Below, piece by piece: positions 1 through 64,000 of a DNA stretch of 64,000 nt. The DNA is from Armatimonadota bacterium. Its GTDB lineage: Bacteria; Armatimonadota; Zipacnadia; Zipacnadales; JABUFB01. Positions within the stretch are counted from its first letter, which is position 1, and each line of letters starts with the position of its first letter. Both the position numbers and the translations under genes were made by a program. Where the stretch lies: positions 186,001 through 250,000 of the forward strand of contig JABUFB010000008.1 in assembly GCA_013314775.1 (NCBI GenBank). The letters run 5' to 3'. The notes under the pieces were generated by a model. It searched no databases. It saw nothing but the letters and a program-made list of their open reading frames with translations, and was not told where the DNA came from.

Positions 1-68
1 GCGATGCTCAGGATCACAGCTCGACGCCGGGCTTGCGGATCCACCGGTCTTGCGATTCTGCGTGCCAT
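1..68 (-). CDS. Start of an unidentified gene, cut by the window edge
   Basis: On the minus strand an ATG at 68-66 opens a frame that stays open to base 1, giving 22 residues beginning MARRIARPVDPQARRRAVIL. A GAGAGGT ribosome-site candidate lies 9 bases upstream. It starts 14 bases after the stop of the GlcD-like gene, so it would be the next gene of the same transcript. The basic N-terminus followed by hydrophobic residues could be a regulator's arm or a signal peptide; too little is visible to choose. No function is assigned. Confidence 0.35.
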   Translation of the reverse strand, partial: MARRIARPVDPQARRRAVILSI

Positions 69-82
69 GCCGTGGTGACCTC

Positions 83-1657
83 TCAGGTATGGTGCCGGGC
101 GCTACTGCTCGACACTTCGGCCAGATAATCGGCCGGGACCATGTTGCCGACGTCGAGCACGAGCGCCGGGTCCAGGACTTTCTTGACCCGCGCGATCTCG
201 AGCAGCCCCTCGCGACCGAACATCACTTCGAGATACGGAATGCGCCTGCCACCCACGAGGATCGTCTTCTTGCCCACTCCGTGCTCCCCGGATATGGTTC
301 CCCCGAAGCTGACTGCCTTCTGCGCAAGCTCTCCGTAAAGCTCCTCGGCGTGTTGAAGCTCTTCCGGTGAGTGTGTGATAAAGTTGACGTGCAGGTGGTC
401 ATTGCCGATGTGTCCGAACATCAGGACGTGGCTGCCGTCCCGCGCGAATTCACGGGCCATTTGCTCCCCGGCCTCACGGTACAGGGAAAGCATCTCCCTG
501 AACCGATCGGAAGGCACCACCATGTCCGTGCCCAGCTTGTGGCTCCCGTGCTGGCGAAGGTAGCTGTTGACGCCTTCGGGCAGCGAATGCCGGAACTCCT
601 TCTGCTCCTTGGCGTCGCGCTCGGTTTCCGTGAACCAGTCATGGACGCAGTTGTGTTCTTCCAGCGCCACGAGTAGCGGCTCCAGATCGTCCAGCGAGCC
701 GGCAATCTCCACGTATACGGCGCAGTAGCCTTTGCCCGCCGTGGGCTCATACTGCATGAACTCGATGGAGTTGGCGTCAAAGTATTCGATGGAAAGCACC
801 GGGGTGCCGGCACTGGCGGCTTCGCGCATGTCCTCCACGAATCCGAGGGCATCGTCTTCGGTCTCGAAGAACGCGATCTGTCCCACGAGCTCAGCGGGTT
901 TCTCGGCAAGTCGCACATGGACTTCGGTGATGACGCCGAGAATCCCCTCGCTACCGATGAACAAGTCCACAAGGTCCATGTCTGGCACGGCATAAAGGCC
1001 CGCGGCGTTCTTCACGGAGGGCATCGTGTAGGTGGGAAGGGCGACCTCATATTCCGTGCCCGACTGGCTGGCGAACTTCAGAGTAAGGCCATCCGCCTTG
1101 ACCTGATCCCTTTCAGCGACCACGAGGTCGCCGTTGGGGAGCACTACGCGCAAGCCGAGGACCCAGTCGCGCGTGGGCCCGTAGCGGAAAGTGCGGGCGC
1201 CGGAGGCGTTGGTCGCCACGGTGCTGCCGGCCAGCGCGGTCTTTTCGGTGGGGTCGGGGGGGTAGAAGAGAGGTGCGGGGAGCAGGTCATCCAGGACCTC
1301 CAGGGGAATGCCCGCCGGTACCCAGGCTTCCTTGAGCTCCCGGTCAATATAGACGGCATACGTGGTGCCGAAGCGCTCGACTTCGAGCCTTTCGGCGTCC
1401 CTGGGTAGTGGTTCGCACATGTCTCGGGTGGACAGGACGACGCCACCGTGCACTGCCACTCTGCCGCCTGTAATCCCGGTTCCGCCACCGGATGTGGTTA
1501 CGAGGACGCCCTTCTCATTGGCTTGGCGCAGCGCGTCGATCACATCCGCCTCGGTCTCGGGGCACCAGATAGCCTCCACGCCGGAGGCCTGGAAGATGCC
1601 GCTTTCGTCGGTATTGAACTCCTGAATGAACTCCGGCTCGGTGCGGACCTTCAGCAA
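83..1657 (-). CDS. FAD-binding oxidase, GlcD / D-lactate dehydrogenase type
   Basis: A 524-residue flavoprotein of the vanillyl-alcohol-oxidase (PCMH) superfamily, predicted to oxidise a 2-hydroxy acid such as glycolate or D-lactate to the 2-oxo acid. The FAD pyrophosphate loop is visible at residues 51-66 (VTTSGGGTGITGG), and the C-terminal FAD-oxidase half carries the GHIGNDHLHV metal/substrate motif near residue 415 and SGEHGVGKK near residue 458. Length matches GlcD and Dld2-like enzymes (about 460-530). The start is TTG, preceded by GGGGTGAG at good spacing. Neighbouring GlcE/GlcF subunits are not seen, so it may act alone or with an unlinked electron acceptor. The exact substrate cannot be read from sequence. 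Confidence 0.88.
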   Translation of the reverse strand: MLKVRTEPEFIQEFNTDESGIFQASGVEAIWCPETEADVIDALRQANEKGVLVTTSGGGTGITGGRVAVHGGVVLSTRDMCEPLPRDAERLEVERFGTTYAVYIDRELKEAWVPAGIPLEVLDDLLPAPLFYPPDPTEKTALAGSTVATNASGARTFRYGPTRDWVLGLRVVLPNGDLVVAERDQVKADGLTLKFASQSGTEYEVALPTYTMPSVKNAAGLYAVPDMDLVDLFIGSEGILGVITEVHVRLAEKPAELVGQIAFFETEDDALGFVEDMREAASAGTPVLSIEYFDANSIEFMQYEPTAGKGYCAVYVEIAGSLDDLEPLLVALEEHNCVHDWFTETERDAKEQKEFRHSLPEGVNSYLRQHGSHKLGTDMVVPSDRFREMLSLYREAGEQMAREFARDGSHVLMFGHIGNDHLHVNFITHSPEELQHAEELYGELAQKAVSFGGTISGEHGVGKKTILVGGRRIPYLEVMFGREGLLEIARVKKVLDPALVLDVGNMVPADYLAEVSSSSARHHT

Positions 1658-1754
1658 TCAACTCACCCCGGCGTGATCGGCGGAACATGGCGGCCCACTG
1701 GACAGCGAACTTTCTGCAGAGGGTACCACAAGGTCTGAGAATTGGCTACCGGCC

Positions 1755-1774
1755 CTTGCTCGGATCTGAGCAAG
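1755..1774. repeat. Perfect 7-bp inverted repeat upstream of the GlcD-like gene
   Basis: CTTGCTC and GAGCAAG are separated by 6 bases. It lies about 100 bases upstream of the TTG start of the minus-strand oxidase gene and about 85 bases past the end of the large lyase gene. No T-run follows on either strand, so an operator is as likely as a terminator. Confidence 0.35.
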
Positions 1775-1859
1775 CGAGATGCACGGGCTCTATTGGGCAC
1801 GAAAGTTGACCGTACCCCTCGCGCGGACCGGTGGGAGGATGTCGCCGTCGCGCCCAAGA

Positions 1860-4800
1860 TCAGGCACCCGCGTGGTTTGTGAGCCTGACCGACCGCAACC
1901 GCGCCCCGTCCTCTCTTGTCCGAACCCGGATGGTATGTGCTCCAGCCGTCAGTGTGTATTTCGGCCCGGTCACTCGTATCCATTCTCGCAGGTTCCCGGT
2001 GTTGCCCAGGAGCGTCTCTGGCCCGCCGTCAACCGACACGAAAAGGGAGTTGCCCTCCTCATCCAGCCAGTACACTTCCGCGGACAGTTGATATTCGCCG
2101 GCCACCGGAATGGCCACCGGCAGGTCAATCCATCCGCCGGAGACACCATCCTGGGGTCTGGGGGCGGCCACAAAATCCGCGCCACGCGGGGCATGGGCGT
2201 AAGTCCGGCCATCGTCACTCGCAAGACAGACTGGCGCCTGAGTCGTGCCGATTTCCACAGGCAAATCGAGCGTGACCACCTGTTCCACGGAGCGCACCGG
2301 CGCAGCTATTCGCCGCATCGCGCTCGTGCCATCAGCTGCCTCAGCCTTCACAGTGACGACCATGGTTCCGCTCGCGGGGGCATTCGTCGCGGAGACCGCC
2401 ACGCTCACGACTTTCGTCTCGCCCTGCGGAAGTGTCATCTCGGAGGGGCATTCAGCGCTGAAGCCTTCGGGACTGTCTGCCGAGAAAGCGACATTCAGTG
2501 CCCGGTCAGATGTGTTCGTGATGGTCAGTTCCCAGGTCGCGGGCTGCTCGGGAGTGGTCACTACCGTGTCGGCGGATGCGTGCACGGTCAGCGGTCTCAG
2601 CCAGGTCGACAGGTGTGCCAGGGCCTGCGGATACCAGCTCATGGATCGCGAGGACGCCCCGGTCTGTTCGTACAGGGAGTGAGTCACTGCCGCGAACCAC
2701 GGGTCGCCGCTAAGCGCCCAGGCGTATGACAGTGCAGTGATGCACTGCCCGTCCGCGCTATAGTTGCGGGAGTTCTGCGGACTTTGCTTGTACCAGAAGC
2801 GTGCCATCGGCCCCATCGGCTCGGTAGTGATCCACTCCGCGATTCTGATGCAGGCCTGCCTGACGCGCTCGTCGCCGGTGGTGTCGTACCAGCGCCCCAG
2901 AGCTCGGCCGACGATCCCGTGCATGAAGGTCGACCCGCCCTCGTAGCTGGGCTGCTCCGAGATGGGCACCGACACAACGCCCCGAATGGGGTCCTGGTAA
3001 TCGATGATCCAATTCGCCACTGTCCAGCCGGCGCGCCGCAGGCGTTCGTCATCCACGGCTCCGTTCAGCGCTGAGAGAGCGATCAGTGCCCATCCCGGAC
3101 CTCGCTCCTGACCACCCGCGCCGAAGCTGTTGGCTTCCACGATGTCGCAGTACCAGTCGGCCATCTCCCGAACTACCTCGCCGGTCCATGGGTCGCCGGT
3201 CAGGTACCAGTAATCCACGATTCCCTCGGCCCAACTGTGCCCCGCGCTGGTTCCAGCGGCGGTATGGTCCGCCACCCAGGCTTGTTCGGGGTGCGAGGGC
3301 ATCCAGACCGAAGTTGCGTTGTGATGCCGAGGCCCGCCCTCTTGCCTGCTTCCCTCGGGGGCATCGTGAACCACGACTACATCCTGATACATTCGCGCCT
3401 GCTGTTCGCCGATCTCCAGCCAGCGCGGGTCCTGACTGCGCAAGTACTGGAGGAGGAACCCGTGGTGATGGTCGTACTCGCTGTTGCTCCAGTAAGTGTA
3501 ACTGGGGCCGTAACCCCATTCGAAGGTGTCATCGCCGAAGTTTTCAAATCCGTACTCTCGTCGGCCCTCGCGCTTACCCAGGTACCCTTCGTACAGGCTG
3601 TCGGTGGAGTTCTCATATCGGCTGAAGAGCGTCTCGTCCTTGGGCTGGAACACCCCGAAGGCCATAGTTGATGCGGTGTACACCGGGTCTGGCACGGCGC
3701 GCAGGCGGTCGGTCAGAGGAGCGAAGGCCGCCGCAACGGGGGCATCGACCGGTGCGCCGTCGAAGACGAAGCGGACCTCGTTGCTCAATGCCTCGCCGCG
3801 CGCCAGCCGGAACAGCCCCATCTTCCCCGGCGACTGCGGGTACCCGACCCCGCCCACAGCATACTTGTCCGTCATTTCCCTCATGCGTTCCGCCCAGCGA
3901 GTCGGCAGGTCCTGTTCATCGAAGGCCTGCGGGATGAAGTCGTAGCGCAGTCCGCGGTCCTCAAAGCGTATCGCCTGGGGGAAACGCTGCCAGAACCACC
4001 GCGTTCCGACGGCCATCCCCGGAAGTCGCACGAACCCCGGGGACCTGAACTCGCCCCGTGATATTCCTCCATCCTGCCCGGTCCACGTCACAATCTTCTC
4101 GGTATGCTGGTAGAGCACGTCGCCGGGGTTCGCCGACCGGGACTGGTCCGTGGTGAGCCACACTCGCCCGGTGCCCTGGCCGCCGAGTTGCATCGACCAC
4201 CGCTTCAAGTAAACCTCGGGCGTCTCTTCGCGGTTGACGATGATGGCGTCCAGCTTGAGTGCATCCGACCCGGCCTGAGCCTCAAGCTGCAACCGGAAAT
4301 CCACGAGGCTGCCCTCTGCGTCGCGGAAAGACCCCTTCCGAACAATCAGTGCCCGCAGGGGCCCGGCATCTACGATCTGTGTCTCTGTCACCGTCTCTCC
4401 AGCGGTCCCCACAATGCGGCCGGTCTCGTCCTCCAGCACCAGCTCCCATACTTGATCCGCGGCCTTCACAACCTGCCCGTCCCGGCGCACCTCATCGACA
4501 ATGCGTCCGTTTGTCTTGCTCAGCGTGACTGATAGCGGTCCGGTCTCGATGAGCACCTGGTCGTCGGTTTCACGCACCGTGAGAGCGCCCAGTGGGGGAG
4601 AGGGAGCCACGCCTGATCCCGCTTCGACTGTGAAGACGGCTCTGCCTCCTGCATTCACGCTCACGGGGAAGCAGAGCAGCGCCACTTTCGCGCTTCCGTC
4701 GGGCCAGCTGTGGATTCGTCGCACCTGCACGGGAACCACATTGCCGGCCTCGTCTGTGATGCGCACCCCGGCGCCTTCCACCAGGCACCCCGCCGGGAAG

Positions 4801-6575
4801 GGTACGCCCTGGCTCGCGATCTCGCCATTCCGCGCCACGTTCTCGGATTCTGGGACGGTCAGTGTGAATCGAACTCGCGGGGTGTGCTCGCCCATGAGCG
4901 GAGGCCTTTTGGGTTCCGGGGCAGGCCGGGCTGCGAGCCGCTCCGGGATCAGCGCGAACTCGGTGACCAGCACTGGTTCTTTCTGGTCGCGCTCGAACTG
5001 CAGCTCCACCGTTTGCCCGGGCGAGAGGTCGATCGCATCTGTTGCCACCCAGTAGAACCGGTGGTCATCAGCCGTCAACTGCCACGTCTGCCGCACGCCG
5101 CCTGCGTGTGCTGTGACCTTTGACCGCCCGTCCACGCCGTCTCGCAGGCGCGCTGCAATCCGGTACTGTCCGGCCGGTCCCCCGAACCTGTGGCTCAGCC
5201 TGCCCTGGTCGGCATCCAGCAGCAGGCTTCCGTCCGTCTGGGGCGAGAAGCCCTCTGCCTCGAGCGCCTCTGCGGCCGCGCTCTTCAACAGGTCGCCGAA
5301 CACATCAACCGCGGCCCAGAAAACGTCGATTGCGAAGGGTTCGTCGCCGGACCCCTGCCGGTCTTCGACACGAAGCGTCACCTCGCACTTGCCCCCTGCG
5401 TCCTTGACTGCTTGGGTGATGTCCGCGAGGCGCACCCGACTTCTCGCCGGTTGAGGATTGTGGCCCAGCACGTCCTCCTCCCAGATGGGCGTCCCATTGA
5501 CAAGCACCTGCGCGTAGCGGGCGTCCTTCTTGAAGTTCTGCAGCGCCGTCTGTCCATGGGCTGCCCCTCCGAGGACGATCTCGCGGCCGCCGCAGTACGT
5601 GTCAGATTCATACCAACGCAACATGATCCGCGCGGATTCCACAGGCACGTCCACGCTCCTGGAAACCTGCGCGAAGCTCCCAGCTACGGAGGGCTTGTCC
5701 TCGTGGGTAAAAGTGAGTACTCCGCGACGGTCGGTTTTCATTGAGTAAGGCCCACTGGCGCTGAATTGCCAGCCGTCGTCCAGGCGCAGGCCGTCAGTGC
5801 CGCGTGGGGTCGCCATGAGATCGGCGAACTCTCGCCGGAAGTCCGGGGGCACGACGCCCTTCTGCCGACTCGCCGCCACCGTTCCAGCCTGGCTCAGCGC
5901 GTACACCACCAGGTTCTCGAACAGCCGGGCGCCTTCACTTGCGTTGTCGCCTTTGGTGTCGTTGAACCAGTGATATTCGGGGATCATCTGGGTCAGGACG
6001 ATGAGCCCCTTGCCGTGGCGCAGCTCAACGATCCCGTAATGCGGGCCCTGGTCCTGGGCCTCCCGCTTGTCCCACGCCTGCTCGCGCCCGGTGCTCACAA
6101 GCGGCTTCCAGCCTGGGCCGAGATCGTAGAACGCGTCGTAGATGCTTCCGCTGTGCACGTTGGCGAGTTCCGCTTTCCCGATGCGGTGGGGAGCCTGAAA
6201 GATCGGGTGCTGCGGGTCGAGGATGTCGCCCAGCTCATACGCCTTATCCCGGCGCATCGGGATCGGAAGCCACGGATCGTTTTGGTTCGCCCGGAAGCCC
6301 AGGAAGACCCCTCCGGAAGCCACGAAGGCATCCATAAGCGAGGGATCGGCGTTGAGCACACCCCGGTCTTCGTCCATGCCCCAGATGATGAGGTCGTATC
6401 CGAAGGGGGAGATCCCGGCGAACGCGCCCTTCGAGACCCGCTCGTGCTCCACCCCGAGGGCTTCGAGACCGCGGGTCACGAAGTTACCCGATTCGGCCAC
6501 GAGCAGCACTTTCTGGCCCGGCGCGGCGATGGCTCCTGTTGCGAGCATCGCGATGAGTGATGGCATGAGAATCAT
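1860..6575 (-). CDS. Giant secreted YetA/PcRGLX-type lyase-like protein with N-terminal GATase-like domain
   Basis: A 1571-residue exported protein. A signal peptide (about 1-18, ending AIAAP) precedes a class I glutamine-amidotransferase-like/ThuA-like fold (about 20-235) and beta-sandwich segments (260-540). Then comes the architecture of exo-rhamnogalacturonan lyases of the PcRGLX/YetA family (PL26-like): a RIFT barrel beginning RVRFTLTVPES near 555, a central beta domain, and an alpha/alpha toroid near 920-1320 containing the YDHHHGFLLQYLRSQDP and GHSAWAEG-like histidine clusters (here GHSWAEG). An Ig/NEW3-like domain and a C-terminal carbohydrate-binding-like sandwich follow. Start ATG has GAGGTGA just upstream. 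It begins 20 bases after the MATE gene. Lyase activity is inferred from family resemblance; the N-terminal addition is unusual. Confidence 0.78.
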   Translation of the reverse strand: MILMPSLIAMLATGAIAAPGQKVLLVAESGNFVTRGLEALGVEHERVSKGAFAGISPFGYDLIIWGMDEDRGVLNADPSLMDAFVASGGVFLGFRANQNDPWLPIPMRRDKAYELGDILDPQHPIFQAPHRIGKAELANVHSGSIYDAFYDLGPGWKPLVSTGREQAWDKREAQDQGPHYGIVELRHGKGLIVLTQMIPEYHWFNDTKGDNASEGARLFENLVVYALSQAGTVAASRQKGVVPPDFRREFADLMATPRGTDGLRLDDGWQFSASGPYSMKTDRRGVLTFTHEDKPSVAGSFAQVSRSVDVPVESARIMLRWYESDTYCGGREIVLGGAAHGQTALQNFKKDARYAQVLVNGTPIWEEDVLGHNPQPARSRVRLADITQAVKDAGGKCEVTLRVEDRQGSGDEPFAIDVFWAAVDVFGDLLKSAAAEALEAEGFSPQTDGSLLLDADQGRLSHRFGGPAGQYRIAARLRDGVDGRSKVTAHAGGVRQTWQLTADDHRFYWVATDAIDLSPGQTVELQFERDQKEPVLVTEFALIPERLAARPAPEPKRPPLMGEHTPRVRFTLTVPESENVARNGEIASQGVPFPAGCLVEGAGVRITDEAGNVVPVQVRRIHSWPDGSAKVALLCFPVSVNAGGRAVFTVEAGSGVAPSPPLGALTVRETDDQVLIETGPLSVTLSKTNGRIVDEVRRDGQVVKAADQVWELVLEDETGRIVGTAGETVTETQIVDAGPLRALIVRKGSFRDAEGSLVDFRLQLEAQAGSDALKLDAIIVNREETPEVYLKRWSMQLGGQGTGRVWLTTDQSRSANPGDVLYQHTEKIVTWTGQDGGISRGEFRSPGFVRLPGMAVGTRWFWQRFPQAIRFEDRGLRYDFIPQAFDEQDLPTRWAERMREMTDKYAVGGVGYPQSPGKMGLFRLARGEALSNEVRFVFDGAPVDAPVAAAFAPLTDRLRAVPDPVYTASTMAFGVFQPKDETLFSRYENSTDSLYEGYLGKREGRREYGFENFGDDTFEWGYGPSYTYWSNSEYDHHHGFLLQYLRSQDPRWLEIGEQQARMYQDVVVVHDAPEGSRQEGGPRHHNATSVWMPSHPEQAWVADHTAAGTSAGHSWAEGIVDYWYLTGDPWTGEVVREMADWYCDIVEANSFGAGGQERGPGWALIALSALNGAVDDERLRRAGWTVANWIIDYQDPIRGVVSVPISEQPSYEGGSTFMHGIVGRALGRWYDTTGDERVRQACIRIAEWITTEPMGPMARFWYKQSPQNSRNYSADGQCITALSYAWALSGDPWFAAVTHSLYEQTGASSRSMSWYPQALAHLSTWLRPLTVHASADTVVTTPEQPATWELTITNTSDRALNVAFSADSPEGFSAECPSEMTLPQGETKVVSVAVSATNAPASGTMVVTVKAEAADGTSAMRRIAAPVRSVEQVVTLDLPVEIGTTQAPVCLASDDGRTYAHAPRGADFVAAPRPQDGVSGGWIDLPVAIPVAGEYQLSAEVYWLDEEGNSLFVSVDGGPETLLGNTGNLREWIRVTGPKYTLTAGAHTIRVRTREDGARLRSVRLTNHAGA

Positions 6576-6595
6576 CGAGTCACCTCAAGTGTCAG

Positions 6596-8050
6596 CTAGG
6601 GTTGGTCCGTCGCATCCGAGTCAGGGCCACAACAGGCAGGTTCGCATGCCCTCGCGGGCGGCGGTTCGTTCTGAGTCTCGACGGCTATCGAATGCCGCCG
6701 GTCGAGTCGTTCCAGGATGATGTACATCGCCCAGACGAAGATCACCGCGGTGACTACGGTGGACGCGGGGAATGACCACCAGACGCCTGTAAGCCCCCAC
6801 GCAGCAGCGAACCAGTAGGCCATGGGCACTTTGAGCACGATATTGCGCAGAAGGTGGGAGAGCATGGCCATCCAGGTAATCCCCAGGCCCTGGTAGCCTG
6901 CGGACATCATAATGCTCGCGCCGATCAGCGGGTACACCGGCATCTGGATTCGCAGGTATTCCACGCCCATGGGCAGGAGTTCCGCGTCTCTCGTGAACAA
7001 TCCGAATGCGAAAGCGGGGAAGGCGAAGATGATGGCTCCAACCGCGCCCATGAGTGTTGCCGCGAGGCCCGCTGCCGTCCAGATCGTCGCCCGGCAGCGT
7101 TGGATCGCTCCCGAGCCCAGGTTGTAGCCCACCATCGGCACCACGGCCGAGAACAGGCCGAAGACCGGAGTGAAAGCGAACCCCTCTATCCTGAACGCAA
7201 TGGCCAGCATGCCCACGGAAAACGGGTTGATAGTAACCATGAGCGCGTTGATGAACACCATGGACAGGGACATGGCCGCCATGCCGATGCTCGCCGGAAG
7301 CCCAAGCCAGTAGATGCTCAATACCACCGGCCAGCGCCAGAAGCCGGTCAGGCCGGGTACTCTGCCGGGGCGAACTTCGGATTTCCGGGAGCACAGCCGC
7401 GCTACCAGGGCAAGGGCCATGGCGCCGCGGGTGAAGACGGTGGCCACCGCCGCGCCACGAACGCCCCAGCCGAGACCGAAGATGAGCACCCAGTCCAGAA
7501 TGATGTTCGCGACATTGGCAATGATCCCGATTTTCATCGGGGAGACCGTGTTTCCCTGAGCCCGCAGGGCGCCGTCCGCCGCCGTTCCAAGGTGCATCAG
7601 GAAGATGCCGGCAAACATGATCCCGGCGTACTGCCGGGAGTACTCTACAATGGCGTGCTCTCCGCCCATCCAGCGGAGGATGGGTTCAAGGAAGACCAGG
7701 AGCAGGAGGGTCAGCGCGGTCCCGACAACCAGGCTGATGATCAGTCCGTGGTTCACGATGTCCCGGGCCTTATGGGGCTCCTTCGCACCGAGGTGCCGTG
7801 ACACGGATGCCGCTATACCCACATTCACCGCCTGCGAGACGGCAAAGGCGGTGAACATCACCGGGCCGATAAGACCGACACCGCTGATCTGCTCTTTGCC
7901 CAAGCGGCTGACGAAGAGGGTGTCTGCGACCTCGAACAACGTCTGCATGATCCCACCGGCAGCTGCCGGGAGACCAAGCGTGACGAGGGTGGGCAGGATC
8001 TTCCCCGTGCCCATTTCATGCGAATCAAGACGGCGCAAGAAGCGGCTCAA
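6596..8050 (-). CDS. MATE family efflux transporter
   Basis: A 484-residue polytopic membrane protein with two halves of about six hydrophobic helices, matching the MATE/NorM family (usual length 440-480), which exports drugs or metabolites in exchange for Na+ or H+. The N-terminal segment TLVTLGLPAAAGGIMQTLFEVADTLF is typed here by its first part, TLVTLGLPAAAGGI, and is followed by the family-typical FVSRLGKEQISGVGL. The start is TTG in the overlap TTGA with the stop of the upstream glycosidase-like gene, implying translational coupling; an ATG at residue 13 is the alternative. Its place between two secreted polysaccharide-acting proteins is suggestive, but substrate is unknown. Confidence 0.88.
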   Translation of the reverse strand: MSRFLRRLDSHEMGTGKILPTLVTLGLPAAAGGIMQTLFEVADTLFVSRLGKEQISGVGLIGPVMFTAFAVSQAVNVGIAASVSRHLGAKEPHKARDIVNHGLIISLVVGTALTLLLLVFLEPILRWMGGEHAIVEYSRQYAGIMFAGIFLMHLGTAADGALRAQGNTVSPMKIGIIANVANIILDWVLIFGLGWGVRGAAVATVFTRGAMALALVARLCSRKSEVRPGRVPGLTGFWRWPVVLSIYWLGLPASIGMAAMSLSMVFINALMVTINPFSVGMLAIAFRIEGFAFTPVFGLFSAVVPMVGYNLGSGAIQRCRATIWTAAGLAATLMGAVGAIIFAFPAFAFGLFTRDAELLPMGVEYLRIQMPVYPLIGASIMMSAGYQGLGITWMAMLSHLLRNIVLKVPMAYWFAAAWGLTGVWWSFPASTVVTAVIFVWAMYIILERLDRRHSIAVETQNEPPPARACEPACCGPDSDATDQP

Positions 8051-10401
8051 TGGATGCGGGTCACGGCCATAGCGGCCAATCCCTGTGGGGGGATCTCCAG
8101 TGGGATGCCCTTCTCAAGCTCGGCGGCGCTGCACACATGCCTCTCGCGCCTGTCGGTGGGGTCTAGAACTACCTCATATTGGCCCCCGGTTCCCTGTGTG
8201 AGACGCACAAGCTGCTTGAAGGGTTGCTCTTCGTCATAGTTGAGCACAGCCAGCATGGCCTTGTCATCCTCGCACCACGAATGGACCCGCAAAGCGTAGA
8301 CCGGGTTGGCCGCGAACAGGTCAATAACGCGGCCGTCCACGGTGATCTTTCTGCGGTCCTCATCCGGGGCCACGAGCGTCAGCCAGCCGCAGGTCTCCTG
8401 CGAGAATGGAACCGCTTCTCGCAACGCGGCGATTTCTCGGACCGATTGCGCGATGGCCTCCATGTACTCGGCATCGAAACACTCCATGCCCACCCACATG
8501 AACGCTCCCGCGCCGCCGCTGAGTCCCGTCGCAAGTATGTTCATCCGCAATTGGGCGGGGGAAAGGCTGCGGGGCTGGGAGATGTCGGCGAGTTCGATGA
8601 AAGGCAGCACCGGCGCCGAGACGCGCGCGCAGGTCTCTTGCACGATGTCGTGATAGGCCAATCCATGGGTGTAGATCATGGGCGCGTGGAAAGCCGCCAC
8701 TGGATCGAACAGCCGTATATCTCCGCCCGCGCGCTCATGTTCCTCAGTTCCATGCCAGCTGCACAGGCCCACCGCCACTTCCGGGTCAATCTCGTGAATC
8801 AGTCGGCAATGCAGGGCCACGATCTTCCCGTGCTGAGCTGCCCCGAAAGCCATCCATTGTGCCCGGTACTTGTCCCGCAGTTCCATGGGAGGCAGGTTCA
8901 GGCACTCATCCAGCGGGAGGCCGCTCTGAGCCGCAAAAGCCTTCCGGCAGCGTGCGCAGAAACACGCAGCGCCGATGGGGGGCTCGTAGTCGATAATCAG
9001 GCGTTTCAACCCAGATGCCAGACGCTTGCGGTAATCTGCGCGCACGGCCTCCACCCAGGGCCCGTATTCCTCGATCTGCGCCTGCGGGCAGATTTTCCCG
9101 GCCATGTACTTGCCGTCGGCCCCAAGCAGACGGGCCTCTTCCGGGGTTGCCCAGTCGAAGCCCTCGAATCGCCAGGTATGAAGTTCCAGCCCCCGGCTCT
9201 GGTACTGGCGGTCGAGGTCGATCCGCTCCGGCTCGTAAAAGGTCATGCTGAAGGCGCCGCAGATGCCCGCGGTAGCCAGAAAGTCGGCGATCCGTTCACG
9301 CACCGCGGGATCCGGGTGCCGCATTGCGCCCGAGTGCTGGGTGTAGATGCGGAAACTGTCGGGGCAATCCAGCGCCTCGGGGATGGCATCGCTCACCCGC
9401 ACCCGCAGTTCGTGCCGTGGTCCCAGTTCCCCCGCGCACTCGAGCCGCCAACCCAGGGCACCCTCCGCCGGGGCGTCGGTCGCCACATCGGCGTAAACGT
9501 GGTGGTAGCCGGTCCAGTCAGGCTTGCCGCGGAAACCGTTGAGCATCGGCCCCGGCGGGATCGGAAATCGCCAGCGCGTGTACGGCTTGCCCTCCACCGT
9601 CACGGCCTCGGGTTCAACGCGGATGTCCTCGGGCATAGGCCCTCTGCCGCGCACCACAGGCCCGCGCAGGGAAATGCCTTCGGTCGCCTCGATGACAAGA
9701 GCCGGATCAACCACCGCGGCCTTGTCCGGGCCATAGAAGTAGACTGCAAGCGGGTTCAGGTGTCCACGGGATAGGTGGAACACGCCATGCTGGTTCCACT
9801 GTGCCGGCTGCCACATGGCCTGTATGGGGAAACCGTCGTCCTCGGGAATCACCCGGACATCGGGTTTGGCGATGCGGCTCGGATCGGTCTCCTCGATAAC
9901 CAGGTCGTCGAACCAGGCGTAGCCCGTGCCATGCCGGAGCTTGCAGATGAGGATCAGGAACTCCGCGTCAGGGCGGGTTTTGAACTCGATCGCGTACTCC
10001 CGCCAGTCCTGGCTCCCGCCGATGTGCTTCGTGTCATGCCAGTGTGTCGGGACCTCCTGCCCGTTCTCGTAGGCGATCACATAGGCTTCACCGGTGACGT
10101 TGACCACCATCATTCGCGCCGACAACCGGTACGCGGTGTCGGGCCGGATCGGGATCCGTGCCCCGTAGCGCCAGTGGGCGCGAGCCGTCTCATCCGTTGG
10201 GATGGCCAGCCGCGCTGACTGCTTGCCGGCGAAGGCGTGCTCCGTGTCAAGCTTCCCACTGCAGTCGCCCCGTGCGGACACGAACTGCCAGCCTTCGGGC
10301 GCGGTTCCGTCCGGCCCGGGCTCAAAGTCCGCCTGGAAAATCGGGGCAGCGCCTGCAATCGAGGCCAGTGCCAACGTCAGAACCCCGAGGGGAAATCGCA
10401 T
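8047..10401 (-). CDS. Secreted TIM-barrel glycoside-hydrolase-like protein
   Basis: A 784-residue exported protein. The frame is open further upstream, but ATG at 10401 is chosen because GGAGG lies six bases before it and a clean signal peptide follows (MRFPLGVLTLALASIAGAA). Residues 20-170 resemble a CBM4/9-type jelly-roll with a DFEPGPDG start and a terminal WFDDLVIEE. Residues about 300-660 look like a TIM barrel with the strand end LIIDYEPPIG followed by a C-x-C-x2-C motif (CFCARC) and acidic residues on later strands (FIELAD, MWVGMEC). A C-terminal beta domain closes the protein. The reaction is unknown; a glycosidase is the likeliest class. It is first gene of the minus-strand operon and overlaps the MATE gene by 4 bases. 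Confidence 0.75.
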   Translation of the reverse strand: MRFPLGVLTLALASIAGAAPIFQADFEPGPDGTAPEGWQFVSARGDCSGKLDTEHAFAGKQSARLAIPTDETARAHWRYGARIPIRPDTAYRLSARMMVVNVTGEAYVIAYENGQEVPTHWHDTKHIGGSQDWREYAIEFKTRPDAEFLILICKLRHGTGYAWFDDLVIEETDPSRIAKPDVRVIPEDDGFPIQAMWQPAQWNQHGVFHLSRGHLNPLAVYFYGPDKAAVVDPALVIEATEGISLRGPVVRGRGPMPEDIRVEPEAVTVEGKPYTRWRFPIPPGPMLNGFRGKPDWTGYHHVYADVATDAPAEGALGWRLECAGELGPRHELRVRVSDAIPEALDCPDSFRIYTQHSGAMRHPDPAVRERIADFLATAGICGAFSMTFYEPERIDLDRQYQSRGLELHTWRFEGFDWATPEEARLLGADGKYMAGKICPQAQIEEYGPWVEAVRADYRKRLASGLKRLIIDYEPPIGAACFCARCRKAFAAQSGLPLDECLNLPPMELRDKYRAQWMAFGAAQHGKIVALHCRLIHEIDPEVAVGLCSWHGTEEHERAGGDIRLFDPVAAFHAPMIYTHGLAYHDIVQETCARVSAPVLPFIELADISQPRSLSPAQLRMNILATGLSGGAGAFMWVGMECFDAEYMEAIAQSVREIAALREAVPFSQETCGWLTLVAPDEDRRKITVDGRVIDLFAANPVYALRVHSWCEDDKAMLAVLNYDEEQPFKQLVRLTQGTGGQYEVVLDPTDRRERHVCSAAELEKGIPLEIPPQGLAAMAVTRIH

Positions 10402-10563
10402 GTTACGCCTCCATGTCGCGGCGCGCATTGGGGGACTGGCATCCGAGTTCGCGTCGTGAAGAACTCGGTGCCTGTACCCAATGCGTTCGGGCTGCCACAC
10501 CAGGCTGCTTCGGCTTCGACGAAAGCAGGGGCACGCATTGGATCCCTGCACCGCAGCCGTTCC

Positions 10564-10618
10564 TCCCCCTCATCGTGAGCGGAGCGACCGCCTGCGGTCG
10601 CCGCGAAGGAGAGGGGGA
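10564..10618. repeat. Nested palindrome, REP/MITE-like
   Basis: The outer arms TCCCCCTC and GAGGGGGA are perfect over 8 bp and enclose a second perfect palindrome, GCGACCGC-CT-GCGGTCGC, at 10584-10601. It lies just past the end of the M55 peptidase gene (minus strand), so it could terminate that transcript, but there is no T-run. The nested, G/C-rich layout is more like a dispersed intergenic repeat; no second full copy was found in this window. Confidence 0.45.
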
Positions 10619-10638
10619 TCGAGGGGGTGAGGCACGCT

Positions 10639-11418
10639 TCACCACGGGAACAACTCCAGCGGGTCGCTGGTCAGTTTCCGCACGGTTCGCGGGCCGATGC
10701 GCTCCACATTTCGGCTGCGCGCGGCATTGTCTGCATAGTCGCAGCGGTTGAACTCGGTGATGATCTCCATAGGCGTCTGGAGCCGGAAAGGCCGGGCTTC
10801 GCGCACAATCGCGATGGCATCATGGGCCGCCTGCCAGATGAGTTGTCGAGCTTCGTCGAGGGGCAGGCAGTCCGCAAGCTGGCGTTCCGACGCGGTTTTC
10901 ACGATGGCGGTCTTGCAGGGACGAAAGAACTGGCGGGCTTCCACGCACGCCGCCTCATCCCCGCTCACCATGACCAGCGGCACGCCGAAGTGACCCGCCA
11001 CCAGCGCCCATTGGGCCAGCTCGCCCATTTCTCGGCCGTTGATGGAATACCGGTGCCACGTCAGCGATGACTGTGTATGGTCCAGGAACGCGTTCATCGT
11101 GCCGGCCATGGCGTGGGCGCCGATGAAGAATGTGGCGTCGCAGCGCTGGTCCATGACGCCCCACCACTTGCGGTTGGGCTTTGTGTCATTGATCGCCCGG
11201 CGATCCAGCTTCTCGAGAATGAAATTGTTGCCGCCTCCGTGGCTGTCCAGCACCATCACTTCGGTTGCTCCGCCTGCAAAGGCCCCGTCCACCGCGGCAT
11301 TGAGGTCACCCATGAGCAGCTCGCGGCACAGTTCGTAGTCCGTGCTGTCCCGGGGGACCATCTCGCCACGACCGATTCCGCTGACGCCTTCGAGGTCTGT
11401 ATGGATGTAGATCCGCAT
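10639..11418 (-). CDS. M55 family D-aminopeptidase (DppA-like)
   Basis: A 259-residue zinc peptidase of the DppA family, which cleaves D-amino-acid dipeptides, often from peptidoglycan turnover. The metal ligands known in Bacillus DppA are in place: D8 and E10 (TDLEGVSG), H60 (DSHGGG), a histidine at 102 (IGAHAMAG) and an acidic residue in NGREMGE at 130-133; H114 or H122 may be the catalytic histidine. Length fits DppA (about 270). ATG is preceded by AGGAGG at 8 bases. It is transcribed away from pgi across a 127-base divergent region. There is no linked Dpp transporter. Confidence 0.9.
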   Translation of the reverse strand: MRIYIHTDLEGVSGIGRGEMVPRDSTDYELCRELLMGDLNAAVDGAFAGGATEVMVLDSHGGGNNFILEKLDRRAINDTKPNRKWWGVMDQRCDATFFIGAHAMAGTMNAFLDHTQSSLTWHRYSINGREMGELAQWALVAGHFGVPLVMVSGDEAACVEARQFFRPCKTAIVKTASERQLADCLPLDEARQLIWQAAHDAIAIVREARPFRLQTPMEIITEFNRCDYADNAARSRNVERIGPRTVRKLTSDPLELFPW

Positions 11419-11483
11419 TCTGCGTTCCTCCTGGGAAATATGCCGCCAGGTTCCCTGCCATCAGTCGCGTGACCTGCAAGGTG

Positions 11484-11513
11484 TTGGCCCGACATGCGGT
11501 CTTCGGCTATTAT
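11484..11513 (+). promoter_or_regulatory. Sigma-70-type promoter for pgi
   Basis: TTGGCC and TATTAT are separated by 18 bases, about 33 bases upstream of the pgi start. It is the only good match in the 127-base divergent region reading toward pgi. Confidence 0.6.
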
Positions 11514-11545
11514 ACAAGCCCTTCATACGCGATCTTCCCAATCGG

Positions 11546-12994
11546 GTGATGAATATGACGCAGACCTCCGGTTTTTCACTCAACGACGGTAACTGTCCTG
11601 AGCTTCTCGGTGCCCGCGTTCCTCATGGCCGCCGAGCCGAGATCCGCGAATCCCTGAAGGCCATCCATAGGATGTTTCTGGATGAGCAGGCCCAGGGCCT
11701 TGTGACGCTCCAGAAGAACTGGCGCGCCTGGACCACGCTGCACCTGCCAAGCGATTACGGCGAGGTAATCGATCGCACCGTGACCGTAGCCGAACGGATT
11801 CGCGGTGAATTCGAGGTCTTCGTCCACGTTGGTATCGGCGGATCAGATCTTGGACCACGCGTCTGCCATGAAGTTCTCAACAGCACGCTCTACAACGAAT
11901 TGCCTCCCGAGATTCGCGGCGCTCCCCGAGTGTATTTCGCGGGGGATACCTTCGACCCGCGCCCCTTGCGGGAACTCCTCGCCTTCCTGGAGAGCCGCGG
12001 CGAATTGCACAAGACCGTGTTCAACATCGTGAGCAAATCCGGCAAAACACCGGAGACCCTCTGCGCATTCCTCGCCATCAAGGACCGCCTGGGGCCGGAC
12101 TGGGTGCGCCAAATGGTGTTCACCACGGGGGAAGTGCCCGGCAGCAGCATTCTATACGACCTCGCCGCCGGGCGTGTGGAGGAACTCGTCGGCCTTCTGC
12201 CGGTGCCGGATGGTGTCGGCGGCAGGTTCTCGGTGCCATCACCGGTGGGTCTGCTTCCGCTGGCCGTCACCGCCGGAGTGGGGGAGACGCCTCGCGGACG
12301 CATCGAATCTGCATTGCGAGGGTACGGGATGGCCCACGAAGCAGGGCTAAAAGCGCCCTTTGACCAAGACGGGAATCCCAATCTCCAGAATTTCGCCTTC
12401 CGACTGGCTACGTGGCTCCAATACGCTGAGGAGCAGGGCGACGCAGGCACTTTGGTTCTGTATGACTATTCGGCCTGCCGGATGCTTGGCGATTGGCTGG
12501 TGCAGCTGTACACCGAGTCCATACAGGAGCGCGGGGCTGGTCTGAACGTCACGGGCGCGCGGGGGCCCACAAGCAACCATTCGCTTCTCAACGGCGTGGT
12601 AAATGGCCCACGGGACAAGGTGATCCTGTTCGTCGACTGGCAGGACATGGGCGAGGACCTCTACGTTCCTGCTGACTCGTCCATCGAGGGAAGTCTTCAG
12701 ACATTCATGAACCGCCAGATGACCAGACTGAACCGTGCGTCCTTTGAGGGCACCTTCGCAGACTTCCGCGACCAGGGAGTGCCCGCGCTTGCTATCTCTT
12801 GCCCTGACCGCAGCGCGGAGAGCCTCTTCTTCCTGATGCGGGTGCTCATGGATGCAGTGGCAGTCAAAGGGCGTCTGCAGAGCCTGCACATCGACCGAGA
12901 CTGGAAAGTGAACCCGCCGAAGGAACTGACTTATCAGCAGGAGGGGGTAGAAGGCTATAAGGAAGCCATGCGGCGGTTCCTGGCGGATTCCTGA
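11546..12994 (+). CDS. pgi: Glucose-6-phosphate isomerase, classical SIS-fold type
   Basis: A 482-residue phosphoglucose isomerase, interconverting glucose 6-phosphate and fructose 6-phosphate in the cytoplasm. Visible motifs are VGIGGSDLG near residue 95, the sugar-phosphate loop VSKSGKTPET near 163, the GARGPTSNHSLLNG region near 338, and the C-terminal QQEGVEGYKEAM helix. Length fits the shorter bacterial PGI class. The frame can start at GTG 11546, ATG 11549 or ATG 11555; no strong ribosome site chooses among them. It is a single-gene unit with its own promoter and terminator. A second, unrelated phosphoglucose isomerase lies at 46108. Confidence 0.95.
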   Translation: MMNMTQTSGFSLNDGNCPELLGARVPHGRRAEIRESLKAIHRMFLDEQAQGLVTLQKNWRAWTTLHLPSDYGEVIDRTVTVAERIRGEFEVFVHVGIGGSDLGPRVCHEVLNSTLYNELPPEIRGAPRVYFAGDTFDPRPLRELLAFLESRGELHKTVFNIVSKSGKTPETLCAFLAIKDRLGPDWVRQMVFTTGEVPGSSILYDLAAGRVEELVGLLPVPDGVGGRFSVPSPVGLLPLAVTAGVGETPRGRIESALRGYGMAHEAGLKAPFDQDGNPNLQNFAFRLATWLQYAEEQGDAGTLVLYDYSACRMLGDWLVQLYTESIQERGAGLNVTGARGPTSNHSLLNGVVNGPRDKVILFVDWQDMGEDLYVPADSSIEGSLQTFMNRQMTRLNRASFEGTFADFRDQGVPALAISCPDRSAESLFFLMRVLMDAVAVKGRLQSLHIDRDWKVNPPKELTYQQEGVEGYKEAMRRFLADS

Positions 12995-13021
12995 GGCGCA
13001 AACGAACTGCGCACAAACATC

Positions 13022-13052
13022 AGAGCCGGCTCCCGTGTAGGGGGCCGGCTCT
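13022..13052 (+). terminator. Terminator hairpin after pgi
   Basis: A 13-bp stem (one T-G pair), with arms AGAGCCGGCTCCC and GGGGGCCGGCTCT, closes on the 5-base loop GTGTA, 27 bases after the pgi stop. No long T-run follows, so it may be an intrinsic terminator of the weak-tail type or a bidirectional one shared with the convergent small gene. Confidence 0.7.
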
Positions 13053-13075
13053 CAAACATTCCAGGCTCGTCTCGC

Positions 13076-13477
13076 TCAGGCCGTTTGGAATGCGGGGAGG
13101 CCCTTGAGCAGATCGCCCCGGTGGCTTGCGCCGCTCATGTATGTCTCAACCAGACGCCGCAGAACAAACATCACGTGTGGGTCCTCGGCAAGCCAGTAGG
13201 ACACCCTCTGGCACGCGCCGATACACTTGCTGGAGCACAGCACGCCACATTCCTGCAGGTGAGCGAGCGCCGCTTCAACCTCCGCGACGGGGCGGTTCAG
13301 CCGCATCGCGAAGCCCTTCGCCGTGTCGCACATCATCGGGTCCTGCCCCAGCATGAGCAGGACGTTCAGGCCTGTGCAGTCGCGGGCGGCGCGAAGCAAC
13401 CACGCGAGGCTCATGATCTCCGCCCCGTTCAGGCTCTGACCTGATATGGACTGTGTTCTCGCTCCCACTCCTGGCAT
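13076..13477 (-). CDS. Small winged-helix-like protein with four-cysteine cluster
   Basis: A 133-residue protein not recognised as a named family. ATG at 13477 is preceded by GAGGAAGG six bases away. Residues 45-85 read as a winged-helix DNA-binding fold (MCDTAKGFAMRLNRPVAEVE, then a helix ending LQECGVL). It runs into a cysteine series CGVLCSSKCIGAC, spaced C-x4-C-x3-C-x3-C, which could hold a metal or Fe-S cluster. The C-terminal part is helical. It faces pgi convergently and has no clear partner gene. A redox- or metal-sensing regulator is an inference only; an alternative start is M22. Confidence 0.6.
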   Translation of the reverse strand: MPGVGARTQSISGQSLNGAEIMSLAWLLRAARDCTGLNVLLMLGQDPMMCDTAKGFAMRLNRPVAEVEAALAHLQECGVLCSSKCIGACQRVSYWLAEDPHVMFVLRRLVETYMSGASHRGDLLKGLPAFQTA

Positions 13478-13863
13478 ACTTGTCCTTCCTCATGTGCCGG
13501 ATGGTCCCGGCATTTGCTGGCTGTTGGGTCCTATCCGATGGAAACGGGCACCCTTTGCCGCATGCGCGCATCGGGCCACGCAGCGATGAACGTGCGACGC
13601 CGGCCCGGTCAGCCGCGTCAATATCATTGTCGGCAGGCATTATGGACGGCTTAAGGGGGGATTATCGGTGCAAGAAGGAAGTTGGTCTACCCCGGCGCAC
13701 CAGCCCGTGTCTCGAGCTCTCCCTCGCCCCTGCCACGGAGAGTGCGAATACTACAGTCAGATCGGATCGTTGTCAACCAAAGTTTGCCTAAAGGTTACTA
13801 GCCGGAAGGAATAGTGACACGCACGAGGAATAACGCCGCCCAAACATGCGGAGATGACACGCC
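13478..13863. other. 386-base divergent intergenic region
   Basis: No gene is supported here; open frames have poor codon use and lack ribosome sites. A weak promoter candidate toward the sugar kinase is TTGTCA (13770) and TTACTA (13795) with a 19-base spacer, below the strength of other promoters in the window. Confidence 0.3.
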
Positions 13864-15357
13864 GTGCTGCTTGGACTCGATGTCGGCACCACCGCCGTCA
13901 AAGCGCTTCTCGTGGATTCCCGGGCGCGGCCCGTAGCTGAAGCCGGCCTGGAATATCCCATCAGTCAGCCTGCACCCGGCTGGAGCCAGCAGGATGCGGA
14001 TGACTGGTGGCGTTGCGTCTGCGCCGTTACCCGAGAAGTGTCCACGCGAGCTGAGTCGCGTATCGACGCCCTGGCAATTTCCACCCAGGGCGACACCGCC
14101 GTGCCTGTAGATGCCGAAGGCCGACCGCTTGGCCCGGCGCGAACCTGGATGGACACTCGGACTGCATCCCTGGTCCCGGCGCTCGAGACAGAGCTTGCGC
14201 CGGAGGAGTGGTTCGGCCTCACCGGGTCGCGTCTGGGGCCTTTCGCAGCCGCGCTCACTCCGGTGTGGTGGCGCGAGGTTCACCCGGATGTCTTTCGCGA
14301 CACGGCGCGTTTCGCCCTGGTGGAAGACTTCCTCGTCCAGCGCCTCACGGGCAGACCTCTGCTCAGCCACCCCAATGCTTCGCGGACGGTAGCCTTCGAC
14401 CTTGGCGCTCTGGACTGGTCTGACCGGCTTCTCGGCATCCTCGGGCTGGATCGTGCCGCCTTCAGTCCTGCGGCGCCATCTGGGACCATTGCCGGCAATC
14501 TCACCCCTGATTCCGCCGAAGCACTCGGGCTCTCGCCGGACTGCCTGGTAGTGCTCGGTGGGCATGACCAGACCTGCGCCGCTGTGGGTGCCGGGGTGAT
14601 TCGGCCCGGCTCGCTCATGCTCTCCACAGGCACCGCCTGGGTCCTGCTGGCCTGTACCGACGAGCTTGTAATGGACGCCGGCGAACACCGTGCGCAGACG
14701 TACCGTCACGCCGCGCCGGACCGCTGGGCGCTTCTCACGGCCCAGGCAGGGGGGAATGTTTTCGCCTGGGCACGCGACCTCGTCTCCGGCGATCTGCCGC
14801 CGTACGAGGAGCTCGTGGAGCGGGCGCATGACGCGGAATCGAGCGCCGCCGGTGCACTTCTCCTGCTCCCCCATTTTTATGGGTCTGCGTCGCCTCCGTG
14901 GATGCGCGACGCCCGGGGCATACTTGCCGGCCTCACCCTCGGACAAAGCGCGGGAGACCTATACCTGGGTGTCCTGCGTGGAATCGCGCTGGAAACCGCC
15001 CGCAATCTCGAGACCTTTAGAGCAATCGGGGCCGCGCCCGAGGAGATTCGCATGATCGGCGGTGGTGCGCGAAGCGAGTACTGGGCGCAAATCGTCGCCG
15101 ATTTCACCGGGACGCCCGTGGTGCTGCCGGTTGTCCGCGAAGCCGCGGCGTATGGGGCGGCGCTTCTCGCGGGCGTTGCGGCCGGAGTGCTGCCGGACCT
15201 GGAGACCGCCGTGGCACAGACGCCGATTGCCCGGCGTTGCGAGCCTGATCCGTCTGCACAGGACTTCTGCCGTGAACTGGAGCAGAGCTATCTCGATATG
15301 ATCGCCGCCATGCGCCCGGTCTGGGAGCGGATCGCAGAAACTATCACGCCACAATGA
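13864..15357 (+). CDS. FGGY family sugar kinase, xylulokinase-like
   Basis: A 497-residue ATP-dependent carbohydrate kinase with the two actin-like halves of the FGGY family. The N-terminal phosphate loop is LDVGTTAVKALL (residues 4-15), the catalytic aspartate is in VLGGHDQTCAAVGAG near 240, the adenosine loop STGTAWVLL follows, and the second nucleotide motif IGGGARSEYWAQIVAD lies near 400. Length matches XylB (about 480-510). The start is GTG. It ends 4 bases before the membrane protein gene, so both are co-transcribed. D-xylulose is the likeliest substrate, but rhamnulose or another ketose is possible. Confidence 0.88.
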   Translation: MLLGLDVGTTAVKALLVDSRARPVAEAGLEYPISQPAPGWSQQDADDWWRCVCAVTREVSTRAESRIDALAISTQGDTAVPVDAEGRPLGPARTWMDTRTASLVPALETELAPEEWFGLTGSRLGPFAAALTPVWWREVHPDVFRDTARFALVEDFLVQRLTGRPLLSHPNASRTVAFDLGALDWSDRLLGILGLDRAAFSPAAPSGTIAGNLTPDSAEALGLSPDCLVVLGGHDQTCAAVGAGVIRPGSLMLSTGTAWVLLACTDELVMDAGEHRAQTYRHAAPDRWALLTAQAGGNVFAWARDLVSGDLPPYEELVERAHDAESSAAGALLLLPHFYGSASPPWMRDARGILAGLTLGQSAGDLYLGVLRGIALETARNLETFRAIGAAPEEIRMIGGGARSEYWAQIVADFTGTPVVLPVVREAAAYGAALLAGVAAGVLPDLETAVAQTPIARRCEPDPSAQDFCRELEQSYLDMIAAMRPVWERIAETITPQ

Positions 15358-15361
15358 GAGA

Positions 15362-17323
15362 GTGATTGGGATCAAGTCGTCTGATCTCGCCCCGCGAAAC
15401 CCGACGCGCCCCGCAGTTACCCTCCGATCTCTGGTGCTCGGGGCCGTGCTCATCCCGTTCAACGTGTACTGGGTCATGACAGTCGAGGGAATCTGGCATA
15501 CCGGCCACCCCTCGGTTATGGCCCTGCCGTGGGGCGTGGTGTTCAATATCATTGTCCTGCTGGCAATCAACGCAGGTCTGCGCAGATTCACCCCTCGTTT
15601 TGCATTCACCCAGGCCGAGTTTGTCACGGTGTATGTGATGGTCTGCATCGCAGTCATGCTGGCCGGTCATGACACCCTTCAGCTTGGCGTGCCCAATCTC
15701 TCCCACGGCTGGTGGTTCGCCACTGAAGCGAACAAGTGGGCCGACCTGTTCCACAAGGAGCTCCCGGCCTTCGCTACGGTAAGCGATATGGGCATCCTCG
15801 AGGACTATTACGACGGTCATTCCACTCTCTACCGTCCCGAACGCATAGCCGCCTGGTATGGTCCGGTGCTCTGGTGGTGTGGTGTGGTGCTTGCGGTGGG
15901 CCTGGTGATGATCGGGATCAATGTCCTCCTGCGTAAGCAATGGACGGAGCGCGAGAAACTCGGATACCCCATCGTCCAGCTTCCCCTGGAGATGACGAAA
16001 GATGGCGGCGGCTCGGGGTTTTTCGCGAACAAAGCTCTCTGGATCGGCATTGCCCTGGCGGCCGGTCTGGACATCTACAATGGCCTGCACTGGTTCATCC
16101 CGGCGCTCCCGATCATCGATGTCCGTCATGACCGCAACCACTACATCGACACCTGGTCGTGGGGTCGGCCCTGGAGCGCCATGGGGCGCATTCCGTTGCC
16201 TTTTTACCCATTCCTGACCGCTCTGGGCTTCCTCATCCCTCTGGACCTGTGCTTTTCGATGTGGTTCTTCTTCGTTTTCCGCAAGCTCCAGCAAGTGGCC
16301 GCCACAGCGGTCCCCATCCAGATGATGCCCGAACTGCCGTATCTCAGCGAGCAGACCTTCGGCGCCTGGTTCGTGATCTTCGGCTACGCCATGTGGGTGG
16401 GGCGCAGGTACTTCGCGGAAATCGCCCGGGCGGTGTGGACTGGGAGGGTCTCCGCGGACACCCAGGCAGGCGACCCGGTGAGCCATCGCGGAGCACTCAT
16501 CGCCATCGTCGCCGGCCTGGCCTTCCTCGTCTTCTTCCTCCTGCGCGCGGGAATGACGGTCTGGGCGATGATTCCTTTGCTGGGTTTCGCCTTCATGATC
16601 CATACCGCGATGACCCGCGTGCGCGCGGAACTGGGCCCGCCTGCACACGAGATGGCCGGAAACATGACAGCGGCCCATCTCGAGACCATCTTCGCGGGCT
16701 CCCGTAATGTAGGCGTCCGGAATCTCACCATCTTCCCGCTCTTCTGGTGGCTTACCGGAAGGGGCTACCGCACCTCGCCGATGCCGGTCCAACTCGAGGG
16801 TTTCAAGATGGCCGAGGTCTCCGGGGCCGAGCCCGACCGACTGGCGCTGGGCATGGTCATTGCCTTCCTGCTGGGCGGTCTGTTCTCGTACTGGTCGGCG
16901 ATTCACCTGACCTACCTGCACGGGAATTCGCCGCTAATCCTGCACAACCAGGGCCAATGGAGCCAACTCGCCAACTGGATCAACTACCCGCAGGACCCGA
17001 GCTGGCAGAAGATGAGCTTCATCGGTGTCGGTGCGCTGTTGACCGGCCTGATGACCTGGGCCCGGATCCGCTTCATGTGGTGGCCCCTGCACCCTGCAGG
17101 CTACGCGCTGAGCATGGTTTTCGGGGTGGAGTACTTCTGGAGTTGTCTGGTGGTGGCGTGGCTGGTGAAGTGGGCGATCCTGCACTGGGCGGGGCACAAG
17201 GCCTACCAGCGGTTCATGCCCGTTGTCTATGGCGTGATTATCGGCGAGTACGCAGTCGGCGCGTTCTGGAGCGCAATGAGCGTTATCCTCCAGCGCCCGA
17301 TGTACGATTTCTCGCCGGGCTAG
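15362..17323 (+). CDS. DUF6785-type polytopic membrane protein
   Basis: A 653-residue integral membrane protein with about twelve hydrophobic helices and long soluble loops. It matches the DUF6785/DUF6784 proteins abundant in Armatimonadota and Planctomycetota and distantly resembles oligopeptide (OPT) transporters. A conserved-looking loop reads REKLGYPIVQLPLEMT near residue 200, a pattern also seen in OPT-like proteins. The GTG start lies 4 bases after the sugar kinase stop, pointing to uptake of the kinase's sugar or a derived oligomer. Transport is inferred, not shown. Confidence 0.75.
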   Translation: MIGIKSSDLAPRNPTRPAVTLRSLVLGAVLIPFNVYWVMTVEGIWHTGHPSVMALPWGVVFNIIVLLAINAGLRRFTPRFAFTQAEFVTVYVMVCIAVMLAGHDTLQLGVPNLSHGWWFATEANKWADLFHKELPAFATVSDMGILEDYYDGHSTLYRPERIAAWYGPVLWWCGVVLAVGLVMIGINVLLRKQWTEREKLGYPIVQLPLEMTKDGGGSGFFANKALWIGIALAAGLDIYNGLHWFIPALPIIDVRHDRNHYIDTWSWGRPWSAMGRIPLPFYPFLTALGFLIPLDLCFSMWFFFVFRKLQQVAATAVPIQMMPELPYLSEQTFGAWFVIFGYAMWVGRRYFAEIARAVWTGRVSADTQAGDPVSHRGALIAIVAGLAFLVFFLLRAGMTVWAMIPLLGFAFMIHTAMTRVRAELGPPAHEMAGNMTAAHLETIFAGSRNVGVRNLTIFPLFWWLTGRGYRTSPMPVQLEGFKMAEVSGAEPDRLALGMVIAFLLGGLFSYWSAIHLTYLHGNSPLILHNQGQWSQLANWINYPQDPSWQKMSFIGVGALLTGLMTWARIRFMWWPLHPAGYALSMVFGVEYFWSCLVVAWLVKWAILHWAGHKAYQRFMPVVYGVIIGEYAVGAFWSAMSVILQRPMYDFSPG

Positions 17324-17441
17324 CGACTCTGTCGTCAGGGGGACAGACAAGCTTGCCTGTTGCCTTCTGCGTTCATCCCCCCGTGGCGCGGCCGTCTCGC
17401 ACACGCAGGGGCAGCGCAAGCTGCACTCGGGGCCGCGCCCT

Positions 17442-18773
17442 TCACCTGACCATCCGCCCAAGATCTTCCCCGCGCTCCTGCCCCTCGAGGTACTTTCGCG
17501 GGTCGCCCTCATCCAGCGCCTTCCTGATGACCGACAACGCGCCGTCCGAAGCATCCAGGTACGCCCGGATGTCCTCCTCCGTGTGCGAGTACATGATGTA
17601 ATTCACCGTGCAGCCCAGGATTCCGCCGCGCAGCAGTTCCTGAAGGTAGAGAGTGACAATGGACCGTGCCCACTCCGCGGGCACCGAGAAATGCGGGTGG
17701 GTAACCGGTGGAGGACCATCGCAAGAGGCGTTCAGTCCATGCTTCCCTGCAAGTTCAGCAAAACCGTCCTTCAGCATCTGCCCCATGGTCCAGATGTGCT
17801 TCAGAGCGTCCTTCGCCCTCAGTTCCCGGATGGTAGCCAACGCCGCCGCCATCCCCGCCGGATCGCTGTAGTAGGTACTGCTGATGAACATTGTCGCCGC
17901 ATCCTGCATGACCTCGCGTCGCCCGCAGACGCCGGCAATGGGATGACCGTTTGACATGGCCTTTCCGAAAGTCGCCATGTCGGGCTCCACGCCGTAGAAC
18001 TCCTGAGCCCCGCCCATGGCCAGGCGGAATCCCGTGATGACCTCGTCGAAGATCAGCACTGCGCCGTACTCATGGGCCAGGTCCTTCACCCCCTGCAGGT
18101 AGCCTTCGGGCGGCATGTCCGTCCGCGAGGCCTCCATGATCACGGCCGCGATCTCGTCTGGATTCGCTTCAAACACTGCGCGCAGGGAGTCCAGGTTGCC
18201 ATACTCGAAGGGGATCGCTGTGCCTTCCAGCGCCCGCGGCACTCCGCGGATGTCCAGGCCCGGTAGCAGGTGGGCATTGAGGGCGTCACTCTTGCTCAGG
18301 TTGGCGGCAAGGTACCAGTCATGCCAGCCGTGGTAGCCGCAGAAAGCCACCTTGTCCCGCCCTGTGTGTCCCCGGGCGATGCGAATCGCCATTTCATCTG
18401 CCGTGCCGCCGGACTTGCAGAAGCGCACCATTTCGGCGCAGGGAATGGTCTCGATGAGCAGTTCCGCAAGCTCGACTTCAACGGGGTGGTTCATGGAGAA
18501 CGAACTGCCCTTGCGGATTTGCTCGATGACCGCTTCGGTTACCGCGGGGTAGGCATGACCCAGAATAACAGGGCCCACTCCTGCAAGAAAGTCGATGTAC
18601 TCGTTGCCGTCCAGGTCCCAGACACGCGAGCCCTCGCCGCGGGTGAGATATGGGGGATACACGCCGGGCGCGAAGCGTTCGGGGCGGCGGCTGAAAAGCT
18701 GAGTGCCACCGGGGATGATTTGCTTCGCGCGTTCATAGAGGGCCAGTGATCGCGAGACATCGGGCAGGTCCAT
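17442..18773 (-). CDS. Class III aminotransferase, glutamate-1-semialdehyde aminomutase-like
   Basis: A 443-residue PLP enzyme of the class III (ornithine/GSA aminotransferase) fold. The PLP-ring aspartate is D243 in IFDEVITGFR, the Schiff-base lysine is K271 in FGKAMSNGHP, and the N-terminal PGGTQLFSRRP and DLDGNEYIDFLAGVGP motifs are typical of HemL-like proteins. The phosphate-binding segment reads SGGTADEMAIRIAR. Lack of linked haem genes and a sugar-related neighbourhood argue for an aminotransferase acting on a sugar or amino acid, not for HemL itself. It converges on the kinase-transporter pair. Confidence 0.85.
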   Translation of the reverse strand: MDLPDVSRSLALYERAKQIIPGGTQLFSRRPERFAPGVYPPYLTRGEGSRVWDLDGNEYIDFLAGVGPVILGHAYPAVTEAVIEQIRKGSSFSMNHPVEVELAELLIETIPCAEMVRFCKSGGTADEMAIRIARGHTGRDKVAFCGYHGWHDWYLAANLSKSDALNAHLLPGLDIRGVPRALEGTAIPFEYGNLDSLRAVFEANPDEIAAVIMEASRTDMPPEGYLQGVKDLAHEYGAVLIFDEVITGFRLAMGGAQEFYGVEPDMATFGKAMSNGHPIAGVCGRREVMQDAATMFISSTYYSDPAGMAAALATIRELRAKDALKHIWTMGQMLKDGFAELAGKHGLNASCDGPPPVTHPHFSVPAEWARSIVTLYLQELLRGGILGCTVNYIMYSHTEEDIRAYLDASDGALSVIRKALDEGDPRKYLEGQERGEDLGRMVR

Positions 18774-19085
18774 GGCAGCCTCCGGACCGTCAGTTAGGGG
18801 TAATTGGTGACAGAAGGGGTTCTACACCCGCCACATGGAATCCTTTCGGCGCGGGAATTGGCGCTGGCGGCGTTCCGATGCGCCCGTCGGGTGTGCGAGC
18901 ACCAACGACGGGAGGGGGGAAGCACCGGGATCGCCGCCAGGTTGGCACGTGCCACCCACACTATACGGGGGCATTCAGGAAATCTTGAGGAGTCTTCTTG
19001 CGTTCCTGATGAAAATCCCGGCAGGGGAATGTGAATCGGTGGCGAATGAGACAGCGACGCTACTACGACAGGAGGCTCAGGTCCT
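18774..19085. other. 312-base divergent region with a CACGTG palindrome
   Basis: No gene is supported. The notable element is the perfect 12-bp palindrome TGGCACGTGCCA at 18943-18954, eight bases before a TATACG (-10-like) box at 18962. An operator controlling the pseudopilin promoter is plausible. AGGAGG at about 19070 serves the pseudopilin start. Confidence 0.35.
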
Positions 19086-19742
<657 letters not shown>

Positions 19743-19769
19743 GCCGGGCAGCAGCCGGCAGTTTAGTTT

Positions 19770-19804
19770 GGGGTCCGAGACATCTTTCGGGCCCCGTTTT
19801 TCTT
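19770..19804 (+). terminator. Intrinsic terminator after the pseudopilin gene
   Basis: A 9-bp stem (GGGGTCCGA with TCGGGCCCC, one T-G pair) and an 8-base loop are followed by GTTTTTCTT. It overlaps the last bases of the convergent GHL10 gene. Confidence 0.85.
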
Positions 19805-21797
19805 AGCCGCGAGGTTTCGGTGCGAGCACGCGCCGGAAGGGGTCGAAGGCAGAGCGCGTGCTGGTGGCTCCGAGCGCGAGGTACGGCAGGTATTGGGTCA
19901 CCAGCCCGTCGCAGTAGTTGAAGATCACCCAGCCGTCGGTGTCCATGTTCCGGGCGATGGTGATCTGGTCCAGGAGCCGCTGAGGACCAGGGAAATCCAT
20001 GTTGTCTGCGTTGACCCCGATTCCCGGGCACAGTGGCACCTGCTTTGCCACCCACTGAACCTGCCTCTGCACGTAGAGCGAGAATCGGTCATTGCTGGGC
20101 GTGTAATTCATCGGGCAGACCATGTCCACCAGCCCCCAGTCTACCCACCTCTTCCAGTCCTGCGCGAAAGCGTCTCGATGATCCTCCCAGTTCAGGAAGA
20201 CGGCTGCCGAAAAGAGCAGGTCGGGCCTCGCCGCCATGACATCGTCGCCTATTTCGCGGACGAGGTCCGTGATCAGTTTGCGGCGCCAGTCCAGGAACTT
20301 CTGCCGCGTCTGGCCACTGCGCACCGCTTCCGCGAGGTTCTCCGCTCTGACCCCGCTTGCCGCCCGAAACTGGGCCTGGCATCGCGGGCACAGGCAGTAG
20401 CTCTCGCCGGGCAGACGGATGTAGTCCACCTGGAGACCCTCGACCGGATACCGCGTGACCATCTCCAGCGCGACCTGTCGCACCAGCCGGCGGTTCTCGG
20501 GGCTTGTCGGGCATAGCCAGGGGGTGGTCTTGCCTGATGCGGTCCTGCACAGGCGTCCTGCCTTCTGCAACGCCTCAAGGTGCTCCTTCGGCGCGCACAT
20601 GGCATACAGGGCCAACATCCGCGCATGTACGCCGATTCCCTGCCGCCTGCCTGCGTCAACCGCCTGAGCGAGATAGTCGGTGCCGGAGAACCTCGGCAGG
20701 TAATCGCTGGGGTACCAGGCAACCCCCGCGGAGCAGAAGTAAGGGAACACTGCATTGAAATTGCTCGCCCGCAGGGTCTTCATGGCCTTGTCCCAGCCGC
20801 CGGGGACATCGTTACAGGCCCAGACGCCACGCAGTTCGCCGTTCACGGACGGGTAGCTCATCCAGTACGCCTTCTGCGCCTGTGGACGGGCAGCATCCGC
20901 GGTCTTGACCGCCTCCGAAATGCGCCCCGTGGACAGCAAGAAGCCCGCCTGACCCAGCAGCGCCTCCACATCGCGCACCGCCGCGAGCGCTCGGCTCACG
21001 TCTTCTCCGGCGCGCTGGCGGTTGATCAGAGCGTCGCGCATCTGCGCCAGGGACTCATAATTGCCCAGGGGGCGAATATCACTGGCGCTGCTGGGGATGC
21101 ACAAGCTCCAGAGTGCCGCATCAAAATGACCACACAGCGCACGCATGAGGGCCGCCTGAGCGTCCCGGTCGCCAGTTTCTGACAGAGGGGCACTCAGGAA
21201 TGCACCGTGCCCCGAAACGATCGCCGCCGGGTGTGCGCCGCGCGTTCCGTCAGCCCCATGCCACCAGCCCGCAACCTGTGCGCCGTCCAGCGCTGCACAG
21301 CCGCGGATCCTCGGCGTCTTCTGGGAGACCTTCTCGGGCAGGCCCACGATGGCGGGCAGGCTGAAGCGCATGGACGAGAAGGCCTGGCCGGTTCTGTCCT
21401 CCGCCACCGCGTTCCCGCGAACGCCAAGGACACTCAGGAGCGACTGGGGCGCCAGCATGCAGATGACCAGCTTCCCACCCCCGCGCAGGAACTCGAGCAG
21501 GTGTGCTTCCTCAGCCGCTGACACCGCGCGGTTGTAGGGCAGGACTGCAACACGTGTCCTTGGGAGGCCGCTCTTCGCGACGAGGGTGTCCTTTGTGGGT
21601 GTGAAGGGGATGCGGGCGCGGCTGAGGGCCTCGCACATAACCCGGAAATGCTCACGTGCCAGGGGAGCCATGCTCTCCCCACCAGTGCCCAGCAGGTCTC
21701 CCTCAATCACGACCACTGGGGCCGGCGGGGAGTCTGGCCGGGCGGTGATGGAGATGAACAGAAACACGATGGGGAACGCGGCGCGTATGGGTGTCAA
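19803..21797 (-). CDS. Secreted GHL10-type glycosidase-like protein
   Basis: A 664-residue exported protein of the glycosyl-hydrolase-like GHL10 (DUF187/YngK) type. After a signal peptide, residues 30-200 form a GATase/flavodoxin-like domain (VVVIEGDLLGTGGES), and residues about 310-640 form the TIM barrel: GVWACNDVPGGW, FNAVFPYFCS, GLQVDYIRLPGE, then a C-x-C-x2-C motif (CLCPRC), and VDMVCPMNYTPS. The start is TTG in a TTGA overlap with the amidohydrolase stop, so the two are coupled. It is the last gene of the ABC exporter-amidohydrolase transcript. Substrate unknown. Confidence 0.82.
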   Translation of the reverse strand: MTPIRAAFPIVFLFISITARPDSPPAPVVVIEGDLLGTGGESMAPLAREHFRVMCEALSRARIPFTPTKDTLVAKSGLPRTRVAVLPYNRAVSAAEEAHLLEFLRGGGKLVICMLAPQSLLSVLGVRGNAVAEDRTGQAFSSMRFSLPAIVGLPEKVSQKTPRIRGCAALDGAQVAGWWHGADGTRGAHPAAIVSGHGAFLSAPLSETGDRDAQAALMRALCGHFDAALWSLCIPSSASDIRPLGNYESLAQMRDALINRQRAGEDVSRALAAVRDVEALLGQAGFLLSTGRISEAVKTADAARPQAQKAYWMSYPSVNGELRGVWACNDVPGGWDKAMKTLRASNFNAVFPYFCSAGVAWYPSDYLPRFSGTDYLAQAVDAGRRQGIGVHARMLALYAMCAPKEHLEALQKAGRLCRTASGKTTPWLCPTSPENRRLVRQVALEMVTRYPVEGLQVDYIRLPGESYCLCPRCQAQFRAASGVRAENLAEAVRSGQTRQKFLDWRRKLITDLVREIGDDVMAARPDLLFSAAVFLNWEDHRDAFAQDWKRWVDWGLVDMVCPMNYTPSNDRFSLYVQRQVQWVAKQVPLCPGIGVNADNMDFPGPQRLLDQITIARNMDTDGWVIFNYCDGLVTQYLPYLALGATSTRSAFDPFRRVLAPKPRG

Positions 21798-22585
21798 CGG
21801 CCAGCCTCCGGGGCAACACGTCGGGGTGACATTGTGCTACAGGGGGCGCCGAGCACACGCAGGGCGTTGAGCCCCAGGATTTTCTCTTTGGCCTCCGGGC
21901 TGATATCAGCCCCGGTGATCTTCGCCAGAGTGAAAGCCAGGTCCACGCCGGGCACGTCGCTGCCGAAGAGAACGCGGTCCTCGCCCAGTTCTGCCACGCA
22001 CATCTCGATCATGCCCGAGTCGCCGTATGAGCCGCTGGTGTCCACGCTCACATTCTCCACGTCGCGCACGGCTTTCACTCCAAACTCCCAGTCTCCGCCC
22101 ACGTGGGCCATCACCAGGCGCAGGTCCGGGAACTTGCGTCCGAGCCGAGCCACCTGGTGTGCCTGAGATTCCGAGGGGATGTTCCCATTCCACTTCATCC
22201 AGGAGTGATGCATGATAGGCAGGTCGTGGTCGATGGCCCAGCGCGCAACAGGTTCGACACACGGATCATCCGCCCAGACCGACACCCAGAGCTTGATGCC
22301 GCAGACGCCGTGGCGCAACCCATCGTTGAGCATGGAGAGGGCACGGTCGCCGTGCAAGGGGTTGACGTAGGCGAAAGGAAGCAGCACCCCGGGGTGCCGT
22401 GCGCAGCCCTCGTAGACCACCGCATTGAGGCGCTCAACTTCATCAGGTGCAGGGATGTAACTGGAGACGTTGCTCACGCACAGGCAGTCCACGCCAAGCC
22501 GGCCTGCTTCCAGTGCGATGACATCGGCGCTGGTGGCATCTCCGAAGAAATGTGCGTGGAAATCGATGACCGAACTCACCGTCAT
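21794..22585 (-). CDS. Amidohydrolase-2 family metal-dependent hydrolase
   Basis: A 263-residue TIM-barrel hydrolase. The metal motif is FHAHFFG (residues 9-15), the next histidines are in LPIMHHSWMKW and LVMAHVGGDW, and the late aspartate is in VLFGSDVPGVD; these are the expected metal and catalytic positions of the amidohydrolase-2 (ACMSD-like) group. Substrate cannot be assigned. Its ATG overlaps by ATGA with a second in-frame stop of the upstream ABC exporter frame and its TGA overlaps the TTG start of the GHL10 gene. Confidence 0.87.
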   Translation of the reverse strand: MTVSSVIDFHAHFFGDATSADVIALEAGRLGVDCLCVSNVSSYIPAPDEVERLNAVVYEGCARHPGVLLPFAYVNPLHGDRALSMLNDGLRHGVCGIKLWVSVWADDPCVEPVARWAIDHDLPIMHHSWMKWNGNIPSESQAHQVARLGRKFPDLRLVMAHVGGDWEFGVKAVRDVENVSVDTSGSYGDSGMIEMCVAELGEDRVLFGSDVPGVDLAFTLAKITGADISPEAKEKILGLNALRVLGAPCSTMSPRRVAPEAGR

Positions 22586-22650
22586 TCGTCCTTCTGGGCG
22601 CCGTCGGTGTCCGCCGTGTCGTCCGCAGTCGCTTCGGTGTCCGTTGCGGC
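22582..22650 (-). other. In-frame continuation of the ABC exporter gene beyond a TGA
   Basis: After the TGA at 22653-22651 the same frame stays open for 22 codons, reading AATDTEATADDTADTDGAQK then D, E and a second TGA at 22584-22582. The composition (Asp, Glu, Ala, Thr) continues the acidic tail before the first stop, and the second stop overlaps the amidohydrolase ATG as ATGA, the normal layout in this operon. This suggests the first TGA is a recent nonsense change or a sequencing error. Confidence 0.6.
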
Positions 22651-24534
22651 TCAGGCATCAGTGCTCTCTTCGGCTTCGTTGCTCTCCTCGGCTTCCGGAG
22701 CGTCGGCCTTCATCTGAGCAATGTGCTCTTCCACCTTCTCCTGTGCCCGCTTGAACTGCACCTCGCAGAGCTTCTCATACAGGCCGCCCGCGGTGGCAAG
22801 CTCGGCGTGGGTCCCGCGCTCAACGATGCGCCCGTGGTCGAGTACCACGATCTCATCCGCGTTCATCACCGTGGAAAGCCGGTGGGCAATGATGAACGTA
22901 GTGCGATTCTTCATCAGCTTGTCCAGGGCGTCCTGAATCAGTGCTTCAGATTCGGAGTCCAGGTCGCTGGTGGCCTCGTCCAAGATCAAGATGCGCGGAT
23001 TGCGCAGCAGAGCCCGGGCGATTGCGATTCGCTGCCTCTGTCCCCCGGAAAGCCTGGTCCCGCGCTCGCCGACGATGGTCTCGTAGCCGTCAGGCGACTC
23101 CATAATGAAGTCGTGGCAGTTGGCGGCAATGCTTGCCTGCACGACTTCCTCGTCGGTCGCCTCGGGCCGCCCGTACTTGATGTTCTCACGCAGCGTGCCC
23201 TGGAACAGGAAATTCTCCTGGAGCACCATGCCGATGTTTCGGCGCAGGCTGCTGATCTGGATGTCTCGCAGGTCATGTCCGTCCACGGACACTGACCCGG
23301 CTGTGGGATCATAGAAACGCGGGATGAGATGCACCAGTGTGGTCTTCCCGCTGCCGCTGGGACCGACCAGCGCGGTGACGGTGCCCGGTCGACCGATGAT
23401 ATTGATGTCCTGCAACACAGGTTCGCCAGGGTCATAGTGGAAGTCCACGTGGCGGAACTCTACAAGGCCCTCCACTTTCTCGAGGCGCACAGGTTTCTCA
23501 GGCGGCTGCACGTCGGGCATTGTGTCCAGTGTTTCGAAGATGCGCTCCACCGCGGTCATGACCCAGTTGAGCATGTCATTGATTGTCACGAGAGCGATGA
23601 CCGGGCCGTACATCATGCCCATGTACGTGCGGAAAGCAACAAGTTGCCCCAGGCTCATCCGGTTGTTGATGACCAGCAGGCCTCCGAGCAGCAGGACCAC
23701 GAGACCCGCCAGGCTGGTGATCAAGTGGGCATTGATGTTGAGAATAGTCCGCAGGCGCCCGGTAATGATGTTCAACTTGATGGTGTCGCGCACTTCACGC
23801 ACAAAACGCCGAGCTTCGTACTGCTCGCGCGCGAAAGCCTTGATCACTTTGATGCCCGCGATGGCTTCCGACAGCGTCGCGTACACGTCCGAATACTGAT
23901 CACGCGCCTCCGCTGCCGCATGGTGGATCTTTTTCTGCATTGCCAGGAAGTTGATGGCGTACAGGGGCAGAACCCCGACGGCGATGAGCGGCAGATGCAG
24001 GGAGTTGGTCTTGATGCCGTATCCGATAACGATCCCAATGGCGATAATCAGCGTGACGATATTCGTGAGCATGTCCACGATGCCACTGCTGAGGATCGAT
24101 TGCACGGCATCCACGTCGTAGAGAACCCGGGCCATGATGCGACCGCTGGGGTTCCGTTCGTAGTATCTCATCGAAAGCCGCTGCAGGTGCCTGAACAATC
24201 GCTGGCGCACATCGAAGACCACACGGTTGCCGATGAAGAGCAGGAGCATCGACCGCCAGTAGCCCGTTGCCGCTCCCAGGACGGAGACGCCAATGAGTAC
24301 TGACACGACCAGGAACAACAAGCGGCGGGCTTCGGCAAGCGTGCTCTGTGTCTCCGCCGCCGACAGTTCCGTCCATCCTTTGCCGTACAGAGGCGTAAGG
24401 TTGTCGATTACCAGCTGCATCAGGTACGGAGACAGCATGGTGAAGCCCGTGGTCACGAAGACCAGGAAGATGGCAGTGGCCAGGGGCACACGGTAGGGGC
24501 GCGCGAACCGAAGAAACCGGAAGAACAAGGACAT
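22651..24534 (-). CDS. ABC exporter, fused membrane and ATPase domains (MsbA/LmrA-like)
   Basis: A 627-residue half-transporter of the type IV ABC exporter class. Six membrane helices span about residues 15-320, with the intracellular loop YYERNPSGRIMARVLYDVD near 135. The ATPase domain follows: Walker A GPSGSGKTT, Q-loop VLQENFLF, signature LSGGQRQR, Walker B ILILDEATS and the H-loop AHRLST. The acidic tail ends ESNEAEESTDA at a TGA, with an in-frame extension behind it. ATG 24534 is preferred to an upstream frame start because a strong promoter lies at 24586-24614. Substrate may be lipid, peptide or drug. Confidence 0.93.
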   Translation of the reverse strand: MSLFFRFLRFARPYRVPLATAIFLVFVTTGFTMLSPYLMQLVIDNLTPLYGKGWTELSAAETQSTLAEARRLLFLVVSVLIGVSVLGAATGYWRSMLLLFIGNRVVFDVRQRLFRHLQRLSMRYYERNPSGRIMARVLYDVDAVQSILSSGIVDMLTNIVTLIIAIGIVIGYGIKTNSLHLPLIAVGVLPLYAINFLAMQKKIHHAAAEARDQYSDVYATLSEAIAGIKVIKAFAREQYEARRFVREVRDTIKLNIITGRLRTILNINAHLITSLAGLVVLLLGGLLVINNRMSLGQLVAFRTYMGMMYGPVIALVTINDMLNWVMTAVERIFETLDTMPDVQPPEKPVRLEKVEGLVEFRHVDFHYDPGEPVLQDINIIGRPGTVTALVGPSGSGKTTLVHLIPRFYDPTAGSVSVDGHDLRDIQISSLRRNIGMVLQENFLFQGTLRENIKYGRPEATDEEVVQASIAANCHDFIMESPDGYETIVGERGTRLSGGQRQRIAIARALLRNPRILILDEATSDLDSESEALIQDALDKLMKNRTTFIIAHRLSTVMNADEIVVLDHGRIVERGTHAELATAGGLYEKLCEVQFKRAQEKVEEHIAQMKADAPEAEESNEAEESTDA

Positions 24535-24585
24535 ACGAACAGCCCCGCTGAGAGGGATTGCGGCTTGTGCTCCGCTCGGCCACAG

Positions 24586-24614
24586 ATTATAACCCACCCT
24601 GTGCCGGGCGTAAA
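24586..24614 (-). promoter_or_regulatory. Sigma-70-type promoter for the ABC exporter unit
   Basis: Read on the minus strand, TTTACG and TATAAT are 17 bases apart, giving a transcription start near 24579 and a leader of about 45 bases before the ATG at 24534. Confidence 0.7.
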
Positions 24615-24662
24615 CAACCCAGAGACCCGAGCTAATCAAAGGCCTTCAGACGGAGCCCACCC

Positions 24663-25376
24663 ATGTTCGCACGCTTCAAGCGGCAATCTGATAGCGGCCT
24701 TGCGCATCGCCTTGACCCGGCGTATCATCACCCGGCCTGGGATCGCCTGCTCGGAACCTGCCGGCTGCCGCTTACGCGCTTTGGTGAGTTCATTGACCAT
24801 ATCACTTACGGGCCGATTATCACCGGTCCGAAGCCCGAACCCCTGGACGCAGGCATTCGCCTGATCCATCAGGGGCAGGTCGCGCCCACCGGTGTCGACC
24901 CCCGCGAAAGTCCTTTCGTCGCACCTGGAAGCCCGTGGGATCTGGAGCGGGCGAGACTCATGCCCGGCGACATTGTTTTCCCACGGTCTGGCGTCGCTGG
25001 TGTGGGGAAGAATCGTGCCGCGGTGTTCCTGGACGACTATGACGCCGTGGTCGGTTCCTTTGTCGACCTGATTCGCCTGCGGGAACTAGACCCCTGCTAC
25101 GCGTTGCTCTGCCTCAAGACGGAACTGGTCTGGGCACAGATTTATCGTATCATCAACGGGGTGGGTACACCTAACATCAGCTTTGACGAAATCAGCTCAC
25201 TGCAGCTACCTATGGCGCGTGAGCCCGTGCAAAGGGCCCTGGGTGATGAGTTCCGCCAGACAGTGCACGTACTCCATCTGCGCTGGCTGGCTGGTGACAA
25301 GTCGGCTGGCGAACAGGCGTGCAGGCGACTTTCCCAGCTGGTCCGGAAACTCGACGGGATGATCTTCAATGGATGA
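24663..25376 (+). CDS. Stand-alone half-HsdS-like protein (single target-recognition domain)
   Basis: A 237-residue protein with one type I restriction specificity-type domain. Recognisable pieces are GEFIDHITYGPIITG, IHQGQV, the LMPGDIVFPRSG strand pair, VVGSFVDLIRL and the terminal IINGVGTPNISFDEISSLQLP, followed by a helix equal to an HsdS conserved spacer. Full HsdS has two such units (about 400 residues); this has one. No HsdM, HsdR or other restriction gene is in the window, so a restriction role is unproven. It overlaps the aldolase gene by 8 bases, which ties the two together in translation. A repurposed DNA- or ligand-binding role is possible. Confidence 0.7.
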   Translation: MFARFKRQSDSGLAHRLDPAYHHPAWDRLLGTCRLPLTRFGEFIDHITYGPIITGPKPEPLDAGIRLIHQGQVAPTGVDPRESPFVAPGSPWDLERARLMPGDIVFPRSGVAGVGKNRAAVFLDDYDAVVGSFVDLIRLRELDPCYALLCLKTELVWAQIYRIINGVGTPNISFDEISSLQLPMAREPVQRALGDEFRQTVHVLHLRWLAGDKSAGEQACRRLSQLVRKLDGMIFNG

Positions 25377-26022
25377 ATGCAAGGCGAGAGAAGATATCTG
25401 CCAGGTGGGCCGCATGATGTGGCAGCGCAACCTGGTGGCCTCCAACGACGGCAATATCAGCGTGCGCATCAGCGCCGACCGGGTCATCTGCACCCCCACC
25501 GGCGTCTCCAAAGGCTTCATGCAGCCAGAGAACCTGTGTCTGGTGAGCATCGAGGGCGAGTGGCTGGACGGCCCGAAGCCTTCCATTGAGACGCCCATGC
25601 ACACCTGGGTCTACCGCGCTCGGGAGGACGTGCTGGCGGTGGTCCATGCCCACCCGCCCTATGTGACTGCGTACTCCTCATGCGGTCGAAGCATCCCCAT
25701 CGACATCCTGACCGAGATGGCGCTCGGGCTGGGCGAAGTGCCCCTCATAGAACACGGAACTCCGGGCAGCATGGATGTTCCCGCAATGCTGGAACCGATC
25801 ATCGACACCGCCGACGTGTTCCTCATCGCCAACCACGGGGCCCTCAGTGTGGGGAACGACGTTTTCGACGCGTATTTCAAGATGGAGTCCCTGGAATTGT
25901 GCGCCCAGACCACCTTCATCGCCGAACAGCTCGGGCCGAAGAGAATCCCGCAGGATCAACTGGACACGCTCTTCCAGATGCGCCGGGAACGCATTGATGC
26001 AGGCAGGCGTCCAAAGGGCTGA
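25369..26022 (+). CDS. Class II aldolase, fuculose-phosphate-aldolase-like
   Basis: A 217-residue zinc aldolase of the FucA/AraD/RhaD family, cleaving or epimerising sugar phosphates. The phosphate loop is SNDGNISVR (25-33), the catalytic acid is E74 in SIETPMH, and the zinc ligands H93, H95 (HAHPP) and H156 (ANHGAL) are present. Length equals E. coli FucA (215). ATG lies inside the last codons of the HsdS-like gene. Together with the rhamnogalacturonan-lyase-like protein elsewhere in the window it may handle deoxy-sugar phosphates, but the substrate is not determined. Confidence 0.92.
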   Translation: MDECKAREDICQVGRMMWQRNLVASNDGNISVRISADRVICTPTGVSKGFMQPENLCLVSIEGEWLDGPKPSIETPMHTWVYRAREDVLAVVHAHPPYVTAYSSCGRSIPIDILTEMALGLGEVPLIEHGTPGSMDVPAMLEPIIDTADVFLIANHGALSVGNDVFDAYFKMESLELCAQTTFIAEQLGPKRIPQDQLDTLFQMRRERIDAGRRPKG

Positions 26023-26058
26023 AGCCGGACGCTCAATCCGCCGTTGAGGGGGATCACG

Positions 26059-27018
26059 ATGCAAAAGCGCTCCCTGGCACGACAGGTCGCAGTTCTCGCG
26101 GTTGGTGTCTGTCTGACGGCGCTCATCGTGCTCGCCGGCTGCATGTCAGCGCGGGAGAAGGGGCGTTCAGCAGGCGCTCCCCCAGACGCCGAGATGGTCA
26201 TGTCCGCTGACAAGTCCCTGTCAGTGGATGAGTCGTACGACGCCGCCGGGCCTGCCGGTGGTGTGGGTGGAGTCGGCGGTCCTGGCGCTGAAGGCTCCGC
26301 GCAGGCTCCAGTTCCCGCCGCCATCGCCAACCGCAAACTCATACGCACCGGTCAGATACGAGTGGAGGTCGAGGACACCGAGGCCGCCATGCGCCGGATT
26401 CGGGAGATCAGCGCCAAAGCGGGCGGCTTCATAGGCGACACGTCCTTGACCCGCCACGACGACGGGAGCCATTGGGGCAATGTGACGATCCGGGTTCCTA
26501 CCGACCAGTTCGACACCATGCTCCAGGGCCTGCAGGAACTGGGCCGGGTGCACGAAATCTCCACTGACACGCAAGACGTGACCGAGCAGTACGTGGACCT
26601 CGAGGCCCGCATCCGCAATCGAAAGCGCGAGGAAGAGGCGCTGCTGGAACTCATGAAGCGGCGCGGCTCTCTCGAGGACATCATCCGCGTGGAGGCCCGG
26701 CTGTCCGAAGTCCGCGAGACTATCGAGCGTTTTGAGGGGCAACTGCGCCTGCTCAAGGACCAGGTGGCCCTTTCGACTATCACGGTTTCTCTATTCGAGA
26801 AGGGCGAGGCGGCGCTGGCCGAGACGCAGGAATACGACGCCGGCTTCCATCTTCGCAGCGCGGTCCGGGCCCTCATCGGGATCTTGCGGGGCATTGGCAC
26901 GGCGGTGATCTACCTGGTCATCGTCGGGTGGGTGTTCTGGGTGCCACTGGCGCTGATTATCTGGGCAGTTAGGCGCCGCAGGGCATCACGCAGGGCGAAG
27001 GAAACCCGCAGCGAGTAA
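26059..27018 (+). CDS. DUF4349 lipoprotein with C-terminal membrane anchor
   Basis: A 319-residue envelope protein. ATG 26059 is chosen because GAGGGGG lies seven bases upstream. The lipobox VLAGC ends the signal peptide near residue 28. A Gly/Ala/Ser-rich linker precedes the DUF4349 core (about 90-265), which contains a long coiled coil (YVDLEARIRNRKREEEALL, then IERFEGQLRLLKDQV). A membrane helix near 280-305 and a basic tail close the protein. The family's function is unknown; it is thought to act at the envelope. It follows the aldolase by 36 bases. Confidence 0.88.
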   Translation: MQKRSLARQVAVLAVGVCLTALIVLAGCMSAREKGRSAGAPPDAEMVMSADKSLSVDESYDAAGPAGGVGGVGGPGAEGSAQAPVPAAIANRKLIRTGQIRVEVEDTEAAMRRIREISAKAGGFIGDTSLTRHDDGSHWGNVTIRVPTDQFDTMLQGLQELGRVHEISTDTQDVTEQYVDLEARIRNRKREEEALLELMKRRGSLEDIIRVEARLSEVRETIERFEGQLRLLKDQVALSTITVSLFEKGEAALAETQEYDAGFHLRSAVRALIGILRGIGTAVIYLVIVGWVFWVPLALIIWAVRRRRASRRAKETRSE

Positions 27019-27486
27019 CAGGGCCGCACCCGCATCGGTCCGGAGTAAGCCCCGGGCTTTGCGGCATTCCTGCGTCGGCCGGTCGCTCGCCTGAGCGCGT
27101 CCAAGTCTCCCGGGTGGGCCTTTGGTCTCGCAGCCTGCGAAGCAAGCGTCAGCCTATGGCCACGGGTGGAGTGAAGCGAAAGGGAACTCGTGGACCAGGA
27201 GACGCCTTCGCCCTTTCGAGCCCTCCCGATGGGCCGCACAATGCAGTATCGGCCGGCGCGGTCGTGTGGCCCTTTTCAGGGCTCTGCGGCCTTTTTCGAG
27301 GCGTCTTCCGGGGCTGTGTCCTGCCCTGGGGGGCGCCCCCCCTGGCTCATTCGTGCCGCCGGGTGACTGGCGCGATTCCACAGTTTCGTGTATCATACGG
27401 ACATGCGAGTCCCGCGCAGGCAAGCGCCTCTGGCGTTGCTGCGGGGGACTCTTTGACTGAAGAAAGGACGGAATCAAATCACGCGT
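27019..27486. other. 468-base intergenic region before fabI
   Basis: No gene is supported. The stretch is G/C-rich and contains the palindromic run GGGGGGCGCCCCCC near 27328 and a TATCAT box at 27393 that could be a -10 element for fabI. No RNase P RNA, tmRNA, SRP RNA or riboswitch core was recognised. Confidence 0.3.
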
Positions 27487-28242
27487 ATGTTGACAGGGAA
27501 GAAGGGCGTCATCTACGGAATCCGAAGTCCACGGTCCATCGGCTGGACCATCGCCCAGTTTGCGCACAAGCATGGTGCTGAACTTTGCCTCAGTTACCGG
27601 GGGGAGCGCGAGCAGCGCCGCGCCGAGCAGTTGTCCGAAGAGCTCGGCGGCGCCATGATCGCTCCCTGCGACGTCACCTGCGACCAAGAGATCGCTGCCC
27701 TTTATGACAAGCTCGGGCAGGAGTGGGATAGCCTGGATTTCATCGTCCACAGCGTGGCTTTCGCGCGGACTGAGGACATGGAAGCCGGCATGGTCGGCAC
27801 CACGCGCGAGGGCTTCTCACTGATGAACGAGATCAGTGCCCATTCGCTCATCGCCGTGACCCGTCCGGCGGTGCCGCTCATGGTCAATGGCGGCAGCATC
27901 GTCTCGATGACTTACATGGCCAGCGAGCGCGTTGTGCCCTCCTATGGCCCGATGGGCGCGGCGAAGGCGGCGCTGGAGTGCATCACCATGTATCTTGCGT
28001 CGGAGCTTGGCCCGAAGGGCATCCGCTGTAATTGCCTGTCCCCTGGCCCCATCAGCACCCCCGCCGCTCGGGGTATCCCTCAGTTCACCAATCTCCTGCG
28101 GGGCGTGGAGAATTGCGCCCCGCTGCACCGAAATGTGACGTTGGAGGAGGTCGCGAACGCCGCGGTCTTCCTGCTCAGCGACATGTCCAGCGCCATCACG
28201 GGTGAGATCCTCCACGTCGACTGCGGCATGCACGTGGCGTAG
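27487..28242 (+). CDS. fabI: Enoyl-[acyl-carrier-protein] reductase, FabI type
   Basis: A 251-residue NADH-dependent SDR enzyme that carries out the last reduction of each fatty-acid elongation round. The FabI nucleotide start GIRSPRSIGWTIAQ (11-24) differs from ordinary SDRs, and the active site is Y143 plus Y153-x6-K160 in SYGPMGAAK. The segment MASERVVPSYGPMGAAKAA aligns with the E. coli region, and the C-terminal SSAITGEILHVDCG is typical. Length fits FabI (256-262). No strong ribosome site lies at the usual distance from the ATG. It is followed by a hairpin before the Bat operon. Confidence 0.95.
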   Translation: MLTGKKGVIYGIRSPRSIGWTIAQFAHKHGAELCLSYRGEREQRRAEQLSEELGGAMIAPCDVTCDQEIAALYDKLGQEWDSLDFIVHSVAFARTEDMEAGMVGTTREGFSLMNEISAHSLIAVTRPAVPLMVNGGSIVSMTYMASERVVPSYGPMGAAKAALECITMYLASELGPKGIRCNCLSPGPISTPAARGIPQFTNLLRGVENCAPLHRNVTLEEVANAAVFLLSDMSSAITGEILHVDCGMHVA

Positions 28243-28267
28243 TCTACTTATTTCGGCACGGCCCGAC

Positions 28268-28300
28268 TGCTCCCGGTGCGTCTTCCGACTGCCGGGAGCA
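28268..28300 (+). terminator. Hairpin after fabI
   Basis: TGCTCCCGG and CCGGGAGCA form a perfect 9-bp stem with a 15-base loop, 25 bases past the fabI stop. No T-run follows, so termination strength is uncertain. Confidence 0.5.
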
Positions 28301-28376
28301 ATTCGCGGCCCCCGCGCGTTTATGACATGCGTGTCGGCCAGTTCGCAGGCCACTCTATCCGCGTGAGGTAGCAAGG

Positions 28377-29447
28377 GTGGACGCTCGCATCAGTGAACTG
28401 AATGAACATATCGCAAAGGAATCCCAGTTTGTGCGCGCGCTGCGGGACCAGATGGCGCGGGTCATTGTTGGCCAGACTGACCTGATCGACAGGCTCATCC
28501 TGGCACTTCTCGCTAACGGGCACGTTCTTGTCGAGGGCGTGCCCGGTCTTGCAAAAACTCTCGCCGTGCGGACCCTCGCCGGGGCCATCGACACCGGCTT
28601 CCAGCGCCTGCAGTTCACTCCGGACCTTCTCCCCGCGGACATCGTCGGCACGATGGTGTATGACGAGCGCTCTCGTGACTTCTTCGTGAAGAAAGGCCCG
28701 ATCTTCTCCAACCTTATCCTGGCCGACGAGATAAACCGCGCACCGGCCAAGGTCCAGAGCGCCCTGCTCGAAGCCATGCAGGAGCGCCAGGTGACCATCG
28801 GCGGGGAGACTTTCCGTCTGGATGAGCCCTTCCTCGTGCTGGCCACCCAGAACCCCATCGAGCAGGAGGGCACTTACCCCTTGCCTGAAGCCCAGGTGGA
28901 CCGCTTCATGCTCAAAGTCCGGGTGGGGTACCCGGATAAGAGCGAAGAACTGGGCATCCTCCGACGCTGGGCGCGCGCAGAGGGTCCCCGAGCGGAGATC
29001 GTGTGCGAACCGGGGGACATCCTGCGAGCGCGACAGGTTATCCACGAGATTTATATGGATGAGCGCATCGAACAGTACATCGTGGACCTGGTCTGCGCCA
29101 CCCGTGATCCTCGCGGAGCCGCTCAGGATGCCCGAGCCCGCTTGCGCGCCAGGGTCGATCTGACGCTGGAGCAACGCCGGGCGTGGGAAGAGAGTATTCA
29201 GACCCTCGAGAATTGCGATGCTCTCATCGACTACGGCGCTTCGCCCCGCGCTACGATCTATCTCGCGGTCACAGCCCGCGCACATGCTTTCATGGAAGGC
29301 CGCGGGTATGTGGTTCCGGATGACGTGCTGGCGGTCGGCCCGGATGTCCTGCGCCACCGCATTCTGCTTTCGTATGAGGCGGAGGCCGAGGACCTCACCA
29401 GCGAGGACCTGGTGGACCGGATCTTCAAGACGGTGGAGAGCCCCTAG
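28377..29447 (+). CDS. MoxR family AAA+ ATPase
   Basis: A 356-residue chaperone-like AAA+ ATPase, first gene of a Bat-type operon. Walker A is EGVPGLAKT (near 52), Walker B is LILADEINRAP (near 120), the sensor region is ATQNPIEQEGTYPLPEAQ-like and the arginine finger lies after DRFMLKV. MoxR proteins usually act with VWA-domain partners, and two VWA proteins plus a DUF58 protein follow. GTG start. Length is slightly above the usual 310-340 because of an N-terminal helix. Confidence 0.94.
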   Translation: MDARISELNEHIAKESQFVRALRDQMARVIVGQTDLIDRLILALLANGHVLVEGVPGLAKTLAVRTLAGAIDTGFQRLQFTPDLLPADIVGTMVYDERSRDFFVKKGPIFSNLILADEINRAPAKVQSALLEAMQERQVTIGGETFRLDEPFLVLATQNPIEQEGTYPLPEAQVDRFMLKVRVGYPDKSEELGILRRWARAEGPRAEIVCEPGDILRARQVIHEIYMDERIEQYIVDLVCATRDPRGAAQDARARLRARVDLTLEQRRAWEESIQTLENCDALIDYGASPRATIYLAVTARAHAFMEGRGYVVPDDVLAVGPDVLRHRILLSYEAEAEDLTSEDLVDRIFKTVESP

Positions 29448-29668
29448 GGCAAGGGCGACCCGCTGCCTTCCGTTGCGCGGGGCATGCGACTCGCCTGCCA
29501 GCCGTCTGCCTTTCGTCGCGTTGAGGAGGCGTTCCGCCTGTCGGCCGTTGGTCGCTGTCGTAGCCGACCTGAGGGGCCGCATAGGCGAAGCGCCTCGGTC
29601 AAGAAGCGCCGAACCTATCCAGCCCTGCTGTGCCCTGTGCCTTTGACGCCCTCCAGGAAGGATCGACC

Positions 29669-30550
29669 GTGGATCAGGCTGACATTCTCCGCAGCGTGCG
29701 GCGAATCGAGATCCGCACCGATCGGCTCACCACCGATCTGTTTGCGGGCGGCTACCATTCGGTCTTCAAGGGGTTGGGCCTGGAGTTCAATGAAGTCCGC
29801 GAGTACACTCCTGGCGACGACATCCGCAGCATCGACTGGAATGTGACCGCTCGCACGGGCAGCCCGCACGTCAAGAGTTTCGTCGAGGAGCGCGAACTCA
29901 CCGTCGTTCTCGTGGTGGACGCCAGCGCCAGCCTGGATTTCGGCTCCCAGCAGCGCACAAAGGCCGAAACCGCGGCAGAAGTCTGTGCCCTCTTGGCATT
30001 CTCGGCCACCAAGAACCATGACAAGGTCGGCCTCGTCATGTTCACGGACGATGTTGAGCTCTATCTGCCGCCGCGCAAGGGTCGCCGGCAAGTCTTGCGG
30101 GTCATCCGCGAGGTCCTCTATTTCCAGCGCAGGAGCCCTGGCACCAACCTGCGCAACGCCCTGGAGCACGTCTCGCGCACTCTCACCCGCCGCGCCGTGG
30201 TCTTTGTTGTCTCGGACTTTCAGGACGTCGGCTACCTGGATGCTCTGACTATTCTTGAGCGGCGGCACGACGTGATCGCGGTGGACTTGTATGACCCGCG
30301 TGAACGCGGGCTGTGCAATGTCGGGCTGGTCGAGTTGGAGGACGCCGAGACAGGCCGCCTCACACTGGTTGATACTTCGGCACCGGGGTTTCTCCGCCGC
30401 CACGCAGCCCGCGCGGAGGCTGAAGCCGCGGCACGCCGCGAGCGCTTCCTGTCCCGGGGCATCGACCTCGTCCCGATCACCACAGAGCAAACGCCGGTCG
30501 ATCCGCTCGTCGCGTTTTTCGAACGCCGACGCAAGCGGCTGCGTCACTGA
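29669..30550 (+). CDS. DUF58 domain protein with VWA-like fold
   Basis: A 293-residue cytoplasmic protein. GTG 29669 is chosen because GGAAGG lies seven bases upstream; the frame is open further back but without a ribosome site. The DUF58 signature EFNEVREYTPGDDIRSIDWN is at about 38-57, followed by a VWA-like metal site DASAS near 88. DUF58 proteins are regular partners of MoxR. A 221-base gap separates it from moxR, unusually long for this operon, and contains small repeats of the AGGCG-n3-CGCCT type. Confidence 0.93.
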   Translation: MDQADILRSVRRIEIRTDRLTTDLFAGGYHSVFKGLGLEFNEVREYTPGDDIRSIDWNVTARTGSPHVKSFVEERELTVVLVVDASASLDFGSQQRTKAETAAEVCALLAFSATKNHDKVGLVMFTDDVELYLPPRKGRRQVLRVIREVLYFQRRSPGTNLRNALEHVSRTLTRRAVVFVVSDFQDVGYLDALTILERRHDVIAVDLYDPRERGLCNVGLVELEDAETGRLTLVDTSAPGFLRRHAARAEAEAAARRERFLSRGIDLVPITTEQTPVDPLVAFFERRRKRLRH

Positions 30551-30556
30551 TTCACC

Positions 30557-31531
30557 ATGACAGTCCCCAGGCTCCTGGTCATCAGCTTGCTGTTCGTCCT
30601 GGCGTCCGACCCGGCGCTGCCCCCTCGCGCGCTTGCAGCCGAAGACCTGTCCGGCGTCCAGGTGACTGCAACGTTGGACAAGGACCGAATTACCATCGGC
30701 GACGTGTTCGGTTACGAGATCCGCATCACCGCGCCAAAAGGCGCGCGCATTGACACGCCGGACCTCGCTGAGAAGCTTGCGCCCCTCGAGGTCCGTGACC
30801 TCAAGCGAACCGACGAAACCAGCAAAGACAAGCTCAATGTGACGCTGGCGTACAGGCTGCAGGTCTTCGAAGTGGGGAAGAGGACCATCAGCGGTCTGGA
30901 GATTCCGTGCAGTCTCCCTGGCAAGGAGAAAGCCGCGCAGGCACGCGTTCCGGGGGTGACTCTTCAGGTTGCCGGCGTCGTGCCTCCCGATGCCAAAGAC
31001 ATCCAGGATATTCGCGACCCGGTACCGATCCGCATGAGACGATCCGATTGGCTGCTTGCGGCCCTGATTGCCGCTCTGCTGGTCGCGGTGCTGGTTGTCC
31101 TGGGACTGTGGATGGCACGGCGTCTGCGCGATCGCCGCCGGCGTCCGGAGCCGCCCAAGGTCGTCACCGCGCAGTCCTGGGCATTGTCTCGTCTGGCCGA
31201 GCTGGAGCGACGCAATCTTCCCGCACTCGATGACTGCCCCGGGCACTATGCGGAGTTGGTGGAAATACTGCGCGAGTTTGTTGAGGCGCGATATGATCTG
31301 CCCGCCAACGAGGGCACGACCGCAAGCCTGCTGCGCGATTTGTGGCGGGCAGGCGCCGATCCGGGCTTCGTGCAGCCCCTGATGGCGGTGCTGAGAGAAG
31401 CCGACCGCGTGCGCTTCGGTCGTATTCCCGTGGGTCCTGCAGACGCCGGCACGGCCCTGGCGACCGCGCGCGAAGCTATCTGGATCGCCGGAGCTTCAGA
31501 CCCGAAACCTGAAGAGGAGGACGCGGGTTGA
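30557..31531 (+). CDS. Membrane-anchored BatD/DUF4381-like protein
   Basis: A 324-residue protein with a signal peptide (about 1-27, ending ALAA), an Ig-like BatD-type domain (VQVTATLDKDRITIGDVFGY onwards to about 150), one membrane helix (170-192) and a cytoplasmic helical domain with the FVEARYDLPANEGTTASLL pattern. The same pattern recurs in the C-terminus of the large BatD protein at 34483, so this may be a short paralogue. It sits between DUF58 and the first VWA protein and overlaps the latter. Confidence 0.8.
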   Translation: MTVPRLLVISLLFVLASDPALPPRALAAEDLSGVQVTATLDKDRITIGDVFGYEIRITAPKGARIDTPDLAEKLAPLEVRDLKRTDETSKDKLNVTLAYRLQVFEVGKRTISGLEIPCSLPGKEKAAQARVPGVTLQVAGVVPPDAKDIQDIRDPVPIRMRRSDWLLAALIAALLVAVLVVLGLWMARRLRDRRRRPEPPKVVTAQSWALSRLAELERRNLPALDDCPGHYAELVEILREFVEARYDLPANEGTTASLLRDLWRAGADPGFVQPLMAVLREADRVRFGRIPVGPADAGTALATAREAIWIAGASDPKPEEEDAG

Positions 31532-32535
31532 TGTTCTTCGCTTCTCCCTGGGCATTTTTCGGGCTGCTCGCGGTGCCTCTGCTAGTCTGGCGGGCCTTGC
31601 GCCCTTACCGCAACCGCCAAAGCGGTATCAGTTTCTCCAGCGTCGCGGACTTGAGCGACGGCGTCTCCCTTCGCGGGATCCTGTCGGCGAGTGTGCCGTG
31701 GATCAAGATTGCGGCCTTGATCTTGCTCATTATTGCTCTTGCGCGCCCGCAGCGGCCGGCTTCTGTGGACAAGGAGTCGAGTCAGGGGATCGACATCATG
31801 CTCGCCCTGGATATCTCCGGGAGCATGCTTGCGGAAGACTTCAAACCCAAGAACCGCTTTGTGGTCGCCCGGGAGACCCTGGAACGTTTCGCACTCCAGA
31901 CCGTGAATGACCGCCTGGGCCTGGTGATCTTCGCCGGACAGGCTTTCACCCAGTGTCCTCTGACATTGGACAATGAGATGGTCGCTGAACTGGTCCGTGG
32001 AGTGGAGCAGGGGATCATACAAGACGGCACGGCCATCGGCATGGCCATCGCCACTTCGGCCCACCGTCTGCGAAACTCCAAGGCAAAGAGCCGCGTCATT
32101 ATCCTCATGACGGATGGGGTCAATAACAGTGGGAAAATCGACCCCATCACTGCAGCACGTGCGGCGGCGGCTCTCGGGATCCGCATCTACACGGTGGGTG
32201 TCGGCAAAAAGGGCGGAGCACCCATCCCCATCGGGGACGGACTGTTCGGGAAACGCTACCTGACCAATCCTGACGGAACCCTTCAGATGACAGACATTGA
32301 TGAAGAATCTCTGCGCAAAGTTGCACAGATCACCAACGGCAAGTACTACCGAGCTACAGACGCCACAGCCCTGCAGTCGATCTACAATGAGATTCGCGCC
32401 ATGGAAAAGAGCAAGTTCGAGCTGAAGAAGCGGCGCCCGGTGGTGGAGGAGTTCACGCGCTTCCTTTGGCCCGGCGTTGTTCTTCTTGTGATGTGCATTC
32501 TGCTGGAGGAAGTGTTCGCGCGAAGGACGCCCTGA
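31531..32535 (+). CDS. batA: VWA domain protein, BatA type
   Basis: A 334-residue inner-membrane protein with two N-terminal helices (about 8-20 and 55-72), a von Willebrand A domain (88-290) and a C-terminal helix. The MIDAS motif DISGS (in LALDISGSMLAED), the threonine in QDGTAIGMA and the aspartate in LMTDGVNNSG are all present, so metal binding is likely intact. ATG at 31531 overlaps the previous stop by one base; TTG at 31528 in a TTGA overlap is an equal alternative, and GAGGAGG favours it slightly. Expected to form a complex with MoxR and the neighbouring Bat proteins. Confidence 0.92.
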   Translation: MFFASPWAFFGLLAVPLLVWRALRPYRNRQSGISFSSVADLSDGVSLRGILSASVPWIKIAALILLIIALARPQRPASVDKESSQGIDIMLALDISGSMLAEDFKPKNRFVVARETLERFALQTVNDRLGLVIFAGQAFTQCPLTLDNEMVAELVRGVEQGIIQDGTAIGMAIATSAHRLRNSKAKSRVIILMTDGVNNSGKIDPITAARAAAALGIRIYTVGVGKKGGAPIPIGDGLFGKRYLTNPDGTLQMTDIDEESLRKVAQITNGKYYRATDATALQSIYNEIRAMEKSKFELKKRRPVVEEFTRFLWPGVVLLVMCILLEEVFARRTP

Positions 32536-32538
32536 CCT

Positions 32539-33648
32539 ATGCACGGGTATTTCACGTGGAACAACCCGGCCGTCCTGCAGCTTCTGTGGTTTGCCCTGTT
32601 GCTGGTGTGGATAGTCTTCCGCGCCGCCGGCAAACGCCAGGCAGCCCTGGGCGCCTTCCTGCAGGACAGGTTCCGCCCGGCAGACTGGCGCTGGCACCGA
32701 CGTCTTCGTTTGCTCAAGGGGCTCCTGTTGGTGGCCGCGATGTGTCTGCTCGTGATCGCCGCGGCTCGTCCCAAGCTGGGCACGGAGGTCCAGAAGATCC
32801 CCGCTCGCGGTGCAGACGTGGTTTTCATCCTGGATACCAGCGACAGCATGCTGGCCCAGGATGTGAAGCCCAGCCGCCTGGAGGCGGCCAAACAGGCGGC
32901 ACTGGCGCTGATAAACCGGCTTCAGGGCGACCGCATCGGCATCGTGGTGTTTGCCGGCAGCGCGTACATGTACTCGCCGCTCACCATCGACCCGGATGCG
33001 GCCGCGATGTTCGTGACCAGCATCGAACGCGGCTCCGCGCCTGCTCCCGGAACTGCCCTGGGGGGGGCACTGGCGTCCGCGGTGCGCCTTCTGGAAAAGG
33101 CCGAGTACAAGTACCGGGCCATCGTGTTGTTTAGCGATGGCGAGGACCACGAGGGCTTCACGCTCAATGACGTGAAGCAGGTGAGGGCGAAAGGCATCCA
33201 GATCCATGTTGTCGCGCTCGGGAGCACTGAAGGAGCCCCAATCCCGGTTGAGGAAGTCCAGAGGGAGAAAACGGACCCGGCTCGCGACCCACTGGGGATG
33301 TTCAGTGAACTGTTCGGCGATGATGATGGCCCCCGTACAGTGAAGTCGCGGTTCAAGCAGGACCGCAATGGCGAGATCGTGATCACGCGCATGAATGAGA
33401 AAGTGCTCGCGGAGATTGCGAAGGAGGGTGGCGGGGTCTTCGTTCGCAGTTCCGAGAGCGGGATCAACATCGACCGGGTCTATCAGGCCATCGCCAGCCT
33501 CGAAAGCGCTGAGGTTGGATCTTACCAGTTCACACGCTACGCCGAGCGTTTCCAGTGGCCACTCGGCCTGGCCGTCCTGCTTCTGGTCATCGAATCACTC
33601 CTACCGGCAGCACCCCGGCGCGGCCCACGGGAGCGCAATCATGTATAG
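32539..33648 (+). CDS. batB: VWA domain protein, BatB type
   Basis: A 369-residue membrane protein of the same design as BatA: two N-terminal helices, a VWA domain and a C-terminal helix. The MIDAS motif is DTSDS in ILDTSDSMLAQD, with LFSDGEDHEG as the later aspartate site. An extra loop after residue 235 (VEEVQREKTDPARDPLG) marks it as BatB-like. It begins 3 bases after batA. Two VWA proteins in tandem with a TPR protein are the hallmark of the Bacteroides aerotolerance (Bat) operon. Confidence 0.92.
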   Translation: MHGYFTWNNPAVLQLLWFALLLVWIVFRAAGKRQAALGAFLQDRFRPADWRWHRRLRLLKGLLLVAAMCLLVIAAARPKLGTEVQKIPARGADVVFILDTSDSMLAQDVKPSRLEAAKQAALALINRLQGDRIGIVVFAGSAYMYSPLTIDPDAAAMFVTSIERGSAPAPGTALGGALASAVRLLEKAEYKYRAIVLFSDGEDHEGFTLNDVKQVRAKGIQIHVVALGSTEGAPIPVEEVQREKTDPARDPLGMFSELFGDDDGPRTVKSRFKQDRNGEIVITRMNEKVLAEIAKEGGGVFVRSSESGINIDRVYQAIASLESAEVGSYQFTRYAERFQWPLGLAVLLLVIESLLPAAPRRGPRERNHV

Positions 33649-34444
33649 ATTGACCCGTTCAAAGCTGATCAGCCTGCTACCCGCGATGTTTGCGCTTATG
33701 CCCGTGCTCATGGGCATGTCCCTTCCAGGCGAATTTGCGAGGCTGGTGGAAGCCGGCAATCGCTTGTACAGTAAGGGTGAGTTCAAGTCTGCCCGCGAAA
33801 AGTATAACAAAGCTCTGGAGCTTGATCCCGAGAGCGCCGAAGCGGCCTTCAACGCCGCCGCCGCAGACTACCGACTCGGAGATTTCGACGGGGCACTGAA
33901 AGGCTTCTCGGAAGCGGCCAAGGCATCCGATGGAGAATTGGCGCGGTTCGCCCACTACAATGCCGGCAACGCTTGCTTTCGCCTGGGCAAGCTGGACGAA
34001 GCGATCGAGGCTTACAGGAAGGCCCTGACGCTGGACCCCACCGACGAGCGGGCCAAGTTCAACCTGGAGTTCGCCCAGCGCAAGCAGCAGCAACAGCAGC
34101 AGGGCGCCGGGGGCAAGCACGACAAGAAGGATCAGCAGAAGCAGGAAAAGCAGCCGGAGCAGAAGACTGACGCGGACAAGGAGAAGCAAGAAGGCCAGCA
34201 GTCGCAGGACCAGAGCGAGGACAAGGACGAGACGAAACCCGAAGACCAGCAAGGCGAAGATCAGCAAGGCCGGGACCAGCAAGACGCGGACAAGCAGCAG
34301 GATGCGGCCCGGGAGACCCGCCCGATGGACAAAGAACAAGCCGACCAATTGCTCAAGGCCCTGGCGCAGGAAGATGCGAACGTGCAGAAGATCATCCGCC
34401 GTGTACCCATGACCCCCCCTGCTCCCACGGATAAGGACTGGTAA
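33641..34444 (+). CDS. batC: TPR protein with acidic/glutamine-rich tail, BatC type
   Basis: A 267-residue exported protein starting inside the end of batB (8-base overlap). After a signal peptide come about three TPR units (NRLYSKGEFKSAREKYNKAL, then AHYNAGNACFRLGKLDEAIE). From residue 148 a low-complexity region of Gln, Lys, Glu and Asp (34085-34330) precedes a short conserved-looking end, QADQLLKALAQED. This matches BatC/BatE-like TPR proteins. The frame is open upstream of 33641, but that part is the shadow of batB. Confidence 0.88.
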   Translation: MYRLTRSKLISLLPAMFALMPVLMGMSLPGEFARLVEAGNRLYSKGEFKSAREKYNKALELDPESAEAAFNAAAADYRLGDFDGALKGFSEAAKASDGELARFAHYNAGNACFRLGKLDEAIEAYRKALTLDPTDERAKFNLEFAQRKQQQQQQGAGGKHDKKDQQKQEKQPEQKTDADKEKQEGQQSQDQSEDKDETKPEDQQGEDQQGRDQQDADKQQDAARETRPMDKEQADQLLKALAQEDANVQKIIRRVPMTPPAPTDKDW

Positions 34445-34482
34445 CTCTGCGGACCGCAAGCTCAACAGACTACCGCCCTTTC

Positions 34483-36222
34483 ATGGCGCTCGTGGCTTTG
34501 GTCGCGAGCACCTTGGCCGTGTGCTGCTTTCCGGCGCCAGGCTGGGCGGAGGCAACCATAGAGACCGACGTGAACCGTTTCTCGCTCTCCACGGATGATC
34601 TGCTGTACATGAGCGTAACAGTGAACAGCGACCCGTCTCAGGACGTGGAGGAACCTGAACTCGAGGAATCCCCCGATTTCGTTGTCATCGGCGTCCCCAG
34701 CCGGGAGAGCGGGTTTAGTCTCGTCAATATGAAGGGGACGAAGTACATCCGCAGGACGTATACCCTCCAGCCGCTTCGGGCGGGCGAACTCACGTTGCCG
34801 GTCGCCACCGCGGTCGTGGACGGGCAGCTGCTGCGCGCCAAGCCGATCACGGTCAGCGTCCAACGTGGCGCCGGCGGTGGCGCCCAGTCTGCCGGGCCTA
34901 CGCCCCAACCGGCGCCGTCAGGTTCAGGCGCAGTGCCTTTCGACAGTGATCAGGCTTTTGCCATCGTCCTGCGCGTCGAGCCCCGCGAGGCCTTCGTGAA
35001 CCAGCAGTTGACCGCCATCGTGGAATACTACACTGCCTACCGTCTACCGCATGGACCGGGCCAGGAAGCGCCGCATGCCGAAGGATTTGTCGCCGAGGCC
35101 CTTCCGGATCCCGATCCGGAATACGTCACCGTTGATGGTCGCCAGTACGTGCGTGCGACCCGCCGCTGGGCTCTCTTCCCTGCAACTCCCGGCAGCCACA
35201 CGATCAAGGCCGCACCCGAGGAACTGATGCTGCCCCCTGTGTACCAGCGCGAGGTTTTTGAAAGCAACCAGGTCCGCGTGTCGGTGAAACCGCTTCCGAC
35301 GCCCCCCGCGGGATTCAGCGGTGCGGTGGGGCAGTTCACAGTCCAGATCAGCGCCGACAAGCAGCGCGTGAAAGCCGGCGAAGGTCTCACGGTGCGTGCC
35401 ATCGTGGACGGAACCGGGAACATTCAGGCAGTCCGGGCGCCCGACCTCAAGGTGCCGGACTGGTGCAAGGTCTACCAGTCAGGCGAGAAACGCACTTCCG
35501 AGCCGCGCACACTGGGCGGCCGGCTGCTGCTGGGTGGACGAGCGGAATTCGAGTACCTCGTGGTGCCCCGTCGCGCGGGACAACTGGAGATTTCTGGCGC
35601 TAGCCTGCGGTACTTCGACCCCGCGGCTCGCGCATACAAGACCGCCCAGAGCGCTCCCGTTTCGGTGACGGTGACCGAAGGTGAGGTTATTGAGGAAGCG
35701 ACATCGGCTGCGGGGGATACCGCGCTGATGCACATCCACACCGACCGACCGCGTCTGCATGCACACCCGCCGCTGCCCTCGACGCCCGTGATCCCCACAG
35801 TGCTGACTGCCTGCGCTCTCGCGCTGGCAGGTTCCGCTGCGGTCAGGGTCAATCGGCAGCGGCGTCTGTCCGACCCCCAAGGCTTCCGGGCATCCGCCGC
35901 GGCAAGGCAGGCTCGGCGCTCACTTGCGTCTGCGGAGAAGCTCCGCGGCAATGCCGTGGTGGATGCGGTCGCGGAGACGGTCCGGCAGTACCTTGCCGAC
36001 CGCTTTGCTCTGCCCGCGACCGGCATCGCGCTCCAGGAGATCGCGTCCGAGTTGGAACGGCGCGGCCTGGCGTCTCCTGTCGTGGGGCGGGTCACCACGC
36101 TTCTATCGTCCTGCGGCGACATGCGCTTCGCCCCTGGGGGCGCCGCAACCTTGGAACCGGCGGCGCTTATTGACCAGGCCAAGGAACTGATCGACGCTCT
36201 TGAGAAGGCGATGGACCGATGA
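34483..36222 (+). CDS. batD: BatD-like multi-domain envelope protein
   Basis: A 579-residue exported protein with a signal peptide (ending WAEA), a row of three Ig-like beta domains (about 22-400; ETDVNRFSLSTDDLLYMSV begins the first), one membrane helix near 440-458 and a cytoplasmic helical domain with QYLADRFALPATG. This is the BatD layout (usually 550-620 residues). No clear ribosome site precedes the ATG. It overlaps the next gene by ATGA. Confidence 0.88.
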   Translation: MALVALVASTLAVCCFPAPGWAEATIETDVNRFSLSTDDLLYMSVTVNSDPSQDVEEPELEESPDFVVIGVPSRESGFSLVNMKGTKYIRRTYTLQPLRAGELTLPVATAVVDGQLLRAKPITVSVQRGAGGGAQSAGPTPQPAPSGSGAVPFDSDQAFAIVLRVEPREAFVNQQLTAIVEYYTAYRLPHGPGQEAPHAEGFVAEALPDPDPEYVTVDGRQYVRATRRWALFPATPGSHTIKAAPEELMLPPVYQREVFESNQVRVSVKPLPTPPAGFSGAVGQFTVQISADKQRVKAGEGLTVRAIVDGTGNIQAVRAPDLKVPDWCKVYQSGEKRTSEPRTLGGRLLLGGRAEFEYLVVPRRAGQLEISGASLRYFDPAARAYKTAQSAPVSVTVTEGEVIEEATSAAGDTALMHIHTDRPRLHAHPPLPSTPVIPTVLTACALALAGSAAVRVNRQRRLSDPQGFRASAAARQARRSLASAEKLRGNAVVDAVAETVRQYLADRFALPATGIALQEIASELERRGLASPVVGRVTTLLSSCGDMRFAPGGAATLEPAALIDQAKELIDALEKAMDR

Positions 36223-37043
36223 TCGCCTCTGACCGTCTTCTGCTGCGGTTCGCACTCCTGCTGGCGGCATCGACGGCCGCCCTGCCGCCCTGGTCTGCTT
36301 GCGCGAGCTCCGTTGATGTCGCCGAGATCTTCGCCCGGGCCAACGAGTCCTACGACAAAGGAGACTTCGCCTCGGCGGCGGCCGGCTACGCGCGGTGCGT
36401 CGAACTGGGCGCGGACGGGGCCGATGTGCTCTATAATCTGGGCAATGCTCGCGCGCGTTCCCACCAGCCCGGTCAGGCAATGGCCGCATACTGGGCCGCG
36501 AGACGGATCGCGCCGCGCGACCCTGATCTGCTGTCGAATATGGAGCAGCTCACCGCAATGCGTGCCGACGCAGCGCCTCAGGTCCCGCGTTCGTGGCTCA
36601 TGGCGGCAGCCGGGGGGCTTGTGCTCCGATTCACGGTGAACGAACTGGCCGGCGCGGCGCTTCTGGCGCTACTCGCTCTCACAGTGGCCGGTGTGTTGCT
36701 CATCCTGCGTGAAGGCCCGCAACGCCGTCTATGGGTGGTGTTCCTGGTGTTGGCGCTGGCGACAGTGGTTACAGGCGCCTCGGCTTGGGCGAAGTGGGAC
36801 CACGACTACAGGCATCCCCCCGCTTTTGTGACCGGCGACCCGGCAACCATGCGGTCCGGCCCGGGGAGGCATTTCGAGGTCACGGGCAATCTGCAGGCCG
36901 GCACGCAGGTGGAGCCGATCCGGCGGTCGGGGATATGGACCGAGATTCGCCTCGCAACCGGCAAGCGCGCCTGGTTGGAGGAGAGCAGTCTGGCGCGACC
37001 GCCGGAGGCCCGCGCATCCGGCAAGCACTCGAAAGCTGAGTGA
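36219..37043 (+). CDS. batE: TPR plus SH3 membrane protein, BatE-like
   Basis: A 274-residue protein: signal peptide, two TPR-like repeats (IFARANESYDKGDFASAAAG and VLYNLGNARARSHQPGQAMA), two membrane helices near 145-180 and a bacterial SH3 domain (MRSGPGRHFEVTGNLQAGTQ onwards) in the C-terminus. This matches BatE. The start ATG lies in an ATGA overlap with batD. The SH3 domain may bind peptidoglycan, which would place the complex at the cell wall. Confidence 0.87.
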   Translation: MIASDRLLLRFALLLAASTAALPPWSACASSVDVAEIFARANESYDKGDFASAAAGYARCVELGADGADVLYNLGNARARSHQPGQAMAAYWAARRIAPRDPDLLSNMEQLTAMRADAAPQVPRSWLMAAAGGLVLRFTVNELAGAALLALLALTVAGVLLILREGPQRRLWVVFLVLALATVVTGASAWAKWDHDYRHPPAFVTGDPATMRSGPGRHFEVTGNLQAGTQVEPIRRSGIWTEIRLATGKRAWLEESSLARPPEARASGKHSKAE

Positions 37044-37059
37044 CGCACACAGGAGGCCG

Positions 37060-39375
37060 GTGGACACGCAGCGCAGTCTGACGCCGTACTACTTCGTGGT
37101 CGCCGGTGTCATCCTCCAGGGATTGTCTCCCGTCCTGACCAAGCTACTGCTCATGGACGGCCTCTCCCGGGAGTCAGTTGTCACTGCCCGCTATCTACTG
37201 GCCGTGGCGCTGATGATACCCTTCGGCATCCCCCACAAGCGCCGCGATGGGCCCACCGAGCGGCCGCGACCCCAGGACTGGCTTGGACTGTTCCTCGTGG
37301 GCGCCCTGGGTTCGGGCGTGGGTGCGCTGCTTTTCACCGCGGCCCTGGAGTTTTCCTCCGCCGGCGTCGTCAATTCCATCTCGAAAACCGCGCCGATCTT
37401 TGTCGCGTTCCTAGGCTACCTGACTCTGAGCGAACGGGTCAGTTCCGTACGCCTGCTACTCGTTGGCGCGATGGTCGGCGCTGACGCACTGATCGGCCTC
37501 GGCGAGCTCACCTTTGGTGTCTCTGAGGCCCGAACACGACTTCTTGGGGATGGTCTCGCGTTGTTGGCCGGTATCACCCGTGCTACCGCCGAGATCCTCG
37601 CAAAGAGCGCTCTTTGTCGCTTCAGCCCCTCCACAGTTACTCTTTGGCGGTTCGGCGGCGGTTTGCTCGTGACCGCCAGTGTATCCCTGGTGAACGGTTC
37701 GTGGCCCGACCTGATGGAACTCGACCCGAGGGGCGTTTTCCTACTGCTTCTTCTCGGCGGTGTCAGCACAGCCCTGTCCATGTATCTGTATTACCGCGGC
37801 ACCGCCGAGATACCGGTGCATGTCGCGGTCAGCCTGAAGATATTGGGAGCCGTGGTCACCGCGGTCGTGTCCTGGGTGGTGCTGCGCGAGACCCTGAACC
37901 TGTACCATGTGGCGGGTATGGGCGTGCTGATCTCCGGCGGCTACCTGCTGGTGATTCGCACTGCCCGGGAAACGCCTGCAGTCCCGGGTGAGCTCGAGGA
38001 GCCTGCCCCTGCCGCTGCACCTGAGCCGCCTACCCGGGGCCAGCTCCGGGCGCGACTGACGTGGATCATCGCCTCGATCATCGTCGCGACACTCCTCGCT
38101 TCAACGCTCCTGTCCATCCGGCACACCAACAACGTCGTCCGGCAGCAGACGCGGCTTACCATGGGCAAGGTGGCGGCGGTCCTGGTTCAGCTGACATCGC
38201 TGGAGGACCCGATATCGCGCAATTCGCTCCAGCAGTTCATCGACCGCGTTGTGCGTCATCGCCTGCGGGATGACTTGTTCTCGGTGGACATTGTCTACAT
38301 CGTGGTGGCGGACGAAAACGACAATGTGATCGCCTTCGCGGTGAATGAGGATATCGCGCTGGTGACCCGCGATGGGCGTCCGTACCGGCCCACTGACCCG
38401 CGCGCCGCGCAACAGCTGGTAGCAATGTCCCGCGCTGGGCAACTCGGGCGGCGGCAGGACCTGATCCCGGTGCGCGCAACCCTACGGGGCAACGGGCACG
38501 AAGCTGAACGCAGCCCGTACGTGGAGATTGGGTGCAAGCGCAGCATCGCCAACCGGGTGCTGGCGGAAATCGCGATCCGCAACCTGGTGCTGGTGCTGGT
38601 GCTGGTGGCCCTGGGCATCGCCGTTGCGTCCGGCTGGGTGCGCCGAATGACTTCCCCCCTGGAGCGCCTGGCGATCTCAATGCAGCGCCTCTCGGGTGGC
38701 GAACTGGACCTGCCGTTGTTCTCCGAAGGTCGGGGCGAACTGCGGGAGATGGGCGATTCCCTGCAGGATCTGCGTGAGGCCCTGCGTCTCGGCGGAGCCC
38801 TGCGCCGGTCGCTGGTGAACTACGCGAGCACCCAGCTTGGACACGCAGTCCCCGGCTGCGAGAGTGCCGGTGATCCCGCCGAGACCCGGGAGACCGTGCT
38901 GATGTTCGTCCGTCCGCCCAGTCCCGCTCCGGGCGAGTCATCTCCCGACATTCCTGCGCTGGTGGATCGCGTGGTGACCACGGCTCTGCGCAATGATGGG
39001 GAGATCCTCGGCCAGGCGGATGGCCAGGTGGTGGTCGGATGGAGCGGAGGCGGGGATGAAGACGCCCTCTGGGCAGCAGCGACGGCGCTCCGGGTGGTGC
39101 ACTCCGATCCTGTGGGCGGACATTCGGCTCCCACGGTGATGCTCAGTGCGCAGTCCCTTTCATGCGCCGGACCGGGGTTGGATCTCATGCGCATCGCCGG
39201 GGAACTCCCAGCCGTGCCTGAGCCTGGCGCTGTGTATGCTGATCGAGGCTTCGTTGAACTCGCCGGGGGACTGGTGGAGGCCGTTGAGACCGGCGATCCG
39301 GCGGTGTGGCGCATTGTCGGAATGCTCGAGGATGCGGGTGATTTCGCGGGGATTGCGGGTGTGGAAGAAGGATAG
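37060..39375 (+). CDS. Fusion of EamA transporter, HAMP sensor module and degenerate cyclase-like domain
   Basis: A 771-residue protein with an unusual domain order. Residues 8-300 form a complete ten-helix EamA/DMT transporter with the two repeats (LTLSERVSSVRLL and VVLRETLNLYHVAG are the repeat ends). A Pro/Glu/Ala linker follows, then a membrane helix (333-353), an extracytoplasmic Cache-like part (354-508), a second helix (508-526) and a HAMP domain (527-580). Residues 610-740 resemble a class III nucleotide cyclase fold (ETVLMFVRPP, then GQADGQVVVGW) without the first metal aspartate. GTG start with AGGAGG close by; 16 bases after batE. A transporter joined to a sensor suggests ligand-coupled signalling, but the output domain is probably inactive as a cyclase. 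Confidence 0.8.
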   Translation: MDTQRSLTPYYFVVAGVILQGLSPVLTKLLLMDGLSRESVVTARYLLAVALMIPFGIPHKRRDGPTERPRPQDWLGLFLVGALGSGVGALLFTAALEFSSAGVVNSISKTAPIFVAFLGYLTLSERVSSVRLLLVGAMVGADALIGLGELTFGVSEARTRLLGDGLALLAGITRATAEILAKSALCRFSPSTVTLWRFGGGLLVTASVSLVNGSWPDLMELDPRGVFLLLLLGGVSTALSMYLYYRGTAEIPVHVAVSLKILGAVVTAVVSWVVLRETLNLYHVAGMGVLISGGYLLVIRTARETPAVPGELEEPAPAAAPEPPTRGQLRARLTWIIASIIVATLLASTLLSIRHTNNVVRQQTRLTMGKVAAVLVQLTSLEDPISRNSLQQFIDRVVRHRLRDDLFSVDIVYIVVADENDNVIAFAVNEDIALVTRDGRPYRPTDPRAAQQLVAMSRAGQLGRRQDLIPVRATLRGNGHEAERSPYVEIGCKRSIANRVLAEIAIRNLVLVLVLVALGIAVASGWVRRMTSPLERLAISMQRLSGGELDLPLFSEGRGELREMGDSLQDLREALRLGGALRRSLVNYASTQLGHAVPGCESAGDPAETRETVLMFVRPPSPAPGESSPDIPALVDRVVTTALRNDGEILGQADGQVVVGWSGGGDEDALWAAATALRVVHSDPVGGHSAPTVMLSAQSLSCAGPGLDLMRIAGELPAVPEPGAVYADRGFVELAGGLVEAVETGDPAVWRIVGMLEDAGDFAGIAGVEEG

Positions 39376-39390
39376 ACGCGGGCGCGAGGT

Positions 39391-39399
39391 CCGGCTTCT
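39391..39399. repeat. Left target-site duplication of the insertion sequence
   Basis: CCGGCTTCT abuts the left inverted repeat and matches the right flank CCGGCTGCT in 8 of 9 bases. Confidence 0.6.
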
Positions 39400-39433
39400 G
39401 GGTCGGACTCGATTTTGTTGGTAGATTGACGTT

Positions 39434-40726
39434 TCATGCTGCTCTTGCGGCTTTATTGAGGCGGTCGTAGTCACCGTTGAGTAGGGCGCATCGGATCGCC
39501 AGCACCGCATCGGCACCCGATCGCGTCCAGCGCATCCCCGCCCGCTTCATCCGATGCCCAATCACAACTTTGCACGCCGCTTCTACCGGTCCGCTGCCGA
39601 TCATCATCCCTCGGGCGCGGAACTGCGGGTAGGCCATGCGCTTGCGGTGCCGGGTGAAATACCCCGTCTCGGTGCGTATCACCGCGGCTGCTTCTGGCGT
39701 CGACGCTTTCATTCGTCTCAAGGAACGCAGCAGGCTGCGTGGACCCGTGTCACGCAGCTTCCGGCAATGCTCCCGGGCCCACCGATCACCCGCCGCACTG
39801 TCCTGCGCATACAAGGCCCGTCGCAGTGTCCAGATGTGCTCGCAGGCGTGCCAGTAGTCCACGATCTGCGTCGCGTCTGGGAAATGGTGGGCTGCCAGAT
39901 TCCAGATCCACTCCGCCCCATCCCCGATCACCACCTGCTCTTGTGCCTGCTCCACGCCCTGGAAAACCGCCGCCGCATACATTCGTTCTGCGAACTGCTC
40001 CGCAGGCTCCTGGGCCGCGACATAGTAGCTGTGGATGGCCTCATCGTTCCCTTCCGCGTCCGGTTCCCCTCTGTAGATCACCCCCGCCTTAATCTCATGC
40101 CACTGACCGTCAATATGCGCGTGAGTGCCATCCACAGCCACGTACACACGTCTTGGGGCTTGCGCCACAAGGGGCAGAACTTCCCCATCAAACACCGCCG
40201 CTATCTGTTCCCTCTCCTGCTCCCGCAGCTTCGGACCAAGCTCATAACTGACCTTTTCCGCGCAGCTTTCCACCATGTGCAGACCCGTTGTCAACTCCAC
40301 AAGCTCGCACATCTCCTGATACGTGACACGACCAATGAAATGCCCCGCTAACGCCTTCACAGCAGGCGTCCATTGTAGGCCCGTTACTCCCTGCCGAGCA
40401 TCCCACGGGATGTGTCCCGTCTTGCACCCACGGCAGTAGTAGTAGCTGCGCAGGACCTTCACCGTACCTGCCAGCGTCATCAAATACTTGGGGCGGTAAT
40501 CAATGAATTTCGCCCGACGACCGCACGAGCAGGCGATACTGCAACCCTCGTAACTCGCGCGATGGCTGATCTGCTCTACCCCTTCTTCCACGACTACCTG
40601 AGCCACCTGGCGACCGATCGTGACCGCCATTTCTTCCGCTTCCTGCACGCTGTTCACCGACAAATGTTCTTTGCACCAAGCGCGGAAGCCATCAAGCAGG
40701 TCCTGCATCTGTTCGCGTGGAACCAT
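39434..40726 (-). CDS. ISKra4-family transposase
   Basis: A 430-residue DDE transposase that looks intact. A zinc-finger-like start (CSCGRRAKF and CRGCKTGHIPWD) is followed by the catalytic core: first aspartate in YVAVDGTHAHIDG, second in VIGDGAEWIWN, and the terminal acid region in MIGSGPVEAACKVVIGHRMK. The C-terminus MKRAGMRWTRSGADAVLAIR is typical of ISKra4 proteins. Start ATG lies six bases after AGGGGTGA, which is inside a hairpin arm. Length matches the family (about 400-450). Confidence 0.9.
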   Translation of the reverse strand: MVPREQMQDLLDGFRAWCKEHLSVNSVQEAEEMAVTIGRQVAQVVVEEGVEQISHRASYEGCSIACSCGRRAKFIDYRPKYLMTLAGTVKVLRSYYYCRGCKTGHIPWDARQGVTGLQWTPAVKALAGHFIGRVTYQEMCELVELTTGLHMVESCAEKVSYELGPKLREQEREQIAAVFDGEVLPLVAQAPRRVYVAVDGTHAHIDGQWHEIKAGVIYRGEPDAEGNDEAIHSYYVAAQEPAEQFAERMYAAAVFQGVEQAQEQVVIGDGAEWIWNLAAHHFPDATQIVDYWHACEHIWTLRRALYAQDSAAGDRWAREHCRKLRDTGPRSLLRSLRRMKASTPEAAAVIRTETGYFTRHRKRMAYPQFRARGMMIGSGPVEAACKVVIGHRMKRAGMRWTRSGADAVLAIRCALLNGDYDRLNKAARAA

Positions 40727-40730
40727 GACG

Positions 40731-40791
40731 GGTCACCCCTGTATCGGTCTGTATTGGTCTGGCACACACAGTTCTCGATACAGGGGTGACC
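40731..40791 (-). promoter_or_regulatory. 16-bp perfect inverted repeat covering the transposase ribosome site
   Basis: GGTCACCCCTGTATCG and its exact complement (40776-40791) are separated by 29 bases. In the mRNA the second arm contains the Shine-Dalgarno sequence AGGGGUGA four bases from the end of the stem and just before the AUG. Folding would hide the ribosome site in transcripts that enter from outside. Two tandem 10-bp units, GTATCGGTCT and GTATTGGTCT, lie at 40741-40760. Confidence 0.65.
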
Positions 40792-40829
40792 TCCCTGCAA
40801 AAACCCACCTACTTACGGCGGTCAGACCC

Positions 40830-40838
40830 CCGGCTGCT
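40830..40838. repeat. Right target-site duplication of the insertion sequence
   Basis: CCGGCTGCT directly follows the right inverted repeat and matches the left flank in 8 of 9 bases. Confidence 0.6.
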
Positions 40839-40845
40839 GCACCGT

Positions 40846-40875
40846 TTGACCCACTGCACGACCTGCTGCTATAAT
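40846..40875 (+). promoter_or_regulatory. Near-consensus sigma-70 promoter of the CBS-permease operon
   Basis: TTGACC and a perfect TATAAT are 18 bases apart. The start of transcription should fall near 40882. The insertion sequence ends 16 bases before the -35 box. Confidence 0.75.
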
Positions 40876-40891
40876 CCCCCCGTGAGTGCTC

Positions 40892-40915
40892 GGCGGAGCT
40901 GCATGCGGCTCCGCC
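40892..40915 (+). other. Hairpin in the 5' leader of the CBS-permease mRNA
   Basis: GGCGGAGC and GCTCCGCC form a perfect 8-bp stem with an 8-base loop, beginning about 10 bases after the predicted transcription start and followed by TTT. It may protect the 5' end or attenuate transcription. Confidence 0.5.
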
Positions 40916-40946
40916 TTTGACTATCTGGATTCCTGTGGGTGGCCTG

Positions 40947-41417
40947 ATGGTTGCACGCGATATCATGAAGACCGAAGTCGTGTCACTCCTGGGCACCGAC
41001 ACCGCTCGGCGCGCGGGTGAAGTCATGCTGGAGAGCGGCCACTCGGCACTCCCGGTTCTCGATGAGAACGGGAACCTGCTGGGAGTGTTCGGGGAGTCAG
41101 ATATCCTTGCCCTGACCCTGCCCGAGTACCTGTCCTCGGTCGATCTGAGCTTTCTGCCGAAATCCGTAACTTTCCCGATACCCGGTGGCCAGGACCTGGA
41201 CAGCGTTCACGTCGCCTCCGTACTCCGCCCCCAGATGCTGCGCGCGGTCCCGCCTGACGAGCCGGTGGTCGAGGTGGCGCGCATCATGATTCGCGAGCAC
41301 GTACGCCGCTGCTTCGTAGTTGAGGGCCGCAAGCTTGTGGGGATCATCAGCCGGCGCGACCTCATGCATATCATCGTGCGCCCCACCATTGAGAGCAACG
41401 GGAGTGAGCAGGCGTGA
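40947..41417 (+). CDS. Tandem CBS-domain protein
   Basis: A 156-residue soluble protein made of two CBS motifs (VARDIMKTEVVSLLGTDTAR with ALPVLDENGNLLGVFGESDI, and MLRAVPPDEPVVEVARIMI with CFVVEGRKLVGIISRRDLM), separated by a 30-residue insert. CBS pairs bind adenine nucleotides and gate transporters or enzymes. ATG 40947 is preferred to an upstream TTG because the CBS fold starts there. It overlaps the permease gene by GTGA, so it probably regulates that permease. Confidence 0.88.
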   Translation: MVARDIMKTEVVSLLGTDTARRAGEVMLESGHSALPVLDENGNLLGVFGESDILALTLPEYLSSVDLSFLPKSVTFPIPGGQDLDSVHVASVLRPQMLRAVPPDEPVVEVARIMIREHVRRCFVVEGRKLVGIISRRDLMHIIVRPTIESNGSEQA

Positions 41418-42922
41418 CCCTGTACGACTACCTTGGGGCCGCGCTCTTTGTCCCAATCGCCGCCCTGCTCCTGCGCCGTCTGAGATTCGCCCCGCTATGG
41501 GCCGTCGTGGTTCCGCTTGTCACCTCCGGGCTATTCTTGGGTCTCCTGACAATCGGCCTCACGCTTCCCCAGTCGGCGGCATCGGCGCTGTTCATCTTCG
41601 CCTACATCGTGATCGCCTCGGAACGGGTCCACAAGACCAAAGTGGCCCTTGCCGGGGCTGCAGTGATGCTCGTTTTCGGACTCATCGACCAACATACGGC
41701 TTTCCACGGGCATGAGGAAGTGGAAGGCACCGACTGGAACACCATCTTTCTGCTCATCGGGATGATGGTGATTGTGAGCATCACGCGCCATACCGGTGTC
41801 TTCCAGTGGATAGCGATCAAGGCTGCCAAGCTCGCCAAGGGCAGCCCGGTCCTGATCATGATCTACCTGTCCATCGCCACCGCCGCACTCTCGGCGGGGT
41901 TGGATAATGTGACGACCGTGCTGCTCATCGCCCCCGTAACCATCCTGATCTGCGAGAGCCTCGGGGTCGATCCCGTCCCGTTCCTGATTGCGGTGGTTCT
42001 GTCCTCGAACATTGGCGGCACGGCTACGCTCATCGGGGACCCACCCAATATCATGATCGGTTCATCGGCCAGGATAGGCTTCAACGACTTCCTCATCATC
42101 AACGGACCTGTGGTCCTCGCGATTATTGCGGTCTTCCTCGCGACGATCTGGTTCACATTTCGCAATAGCCTCAAGGTGACGCCTGAACAGGCCGCACAGG
42201 TGATGGAGTTCGACGAAACCCGGGCCATCACCGACAAGATCCTCCTGAAGCGCTGCCTGTTCGTTATCGGCGCGGTGCTCATCGGATTTGGGCTTCATGG
42301 GCAGCTGGGGCTCGAGCCTGCGACAATCGCTCTCGCCGGCGCCGCGGCACTGCTTCTGATGCCCCGGGCCGACCCGGAAGAGACACTCAAGGAAGTTGAA
42401 TGGCCCACGATCTTCTTCTTCGTCGGCCTTTTTGTCATGGTCAGTGCGCTGGTGAAGACCGGCGTGGTGCGGCTGGTCGGGCAGGGGATCATCAGCCTGA
42501 CCTGCGGGGATGACATCTCGGGCGGCCTCGACGGCGGCCAGCGGTTCGCCCTGACCATGGGCGTGTTGTGGTTCTCCGCAATCGCTTCGGGCATCGTGGA
42601 CAACATTCCCTTTGTCGCCACGATGAACGCGGTTATCCACGACATGGCGTTCAACCTGCACCCGGACGCCGCAAACGCCGACTTCTTCCAGATCGCCCAC
42701 GCGCCGGACATCCTGCCACTGTGGTGGGCCCTGTCACTCGGAGCGTGTCTGGGTGGCAACTTCACCCTGGTGGGCGCGTCCGCCAACGTGGTGGTCGCGG
42801 GGATTGCCGAACGTTCCCGGCACCCACTGAGCTTCGTGCGATTCATGAAATACGGGATCCCCATCACGCTTCAGGGGATCATCCTGTCCAGTATCTATCT
42901 CTGGTTCAAGTTCCTGCGATGA
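41414..42922 (+). CDS. NhaD/ArsB-type ion-transporter-superfamily permease
   Basis: A 502-residue membrane protein with about twelve helices and the two helical-hairpin regions of the ion transporter (SLC13/ArsB/NhaD) superfamily. Typical signatures are SAGLDNVTTVLLIAPVTI (near 160), SNIGGTATLIGDPPNIMIG (near 195), IASGIVDNIPFVATMNAVI (near 400) and LGACLGGNFTLVGASANVVV (near 440). The TLIGDPPN loop favours the NhaD/P-protein branch over arsenite carriers. Sodium/proton exchange or carboxylate transport are possible. GTG start overlaps the CBS stop; TGA overlaps the next ATG. Confidence 0.9.
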   Translation: MTLYDYLGAALFVPIAALLLRRLRFAPLWAVVVPLVTSGLFLGLLTIGLTLPQSAASALFIFAYIVIASERVHKTKVALAGAAVMLVFGLIDQHTAFHGHEEVEGTDWNTIFLLIGMMVIVSITRHTGVFQWIAIKAAKLAKGSPVLIMIYLSIATAALSAGLDNVTTVLLIAPVTILICESLGVDPVPFLIAVVLSSNIGGTATLIGDPPNIMIGSSARIGFNDFLIINGPVVLAIIAVFLATIWFTFRNSLKVTPEQAAQVMEFDETRAITDKILLKRCLFVIGAVLIGFGLHGQLGLEPATIALAGAAALLLMPRADPEETLKEVEWPTIFFFVGLFVMVSALVKTGVVRLVGQGIISLTCGDDISGGLDGGQRFALTMGVLWFSAIASGIVDNIPFVATMNAVIHDMAFNLHPDAANADFFQIAHAPDILPLWWALSLGACLGGNFTLVGASANVVVAGIAERSRHPLSFVRFMKYGIPITLQGIILSSIYLWFKFLR

Positions 42923-43707
42923 TCACCGTTGGCGTGGATGTGGGTTCCGCGACGACCAAAGCGGCGGTGCTGGATGCGGTCGCCATGCAGGTTGTCGCCA
43001 CCTGGCAGGAGCCCACAAGCTGGAGCCCGTCGGAGACGGGCGCTCGCGCTCTCGCACGCGTGCTGGAGATTGCTGGGCTGGAGCGTGGACAGATCGCCTG
43101 CATCGTGGGCACAGGCTATGGCCGGTTTGCGCTGGCTGAATCCAACCTGCGGGTGACCGAGATCACCTGCCATGCCCAGGGCGCACATGTGCTGGCCCCC
43201 GAGACGCGCACGGTGATCGACATCGGCGGCCAGGACAGCAAGGCTATCGCGCTGGCGCCGGACGGGAAGCCCGAGACATTCGCCATGAACGACAAGTGCG
43301 CCGCCGGTACCGGGCGGTTCCTGGAGTTCATGGCTCGGGCGCTCGATGTGGAACTCATGGAACTGGGGCAACTCGCCCTGCACTCTGATTCGCCGGCGCC
43401 GATCAGCAGCGTCTGCACGGTCTTCGCCGAATCCGAAGTGGTGGGCCTGCTTGCCGATGGGGTGGCGCGCGAGGACATCGCCGCCGGGCTCTGCCGTGCC
43501 GTTGCCCAGCGGGCCATGGCGCTGGCAAACCAGGTGGGCGTCCGGGAGCCGGTAATGGCCACCGGCGGGGTTGCGCTCAATGACGGAATCATCGCCGCCC
43601 TTGCAGTCGAATTGGGCTTTGAGCCCCTGCGCGTCGAAGCGCCCCAGATGGTGGGAGCAATCGGCGCTGCATCGGTTGGGGCTGAGAGGATGACCCGCGA
43701 CGAATAG
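42919..43707 (+). CDS. HgdC/BadF-type ATPase, activator of 2-hydroxyacyl-CoA dehydratases
   Basis: A 262-residue single-domain ASKHA ATPase. The phosphate loop is VDVGSATTKAAVLD (6-19), the second DIGGQDSKAIAL motif lies near 97, and two cysteines in NDKCAAGTGRF (near 125) and SVCTVFAESEV (near 164) match the shared [4Fe-4S] ligands of the dimeric activator. Length equals HgdC/CompA (about 260). No dehydratase subunits are in the window, so its client is unknown. The start in an ATGA overlap with the permease is chosen over an upstream frame opening. Confidence 0.92.
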   Translation: MITVGVDVGSATTKAAVLDAVAMQVVATWQEPTSWSPSETGARALARVLEIAGLERGQIACIVGTGYGRFALAESNLRVTEITCHAQGAHVLAPETRTVIDIGGQDSKAIALAPDGKPETFAMNDKCAAGTGRFLEFMARALDVELMELGQLALHSDSPAPISSVCTVFAESEVVGLLADGVAREDIAAGLCRAVAQRAMALANQVGVREPVMATGGVALNDGIIAALAVELGFEPLRVEAPQMVGAIGAASVGAERMTRDE

Positions 43708-43729
43708 ATCACTGCTCTGCTTCCTTCTG

Positions 43730-44452
43730 TTGATCGCGTGCGCCCTGGCCTGCTGTCAGCCTGAGCCTGGCGACGCGGTGCGCCGCCTGGTCAATCAGGG
43801 CACCAGTTTCTACCGTGAGGCCAAGTTCGATGCCGCTCGCAATTCCTTTGAGCGCGCACTGGAGCTTGCGCCGGGGTACATCGCAGCCACCCAGTGGATG
43901 GCTGTGGTCTGCCACCGTCAGGGCGACCTGCCCGCTGCCTTGCCTCACTACTGGGCGGTTCAGCGGTCCTCTTTTCCGCCCTTGCCTGAAGGCTGTGACG
44001 CTGTAAAGGCCCGGGAGCGCGAACTGCTCGTGGAGTGCGAAGCTGTGCTGGTTATCGAGCTCAACCGCACGCGCATGGAGAACAACCTGCCGATGTGCGT
44101 TCCGGACCCGCGCCTGTGCGTCATTGCGCGCCAGCACAGCGAGGAGATGCGCGACCTGAAGTATTTCGCCCATGAATCGCCGGTGGATGGCCTGCGCACC
44201 ATCCTTGACCGGTTCCGCCGGGCATATCCGGAGGCCGAGACGTACTCCATCGCCGAAAACATCGCCCGGCGGTACGGAACCGGGCTGTGGAGCCTGACCG
44301 TGGAGAACGCCCGTGAGACCCACTCGGACTGGATGAACAGTCCCGGGCACCGAGCGAACATTCTTACCGAGAAGTTCACTCACGTGGGAATCGGCCTGTC
44401 CGTCAATGCGAACGGGGACTATTGGGCAACCCAGTTCTTCGCACGGTTCTGA
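43730..44452 (+). CDS. CAP (SCP/PR1-like) domain protein with TPR, probable lipoprotein
   Basis: About 240 residues. The N-terminus is a hydrophobic stretch ending LACCQPEPG, then a TPR-like pair (LVNQGTSFYREAKFDAARNS), then a CAP domain with the expected histidines (RQHSEEMRDLKYFAHES), glutamate in SIAENIARR and the NSPGHRANILTEKFTHVGIG block. The start is uncertain: TTG 43730 is the first standard start, but hydrophobic and basic residues of a signal peptide continue in frame back to about 43703 with only CTG or ACG available before a stop. Role in the envelope is inferred. Confidence 0.82.
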   Translation: MIACALACCQPEPGDAVRRLVNQGTSFYREAKFDAARNSFERALELAPGYIAATQWMAVVCHRQGDLPAALPHYWAVQRSSFPPLPEGCDAVKARERELLVECEAVLVIELNRTRMENNLPMCVPDPRLCVIARQHSEEMRDLKYFAHESPVDGLRTILDRFRRAYPEAETYSIAENIARRYGTGLWSLTVENARETHSDWMNSPGHRANILTEKFTHVGIGLSVNANGDYWATQFFARF

Positions 44453-44483
44453 GATCCGGTGCGCGCCCGCGGAGGTGATCAAT

Positions 44484-45071
44484 GTGCAGCCCGTACAGGA
44501 CCAGATCAAGTCGGAACTTGCTGAGAGCGCAGCCCTCAAGGCGCACATCGGCGACACGATGTGTGGCGAGATCCAGGTCTTCGCGAAGGCTGTGACCGAG
44601 TGTCTCAGGTCCGGCGGCCTCGTAGCTTTCTGCGGTAACGGCGGCAGCGCCGCGGACGCTCAGCATCTTGCGGGCGAACTCGTGGGCCGCTATCGCCTGA
44701 ATCGTCCCGCGTTTCGGTCCGTGGCGTTCACCACCGACACCTCGATCCTCACCGCAATCGGCAACGATTTCGGTTTTGACCAAGTCTTCGCCCGACAGGT
44801 GGAGGGTCTGCTCGGTCCCGGCGACCTGCTCATTGCAATCAGCACAAGCGGGAATGCAGAGAACTGTGTCAACGCGGTGAAGCTGGCGAAAGACCGGGGT
44901 GCCGGGACTATAGGGATGACGGGGAAGTCCGGCGGTGCGCTGGGCGAACTCTGCGACTTGTGTATCAAGGTCCCGCACGACTCGACCCCGCGCATCCAGG
45001 AGTGTCACATCACTATCGGGCATATCGTCTGTGGGCTGGTTGAGCGGGCGCTGACACAGGAGCAGGCGTGA
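44484..45071 (+). CDS. gmhA: D-sedoheptulose-7-phosphate isomerase
   Basis: A 195-residue SIS-domain isomerase making D-glycero-D-manno-heptose 7-phosphate, the first step to LPS-core or S-layer heptose. Motifs: GNGGSAADAQHLAGELVGRY (near 50), STSGNAENCVNAVKLAK (near 118) and the metal/active segment ECHITIGHIVCGLVE (near 172). GTG 44484 is chosen because a near-perfect GGAGGTGATC ribosome site lies just upstream; the length then equals E. coli GmhA (192). Presence supports an outer-membrane or glycosylated envelope. Confidence 0.93.
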   Translation: MQPVQDQIKSELAESAALKAHIGDTMCGEIQVFAKAVTECLRSGGLVAFCGNGGSAADAQHLAGELVGRYRLNRPAFRSVAFTTDTSILTAIGNDFGFDQVFARQVEGLLGPGDLLIAISTSGNAENCVNAVKLAKDRGAGTIGMTGKSGGALGELCDLCIKVPHDSTPRIQECHITIGHIVCGLVERALTQEQA

Positions 45072-45072
45072 A

Positions 45073-46017
45073 ATGGAGCCTGCGTGGGTCCTGGGGGTTG
45101 ATGTCGGCGGCACCCGCATCAGCGCAGGTCTCGTCTCCCGCGATGGCGCGCTCCGCGGACTGGTCCGGGAATCTACGCCGCGCTCCGAAGGCGGCCCGCG
45201 GGTGCTCTCGCGACTGCTTGACATCGCCCACAGGTCATTGGAGAGTGGGGGACAGGCCCCCGCAGCCATCGGGATCGGTTTTGGCGGGCCCGTGGATTTC
45301 GAGGCGGATCGCCCGCGGCTATCACATCACGTCGGCGGCTGGGGTGGCGTGGACATTGCCGGCGCTTTCCGTGGCGAGTTCGGCCTTCCGGTGGTTCTGG
45401 AGAATGACGCCAACGCGGGAGGGCTGGGCGAAGCGGTCTTCGGTGCTGCCCGCGGGTTCGACCCAGTGCTGTACGTGAACATCGGTACCGGCGTGGGAGG
45501 CGCCGTGATCGTCAATGGCCGCATTCTTCATGGCGCTCACGGCAATGCCGGGGAGTTCGGCCATATGGTCGTCGACCCCCACGGCCCTGTCTGCACCTGC
45601 GGCAAGCGAGGCTGCGTGGAAGCGTTCTGTTCGGGAGAGGCGCTGGGCCGGGAGGCCCGACAGGCGCTGCAATCAGGTGTCAGATTTGGTGATGAAGCGC
45701 GACAGGATATCACCGGAGTGGCGCTGGGCGCACTGGCCGCGGCGGGCGACCCTGAAGCGCGCCGGCTTGTGGAAACATCGGCGTCCCGCATGGGGTTCGC
45801 CCTTGCACTGGCCGCAAACTTGATAGACCCGGCAGTCATTGTGCTTGGGGGCGGAGTTCCGGAGATGGGTGAGGTCTACCTGGAGCCGGTCCGCGAAGCT
45901 TTCCGCCGGTACGCCATGGACATTCCGGCGGAGCGGACCTCGATTGTGGCGGCCCAACTCGGGTACAATGCAGGGATAGTCGGGGCAGCCGCCGTTGCCC
46001 TGCAGCATTTCGCGTAG
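45073..46017 (+). CDS. ROK family sugar kinase (glucokinase-like)
   Basis: A 314-residue ROK protein, cytoplasmic. ATP loop LGVDVGGTRISAGLV (8-22), sugar and catalytic segment ENDANAGGLGEA (near 115), NIGTGVGGAVIVNG, the zinc motif CTCGKRGCVEAF (near 176) preceded by GNAGEFGHMVV, all intact. No N-terminal DNA-binding domain, so an enzyme not a repressor. Starts 1 base after gmhA. Glucose, mannose or N-acetylmannosamine are possible substrates. Confidence 0.92.
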   Translation: MEPAWVLGVDVGGTRISAGLVSRDGALRGLVRESTPRSEGGPRVLSRLLDIAHRSLESGGQAPAAIGIGFGGPVDFEADRPRLSHHVGGWGGVDIAGAFRGEFGLPVVLENDANAGGLGEAVFGAARGFDPVLYVNIGTGVGGAVIVNGRILHGAHGNAGEFGHMVVDPHGPVCTCGKRGCVEAFCSGEALGREARQALQSGVRFGDEARQDITGVALGALAAAGDPEARRLVETSASRMGFALALAANLIDPAVIVLGGGVPEMGEVYLEPVREAFRRYAMDIPAERTSIVAAQLGYNAGIVGAAAVALQHFA

Positions 46018-46107
46018 GCCGACGGTCCCAGTCGGCGAAATCTGCCCCGTAAAGACGACTGACGGCGTCGAACAGGCCAAATCAACCACTATCCGGAGGA
46101 CCACCCA

Positions 46108-46989
46108 GTGCAACTTCTAACCGACGCCGGGCTCAACATATACCTGGATCCCCATACCTGCCGCGTCGCTTTCGTGGATACGCCCGATGCGAAAATGCAG
46201 CGCCCGGAGTACTCCACCCGCAGTTTCGGTGCACTTGCTGCGGTCTTGGAAGACCCCTCCTGTGTGGTCGGTATGGAGCAGGAGATCGTCTATTGGATGT
46301 ATCGCAATCTCGGCTTGCGCGGCAAGGAAGATCTTCTGCGCGTTCATAGCCTCCGCTATGACCTTAGCGTTTTCCGACAGCACCTTTTCGGCCAGGAACT
46401 CATGAAGACCTCGGGCCACTATCACCCACCCATCTGGAAGGGTGGCCCCAGCTATCCCGAGGTCTACGAGGTCGCATACGGCACGGCGATCTTCCTGATG
46501 CAGGAAGTTACGGACATCAGCGCAGGCCCGGACACGGTGGAAGTCACGAACTGCATTGCTCTGGAGTGCCGCCAGGGCGAGAAGGCTATTATGCCGCCCA
46601 ACTTCGGCCACGTGACCATCAACCCCGACCCGGATAACGTTCTGGTCACCACCAACTGGGTCTGCTCGGATTTCGCATCAGTCTATGGCGGAGCCGAGCT
46701 CTGCCAGGGATTCGCCTGGTATCGCACCGAAGACCGGGGGTGGGTCACCAATCCCCGATACAAGAACGTCCCGATCCTGCGTCACGCTCGGTGCGCGGAT
46801 GTGCCCGAACTGGGGCTCATCGCCGGGCAGGGCCTCTATCCTTCTGGAGCCGACGCGCCGGAACTCATGGCCTTCCTGAAGCGTCCTTACGATTTCACGG
46901 AGCTCATCTGGCGCGGGATTATCTTCGATGACCCGCAGGACGAGGAATGGAAGCAGGAATATGTCGCATCCCAGCGCACCACACTCTGA
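46108..46989 (+). CDS. Cupin-type glucose-6-phosphate isomerase
   Basis: A 293-residue protein of the archaeal-type phosphoglucose isomerase family (cupin fold, metal-dependent), unrelated to the classical PGI at 11546. The metal ligands fit H104, H106 (TSGHYHPP), E118 (SYPEVYEV) and H168 (MPPNFGHVTIN). It is longer than Pyrococcus PGI (about 190) by N- and C-terminal additions. GTG start with CGGAGGA seven bases upstream. Position after a ROK kinase suits a role on glucose or fructose phosphates, though a related sugar isomerisation cannot be excluded. Confidence 0.85.
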   Translation: MQLLTDAGLNIYLDPHTCRVAFVDTPDAKMQRPEYSTRSFGALAAVLEDPSCVVGMEQEIVYWMYRNLGLRGKEDLLRVHSLRYDLSVFRQHLFGQELMKTSGHYHPPIWKGGPSYPEVYEVAYGTAIFLMQEVTDISAGPDTVEVTNCIALECRQGEKAIMPPNFGHVTINPDPDNVLVTTNWVCSDFASVYGGAELCQGFAWYRTEDRGWVTNPRYKNVPILRHARCADVPELGLIAGQGLYPSGADAPELMAFLKRPYDFTELIWRGIIFDDPQDEEWKQEYVASQRTTL

Positions 46990-47010
46990 TCCGAAGCGAG
47001 GTGGGGCTCA

Positions 47011-48480
47011 GTGATCAACGATCAGCCCAGAGTAGCCCTTTCTTTCGACGATGTCCTTCTGGTCCCGCGCAAGTCGGACCTGGTTCCGAGCCAGGTATCC
47101 GTGGCCACCCGCCTGACCCGGGACATCCGTCTCAACATCCCGCTCATTAGCGCCGCTATGGACACGGTGACCGAAGCCGAGCTCGCCATCGCCCTCGCCC
47201 GTGAGGGGGGCATCGGGATCATCCACAAGAATCTGGATGTGGAGCAGCAGGCGATCGAAGTTGACCGGGTGAAACGCTCGGAAAGTGGCATGATCATCGA
47301 TCCGATCACCCTCGGCCCTGACGCGCACATCGGTGAGGCCGAGGCGATCATGTCCAAGTACAAGATTTCCGGCCTGCCCATCACGGAGAACGGGAAGTTG
47401 GTGGGCATCCTGACCAACCGCGACCTGCGATTCGAGACAGACATGAGCAAGCGGGTGCGCGACGCCATGACCCGGGATGGCCTGGTCACCGCGCGCGAGG
47501 GCACCACTCTCGAGGAAGCCAAGGCGATTCTCCACCGGCACCGCATCGAGAAGCTGCCAGTGGTCGACGATGATTTCCGGCTCCTGGGGCTCATCACCAT
47601 CAAGGACATCGAGAAGGTCGCCAAGTATCCGCAGGCCTGCAAGGACGACCTGGGCAGACTGCGGGTGGGGGCCGCGCTGGGAGTGGGTAGCGACGGCATG
47701 GAGCGCGCCCAGGCCCTGGTCTCTCGCGGTGTGGACGTGCTGGTGCTGGACTCCGCTCACGGCCACACGCGCAATGTGATCGAGATGGTCGCGAAGCTCA
47801 AGGAGACCTTCCCGGACACCCCGGTCATCGCAGGAAATATCGCGACCTCCGACGGTTGCCGGGATCTCATCGCAGCGGGTGCAGATGCAGTCAAAGTCGG
47901 CATGGGGCCCGGTGCAAGCTGCACCACCCGCGTTGTCTCCGGCTCGGGCGTACCACAGATTACTGCGATCATGGACGCGGCCAAGGTGGCCGAAGAGAAG
48001 GACATCCCGATTATCGCAGACGGCGGGATCAAGTTCTCGGGCGACGTGACCAAGGCCCTCGCGGCGGGTGCTTCCAGCGTGATGATCGGCGCGCTCTTCG
48101 CGGGTACCGAAGAGAGCCCCGGTGAGCGCGTCCTGTACCGCGGCCGCACGTACAAGGTCTACCGGGGCATGGGGTCCCTCGCCGCCATGAGCGAACGCCA
48201 GGCTGTCCGTGACCGCTACGGCCAGCAGGATGTGGCTGTGGAAAAGCTGGTTCCCGAAGGTTTGGAGGGCCGGGTGCCTTATAAAGGGCCGCTCTCCGCC
48301 GTGGTGACCCAACTTGTGGGCGGATTGCGCGCCGGCATGGGCTATTGCGGTGTGGCGGATATCGAAGCCCTACGCACCCAGACCGAGTTTTACCAGATCA
48401 CCAGCTCGGGTCTGCGCGAGAGTCATCCCCACGACATCACCATCACCGAGGAAGCGCCCAACTATCAGATTCCCGAGTGA
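47011..48480 (+). CDS. guaB: IMP dehydrogenase
   Basis: A 489-residue enzyme oxidising IMP to XMP, the committed step to GMP. The N-terminal segment [11 protein letters not shown], the two CBS domains (about 95-205), the NAD/substrate barrel with DSAHGHTRN, the catalytic cysteine loop [11 protein letters not shown] and the mobile flap [13 protein letters not shown] are present. GTG start, 21 bases after the isomerase. Complete and of usual length. Confidence 0.97.
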
Positions 48481-48507
48481 TGGTCGCCGGACAATAAGCG
48501 AACCACC

Positions 48508-48535
48508 GACGCCCAGGTTAGCGCCTGGGCGTCTT
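48508..48535 (+). terminator. Terminator hairpin after guaB
   Basis: GACGCCCAGG and CCTGGGCGTC form a perfect 10-bp stem with a 6-base loop, followed only by TT. It sits 15 bases before the next start codon, so it may attenuate as well as terminate. Confidence 0.6.
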
Positions 48536-48550
48536 CGCATGGAGGCACAC

Positions 48551-49660
48551 ATGGCGACCCACCGCGTTGCGGTCATTCCCGGCGACGGAATTGGCAAGGA
48601 AGTCGTGCCCGAGGGGATCAAGGTCATCAACGCCGCAGGGCAGGCCGAGGGCGTGCGCTGCGAGTTCGTGCAGTTCCCGTGGGGCTGTGAGCACTATCTA
48701 CGGTACGGCGAACTCATGCCGGAATCCGCGCTTGATGATCTGTCGCAGTTCGACGCCATCTACCTCGGCGCGGTGGGGATGCCGGACCTTGTGCCCGAGG
48801 AAGTCGCTGTGCGCGGCCTCGTTCTGCGTATCCGCTTCGGCTTCGACCAATTTGCGAACGTGCGCCCGATCCGTCCCCTACCCGGCGGGCGCTTCATCTT
48901 GAGCCACGTCGAGCCGCAGTCAATCGACCTCGTGGTGGTGCGCGAGAACACCGAGGGTATGTACGTTGGTATTGGCGGGCGCTATCCCGCAGGTGCGCCG
49001 GAGTTCGAGCAGTACCGGGGCCTTCGGCCCTCCTTTGGCAGGTCTTCGGAAATCGCGTTGCAGACCGGAATCTACAGCGAGGCCGGATGCCGCCGGGTGA
49101 TGGAGTTCGCCTTCGACCTCGCAACCAGACGTGACGGCGTGCGCCGTGTCACCAGCGCCACCAAGGCCAATGCGCTCAACTTTGGGATGACGCTGTGGAA
49201 CGAGGTCTTCGAGGATGTTGCCCGGGGCTATCCGGGCATACGCGCCGACTGGCAGAACGTGGACGCCATGGCAATGAGGCTGATGCTCGAGCCAGAAGCG
49301 TATGATGTCATCGTTGCCCCGAATCTGTTTGGCGACATCCTGACCGACCTGACTGCCGTTCTGCAGGGCGGCCTGGGAATGTGCGCGGGAGCGAACCTGT
49401 CGGTCACGGGGCCATCGATGTTCGAACCGCCGCACGGGTCAGCGCCCGATATTGCGGGCAGAGGCATCGCGAATCCAACCGCGGCAATCCTGACTGGGGC
49501 GATGATGCTGGAGCACCTGGGGCATCCCCACGCCGCAGCGCGGATCGAGGCAGCGGTGGGGGACGTGCTGCGTGATGGGAGCGTGCTCACTCGCGACCTG
49601 GGGGGCACGGCATCCACGAGCCAATTCGCCGACGCGGTGGTCTCGGTGCTGGGAGGATAG
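48551..49660 (+). CDS. Isocitrate/isopropylmalate/tartrate dehydrogenase family protein
   Basis: A 369-residue beta-decarboxylating dehydrogenase. Motifs: VIPGDGIGKEVVPEG (8-22), the substrate loop FDQFANVRPIRPLPG (near 98) and VVVRENTEGMYVGIGGR (near 131), the catalytic lysine in SATKANALNFG, the metal aspartates in NVDAMAMRL and LFGDILTDL, and the cofactor loop FEPPHGSAPDIAGRGIANP. The FDQFANVRP pattern is closer to tartrate/isocitrate-type than to LeuB. ATG with GGAGG five bases upstream. Confidence 0.92.
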   Translation: MATHRVAVIPGDGIGKEVVPEGIKVINAAGQAEGVRCEFVQFPWGCEHYLRYGELMPESALDDLSQFDAIYLGAVGMPDLVPEEVAVRGLVLRIRFGFDQFANVRPIRPLPGGRFILSHVEPQSIDLVVVRENTEGMYVGIGGRYPAGAPEFEQYRGLRPSFGRSSEIALQTGIYSEAGCRRVMEFAFDLATRRDGVRRVTSATKANALNFGMTLWNEVFEDVARGYPGIRADWQNVDAMAMRLMLEPEAYDVIVAPNLFGDILTDLTAVLQGGLGMCAGANLSVTGPSMFEPPHGSAPDIAGRGIANPTAAILTGAMMLEHLGHPHAAARIEAAVGDVLRDGSVLTRDLGGTASTSQFADAVVSVLGG

Positions 49661-49697
49661 CGCTTCTTTGTGGCGCATGGCCTTCCGCAGTCTGTAG

Positions 49698-49791
49698 GGC
49701 GGGGCTGGTATCCCGCCGCGCCGTCCGCCTTCCGCCGTCTTCCGGCCGTTGAGCCTTCCCCGCGACGGGCAGGCTTCCTACCCGCCCGTCG
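49698..49791. repeat. Two adjacent G/C-rich intergenic hairpins
   Basis: GGCGGG and CCCGCC (49698-49717) and CGACGGGC and GCCCGTCG (49763-49791) each form perfect stems. They follow the dehydrogenase gene. A related, degenerate GGGGGACAGACAAGC stretch lies in the convergent gap at 17338. Dispersed repeat hairpins or a terminator pair are both possible. Confidence 0.4.
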
Positions 49792-49822
49792 TTGCCCCGG
49801 CCATGTGCTCAGGCGGTTGCTC

Positions 49823-50056
49823 TCAGCCTCCGCACTGCCAACACCTCAATAGTGTTCCCCACTCGTGGTCCCCGTCCTCCGCCGCATCGTGGGGCGCTGC
49901 ATGCTGGCGGATTGCGTCGAGAAGTACTTCAGGGTTGTCGGAAGTGAAACCTGCCTGTGCCAGGAACTGGGACTTGTCGTCGAGTGGGCGGCTGACTAAC
50001 AGGTACGCCGTGAGTTTGGACGGATCGACGATGGGTTCTCGGATCGGGCCGTACAA
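49823..50056 (-). CDS. Short DUF6883-like protein, probably truncated
   Basis: A 77-residue product starting at TTG 50056, which has GGGAGG six bases upstream. Residues 8-62 resemble the first half of DUF6883 proteins: IVDPSKLTAYLLVSRPLDD, QFLAQAGFTSDNPEVLLDAI and RQHAA. The usual second half (a strand pair ending in VW and TAYP motifs, full length about 110) is missing; after residue 68 the frame gives LLRCWQCGG and stops, while another frame reads IEVLAVRRL. A frameshift or decay is likely. Function of the family is unknown. Confidence 0.5.
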   Translation of the reverse strand: MYGPIREPIVDPSKLTAYLLVSRPLDDKSQFLAQAGFTSDNPEVLLDAIRQHAAPHDAAEDGDHEWGTLLRCWQCGG

Positions 50057-50302
50057 TACTAACCTCCCTGAGTGGACCAGCCGATGAGCCGAGGAAAGCT
50101 GGATGAGTCCGCTCGCTGGGGGCGTGCCCCTGCGGGGGCTGACGGGACTGCAGGGCGCCAGCCTGTTGGGGGGTGACGCTCTGGGTAGCTTTGGCCGGCT
50201 CATCCTGTACAGGGCTTCACTACAGTCCACCGGGAAGTGCGCGGCAATCGCTTACTTGCGACATATCCATGTCGGGTGTGCGCCTTCGGGCAGACCCAAC
50301 CC

Positions 50303-51235
50303 TCAATTCTCCCCGAATTTGTCTCGCTTCTCCCACTCCGTCGGGTGGTCCAGCGGGTGTTCGTAGGCCATGACGGACTCCGCTACTCTCCGCAGGCCCG
50401 TCTCCAGCGAGGTCGGCGGCTCCCACAGCAGCCTCGCCATCTTGTCCGCCTTGCCCAGAAGGCTTGTGCCCTTCGGGGTCCCCTTGAACCGCGGGGTCTT
50501 GCCCATGAACTTGCCGAGCATCTCGGCGATCTCTACAACCGACACCTTGCTCGTCCCAGTCATATTCAGAATCTCGCACGGCACCGCGCACAGCTCCGCT
50601 GATGCCAGCATCAGGTCGAGGATGTCGTCGAGCCAGATGCAGTTGACGTACGAGGTGGTGATATCGATCTCTTCCCCGTCGCGCACCTGTCGGGCGATGT
50701 CCGTGGGGACGCCAAACTCCTCGTGGTAGGCGTAGAAGATACGTTGGATCAACGCGGGCGTGTTATTCCGGCGGCAGAAATACTCTGTGATCCATTCGGC
50801 GCCCAGGCGGCTCATGCCATAGAAGCTGGGTGGCTGAGGCATATCCTCCTCGGTGCAGCCGTCTTCGGTGTCCGGGTACACATTGCCGCTGGAGGCGTAC
50901 ATAATGCCGCCGCTGCCCGCGAAATGCTCCATAATGCGGCCGGTGGCCATGACCTGCAGCTCGATGGTGTACCGGTGATTTGCGCCGGAGCCGAACTTCA
51001 CACCCGCCATGTTGTAAACCCAGTCATACTCCCGGGGCACGTCCTTGAGCCCGTCCTCCACGGACAGGTCAACTTTGTAGATACCAACGCCCAGTTTCTG
51101 GAAACTCTCGAGGATATCGGGGCTGCTGAAGCGCGCCAGCACGTCCACTTGGTTGCCGTTTTCCACGAGCTTGGGCACGAGATGCTTGCCCATTTTGCCT
51201 GCGGCTCCCAGGACCATTACGCGTTTGCCTTGCAT
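50303..51235 (-). CDS. NAD-dependent epimerase/dehydratase (extended SDR)
   Basis: A 310-residue nucleotide-sugar-type SDR. The Rossmann loop is VLGAAGKMGKHLV (9-21), and the active site shows SSGNVYPD and FYGMSRLGAE. In the last the usual YxxxK is YxxxR, so the catalytic lysine is replaced by arginine, as in a few atypical members. The C-terminal part (SYVNCIWLDDILDLML, NMTGTSKVSVVEIAEML) is normal. ATG with AGGAGG upstream and a good promoter at 51287-51316. Activity may be altered. Confidence 0.85.
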   Translation of the reverse strand: MQGKRVMVLGAAGKMGKHLVPKLVENGNQVDVLARFSSPDILESFQKLGVGIYKVDLSVEDGLKDVPREYDWVYNMAGVKFGSGANHRYTIELQVMATGRIMEHFAGSGGIMYASSGNVYPDTEDGCTEEDMPQPPSFYGMSRLGAEWITEYFCRRNNTPALIQRIFYAYHEEFGVPTDIARQVRDGEEIDITTSYVNCIWLDDILDLMLASAELCAVPCEILNMTGTSKVSVVEIAEMLGKFMGKTPRFKGTPKGTSLLGKADKMARLLWEPPTSLETGLRRVAESVMAYEHPLDHPTEWEKRDKFGEN

Positions 51236-51286
51236 GGACTTCCTCCTGAGCGGAAACGATCCGGACCACTGCTCTCAACCGGCTCC

Positions 51287-51316
51287 ACTATACGGCAAAG
51301 TACCGAGCGCTATCAA
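51287..51316 (-). promoter_or_regulatory. Sigma-70-type promoter for the epimerase gene
   Basis: On the minus strand, TTGATA and TATAGT are 18 bases apart, giving a leader of about 45 bases to the ATG at 51235. Confidence 0.6.
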
Positions 51317-51478
51317 CCCACCTGAGCGTTTGGCTTCTCCGTGGGGGAGGCACTTACGAAGGGTTGTCCCACGCCGTCGTTAGAAGCACTGACTGTCTGG
51401 TAAGCGCTCCGCGCAGGACTGCTCGGAGAGCACGAGGAACAGGGACAGATCAGACCACGCAGACAAAGGGGGAGAAGC

Positions 51479-51892
51479 ATGAAATCCCACACCAAGTACC
51501 TCTGGTTCAGGACCGAGAACCGTCGCGAATACATCAACATTACGGCCGAGGTGCGCGAAGCCCTGGATGAGAGCGGGATCGCCGAAGGCATGATCCTTGT
51601 TTCGGCGATGCACATCACCGCAGGCATCTATGTGAACGACGCGGAGTCCGGCATCATCCAGGACATCGACGAGATGCTTGACCGGCTGGCGCCTTTCGGA
51701 CCTGACTACCGCCACCACAGGACCGGCGAGGACAATGGGGACGCCCATCTCAAGAGTCTGCTGTGCCACCACCAGGTGATCATCCCGGTGACTGAGGGCG
51801 AGCTCGACCTGGGACCGTGGCAGCAGGTGTACTATGCGGAGTTCGACGGCCGGCGACGCAAGCGCGTGATCATCAAGGTCATGGGGGAATAG
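51479..51892 (+). CDS. YjbQ/UPF0047 family protein
   Basis: A 137-residue protein of the YjbQ family, some members of which show weak thiamine-phosphate synthase activity. The fold markers are [18 protein letters not shown] (near 42), [20 protein letters not shown] (near 77) and [19 protein letters not shown]-like [12 protein letters not shown] (near 105), including the conserved histidines and the GPWQ turn. Full length. GGGGGAG precedes the ATG. No thiamine genes are nearby. Confidence 0.93.
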
Positions 51893-51896
51893 GGGA

Positions 51897-51924
51897 CAGG
51901 GCCCGTGCGATGCGCCGGGCCCTG
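51897..51924. terminator. Hairpin between the convergent yjbQ and M48 genes
   Basis: CAGGGCCCG and CGGGCCCTG form a perfect 9-bp stem with a 10-base loop, 5 bases past the YjbQ stop and 27 bases past the stop of the minus-strand protease gene. It may serve both. Confidence 0.55.
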
Positions 51925-51950
51925 CCACGAATGGATGCGCCAGCGCCAGT

Positions 51951-52700
51951 CTACGGGTAGTACTTGCCCCTGTAACCGTACTTGTCGCAGAGCCGCTTGA
52001 CCTGGTTGATGCGCGTGTTGTCGCCGGGATGGGTCATGAAGAGCAGCTCCAGCTTGCTCGGGTCTGTCTGGCCGTGCAGGGACTGGAACACCTTGATCAC
52101 GGCGATCGCCGCGGTCGGGTCATAGCCGGCGTTCGCGGAGTATTTCAGGCCCTGGTGGTCGGCCTGGAGTTCCTTGTCGCGGCCGTAGTCCAGGAACATG
52201 AGGCCCGAGACGGCTCCTGCGATCTGGGCGGCGTTGCTCTTGCCTAGCAGCACCTGTGTGAGAACATCCACCCCGAGTTGCTGCTCGATGCGCTTGGCAG
52301 AGTGCCGGAAGGCCACATGGGTCACCTCGTGGCCCATGACCCAGGCGATCATGTCCGGGTCGTTGTTCACGGCATCCAACAGTCCCCGGTAGAAGTAGAT
52401 CCGGCCGCCGGGGAAGGCTAATGCGTTCACCGTCTTGTCGTCGATGACGCGGAAGTCGTAGGGATAGCGGGGCGGGATCGCAACAGCGGCGATCCGGTCT
52501 CCGATGCTCTTGACCAGCGTCACCTGGGGGCCGCTCTTCAGGATTGGGTTCTCTTTTTCGAACTCGTCCGCCGCATCCTGTCCCAGCTTGATCTCATCGT
52601 CCATGCTCATCAGGAAAGTGCCATCGCCGTCGCAACCCATAAGCAAGAGCAAAGATGCCCCTGCGATGAGCGTCAGCATGGCTCGCATTTGGATTGCCAT
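51951..52700 (-). CDS. M48 family metalloprotease, lipoprotein (LoiP/BepA-like)
   Basis: A 249-residue envelope protease. The start at 52700 is preferred (GGAGG 10 bases upstream) over an upstream ATG. The lipobox LLMGC follows a hydrophobic helix. Zinc site: HEVTH in WVMGHEVTHVAFRH near residue 125, with the third ligand in DKELQADHQGL and the later MTHPGDNTRI motif typical of M48 proteins. It probably clears misfolded envelope proteins. Complete in length for the short M48C-like group. Confidence 0.92.
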   Translation of the reverse strand: MAIQMRAMLTLIAGASLLLLMGCDGDGTFLMSMDDEIKLGQDAADEFEKENPILKSGPQVTLVKSIGDRIAAVAIPPRYPYDFRVIDDKTVNALAFPGGRIYFYRGLLDAVNNDPDMIAWVMGHEVTHVAFRHSAKRIEQQLGVDVLTQVLLGKSNAAQIAGAVSGLMFLDYGRDKELQADHQGLKYSANAGYDPTAAIAVIKVFQSLHGQTDPSKLELLFMTHPGDNTRINQVKRLCDKYGYRGKYYP

Positions 52701-53101
52701 GGTTCCGTGTCCTCCAAGGTTGATTCCGTGGTTCTTGGGGTCTTCGCCATCAGCCGCAGTCACGGTCCGTTAGTCTATACTCACCCACTCTACCCCAAGG
52801 CTTGCGGGGAGGCAACGCAGCTATCCCGACTTTTTCCGATGAAATGCTATTCACCCCGCGCGAAGCCGGCTCCTCCAGGTCAGCGGTCGCATCGTGCCAG
52901 GACCAAGCCGTTGCCGAGTTCGCAACCCGCAGCCACCGGCCCATCCCGGGCGTGCACCCTATCTGGTTGCGCACGGGTGCCCCCCAGCCCACAGTCGTCG
53001 TCCATTCTTCAGTGCCCATATTCCGCGCATCGCGGAGGATTCCGTTCCGCCTTGCGCGAAATCTGCTATAGACCCTTAGCCTTTGAATGGAGCCAGTCCC
53101 C
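52701..53101. other. 401-base divergent region between protease and lyase genes
   Basis: A promoter for the lyase gene lies at 53045. An 89-residue frame on the plus strand (52802-53071) was examined; its third-position G/C content is lower than that of neighbouring genes and it has no ribosome site, so it is not called. Nothing else recognisable. Confidence 0.3.
53045..53072 (+). promoter_or_regulatory. Candidate promoter for the heparinase-like gene
   Basis: TTCCGC and TATAGA are 16 bases apart, 30 bases upstream of the chosen ATG. Confidence 0.45.
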
Positions 53102-56100
53102 ATGCGTCTCTCCGCCGCCGTGTTGTTCGCCCTTGCCTTCTCCTGCATCTGCACCGCCCAGGATGCGACGAATCTCTTCGTGAACCCAGGCTTCGAGGAG
53201 CTTGGCGACAACGGCCGCCCGGTGTCCTGGGAGCCCATCAACTTCGGCACAGGCGGGGCCTTTGCCATCGGTACCGAAGGCGCCCACTCCGGCCAGAGAT
53301 ACGTGATCCTCAGCGGGACCGCCGAAGAGCATCGCTCGTGCTGGCGACAGCATGTGCCGTGGCCCGCTGATGCGCGCGGAGTGACCGTCACCGGCTGGTA
53401 CCGTACCCGGGGCGTCGCGGAAGCTCGTGGCAAGGGCGCGTCGATCCGCTTCCTGTTCAACGACGACCCCAAGATATGGCGCCACCTGCGGATTGAGACC
53501 TCGTGGTACCCGCCCTCCGAGGACTGGGCGCAGGTGACCACCACCTTCCCGGTCCCACAGGGCACCCGGGACCTGGTGATCGAGCTTTTCCAGTGGTACA
53601 CCCGGGGCGAGACCCATTGGGATGATGTGGCAATCCGTCCGGCTACCGACCATGAAATGCGTAGCATCGCCCTCACGGGCGAGGCTGCTGTGGACCGCGA
53701 GCCGGTTCTCGGCCGCAATCTGCCGTATTCTCCCGCAGACGGTGAGCGCGTACATCTGAACCCGCCGCCTTTTCGCTGGCTGCCTTCTGGGACGGGGGCG
53801 CTTTACCGGCTTCAGGTGTCGCGCAACGCCGATTTCAGTGCACCCGTCATCTCGCAGGAGGGCATGCCGTGGTGTTGCGAGATGCTCTCGGAACCGCTTG
53901 AGACGGGCACATGGTTCTGGCGCTACGGGGTTGATCTCGAGGGCTGGCCCACCATCTGGAGCAAAGCCAGGCAGTTCGAAGTGGGCGCCGAGGCCATCCA
54001 TTGGCCTTACCCGAAACCCGAGGCGTTCCAGGTGAGCGTGCCCCGACCGCACCTGTTCGTCACCGCTGATCAATTGCCGGAACTGCGCCGGCGGGCTTCC
54101 GAAGGCGATCTCAAGTCCATGGCACAAGGCCTTGTGCAAAACATCAGGCGGCGGGCCGGGGAGGAACTCCACCCGGAGCCGGAGATGCTGCCGCAAGACC
54201 CGGCTCAGCGTTCCATCCGCTACACGGAACTGATCCGCTCCACACGCCCACCCATGGACATCATGGAGCAGGCGGGTTTCGCGTATCTTCTCACAGGGGA
54301 CGAAGCCTGCGGGGCTGAGGCAAAGCGCCGGATTCTGCATTTTTTCTCCTGGGACCCGGCTGGGTCCACCAGCGTGTTCCACAATGATGAGCCCGCCATG
54401 TGGATCATGATGCGCGGCGTGCGGGCGTACGACTGGACCTACGATTTGTTCACACCCGAAGAGCGCCAACTGGTGGAGAAGTCCATGCGGGCGCGCGCTG
54501 CGGACTTCTATACAGCTATGCGGCGCAAACCCTACGAAAACAACCCCTTCGAGAGCCACGCAGGACGCATCATCGGCTTCCTGGGCGAGGCAGCGCTGGA
54601 GTTCCACAATGACTGGCCCGAAGCCCGCGAGTGGCTCCAGTACATCACCCGCATCTACTGGGGCGTCTACCCGGCCTGGGGCAAGGATGACGGCGGCTGG
54701 AACGAGGGTCCGGGCTACTGGTCGGCCTACATGAGCTTTGCGCTGCATTTTGTGGTGGCCCTGAAGCAGGCGACAGGCATCGACCTCGCTCAGCGCCCGT
54801 TCTTCCGCAACACCCCCTACTACCTGCTCTACCTGACGCCTCCATACTCGCAGATGTCGCCGTTCGGCGACGGCACCCAGTGGAAGCCCAGCCGGCCGGG
54901 GTCGCTCATGTACTGGTTCAGCAGCCTGACCGGAGACCCATGCGTCCGCTGGTATGCCGACTATCTCGGACAAGACGGCGGGACGAGCATTCTGGGCGTG
55001 GTGTTGAGAGACGACAGCATCCAGGCAAGGCCACCCGTTGACCTGCCCGATGCCCGACTGTTCGAGGGCGTCGGTCTCGTCTCCATGCACAGCGCACTGG
55101 GTGACGCGGACAACGACGTTCACCTGGCCCTGCGGTCGTCCCCTTACGGCGCCGTGAGCCACGGTCATAATGACCACAATTGCTTCGTCCTCGAAGCCTT
55201 CGGCGAGCCGCTGGCCATCGCGTCGGGCTACTACAACTATTACGGCTCGCCGCACCACGACAAGTGGACCCGCCAAACCAAGGCCAAGTGCGGCATCACT
55301 TTTGACGGCGGTCAGGGGCAGGATCGCGGCTGGCACGCGCAGGGGCAGATCAGCCGTTTCGTCCACGGCGAGAGCTTTGATCTCGTAAATGCCGACGCCA
55401 CCAAGGCCTACGGTGGACGGCTCAGTAAAGCAGTGCGCCGCGTGGTGCATGTGCGACCGGGAGTCTTCGTGATCCTGGATGACCTGGCGTCCGATGAGCC
55501 TCGAAAGTTCGAGTACTGGCTCCACGCCATCGACAAGATGGACGTTGATGCGGGAGCACAGGTCGTGACGATCAACCGCCCCAAGGCTTCCCTGATAGTG
55601 CGCTTCCTGGCACCCCACGGTCTCGAACTGACCCAGACGGACCAGTTCGATCCGCCACCCTTGTGGCCCCCGGATACGAAGTATGAGAACAACTGGCACG
55701 TCACCGCAGCCCTGGCCGAGAGCGCCCCTGAGGCCCGCTTCCTGTCTGTTTTGGTGCCCTCAAAAGCCGGGGAAAAGGAGGCCTGTCCGACCGTCAGTCG
55801 CCTTGAGGCGGAGAACTGCCTGGGCGCTGCGCTCGCTTTCCCCTCCGGGGGCGCCTCCCTCGTCGCATTCCGGGATGGCGACGTGACGGGGGACATGATC
55901 ATTGGCGGGATCACCACCGACGCAAAGACTGCTGCAGTCTCCCGCGATGCCCAAGGGAGTCTCACCGGGCTGTTGCTTGAAGATGGCACGCGAATGGCCG
56001 GTGACAAACCGCTGGTCATCGCATCCGGCCAGTGCACCTGTGCCGTCTCCTACGGGGCGGACGGCGGACGCATCGATGCGGTTGGTCCAGTTGGCGATCT

Positions 56101-56974
56101 GTGGGTCGCATGGCCCGAGCGGCCGCGCGCAATCACAGTGCACGGCGAGCCGGTAGACTGGCGATACGATGATGGGGGCATCCGTCTGCAGGTCGGGCAC
56201 GGAGCGCAGTGTTTCCAGGTCTGGGCCACTGATCCGATGCCCACGGGCAATTTCCAGGCCATGGTTACTTTCGGCGACCGTGAACTGCAGGGGCATGGAG
56301 TGCGCGCCGGTCGCGGAGATACTGTAATCACCGTACATGCCGACGCTCCACGCGGTCTTTACGAACTGACAGGCCTGCCCTATGCCCGGCTCTCGGGCGC
56401 TCTCAGCGAGGACGCAGGCCGAATCTGGCTGCACGGGGGCGAGTCCGTCTCCATCAGCGGCCCCGGACTGCCCCCGTCCATTGAATTCCGTCAGATCAGT
56501 CGCGCAACCAGCCTCCCGGCCCGCAGGCGCGAGGATATCCCCGATGGGATCACCTTCGAGTGTGAGCGTGACTGGAGTGAGTCAGGCGGCAATATCCAGG
56601 TAAGTGGCGGCGGACACGCCAACGTCTCAGCGGGCGACAATCTCTGGGCGTGGAATGTTTTCGGTCACTCGATCAGTTGGAAACTGGACGTTCCCCGTGC
56701 CGGCGAGTACGAACTGTGGATAGTTGGGGCCAGCGAGACTGGGTTCCTGGCTGAAGTCGATGCGAACGACTGTGGTCCACTGACAGTCTGGTTCGAGCCC
56801 ACAGGGGGCTGGGGCCGCGCGATTGCCGACGAATGGCGTGCGTTCCGCCTGGAGAGCGCTCCGGGCATCCCCGTGCGTCTGCGGCTGAGTGCGGGGCCGC
56901 ACACTGTTCGGATCACCAACCGAATGGGCATGGGTATGAACCTCGATCGCTTTGTGCTTGCCCCTGTCGGGTGA
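53102..56974 (+). CDS. Secreted heparinase II/III-type polysaccharide lyase, multidomain
   Basis: A 1290-residue exported protein. Signal peptide (ending CICTAQ), a CBM4/9-like sandwich beginning NLFVNPGFEELG (to about 195), a fibronectin-like DUF4962 region (PPFRWLPSGTGALYRLQVS), an alpha/alpha toroid (about 300-640, with NNPFESHAGRIIGFLGEAAL and WNEGPGYWSAYMSF) and the heparinase beta-sandwich with YGAVSHGHNDHNCFVLEAFG and the HDKWTRQTK segment, carrying the likely Tyr/His catalytic residues. C-terminal sandwich domains end GMNLDRFVLAPVG. ATG 53102 has GGAG eight bases upstream; an in-frame start lies 15 bases earlier. Substrate (uronic-acid glycan) not known. Confidence 0.85.
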   Translation: MRLSAAVLFALAFSCICTAQDATNLFVNPGFEELGDNGRPVSWEPINFGTGGAFAIGTEGAHSGQRYVILSGTAEEHRSCWRQHVPWPADARGVTVTGWYRTRGVAEARGKGASIRFLFNDDPKIWRHLRIETSWYPPSEDWAQVTTTFPVPQGTRDLVIELFQWYTRGETHWDDVAIRPATDHEMRSIALTGEAAVDREPVLGRNLPYSPADGERVHLNPPPFRWLPSGTGALYRLQVSRNADFSAPVISQEGMPWCCEMLSEPLETGTWFWRYGVDLEGWPTIWSKARQFEVGAEAIHWPYPKPEAFQVSVPRPHLFVTADQLPELRRRASEGDLKSMAQGLVQNIRRRAGEELHPEPEMLPQDPAQRSIRYTELIRSTRPPMDIMEQAGFAYLLTGDEACGAEAKRRILHFFSWDPAGSTSVFHNDEPAMWIMMRGVRAYDWTYDLFTPEERQLVEKSMRARAADFYTAMRRKPYENNPFESHAGRIIGFLGEAALEFHNDWPEAREWLQYITRIYWGVYPAWGKDDGGWNEGPGYWSAYMSFALHFVVALKQATGIDLAQRPFFRNTPYYLLYLTPPYSQMSPFGDGTQWKPSRPGSLMYWFSSLTGDPCVRWYADYLGQDGGTSILGVVLRDDSIQARPPVDLPDARLFEGVGLVSMHSALGDADNDVHLALRSSPYGAVSHGHNDHNCFVLEAFGEPLAIASGYYNYYGSPHHDKWTRQTKAKCGITFDGGQGQDRGWHAQGQISRFVHGESFDLVNADATKAYGGRLSKAVRRVVHVRPGVFVILDDLASDEPRKFEYWLHAIDKMDVDAGAQVVTINRPKASLIVRFLAPHGLELTQTDQFDPPPLWPPDTKYENNWHVTAALAESAPEARFLSVLVPSKAGEKEACPTVSRLEAENCLGAALAFPSGGASLVAFRDGDVTGDMIIGGITTDAKTAAVSRDAQGSLTGLLLEDGTRMAGDKPLVIASGQCTCAVSYGADGGRIDAVGPVGDLWVAWPERPRAITVHGEPVDWRYDDGGIRLQVGHGAQCFQVWATDPMPTGNFQAMVTFGDRELQGHGVRAGRGDTVITVHADAPRGLYELTGLPYARLSGALSEDAGRIWLHGGESVSISGPGLPPSIEFRQISRATSLPARRREDIPDGITFECERDWSESGGNIQVSGGGHANVSAGDNLWAWNVFGHSISWKLDVPRAGEYELWIVGASETGFLAEVDANDCGPLTVWFEPTGGWGRAIADEWRAFRLESAPGIPVRLRLSAGPHTVRITNRMGMGMNLDRFVLAPVG

Positions 56975-57253
56975 CGACGACTGCCGGTATCCCGCGATCC
57001 CGGCCCGGCGAAAAGTGCATGAAATGTGCTCCGAATAGCGAAACCTTGTGCCGCGGAGTCTGTCTGCAAACTGTAAAGCCCAGTACATACGGTGGAGGAA
57101 TTCGTAACCTCGACCGTGGCGATCTTCCGCAGGGCCGACATGGGCGGTCTGGGAGACGAGGGTTCCCCTGGCAGTACACTGCAGTTTGATCTGCAGCAAT
57201 CTTAGTCGTACCAAAAGGCTCCGGCGCAAAGCGTCGGAAGGGAGGAACACCAC

Positions 57254-58126
57254 ATGAAGCACATCGTAGTTCTTGTTGTGGCTTGCCTGCTTCTCAGCAC
57301 CGCTGCCTTTGCCAGCGGCAGCAGCATGTCCGCGTTCTTCATCCCCGAGATCATGCGCGGAAACACCGTCATCGGCAACCCGTCGCAGAGCATCGCATGG
57401 TCCGGCAACCCGGCTGCTCTTGCCGGTGAAAAAGTCGACGGGCTGACCGATGGTCCCGCCATGGACAATGCCGCATCTTTCGCCACTAACCTCAGCGGCG
57501 ATCAGGATGTCTGGGCCCTGTCGTATGGCGGTCGCAGCATGGTCAAGGGCTGGGGAATTGGCGCCGGCTACGTTGACGCTGATTACTCCGAATCCTACGG
57601 CCTCGGCTTCGGCATGCCGGTGAATGGTTTCGAGGTGGGAGTCAACTGGCGTCACACCGACATGGATGTCTGGAGCCCTGGGGTGGACTCCTTGGATGCC
57701 CCCTACATGGATGACAGCCAGGACCTGTTTGACCTCGCCGGTCGCAAGGTCTGGACCTATGACGGCGATGGAGACGACGCGGTCATCAAGGGCGTCTCGA
57801 AGATGGCCGTTGGCGCCGTGCTTCGTGACGTTACCGACGAAGTCGACAGCACGCTGGACCTCGGCGTTTCCCTGGACTTCGCCAATGGTTGGACCTTCAA
57901 TCTGGACCTGCTTGACTTCGACACCGTCAACCTCGGCGCCAGCACCCGCATCGGCAGCGCCAAGGAATGGGAAGTCGGCGGCGGTCTGGCCGACGGCGAC
58001 CTGACCCTTGGTGCGATCTACGACATCACCAAGGATGGCGAGCCGACCGCGTGGCGCGTGGGTGTCGCATGGGCTGACTACGACTGGGACGACATCTTCT
58101 ACGGCGGCGTTTCCTTCAACTGGTAG
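57254..58126 (+). CDS. Exported beta-barrel-like protein, possible outer-membrane protein
   Basis: A 290-residue protein with a signal peptide (1-20, ending AFASG) and then short amphipathic strands with alternating glycine and aromatic residues (WALSYGGRSMVKGWGIGAGY, GFGMPVNGFEVGVNWRH), ending with a terminal aromatic in YGGVSFNW. This is the pattern of a small outer-membrane barrel. No family is recognised. GGAGG precedes the ATG; the 279-base upstream gap may hold TTGATC and TACCAA (17-base spacer, 57188). A strong terminator makes it a single-gene unit, likely highly expressed. Confidence 0.75.
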   Translation: MKHIVVLVVACLLLSTAAFASGSSMSAFFIPEIMRGNTVIGNPSQSIAWSGNPAALAGEKVDGLTDGPAMDNAASFATNLSGDQDVWALSYGGRSMVKGWGIGAGYVDADYSESYGLGFGMPVNGFEVGVNWRHTDMDVWSPGVDSLDAPYMDDSQDLFDLAGRKVWTYDGDGDDAVIKGVSKMAVGAVLRDVTDEVDSTLDLGVSLDFANGWTFNLDLLDFDTVNLGASTRIGSAKEWEVGGGLADGDLTLGAIYDITKDGEPTAWRVGVAWADYDWDDIFYGGVSFNW

Positions 58127-58166
58127 TTGCTCTCGGGGCTTGCCCCGCGATCCGTGACGTGAACTG

Positions 58167-58201
58167 CGAGGCCCGCGCGACACACGCGCGGGCCTCGTTC
58201 T
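58167..58201 (+). terminator. Strong hairpin terminator after the beta-barrel gene
   Basis: CGAGGCCCGCGCG and CGCGCGGGCCTCG form a perfect 13-bp stem with a 5-base loop, followed by TTCT. Confidence 0.8.
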
Positions 58202-58279
58202 AGTGTCGCCCGTCTCTGAAGGTCCCCCGCTGTCGGCAGGGAAACCTCCTGCGAGAAAGCCAAGGCCCGGAGGTAACCT

Positions 58280-60742
58280 ATGCCCTCACGCAAGACGCGT
58301 AAGAACCTCTCCCAGTACACGGTTCACATGATCGGTAATGCCCACATTGACCCCGTCTGGCAGTGGCGGTGGGAGGAAGGGCGGCAGGAGGTGCTCGACT
58401 CCTGCCGCGCCGCGGTTGACCGCATCCTGGACACCCCTGGGTTCATCTTCTGCCGCAGCAGTGCGGTGACTTACCAGTGGATCGAGGAGTGCGATCCCGA
58501 TCTCTTTGCCGAGATCAAGCGCTGGGTCGCGCGGGGACACTGGTGCATCGTCAACGGCTGGTGGGAACAGCCCGACTGCAACATCCCCGGTGGTGAGGCC
58601 CTGGTGCGCCAGGGGCTTTACGGGCAACGGTACTTCCACGCGAAATTCGGCAGGATCGCGGCCACCGGCTATAACGTGGACACATTCGGCCACGCGGGGA
58701 CGCTTCCGCAGATCCTCGCTGGGCAGGGGATGAACCAATACTGCTTCTTCCGTCCAGGCCCCCACGAGAAGGAGCTGCCGTCGACGCTCTTCAATTGGGA
58801 AGGCCCTGACGGCACACGCGTTCTGGCCGCCCGAATGCCCGGACATTACGGCACCTGGGCTGACCAATTGGAGGAACGGATTATCCAGGCCGCCGAGGAG
58901 ACCCCCAAAGGTCTGCGCGAGACCATGAGTTTCTATGGCGTCGGCAATCACGGCGGCGGCCCAACGAAGGCGAATATCGCCAGCATCCTCAAAGTTCAGG
59001 CCGATCCCCACGGCCCCAACGCGATCTTCAGCACACCGGACGCATTCTTCGACGCAGTCCGGGACAAGGCGGACAAGTTCCCCGTGGTGGCCGAGGAACT
59101 CCAGTATCATGCCCGGGGCTGCTATACGGCGGTCTCTGCTATCAAGGAGCACAATCGCCGATCGGAGAACATGCTCCTGCAGGCCGAAAAACTCAGCAGC
59201 CTGGCCGGTGTGCTTACAGCCTTGCCATACCCCGCCGCTGATCTTGAGCACGCCTGGAAGAAGGTGCTCTTCAACCAGTTCCACGACATCCTCGCGGGCA
59301 CCAGTATACGCCCTGCCTGCGATGACGCGATCGCCGACTATCGTGAGGCCGAGCTGCTGGCCGCTCGTGCAGCCCGCGAGGCGATGACCCGCATCTCCTC
59401 GCGCATCGACACATCCGGAGCAGGGCGCCCGGTGGTGGTATACAACACACTCTCCTGGGAGCGCACTGAGGTCGTCGAGGCGGAGATCACCTGGATCAAC
59501 CACGATGACCGCGTGCACGTCGTGGACGACGCCGGCGAAGCCGTCCCGTGCCAGACTCTCCACACCAACATCAGCGGTCGCGGATCCACGATCCGCATCG
59601 CTTTTCTGGCCACAGTGCCCGCCTGCGGGTACCGGACGTACCGTGTAGTACAGGGAGCCGGGCCCGATCAGCCGTCCCCCTTCACCGCAGGCCGGAGCTT
59701 CCTCGAGAGCGACCTGTTCCGTCTGGAGTTCGATCCGGTCGCGGGCTATCTCACCAGCCTGCTGGACAAGCGCACGGGCCAGGAGCTGCTGGCCGCGCCG
59801 GCGGCCGTGCCGGTGGTGCTGGAGGACCTGTCGGATACATGGAGTCATGGCGTGGACAGCTTCCGCGACCAAGTCGGCGCATTCCGGGGCGAGATGGGCA
59901 TAGAAATCATTGAGATCGGCCCGGTCCGTGCCCGGGTGGTCGTAGAGATGCACTACGGCGAATCCACCCTGGTTCAGGATATTCGCCTGTACCGGGGCAT
60001 CCCGCGCATCGACATGCAAATCACCGTGGACTATCACGGCGAGCATGAGTTCGTGAAGCTGGCATTCCCCACCGCTCTGGAGAATGTGACGGCTACCTAC
60101 GAGGCACCCTATGGTTTCGCGGTGCGCGAAGCAAACGGTAATGAGGAGCCTGCTCAGAAATGGGCGGATGTGAGCGGGACGATCGGGGACGCAACTGCGG
60201 GCCTCGCGGTCCTGAACGACGCCCGGTACGGATATGACATCCTGGGTGGCGAGGTGCGCATCGGAGTGCTGCGGTCGCCGATCTACTGCTTCCACGAACC
60301 CGCTGTACGCGATCCGCGCAAGCGTTACGAGTTCACCGACCAAGGCATCCAGCGCTTCACGTGCGCTCTGGCGCCACATGAGGGCGACTGGCGTAAGGCC
60401 GGGGTGGTGCGGCAGGCCCAACAGCTCAACCACCCGTGCCTGGTGCGCGAGGAGCCTGCGCATACGGGAAGTCTGCAGCGCACCTTCGGCCTGCTCGAGG
60501 TGGACCGCGCAGGAATCATCGTTGAGGTCATCAAACGCCACGAGGACAGCGAAACTATGGTCCTGCGCGCATACGAGGCCCACGGGACACGCACCACTGC
60601 GACTCTTCGTCTGGCCGGCGTGAAACCTGCGCGCCTGTCCTTCCGGTCCTGCGAAATCAAAACCCTCATGGTCGAGAACGGCAGGCTGCGCGAGACCGAC
60701 ATGCTAGAGGGATTGCTGGAGCGAGCGAGCAAGAAGGAATGA
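58280..60742 (+). CDS. Alpha-mannosidase, glycoside hydrolase family 38
   Basis: An 820-residue enzyme without signal peptide, so probably cytoplasmic. Zinc ligands H22 and D24 (GNAHIDPVW) and the nucleophile D134 (YNVDTFGH) are present, as is the third zinc region in VLFNQFHDILAGTS near 335. The central helical bundle and the C-terminal beta domains (ending RSCEIKTLMVENGRL) are complete. GH38 enzymes remove alpha-mannose, releasing it by a retaining mechanism. It heads an operon with two TIM-barrel proteins and a sugar dehydrogenase. Confidence 0.94.
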   Translation: MPSRKTRKNLSQYTVHMIGNAHIDPVWQWRWEEGRQEVLDSCRAAVDRILDTPGFIFCRSSAVTYQWIEECDPDLFAEIKRWVARGHWCIVNGWWEQPDCNIPGGEALVRQGLYGQRYFHAKFGRIAATGYNVDTFGHAGTLPQILAGQGMNQYCFFRPGPHEKELPSTLFNWEGPDGTRVLAARMPGHYGTWADQLEERIIQAAEETPKGLRETMSFYGVGNHGGGPTKANIASILKVQADPHGPNAIFSTPDAFFDAVRDKADKFPVVAEELQYHARGCYTAVSAIKEHNRRSENMLLQAEKLSSLAGVLTALPYPAADLEHAWKKVLFNQFHDILAGTSIRPACDDAIADYREAELLAARAAREAMTRISSRIDTSGAGRPVVVYNTLSWERTEVVEAEITWINHDDRVHVVDDAGEAVPCQTLHTNISGRGSTIRIAFLATVPACGYRTYRVVQGAGPDQPSPFTAGRSFLESDLFRLEFDPVAGYLTSLLDKRTGQELLAAPAAVPVVLEDLSDTWSHGVDSFRDQVGAFRGEMGIEIIEIGPVRARVVVEMHYGESTLVQDIRLYRGIPRIDMQITVDYHGEHEFVKLAFPTALENVTATYEAPYGFAVREANGNEEPAQKWADVSGTIGDATAGLAVLNDARYGYDILGGEVRIGVLRSPIYCFHEPAVRDPRKRYEFTDQGIQRFTCALAPHEGDWRKAGVVRQAQQLNHPCLVREEPAHTGSLQRTFGLLEVDRAGIIVEVIKRHEDSETMVLRAYEAHGTRTTATLRLAGVKPARLSFRSCEIKTLMVENGRLRETDMLEGLLERASKKE

Positions 60743-60746
60743 TCGC

Positions 60747-61577
60747 GTGAGCCACCCTCTTCTGCCAACGGTCCGTGTCGGCCGGCATGATATCACGCGC
60801 CTTGTCATCGGCGGCAACCCGTTCAGCGGCAATTCCCATACATCCGCCCAGCTGGACGCCGAGTTCGCAGACTACTACACCAACGCGGCCATTGTGGACG
60901 CCCTGTTCGAATGTGAGCGCCAGGGGATCAACACCGTTCAGGCCAGGGGAGACCGGCATATCATCCGGGCACTGCGCGAGTACCGAAATGCCGGAGGAAC
61001 CCTGCAGTTCATCGCCCAGACTGCGAGCGAGCTTGCAGACTTGCACGGGAATATCCGCCAGATTGCAGCGGCAGGAGCAGTCGGTGCCTATCATCACGGC
61101 AGCCGCACGGACTCCCTCTGGCGCGAGGGCCGCATCGACGAGGTCCTCCCGCTCCTGGATACCATGCGCGAGTCGGGTCTGCTGGTGGGACTGGGCACGC
61201 ACCTGCCGGAAGTGATACAGTACGCCGAGGAGCATGGGTGGGACATAGACTTCTACCTGGCCTGCGTCTACACCCTCGGTCAGCGTCCGCGTGAGAGCGC
61301 CATCGTCTCCGGTGCGCAGCAGGAGGAGACCTTCGACGATAACGACCGCGACGTGATGTTTCGCACCATCCGCGCGACGCAGAAGCCCTGTTTCGCCTTC
61401 AAGATACTCGCTGCCGGACGAAACTGCGCGACTCCCGATGCTGTCCGGGAGGCCTTCGAGATCGCTTTCGCGAACATCAAGCCGGTCGACGCGGTGATCG
61501 TCGGCATGGTGCAGAAGTACACTAACCAGGTGGAGATGAACGCGCGGATCGTCCGCGAGATCTGCGCGACAAGATGA
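60747..61577 (+). CDS. Uncharacterised TIM-barrel protein, paralogue A
   Basis: A 276-residue protein, GTG start 4 bases after the mannosidase stop. It is a probable TIM barrel with the N-terminal motif TRLVIGGNPFSGNSH, a GINTVQARGDRHIIRALREY segment, and a C-terminal KPCFAFKILAAGR and NIKPVDAVIVGM. A homologue with the same landmarks lies at 63200. The family is not named here; aldo-keto-reductase-like folds share the late KILAAGR strand, but no catalytic tetrad is clear. A sugar-modifying role is inferred from the operon. Confidence 0.75.
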   Translation: MSHPLLPTVRVGRHDITRLVIGGNPFSGNSHTSAQLDAEFADYYTNAAIVDALFECERQGINTVQARGDRHIIRALREYRNAGGTLQFIAQTASELADLHGNIRQIAAAGAVGAYHHGSRTDSLWREGRIDEVLPLLDTMRESGLLVGLGTHLPEVIQYAEEHGWDIDFYLACVYTLGQRPRESAIVSGAQQEETFDDNDRDVMFRTIRATQKPCFAFKILAAGRNCATPDAVREAFEIAFANIKPVDAVIVGMVQKYTNQVEMNARIVREICATR

Positions 61578-61619
61578 CCACAAGCCGCTAACAAGCGCAC
61601 AGTTGGAGGGAGCCCTGCA

Positions 61620-62678
61620 ATGTCAAAGACGGGTGTCGCAGTAGTCGGTTACGCACATGGTCACGTTTCCACGTATTCCGCGGGGATCAAGACCTACGAC
61701 GATTTCGAGCTCAAGGCCTGCTGGGACCATGATCGGGAGCGCGGGGAGGGGCAGGCGAAGAACTTTGAGATCGAGTATTCGCCGTTCCTCGAGGACATCG
61801 TTGACCGCGACGATGTCCAGCTCTGCATCATTGGAGCCGAGACCAACCGCCACGCAGATTGTGTTATCGCCTGCGCCGAAGCGGGCAAGGACGTGATCCT
61901 TCAGAAACCGATGGCCCTGTCTCTGACGGACTGCGACCGAATCATCGAGGTCATCGACCGCACTGGCGTGTGGTTCTCGCTGGCCTTCCAGATGCGCTAC
62001 GATCCGGTGAACCGGAAGATGAAGGAACTCGTGGATGCGGGCGAGATCGGCCGCGTGGGCATTGTGCGCCGCCGCCACTGTCTGAGCCTGCTGTTCAATG
62101 AGGCCTTCTGCACCGGCCCGAGCCGCTGGCACGTGGACCCCATCCAGAATATGGGCATGTGGATGGATGACGCCAGTCACGCAACGGACTGGTTCTACTG
62201 GATGATGGGAGAGCCCAAGAGCGTTGTGGCTGAGATCGACAACGTGCTTACCAACTGTGCCCCGGATGACTCGGGTCTGGCGATCTACCGCTTTGCCAAT
62301 GGCGAGATGGGCATGCTCATGAACAGCTCGGTCATCTGGGCCGCGGAGAGCACAGTGGAGATCTACGGCGACAAGGGCGTCATCATTGAGAACTACGGCG
62401 ATGGCCCGTCCTGCAATGTACCGCCGCCGCCTGGTGCGATCATGCTGAAGATGTACCAGGCCGACAAGGCCGACCAAGGCTGGCAGGTTCTGCCCGCAGA
62501 GATTCCTAACAGCCAGGGCGTGCGCATCGCCAACGTCACACGCAATATACTGGACGAGTACAAGGCGGGCAAAGTGCAAGTGGATGCCCGGGCGGGCAAG
62601 ATCAGCACGGGGATGATCCTGGGCGCATACCAGAGCGCCCGCGAAGGCCGCCGGATCCCGTTGCCTATGCTGCAGTAG
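61620..62678 (+). CDS. Gfo/Idh/MocA family oxidoreductase
   Basis: A 352-residue NAD(P)-dependent sugar or inositol dehydrogenase-like protein. The Rossmann part starts GVAVVGYAHGHVSTY, without the full GxGxxG; the substrate-side lysine K96 is in VILQKPMALS, where the family norm is EKP. The C-terminal half carries the DDASHATDWFYWMMGEP histidine motif and SAREGRRIPLPML. ATG with GGAGGG upstream. It lies between the two TIM-barrel paralogues, suggesting a common pathway. Confidence 0.9.
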   Translation: MSKTGVAVVGYAHGHVSTYSAGIKTYDDFELKACWDHDRERGEGQAKNFEIEYSPFLEDIVDRDDVQLCIIGAETNRHADCVIACAEAGKDVILQKPMALSLTDCDRIIEVIDRTGVWFSLAFQMRYDPVNRKMKELVDAGEIGRVGIVRRRHCLSLLFNEAFCTGPSRWHVDPIQNMGMWMDDASHATDWFYWMMGEPKSVVAEIDNVLTNCAPDDSGLAIYRFANGEMGMLMNSSVIWAAESTVEIYGDKGVIIENYGDGPSCNVPPPPGAIMLKMYQADKADQGWQVLPAEIPNSQGVRIANVTRNILDEYKAGKVQVDARAGKISTGMILGAYQSAREGRRIPLPMLQ

Positions 62679-62696
62679 AACCGAAGGAGCGCTGCG

Positions 62697-63083
62697 ATGG
62701 AACCCGGCAAGCGCATGGAAGTTGTCGCAAAGATCGACGCCATTATCGCGCGCCTGGAAGCGGCTCACTCAGATGAGGAAGCCGCCCCGGCGCGCGATGA
62801 GCTGGCCGAGGTGTGGCCGGATCTCATTGCCGAAGTGCCCATTGTTGGTCGTCTGATGGCCGCACAGTTCGGCGACAAGGGCGACGAGATCCGCCGCATG
62901 GACACGGATGGTCTCAGAGAGAAGATGTTGCCGGGGCTCAAGCAATACCGGGACTTCCTGGCCAAGGGTGTCCCGGGCGGCGCTGGTAGCGCTCCGCGAA
63001 ATGTGGCCACGCGCCCGGGCTGTTTCGGGGGCACACCAGCAATCTTCCTGCTTGTCTTTCTGGCGCTTCAACTGTGTCGCTAG
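62697..63083 (+). CDS. Small helical protein with C-terminal membrane segment
   Basis: A 128-residue hypothetical protein. Helical N-terminal two-thirds (VVAKIDAIIARLEAAHSDEE, then DGLREKMLPGLKQYRDFLA), a glycine-rich turn and a hydrophobic end TPAIFLLVFLALQLC that could anchor it in the membrane. GAAGGAG precedes the ATG at 62697, 18 bases after the dehydrogenase. No family recognised. Confidence 0.65.
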   Translation: MEPGKRMEVVAKIDAIIARLEAAHSDEEAAPARDELAEVWPDLIAEVPIVGRLMAAQFGDKGDEIRRMDTDGLREKMLPGLKQYRDFLAKGVPGGAGSAPRNVATRPGCFGGTPAIFLLVFLALQLCR

Positions 63084-63199
63084 CCTGGCGTCACACCACC
63101 GGCAAGCGTTGGGGAGCCGGTACGCGCGGCATTCTGCGCTGCCCGATTTCCAACACTTCGCAGCAACGTATCGCCAGTCCGACTCGCGAGGTCAATTTC

Positions 63200-63976
63200 T
63201 TGCTACCCACTATCGCCATCGGCAACTACCAGATCACCCGTCTCACCATCGGCGGCAATCCATTCAGCGGGTTTTCGCATCAGACCCCGGAGCGCGACGC
63301 CGCAATGCTGGACTACTACACCACCGAACGCATCAAGCAGGTGCTCTTCGAGTGCCAGGAAGCGGGTATCAACACCTGCTGCCTGCGCACCGATGCCCAT
63401 ATCTGGCGCATGCTCCGGGAGTTCCGCAATGAGGGCGGAACTCTGCAGTGGATTGCCCAGATGGGCGTGGGAGCAGAGGGCTTCGAGGCCAACGTGAAAG
63501 CCGCTGCAGACCACGGCGCAATTGCCTACTACATCCATGGTGCTGTGACTGATGAGTGCTTCAAGACGGGCGATTACAGCCTGATTGCGCGGATGATTGA
63601 CTCTATCCATGAACAGGGCCTGCTCGCGGGCCTCGCCGGGCACGTTGCCGCAAGCCACGTAGCGGTCTTCCAGGCGGGCATACCGGCGGATTTCCACGTG
63701 GTCTGCTTCTACAACTGCGGGAGCCTTCATGCCGGTGGGGGAGAGCGCTTCGACCCCGCCGACCCGCCGGTTGCCGTTGACGCCATCCGCCGCATCACCA
63801 AGCCGTGCATCGCCTACAAGATCCTGGGCGCTGGACGGGTGGACGCCGAAGCAGCCTTCCGGTTTGCTTACGAGAACATCAAGCCCACGGACGCAGCGAA
63901 CGTGGGCATGTTCACCGGCGACAACCCGGATATGGTCCGGCAGAACGTGGAATTCGTCCGCCGGTTCGGCGGGTGA
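63200..63976 (+). CDS. Uncharacterised TIM-barrel protein, paralogue B
   Basis: A 258-residue protein homologous to the one at 60747: TRLTIGGNPFSGFSH, EAGINTCCLRTDAHIWRML, KPCIAYKILGAGR and NIKPTDAANVGM are aligned. TTG at 63200 is chosen because GAGG lies eight bases upstream and the paralogue starts at the same place; an upstream ATG at 63074 would add 42 unrelated residues. Two diverged copies within 2.5 kb, bracketing a dehydrogenase, point to successive or alternative steps. Function unknown. Confidence 0.75.
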   Translation: MLPTIAIGNYQITRLTIGGNPFSGFSHQTPERDAAMLDYYTTERIKQVLFECQEAGINTCCLRTDAHIWRMLREFRNEGGTLQWIAQMGVGAEGFEANVKAAADHGAIAYYIHGAVTDECFKTGDYSLIARMIDSIHEQGLLAGLAGHVAASHVAVFQAGIPADFHVVCFYNCGSLHAGGGERFDPADPPVAVDAIRRITKPCIAYKILGAGRVDAEAAFRFAYENIKPTDAANVGMFTGDNPDMVRQNVEFVRRFGG

Positions 63977-64000
63977 TGCCATGCCGCCCTGCCCTGTCCT

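Follow-up and report, generated by a model that had tools for sequence, protein, structure and literature searches.

Organization of the Locus

The window, i.e., the 64,000-nt stretch of an Armatimonadota contig that was analyzed, carries a Bat gene cluster that opens with a MoxR-type AAA ATPase gene (28377–29447, plus strand; named by inspection) and continues at 29630–37043 (plus strand) with genes for a DUF58-like protein, a membrane protein, BatA, BatB, a BatC-like TPR protein, BatD, and a BatE-like TPR-SH3 protein (36219–37043). Only 16 nt separate the stop codon of this last gene from the start codon of the gene of interest (37060–39375, plus strand), in agreement with the preliminary description, which had placed it directly after a Bat operon. 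The gene starts with GTG downstream of an AGGAGG motif (37051–37056), ends with TAG, and encodes 771 amino acids; full-length relatives exist, and the reading frame contains no internal stops, i.e., it is one uninterrupted gene. A UPF0236-type transposase gene (39437–40726, minus strand) lies between it and a CBS gene. The transposase gene is absent in the congener G001 (locus L060), where only about 110 bp occupy this position, and it seems to be an insertion confined to the window species or its near kin.

Domain Architecture of the Fusion Protein

The 771-aa protein consists of a 10-helix EamA/DMT transporter, a further transmembrane helix (TM11), a PDC/Cache-type sensor, TM12, a HAMP domain, and a degenerate class III cyclase, in this order. 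The preliminary description had read a ten-helix transporter, a second membrane unit, a HAMP domain, and an output domain in one frame, and every one of these modules was recovered by Pfam, hydropathy, or structure models. The transporter (residues 10–299; 37087–37956, plus strand) matched PF00892 in two stretches, as expected of tandem EamA repeats (1.5e-32; score 113.1 vs. a cut-off of 28.2), and its hydropathy plot showed nine peaks plus a weaker one at 151–192. Its nearest solved relative was LicB (7b0k, 7.8e-4), and Pfam detected EamA in all 29 fusion members. As a putative transporter, this part of the window protein would carry a small molecule.

A Pro/Ala-rich linker that is variable in the alignment (residues 300–334; 37957–38061, plus strand; dN/dS of 0.42 for residues 306–330) leads to the second membrane unit at 38062–38640 (plus strand), defined by hydropathy, model, and Foldseek as TM11 (335–353), an extracytoplasmic PDC/Cache-like sensor (354–508), and TM12 (509–527); by hydropathy, the loop between the two helices spans 155 residues. 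The HAMP domain (residues 528–576; 38641–38787, plus strand; PF00672, 6.6e-9, 36.4 bits vs. a cut-off of 25) follows TM12 immediately, as in HAMP receptors. Because the number of EamA helices is even, the linker, HAMP, and output domain are predicted to be cytoplasmic and the sensor loop to lie outside. The output domain, assigned by fold tests, covers residues 605 to 760 approximately (38872–39339, plus strand), and is best kept at residues 644–680 (38989–39099, plus strand), where the DG hairpin, W661, E667-D668, and the next helix form invariant or nearly invariant columns among degenerate members. Pfam returned no match above cut-off for the last 197 residues alone. With a transporter and a putative signaling output joined in one polypeptide in about 30 genomes, the family would qualify by its architecture as a transceptor.

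Distribution of the Fusion

Within the class Candidatus Zipacnadia (Armatimonadota; PMC10290634), a sensor-region profile located the fusion in 31 of 46 genomes, as a single copy in each; it gave no match in 245 further genomes of the phylum, the one phylum covered by the whole-genome survey. Matched frames were 680–860 aa long, except for contig-cut pieces and the protein of genome G021 described below. The long fusion also recurred repeatedly in a search of 60 relatives, and among the 29 aligned relatives, EamA, sensor, and C-terminal region were present wherever the protein was not truncated by the end of a contig. Recurrence in about 30 independent genomes rules out an assembly artifact or chimera, the possibility that the preliminary description had raised against its own reading. 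Beyond the phylum, a single-sequence contig search, which detects close relatives only, returned just two Armatimonadota loci, and a plasmid search with the sensor-output half gave no occurrence. The survey further brought out three features absent from the preliminary description: the class-specific single-copy pattern, relatives with an intact cyclase, and a constant solute-binding lipoprotein partner.

Sensor and Output Domains

The sensor matched Pfam sCache_3_2 below threshold (0.0043, 17.6 bits vs. a cut-off of 28.4), and a sensor profile gave no significant match among PDB sequences. A model of the domain (pLDDT 80) was matched by Foldseek to WalK including its HAMP (9a5d, an integrative model; 6.5e-8, Z 13.4), a score inflated by two long helices; the sensor-only crystal chains, which are a fairer measure, gave Z scores of 9.2 (KinD), 8.8 (YycG), and 8.5 (CitA), with DcuS also at about 8–9. 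The model thus supports a PDC/Cache-like fold between two helices, and the family name is tentative.

An intact class III cyclase is present in four relatives from three families (loci L012, L013, L025, and L028, in genomes G012 and G007, G042, and G041). PF00211 matches it with E-values of 2e-24 to 1.7e-32; among solved structures, 6fht, 2w01, and CyaB (3r5g) come closest. These intact members have the motifs FADxxGFT, DKYMGD, and VxGDxVNxAQRxES, and with them both metal aspartates, the Lys/Asp pair, and the Asn/Arg pair; the Lys and Asp are those expected for ATP. In the alignment, the window protein has FVR in place of FAD and ADG in place of MGD, so that both metal aspartates are lost, and the VGDxVNxAQRxE stretch is deleted; neither the Lys/Asp base-selection residues nor the Asn/Arg transition-state residues are left. 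The preliminary description, in which the output was cyclase-like without the first metal aspartate, was right but understated the loss. The remaining relatives that reach this region resemble the window protein, with aspartates, Lys, Asn, and Arg lost and VGDxVN deleted.

Tests of the fold used degenerate members only, which avoids circularity. The degenerate-only profile matched the intact profile (97.9%, 3.5e-13) and, in the PDB, 2w01 (3.5e-7) and 6fht (2.5e-6), which bears out the cyclase fold suspected for residues 610–740. The top Foldseek matches of a degenerate-only AlphaFold model (pLDDT 82) were class III cyclases (1.9e-5), and VIA-align superposed the model on a class III cyclase with Z 15.5 and an rmsd of 3.2 over 154 residues. 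These profile-profile, profile-PDB, and model-fold comparisons rule out a chance likeness to cyclases and, together with the losses seen in the alignment, lead us to conclude that the output domain of the window protein is a class III cyclase fold without catalytic residues.

The window genome encodes five further class III cyclase domains (PF00211; L034–L038), all on other contigs, and cyclic nucleotide signaling probably exists in this genome apart from the fusion protein.

A Solute-Binding Lipoprotein Accompanies the Fusion

In 27 of the 31 fusion genomes, the fusion is followed immediately, in the same orientation, by a gene for a solute-binding protein (SBP); the two genes mostly overlap or are spaced by only a few bases. 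The SBP belongs to PF13343 (SBP_bac_6), with 67–86 bits in four of the five proteins scanned and 45 in the fifth against a cut-off of 24.6, and most members have a lipobox ending in GCP, which is absent in L061. No ABC permease lies beside the SBP gene at the loci examined. Of the 46 class genomes, 30 were matched by an SBP profile, and a further one, G034, has an SBP fragment at the edge of a contig; the SBP was thus present in all 31 genomes with the fusion and in none of the 15 without it. The two genes are not adjacent in the window's genus. In the window species, the SBP gene lies on the opposite strand about 35 kb from the fusion (C8:260114–261337, equivalent to L098:10114–11337, minus strand); in G001, G011, and G016, it is found on contigs other than that of the fusion. 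The SBP gene of the window species adjoins genes resembling TrkA-N and TrkH (potassium uptake; named by inspection).

The protein of G021 (L059:3473–4828, minus strand) has no EamA part, and there is no room for one upstream; sensor, HAMP, and pseudo-cyclase are kept and are followed by the SBP gene. Since the sensor half and the SBP persist here without EamA, we conclude that the SBP and the signaling part form a unit.

Structural relatives of the SBP included AfuA (4r72), P5PA (6wce), HitA, and 7f6u, with E-values of 1e-23 to 1e-32, and the score for NCBIfam phnS2 was far below its cut-off. Because the relatives bind ligands as diverse as ferric iron, sugar phosphate, and PLP, among others, homology assigns none to this SBP. 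The top match, 7f6u, may be a metal-citrate protein, for which the literature search gave no support. In family f6 (L068, L069, L076, L078, and L079), a conserved secreted protein of ∼300 aa that resembles an outer-membrane beta-barrel is encoded after the SBP.

One genome, G008 (L091, C40:92000–106000), has a BatA gene and was found to contain neither fusion nor SBP; its family usually has both, and joint loss is likely.

Conservation of the Bat Linkage

The Bat cluster lies upstream of the fusion in the same order in families f1, f4, and f6, and in the 17 examined genomes of these families, the fusion is the next gene after the BatE-like gene, at a distance of tens of bases to about 100 bp. 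Bat genes in f5, f7, and f8 are located away from the fusion, and a BatA search in f2 and f3 gave no match, though fusion and SBP are kept. Linkage to the Bat genes is therefore not constant across the class, and families without a BatA match or with Bat elsewhere rule out the operon as an obligate partner. The position noted in the preliminary description is conserved in part of the class and does not define the fusion gene.

Evolution and Selection

In a tree of the EamA-sensor region, the four proteins with intact cyclases fall on one side of a branch with support of 92/99. With f7 and f8 placed outside the order, the intact cyclase is most simply read as ancestral, with catalysis lost once after f5 branched, a reading that hinges on the position of the root. 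Relative to the congener G001, dN/dS was 0.04 in the sensor and 0.07 in EamA, compared with 0.19 in the output domain and 0.06–0.12 in neighboring genes; relative to G002, for which dS is near-saturated, that of the output domain was 0.51. On these values, the output domain is under relaxed purifying selection and is still constrained.

Proposed Mechanism and Alternatives

We propose, with a probability of roughly one half, that the fusion protein is an SBP-coupled transceptor that first signaled via cAMP and whose output is now a pseudo-cyclase. The architecture suggests that the window protein might both transport and signal; in the window species, the catalytic residues are missing. The membrane-anchored SBP would present its ligand to the sensor, in the manner of LuxP with LuxQ and AioX with AioS, and possibly also to the transporter; the sensor would read loading and transport and pass a signal through HAMP to a cytoplasmic dimer. 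In the ancestral state, the output would have set the cAMP level, and the intact members presumably make cAMP. In the window lineage, where catalysis was lost, the cyclase-fold dimer would most likely act as a protein switch, docking a partner or setting transporter activity. The complete chain, i.e., an SBP that serves both DMT transporter and sensor within one polypeptide, with cAMP as the first output and, after one loss of catalysis, a pseudo-cyclase acting by contact only, we consider unlikely.

The SBP might instead feed EamA directly, in which case the protein would be a binding-protein-dependent secondary transporter outside TRAP/TTT that sensor and pseudo-cyclase merely gate. The SBP always accompanies this transporter and has no ABC permease as a neighbor; conservation of EamA within the family is high, with a mean column identity of 60%, and the EamA-SBP distance correlation was still the highest after control for BatA (0.60), in a mirror-tree comparison that did not discriminate between transporter and sensor. 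Against this, G021 retains SBP and sensor half without EamA and, to our knowledge, no DMT protein needs an SBP, and we hold the idea to be improbable. The same doubt applies to the suggestion that, once cAMP signaling was lost, the cyclase domain became a decaying relic, leaving transporter, sensor, and SBP as the only working parts. The output domain does have the highest dN/dS of the three main domains against both G001 (0.19) and G002 (0.51), as well as the lowest conservation and a variable length and C-terminus; across many genera of f1–f4 and f6, however, every complete gene still encodes it, its fold and E-DD-LRA helix are kept, and dN/dS stays well below 1.

Class III cyclases act as dimers, and the pseudo-cyclase could pair with one of the five further PF00211 proteins encoded in the window genome and control it, much as the non-catalytic half does in a heterodimeric cyclase. 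None of the five is near the fusion, no cyclase emerged as a conserved neighbor, and with the entire VGDxVN stretch a part of the shared active site is gone, all of which makes such pairing very unlikely. A functional role of the fusion within the Bat (MoxR/VWA) envelope system, which it would report to or be regulated by, would fit its place behind the BatE-like gene in the 17 genomes of f1, f4, and f6; we find it quite doubtful, given Bat genes elsewhere in f5, f7, and f8, fusion and SBP without a detected BatA in f2 and f3, and the BatA gene without fusion and SBP in G008. The Bat operon does not tell the function of the fusion in any case, since bat deletion in L. biflexa produced no oxidative phenotype (PMC3557215).

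Comparison With Known Systems

A search of the literature for proteins combining EamA, cyclase, and HAMP found no description; papers retrieved for a fusion of EamA and GGDEF were, as far as their accessible text goes, judged unrelated. The literature searched describes no DMT transporter that depends on an SBP and no transceptor made of a DMT transporter and a cyclase; relative to it, a DMT transporter combined with a Cache-like sensor, a cyclase fold, and a dedicated SBP is new.

Individual parts have clear counterparts. The Bat operon of Leptospira and Bacteroides clusters MoxR, DUF58, and Bat genes as in the window, where the fusion is an addition (PMC3557215). CyaB (3r5g), Cya2 (2w01), and the cyclase in 6fht share the fold of the output domain, and their catalytic motifs are common to the intact members; they have no EamA transporter, and the window protein lacks the catalytic residues. 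WalK/YycG, KinD, CitA, and DcuS have a PDC/Cache-like fold between two helices, as in the fusion, with HAMP next in WalK, but differ in output and are only about 9% identical to the fusion sensor. AfuA, P5PA, HitA, and 7f6u belong to the fold family of the SBP_bac_6 partner; these proteins serve ABC transporters, whereas the SBP of the fusion has no adjacent ABC permease.

In LuxP/LuxQ, a membrane sensor with an extracytoplasmic domain works with a dedicated periplasmic binding protein. In AioX/AioS (PMC5908839), as for the fusion, the dedicated periplasmic binding protein is encoded with such a sensor. Both systems differ from the fusion, which joins transporter and cyclase fold, in that their sensor polypeptide is without a transporter and has a kinase output.

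The family also offers a natural before-and-after series on one scaffold, with the cyclase intact in three families and dead in the others, which permits a direct test of how a signaling enzyme turns into a pseudoenzyme and which output remains; the SBP partner is a handle for finding the ligand. The closest parallel to the whole is CbrA, which both transports L-histidine and signals according to the accessible parts of the reports (PMC7096432, PMC9100948, PMC13022988). Like the fusion, CbrA and the other SLC5-STAC histidine kinases, as presented there, unite a complete transporter and a signaling output in one polypeptide. CbrA comprises an SLC5 transporter, a STAC/PAS linker, and a histidine kinase, with no SBP mentioned in those portions, whereas the fusion comprises DMT, Cache-HAMP, and cyclase fold; a Pfam search for SLC5, STAC, and histidine kinase domains in the fusion found none, which sets it apart from the CbrA type. 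Single chains that transport and signal are few (CbrA and its kin), and the present family extends them to another transporter superfamily, to a cyclase as output, and to a binding protein as constant partner.
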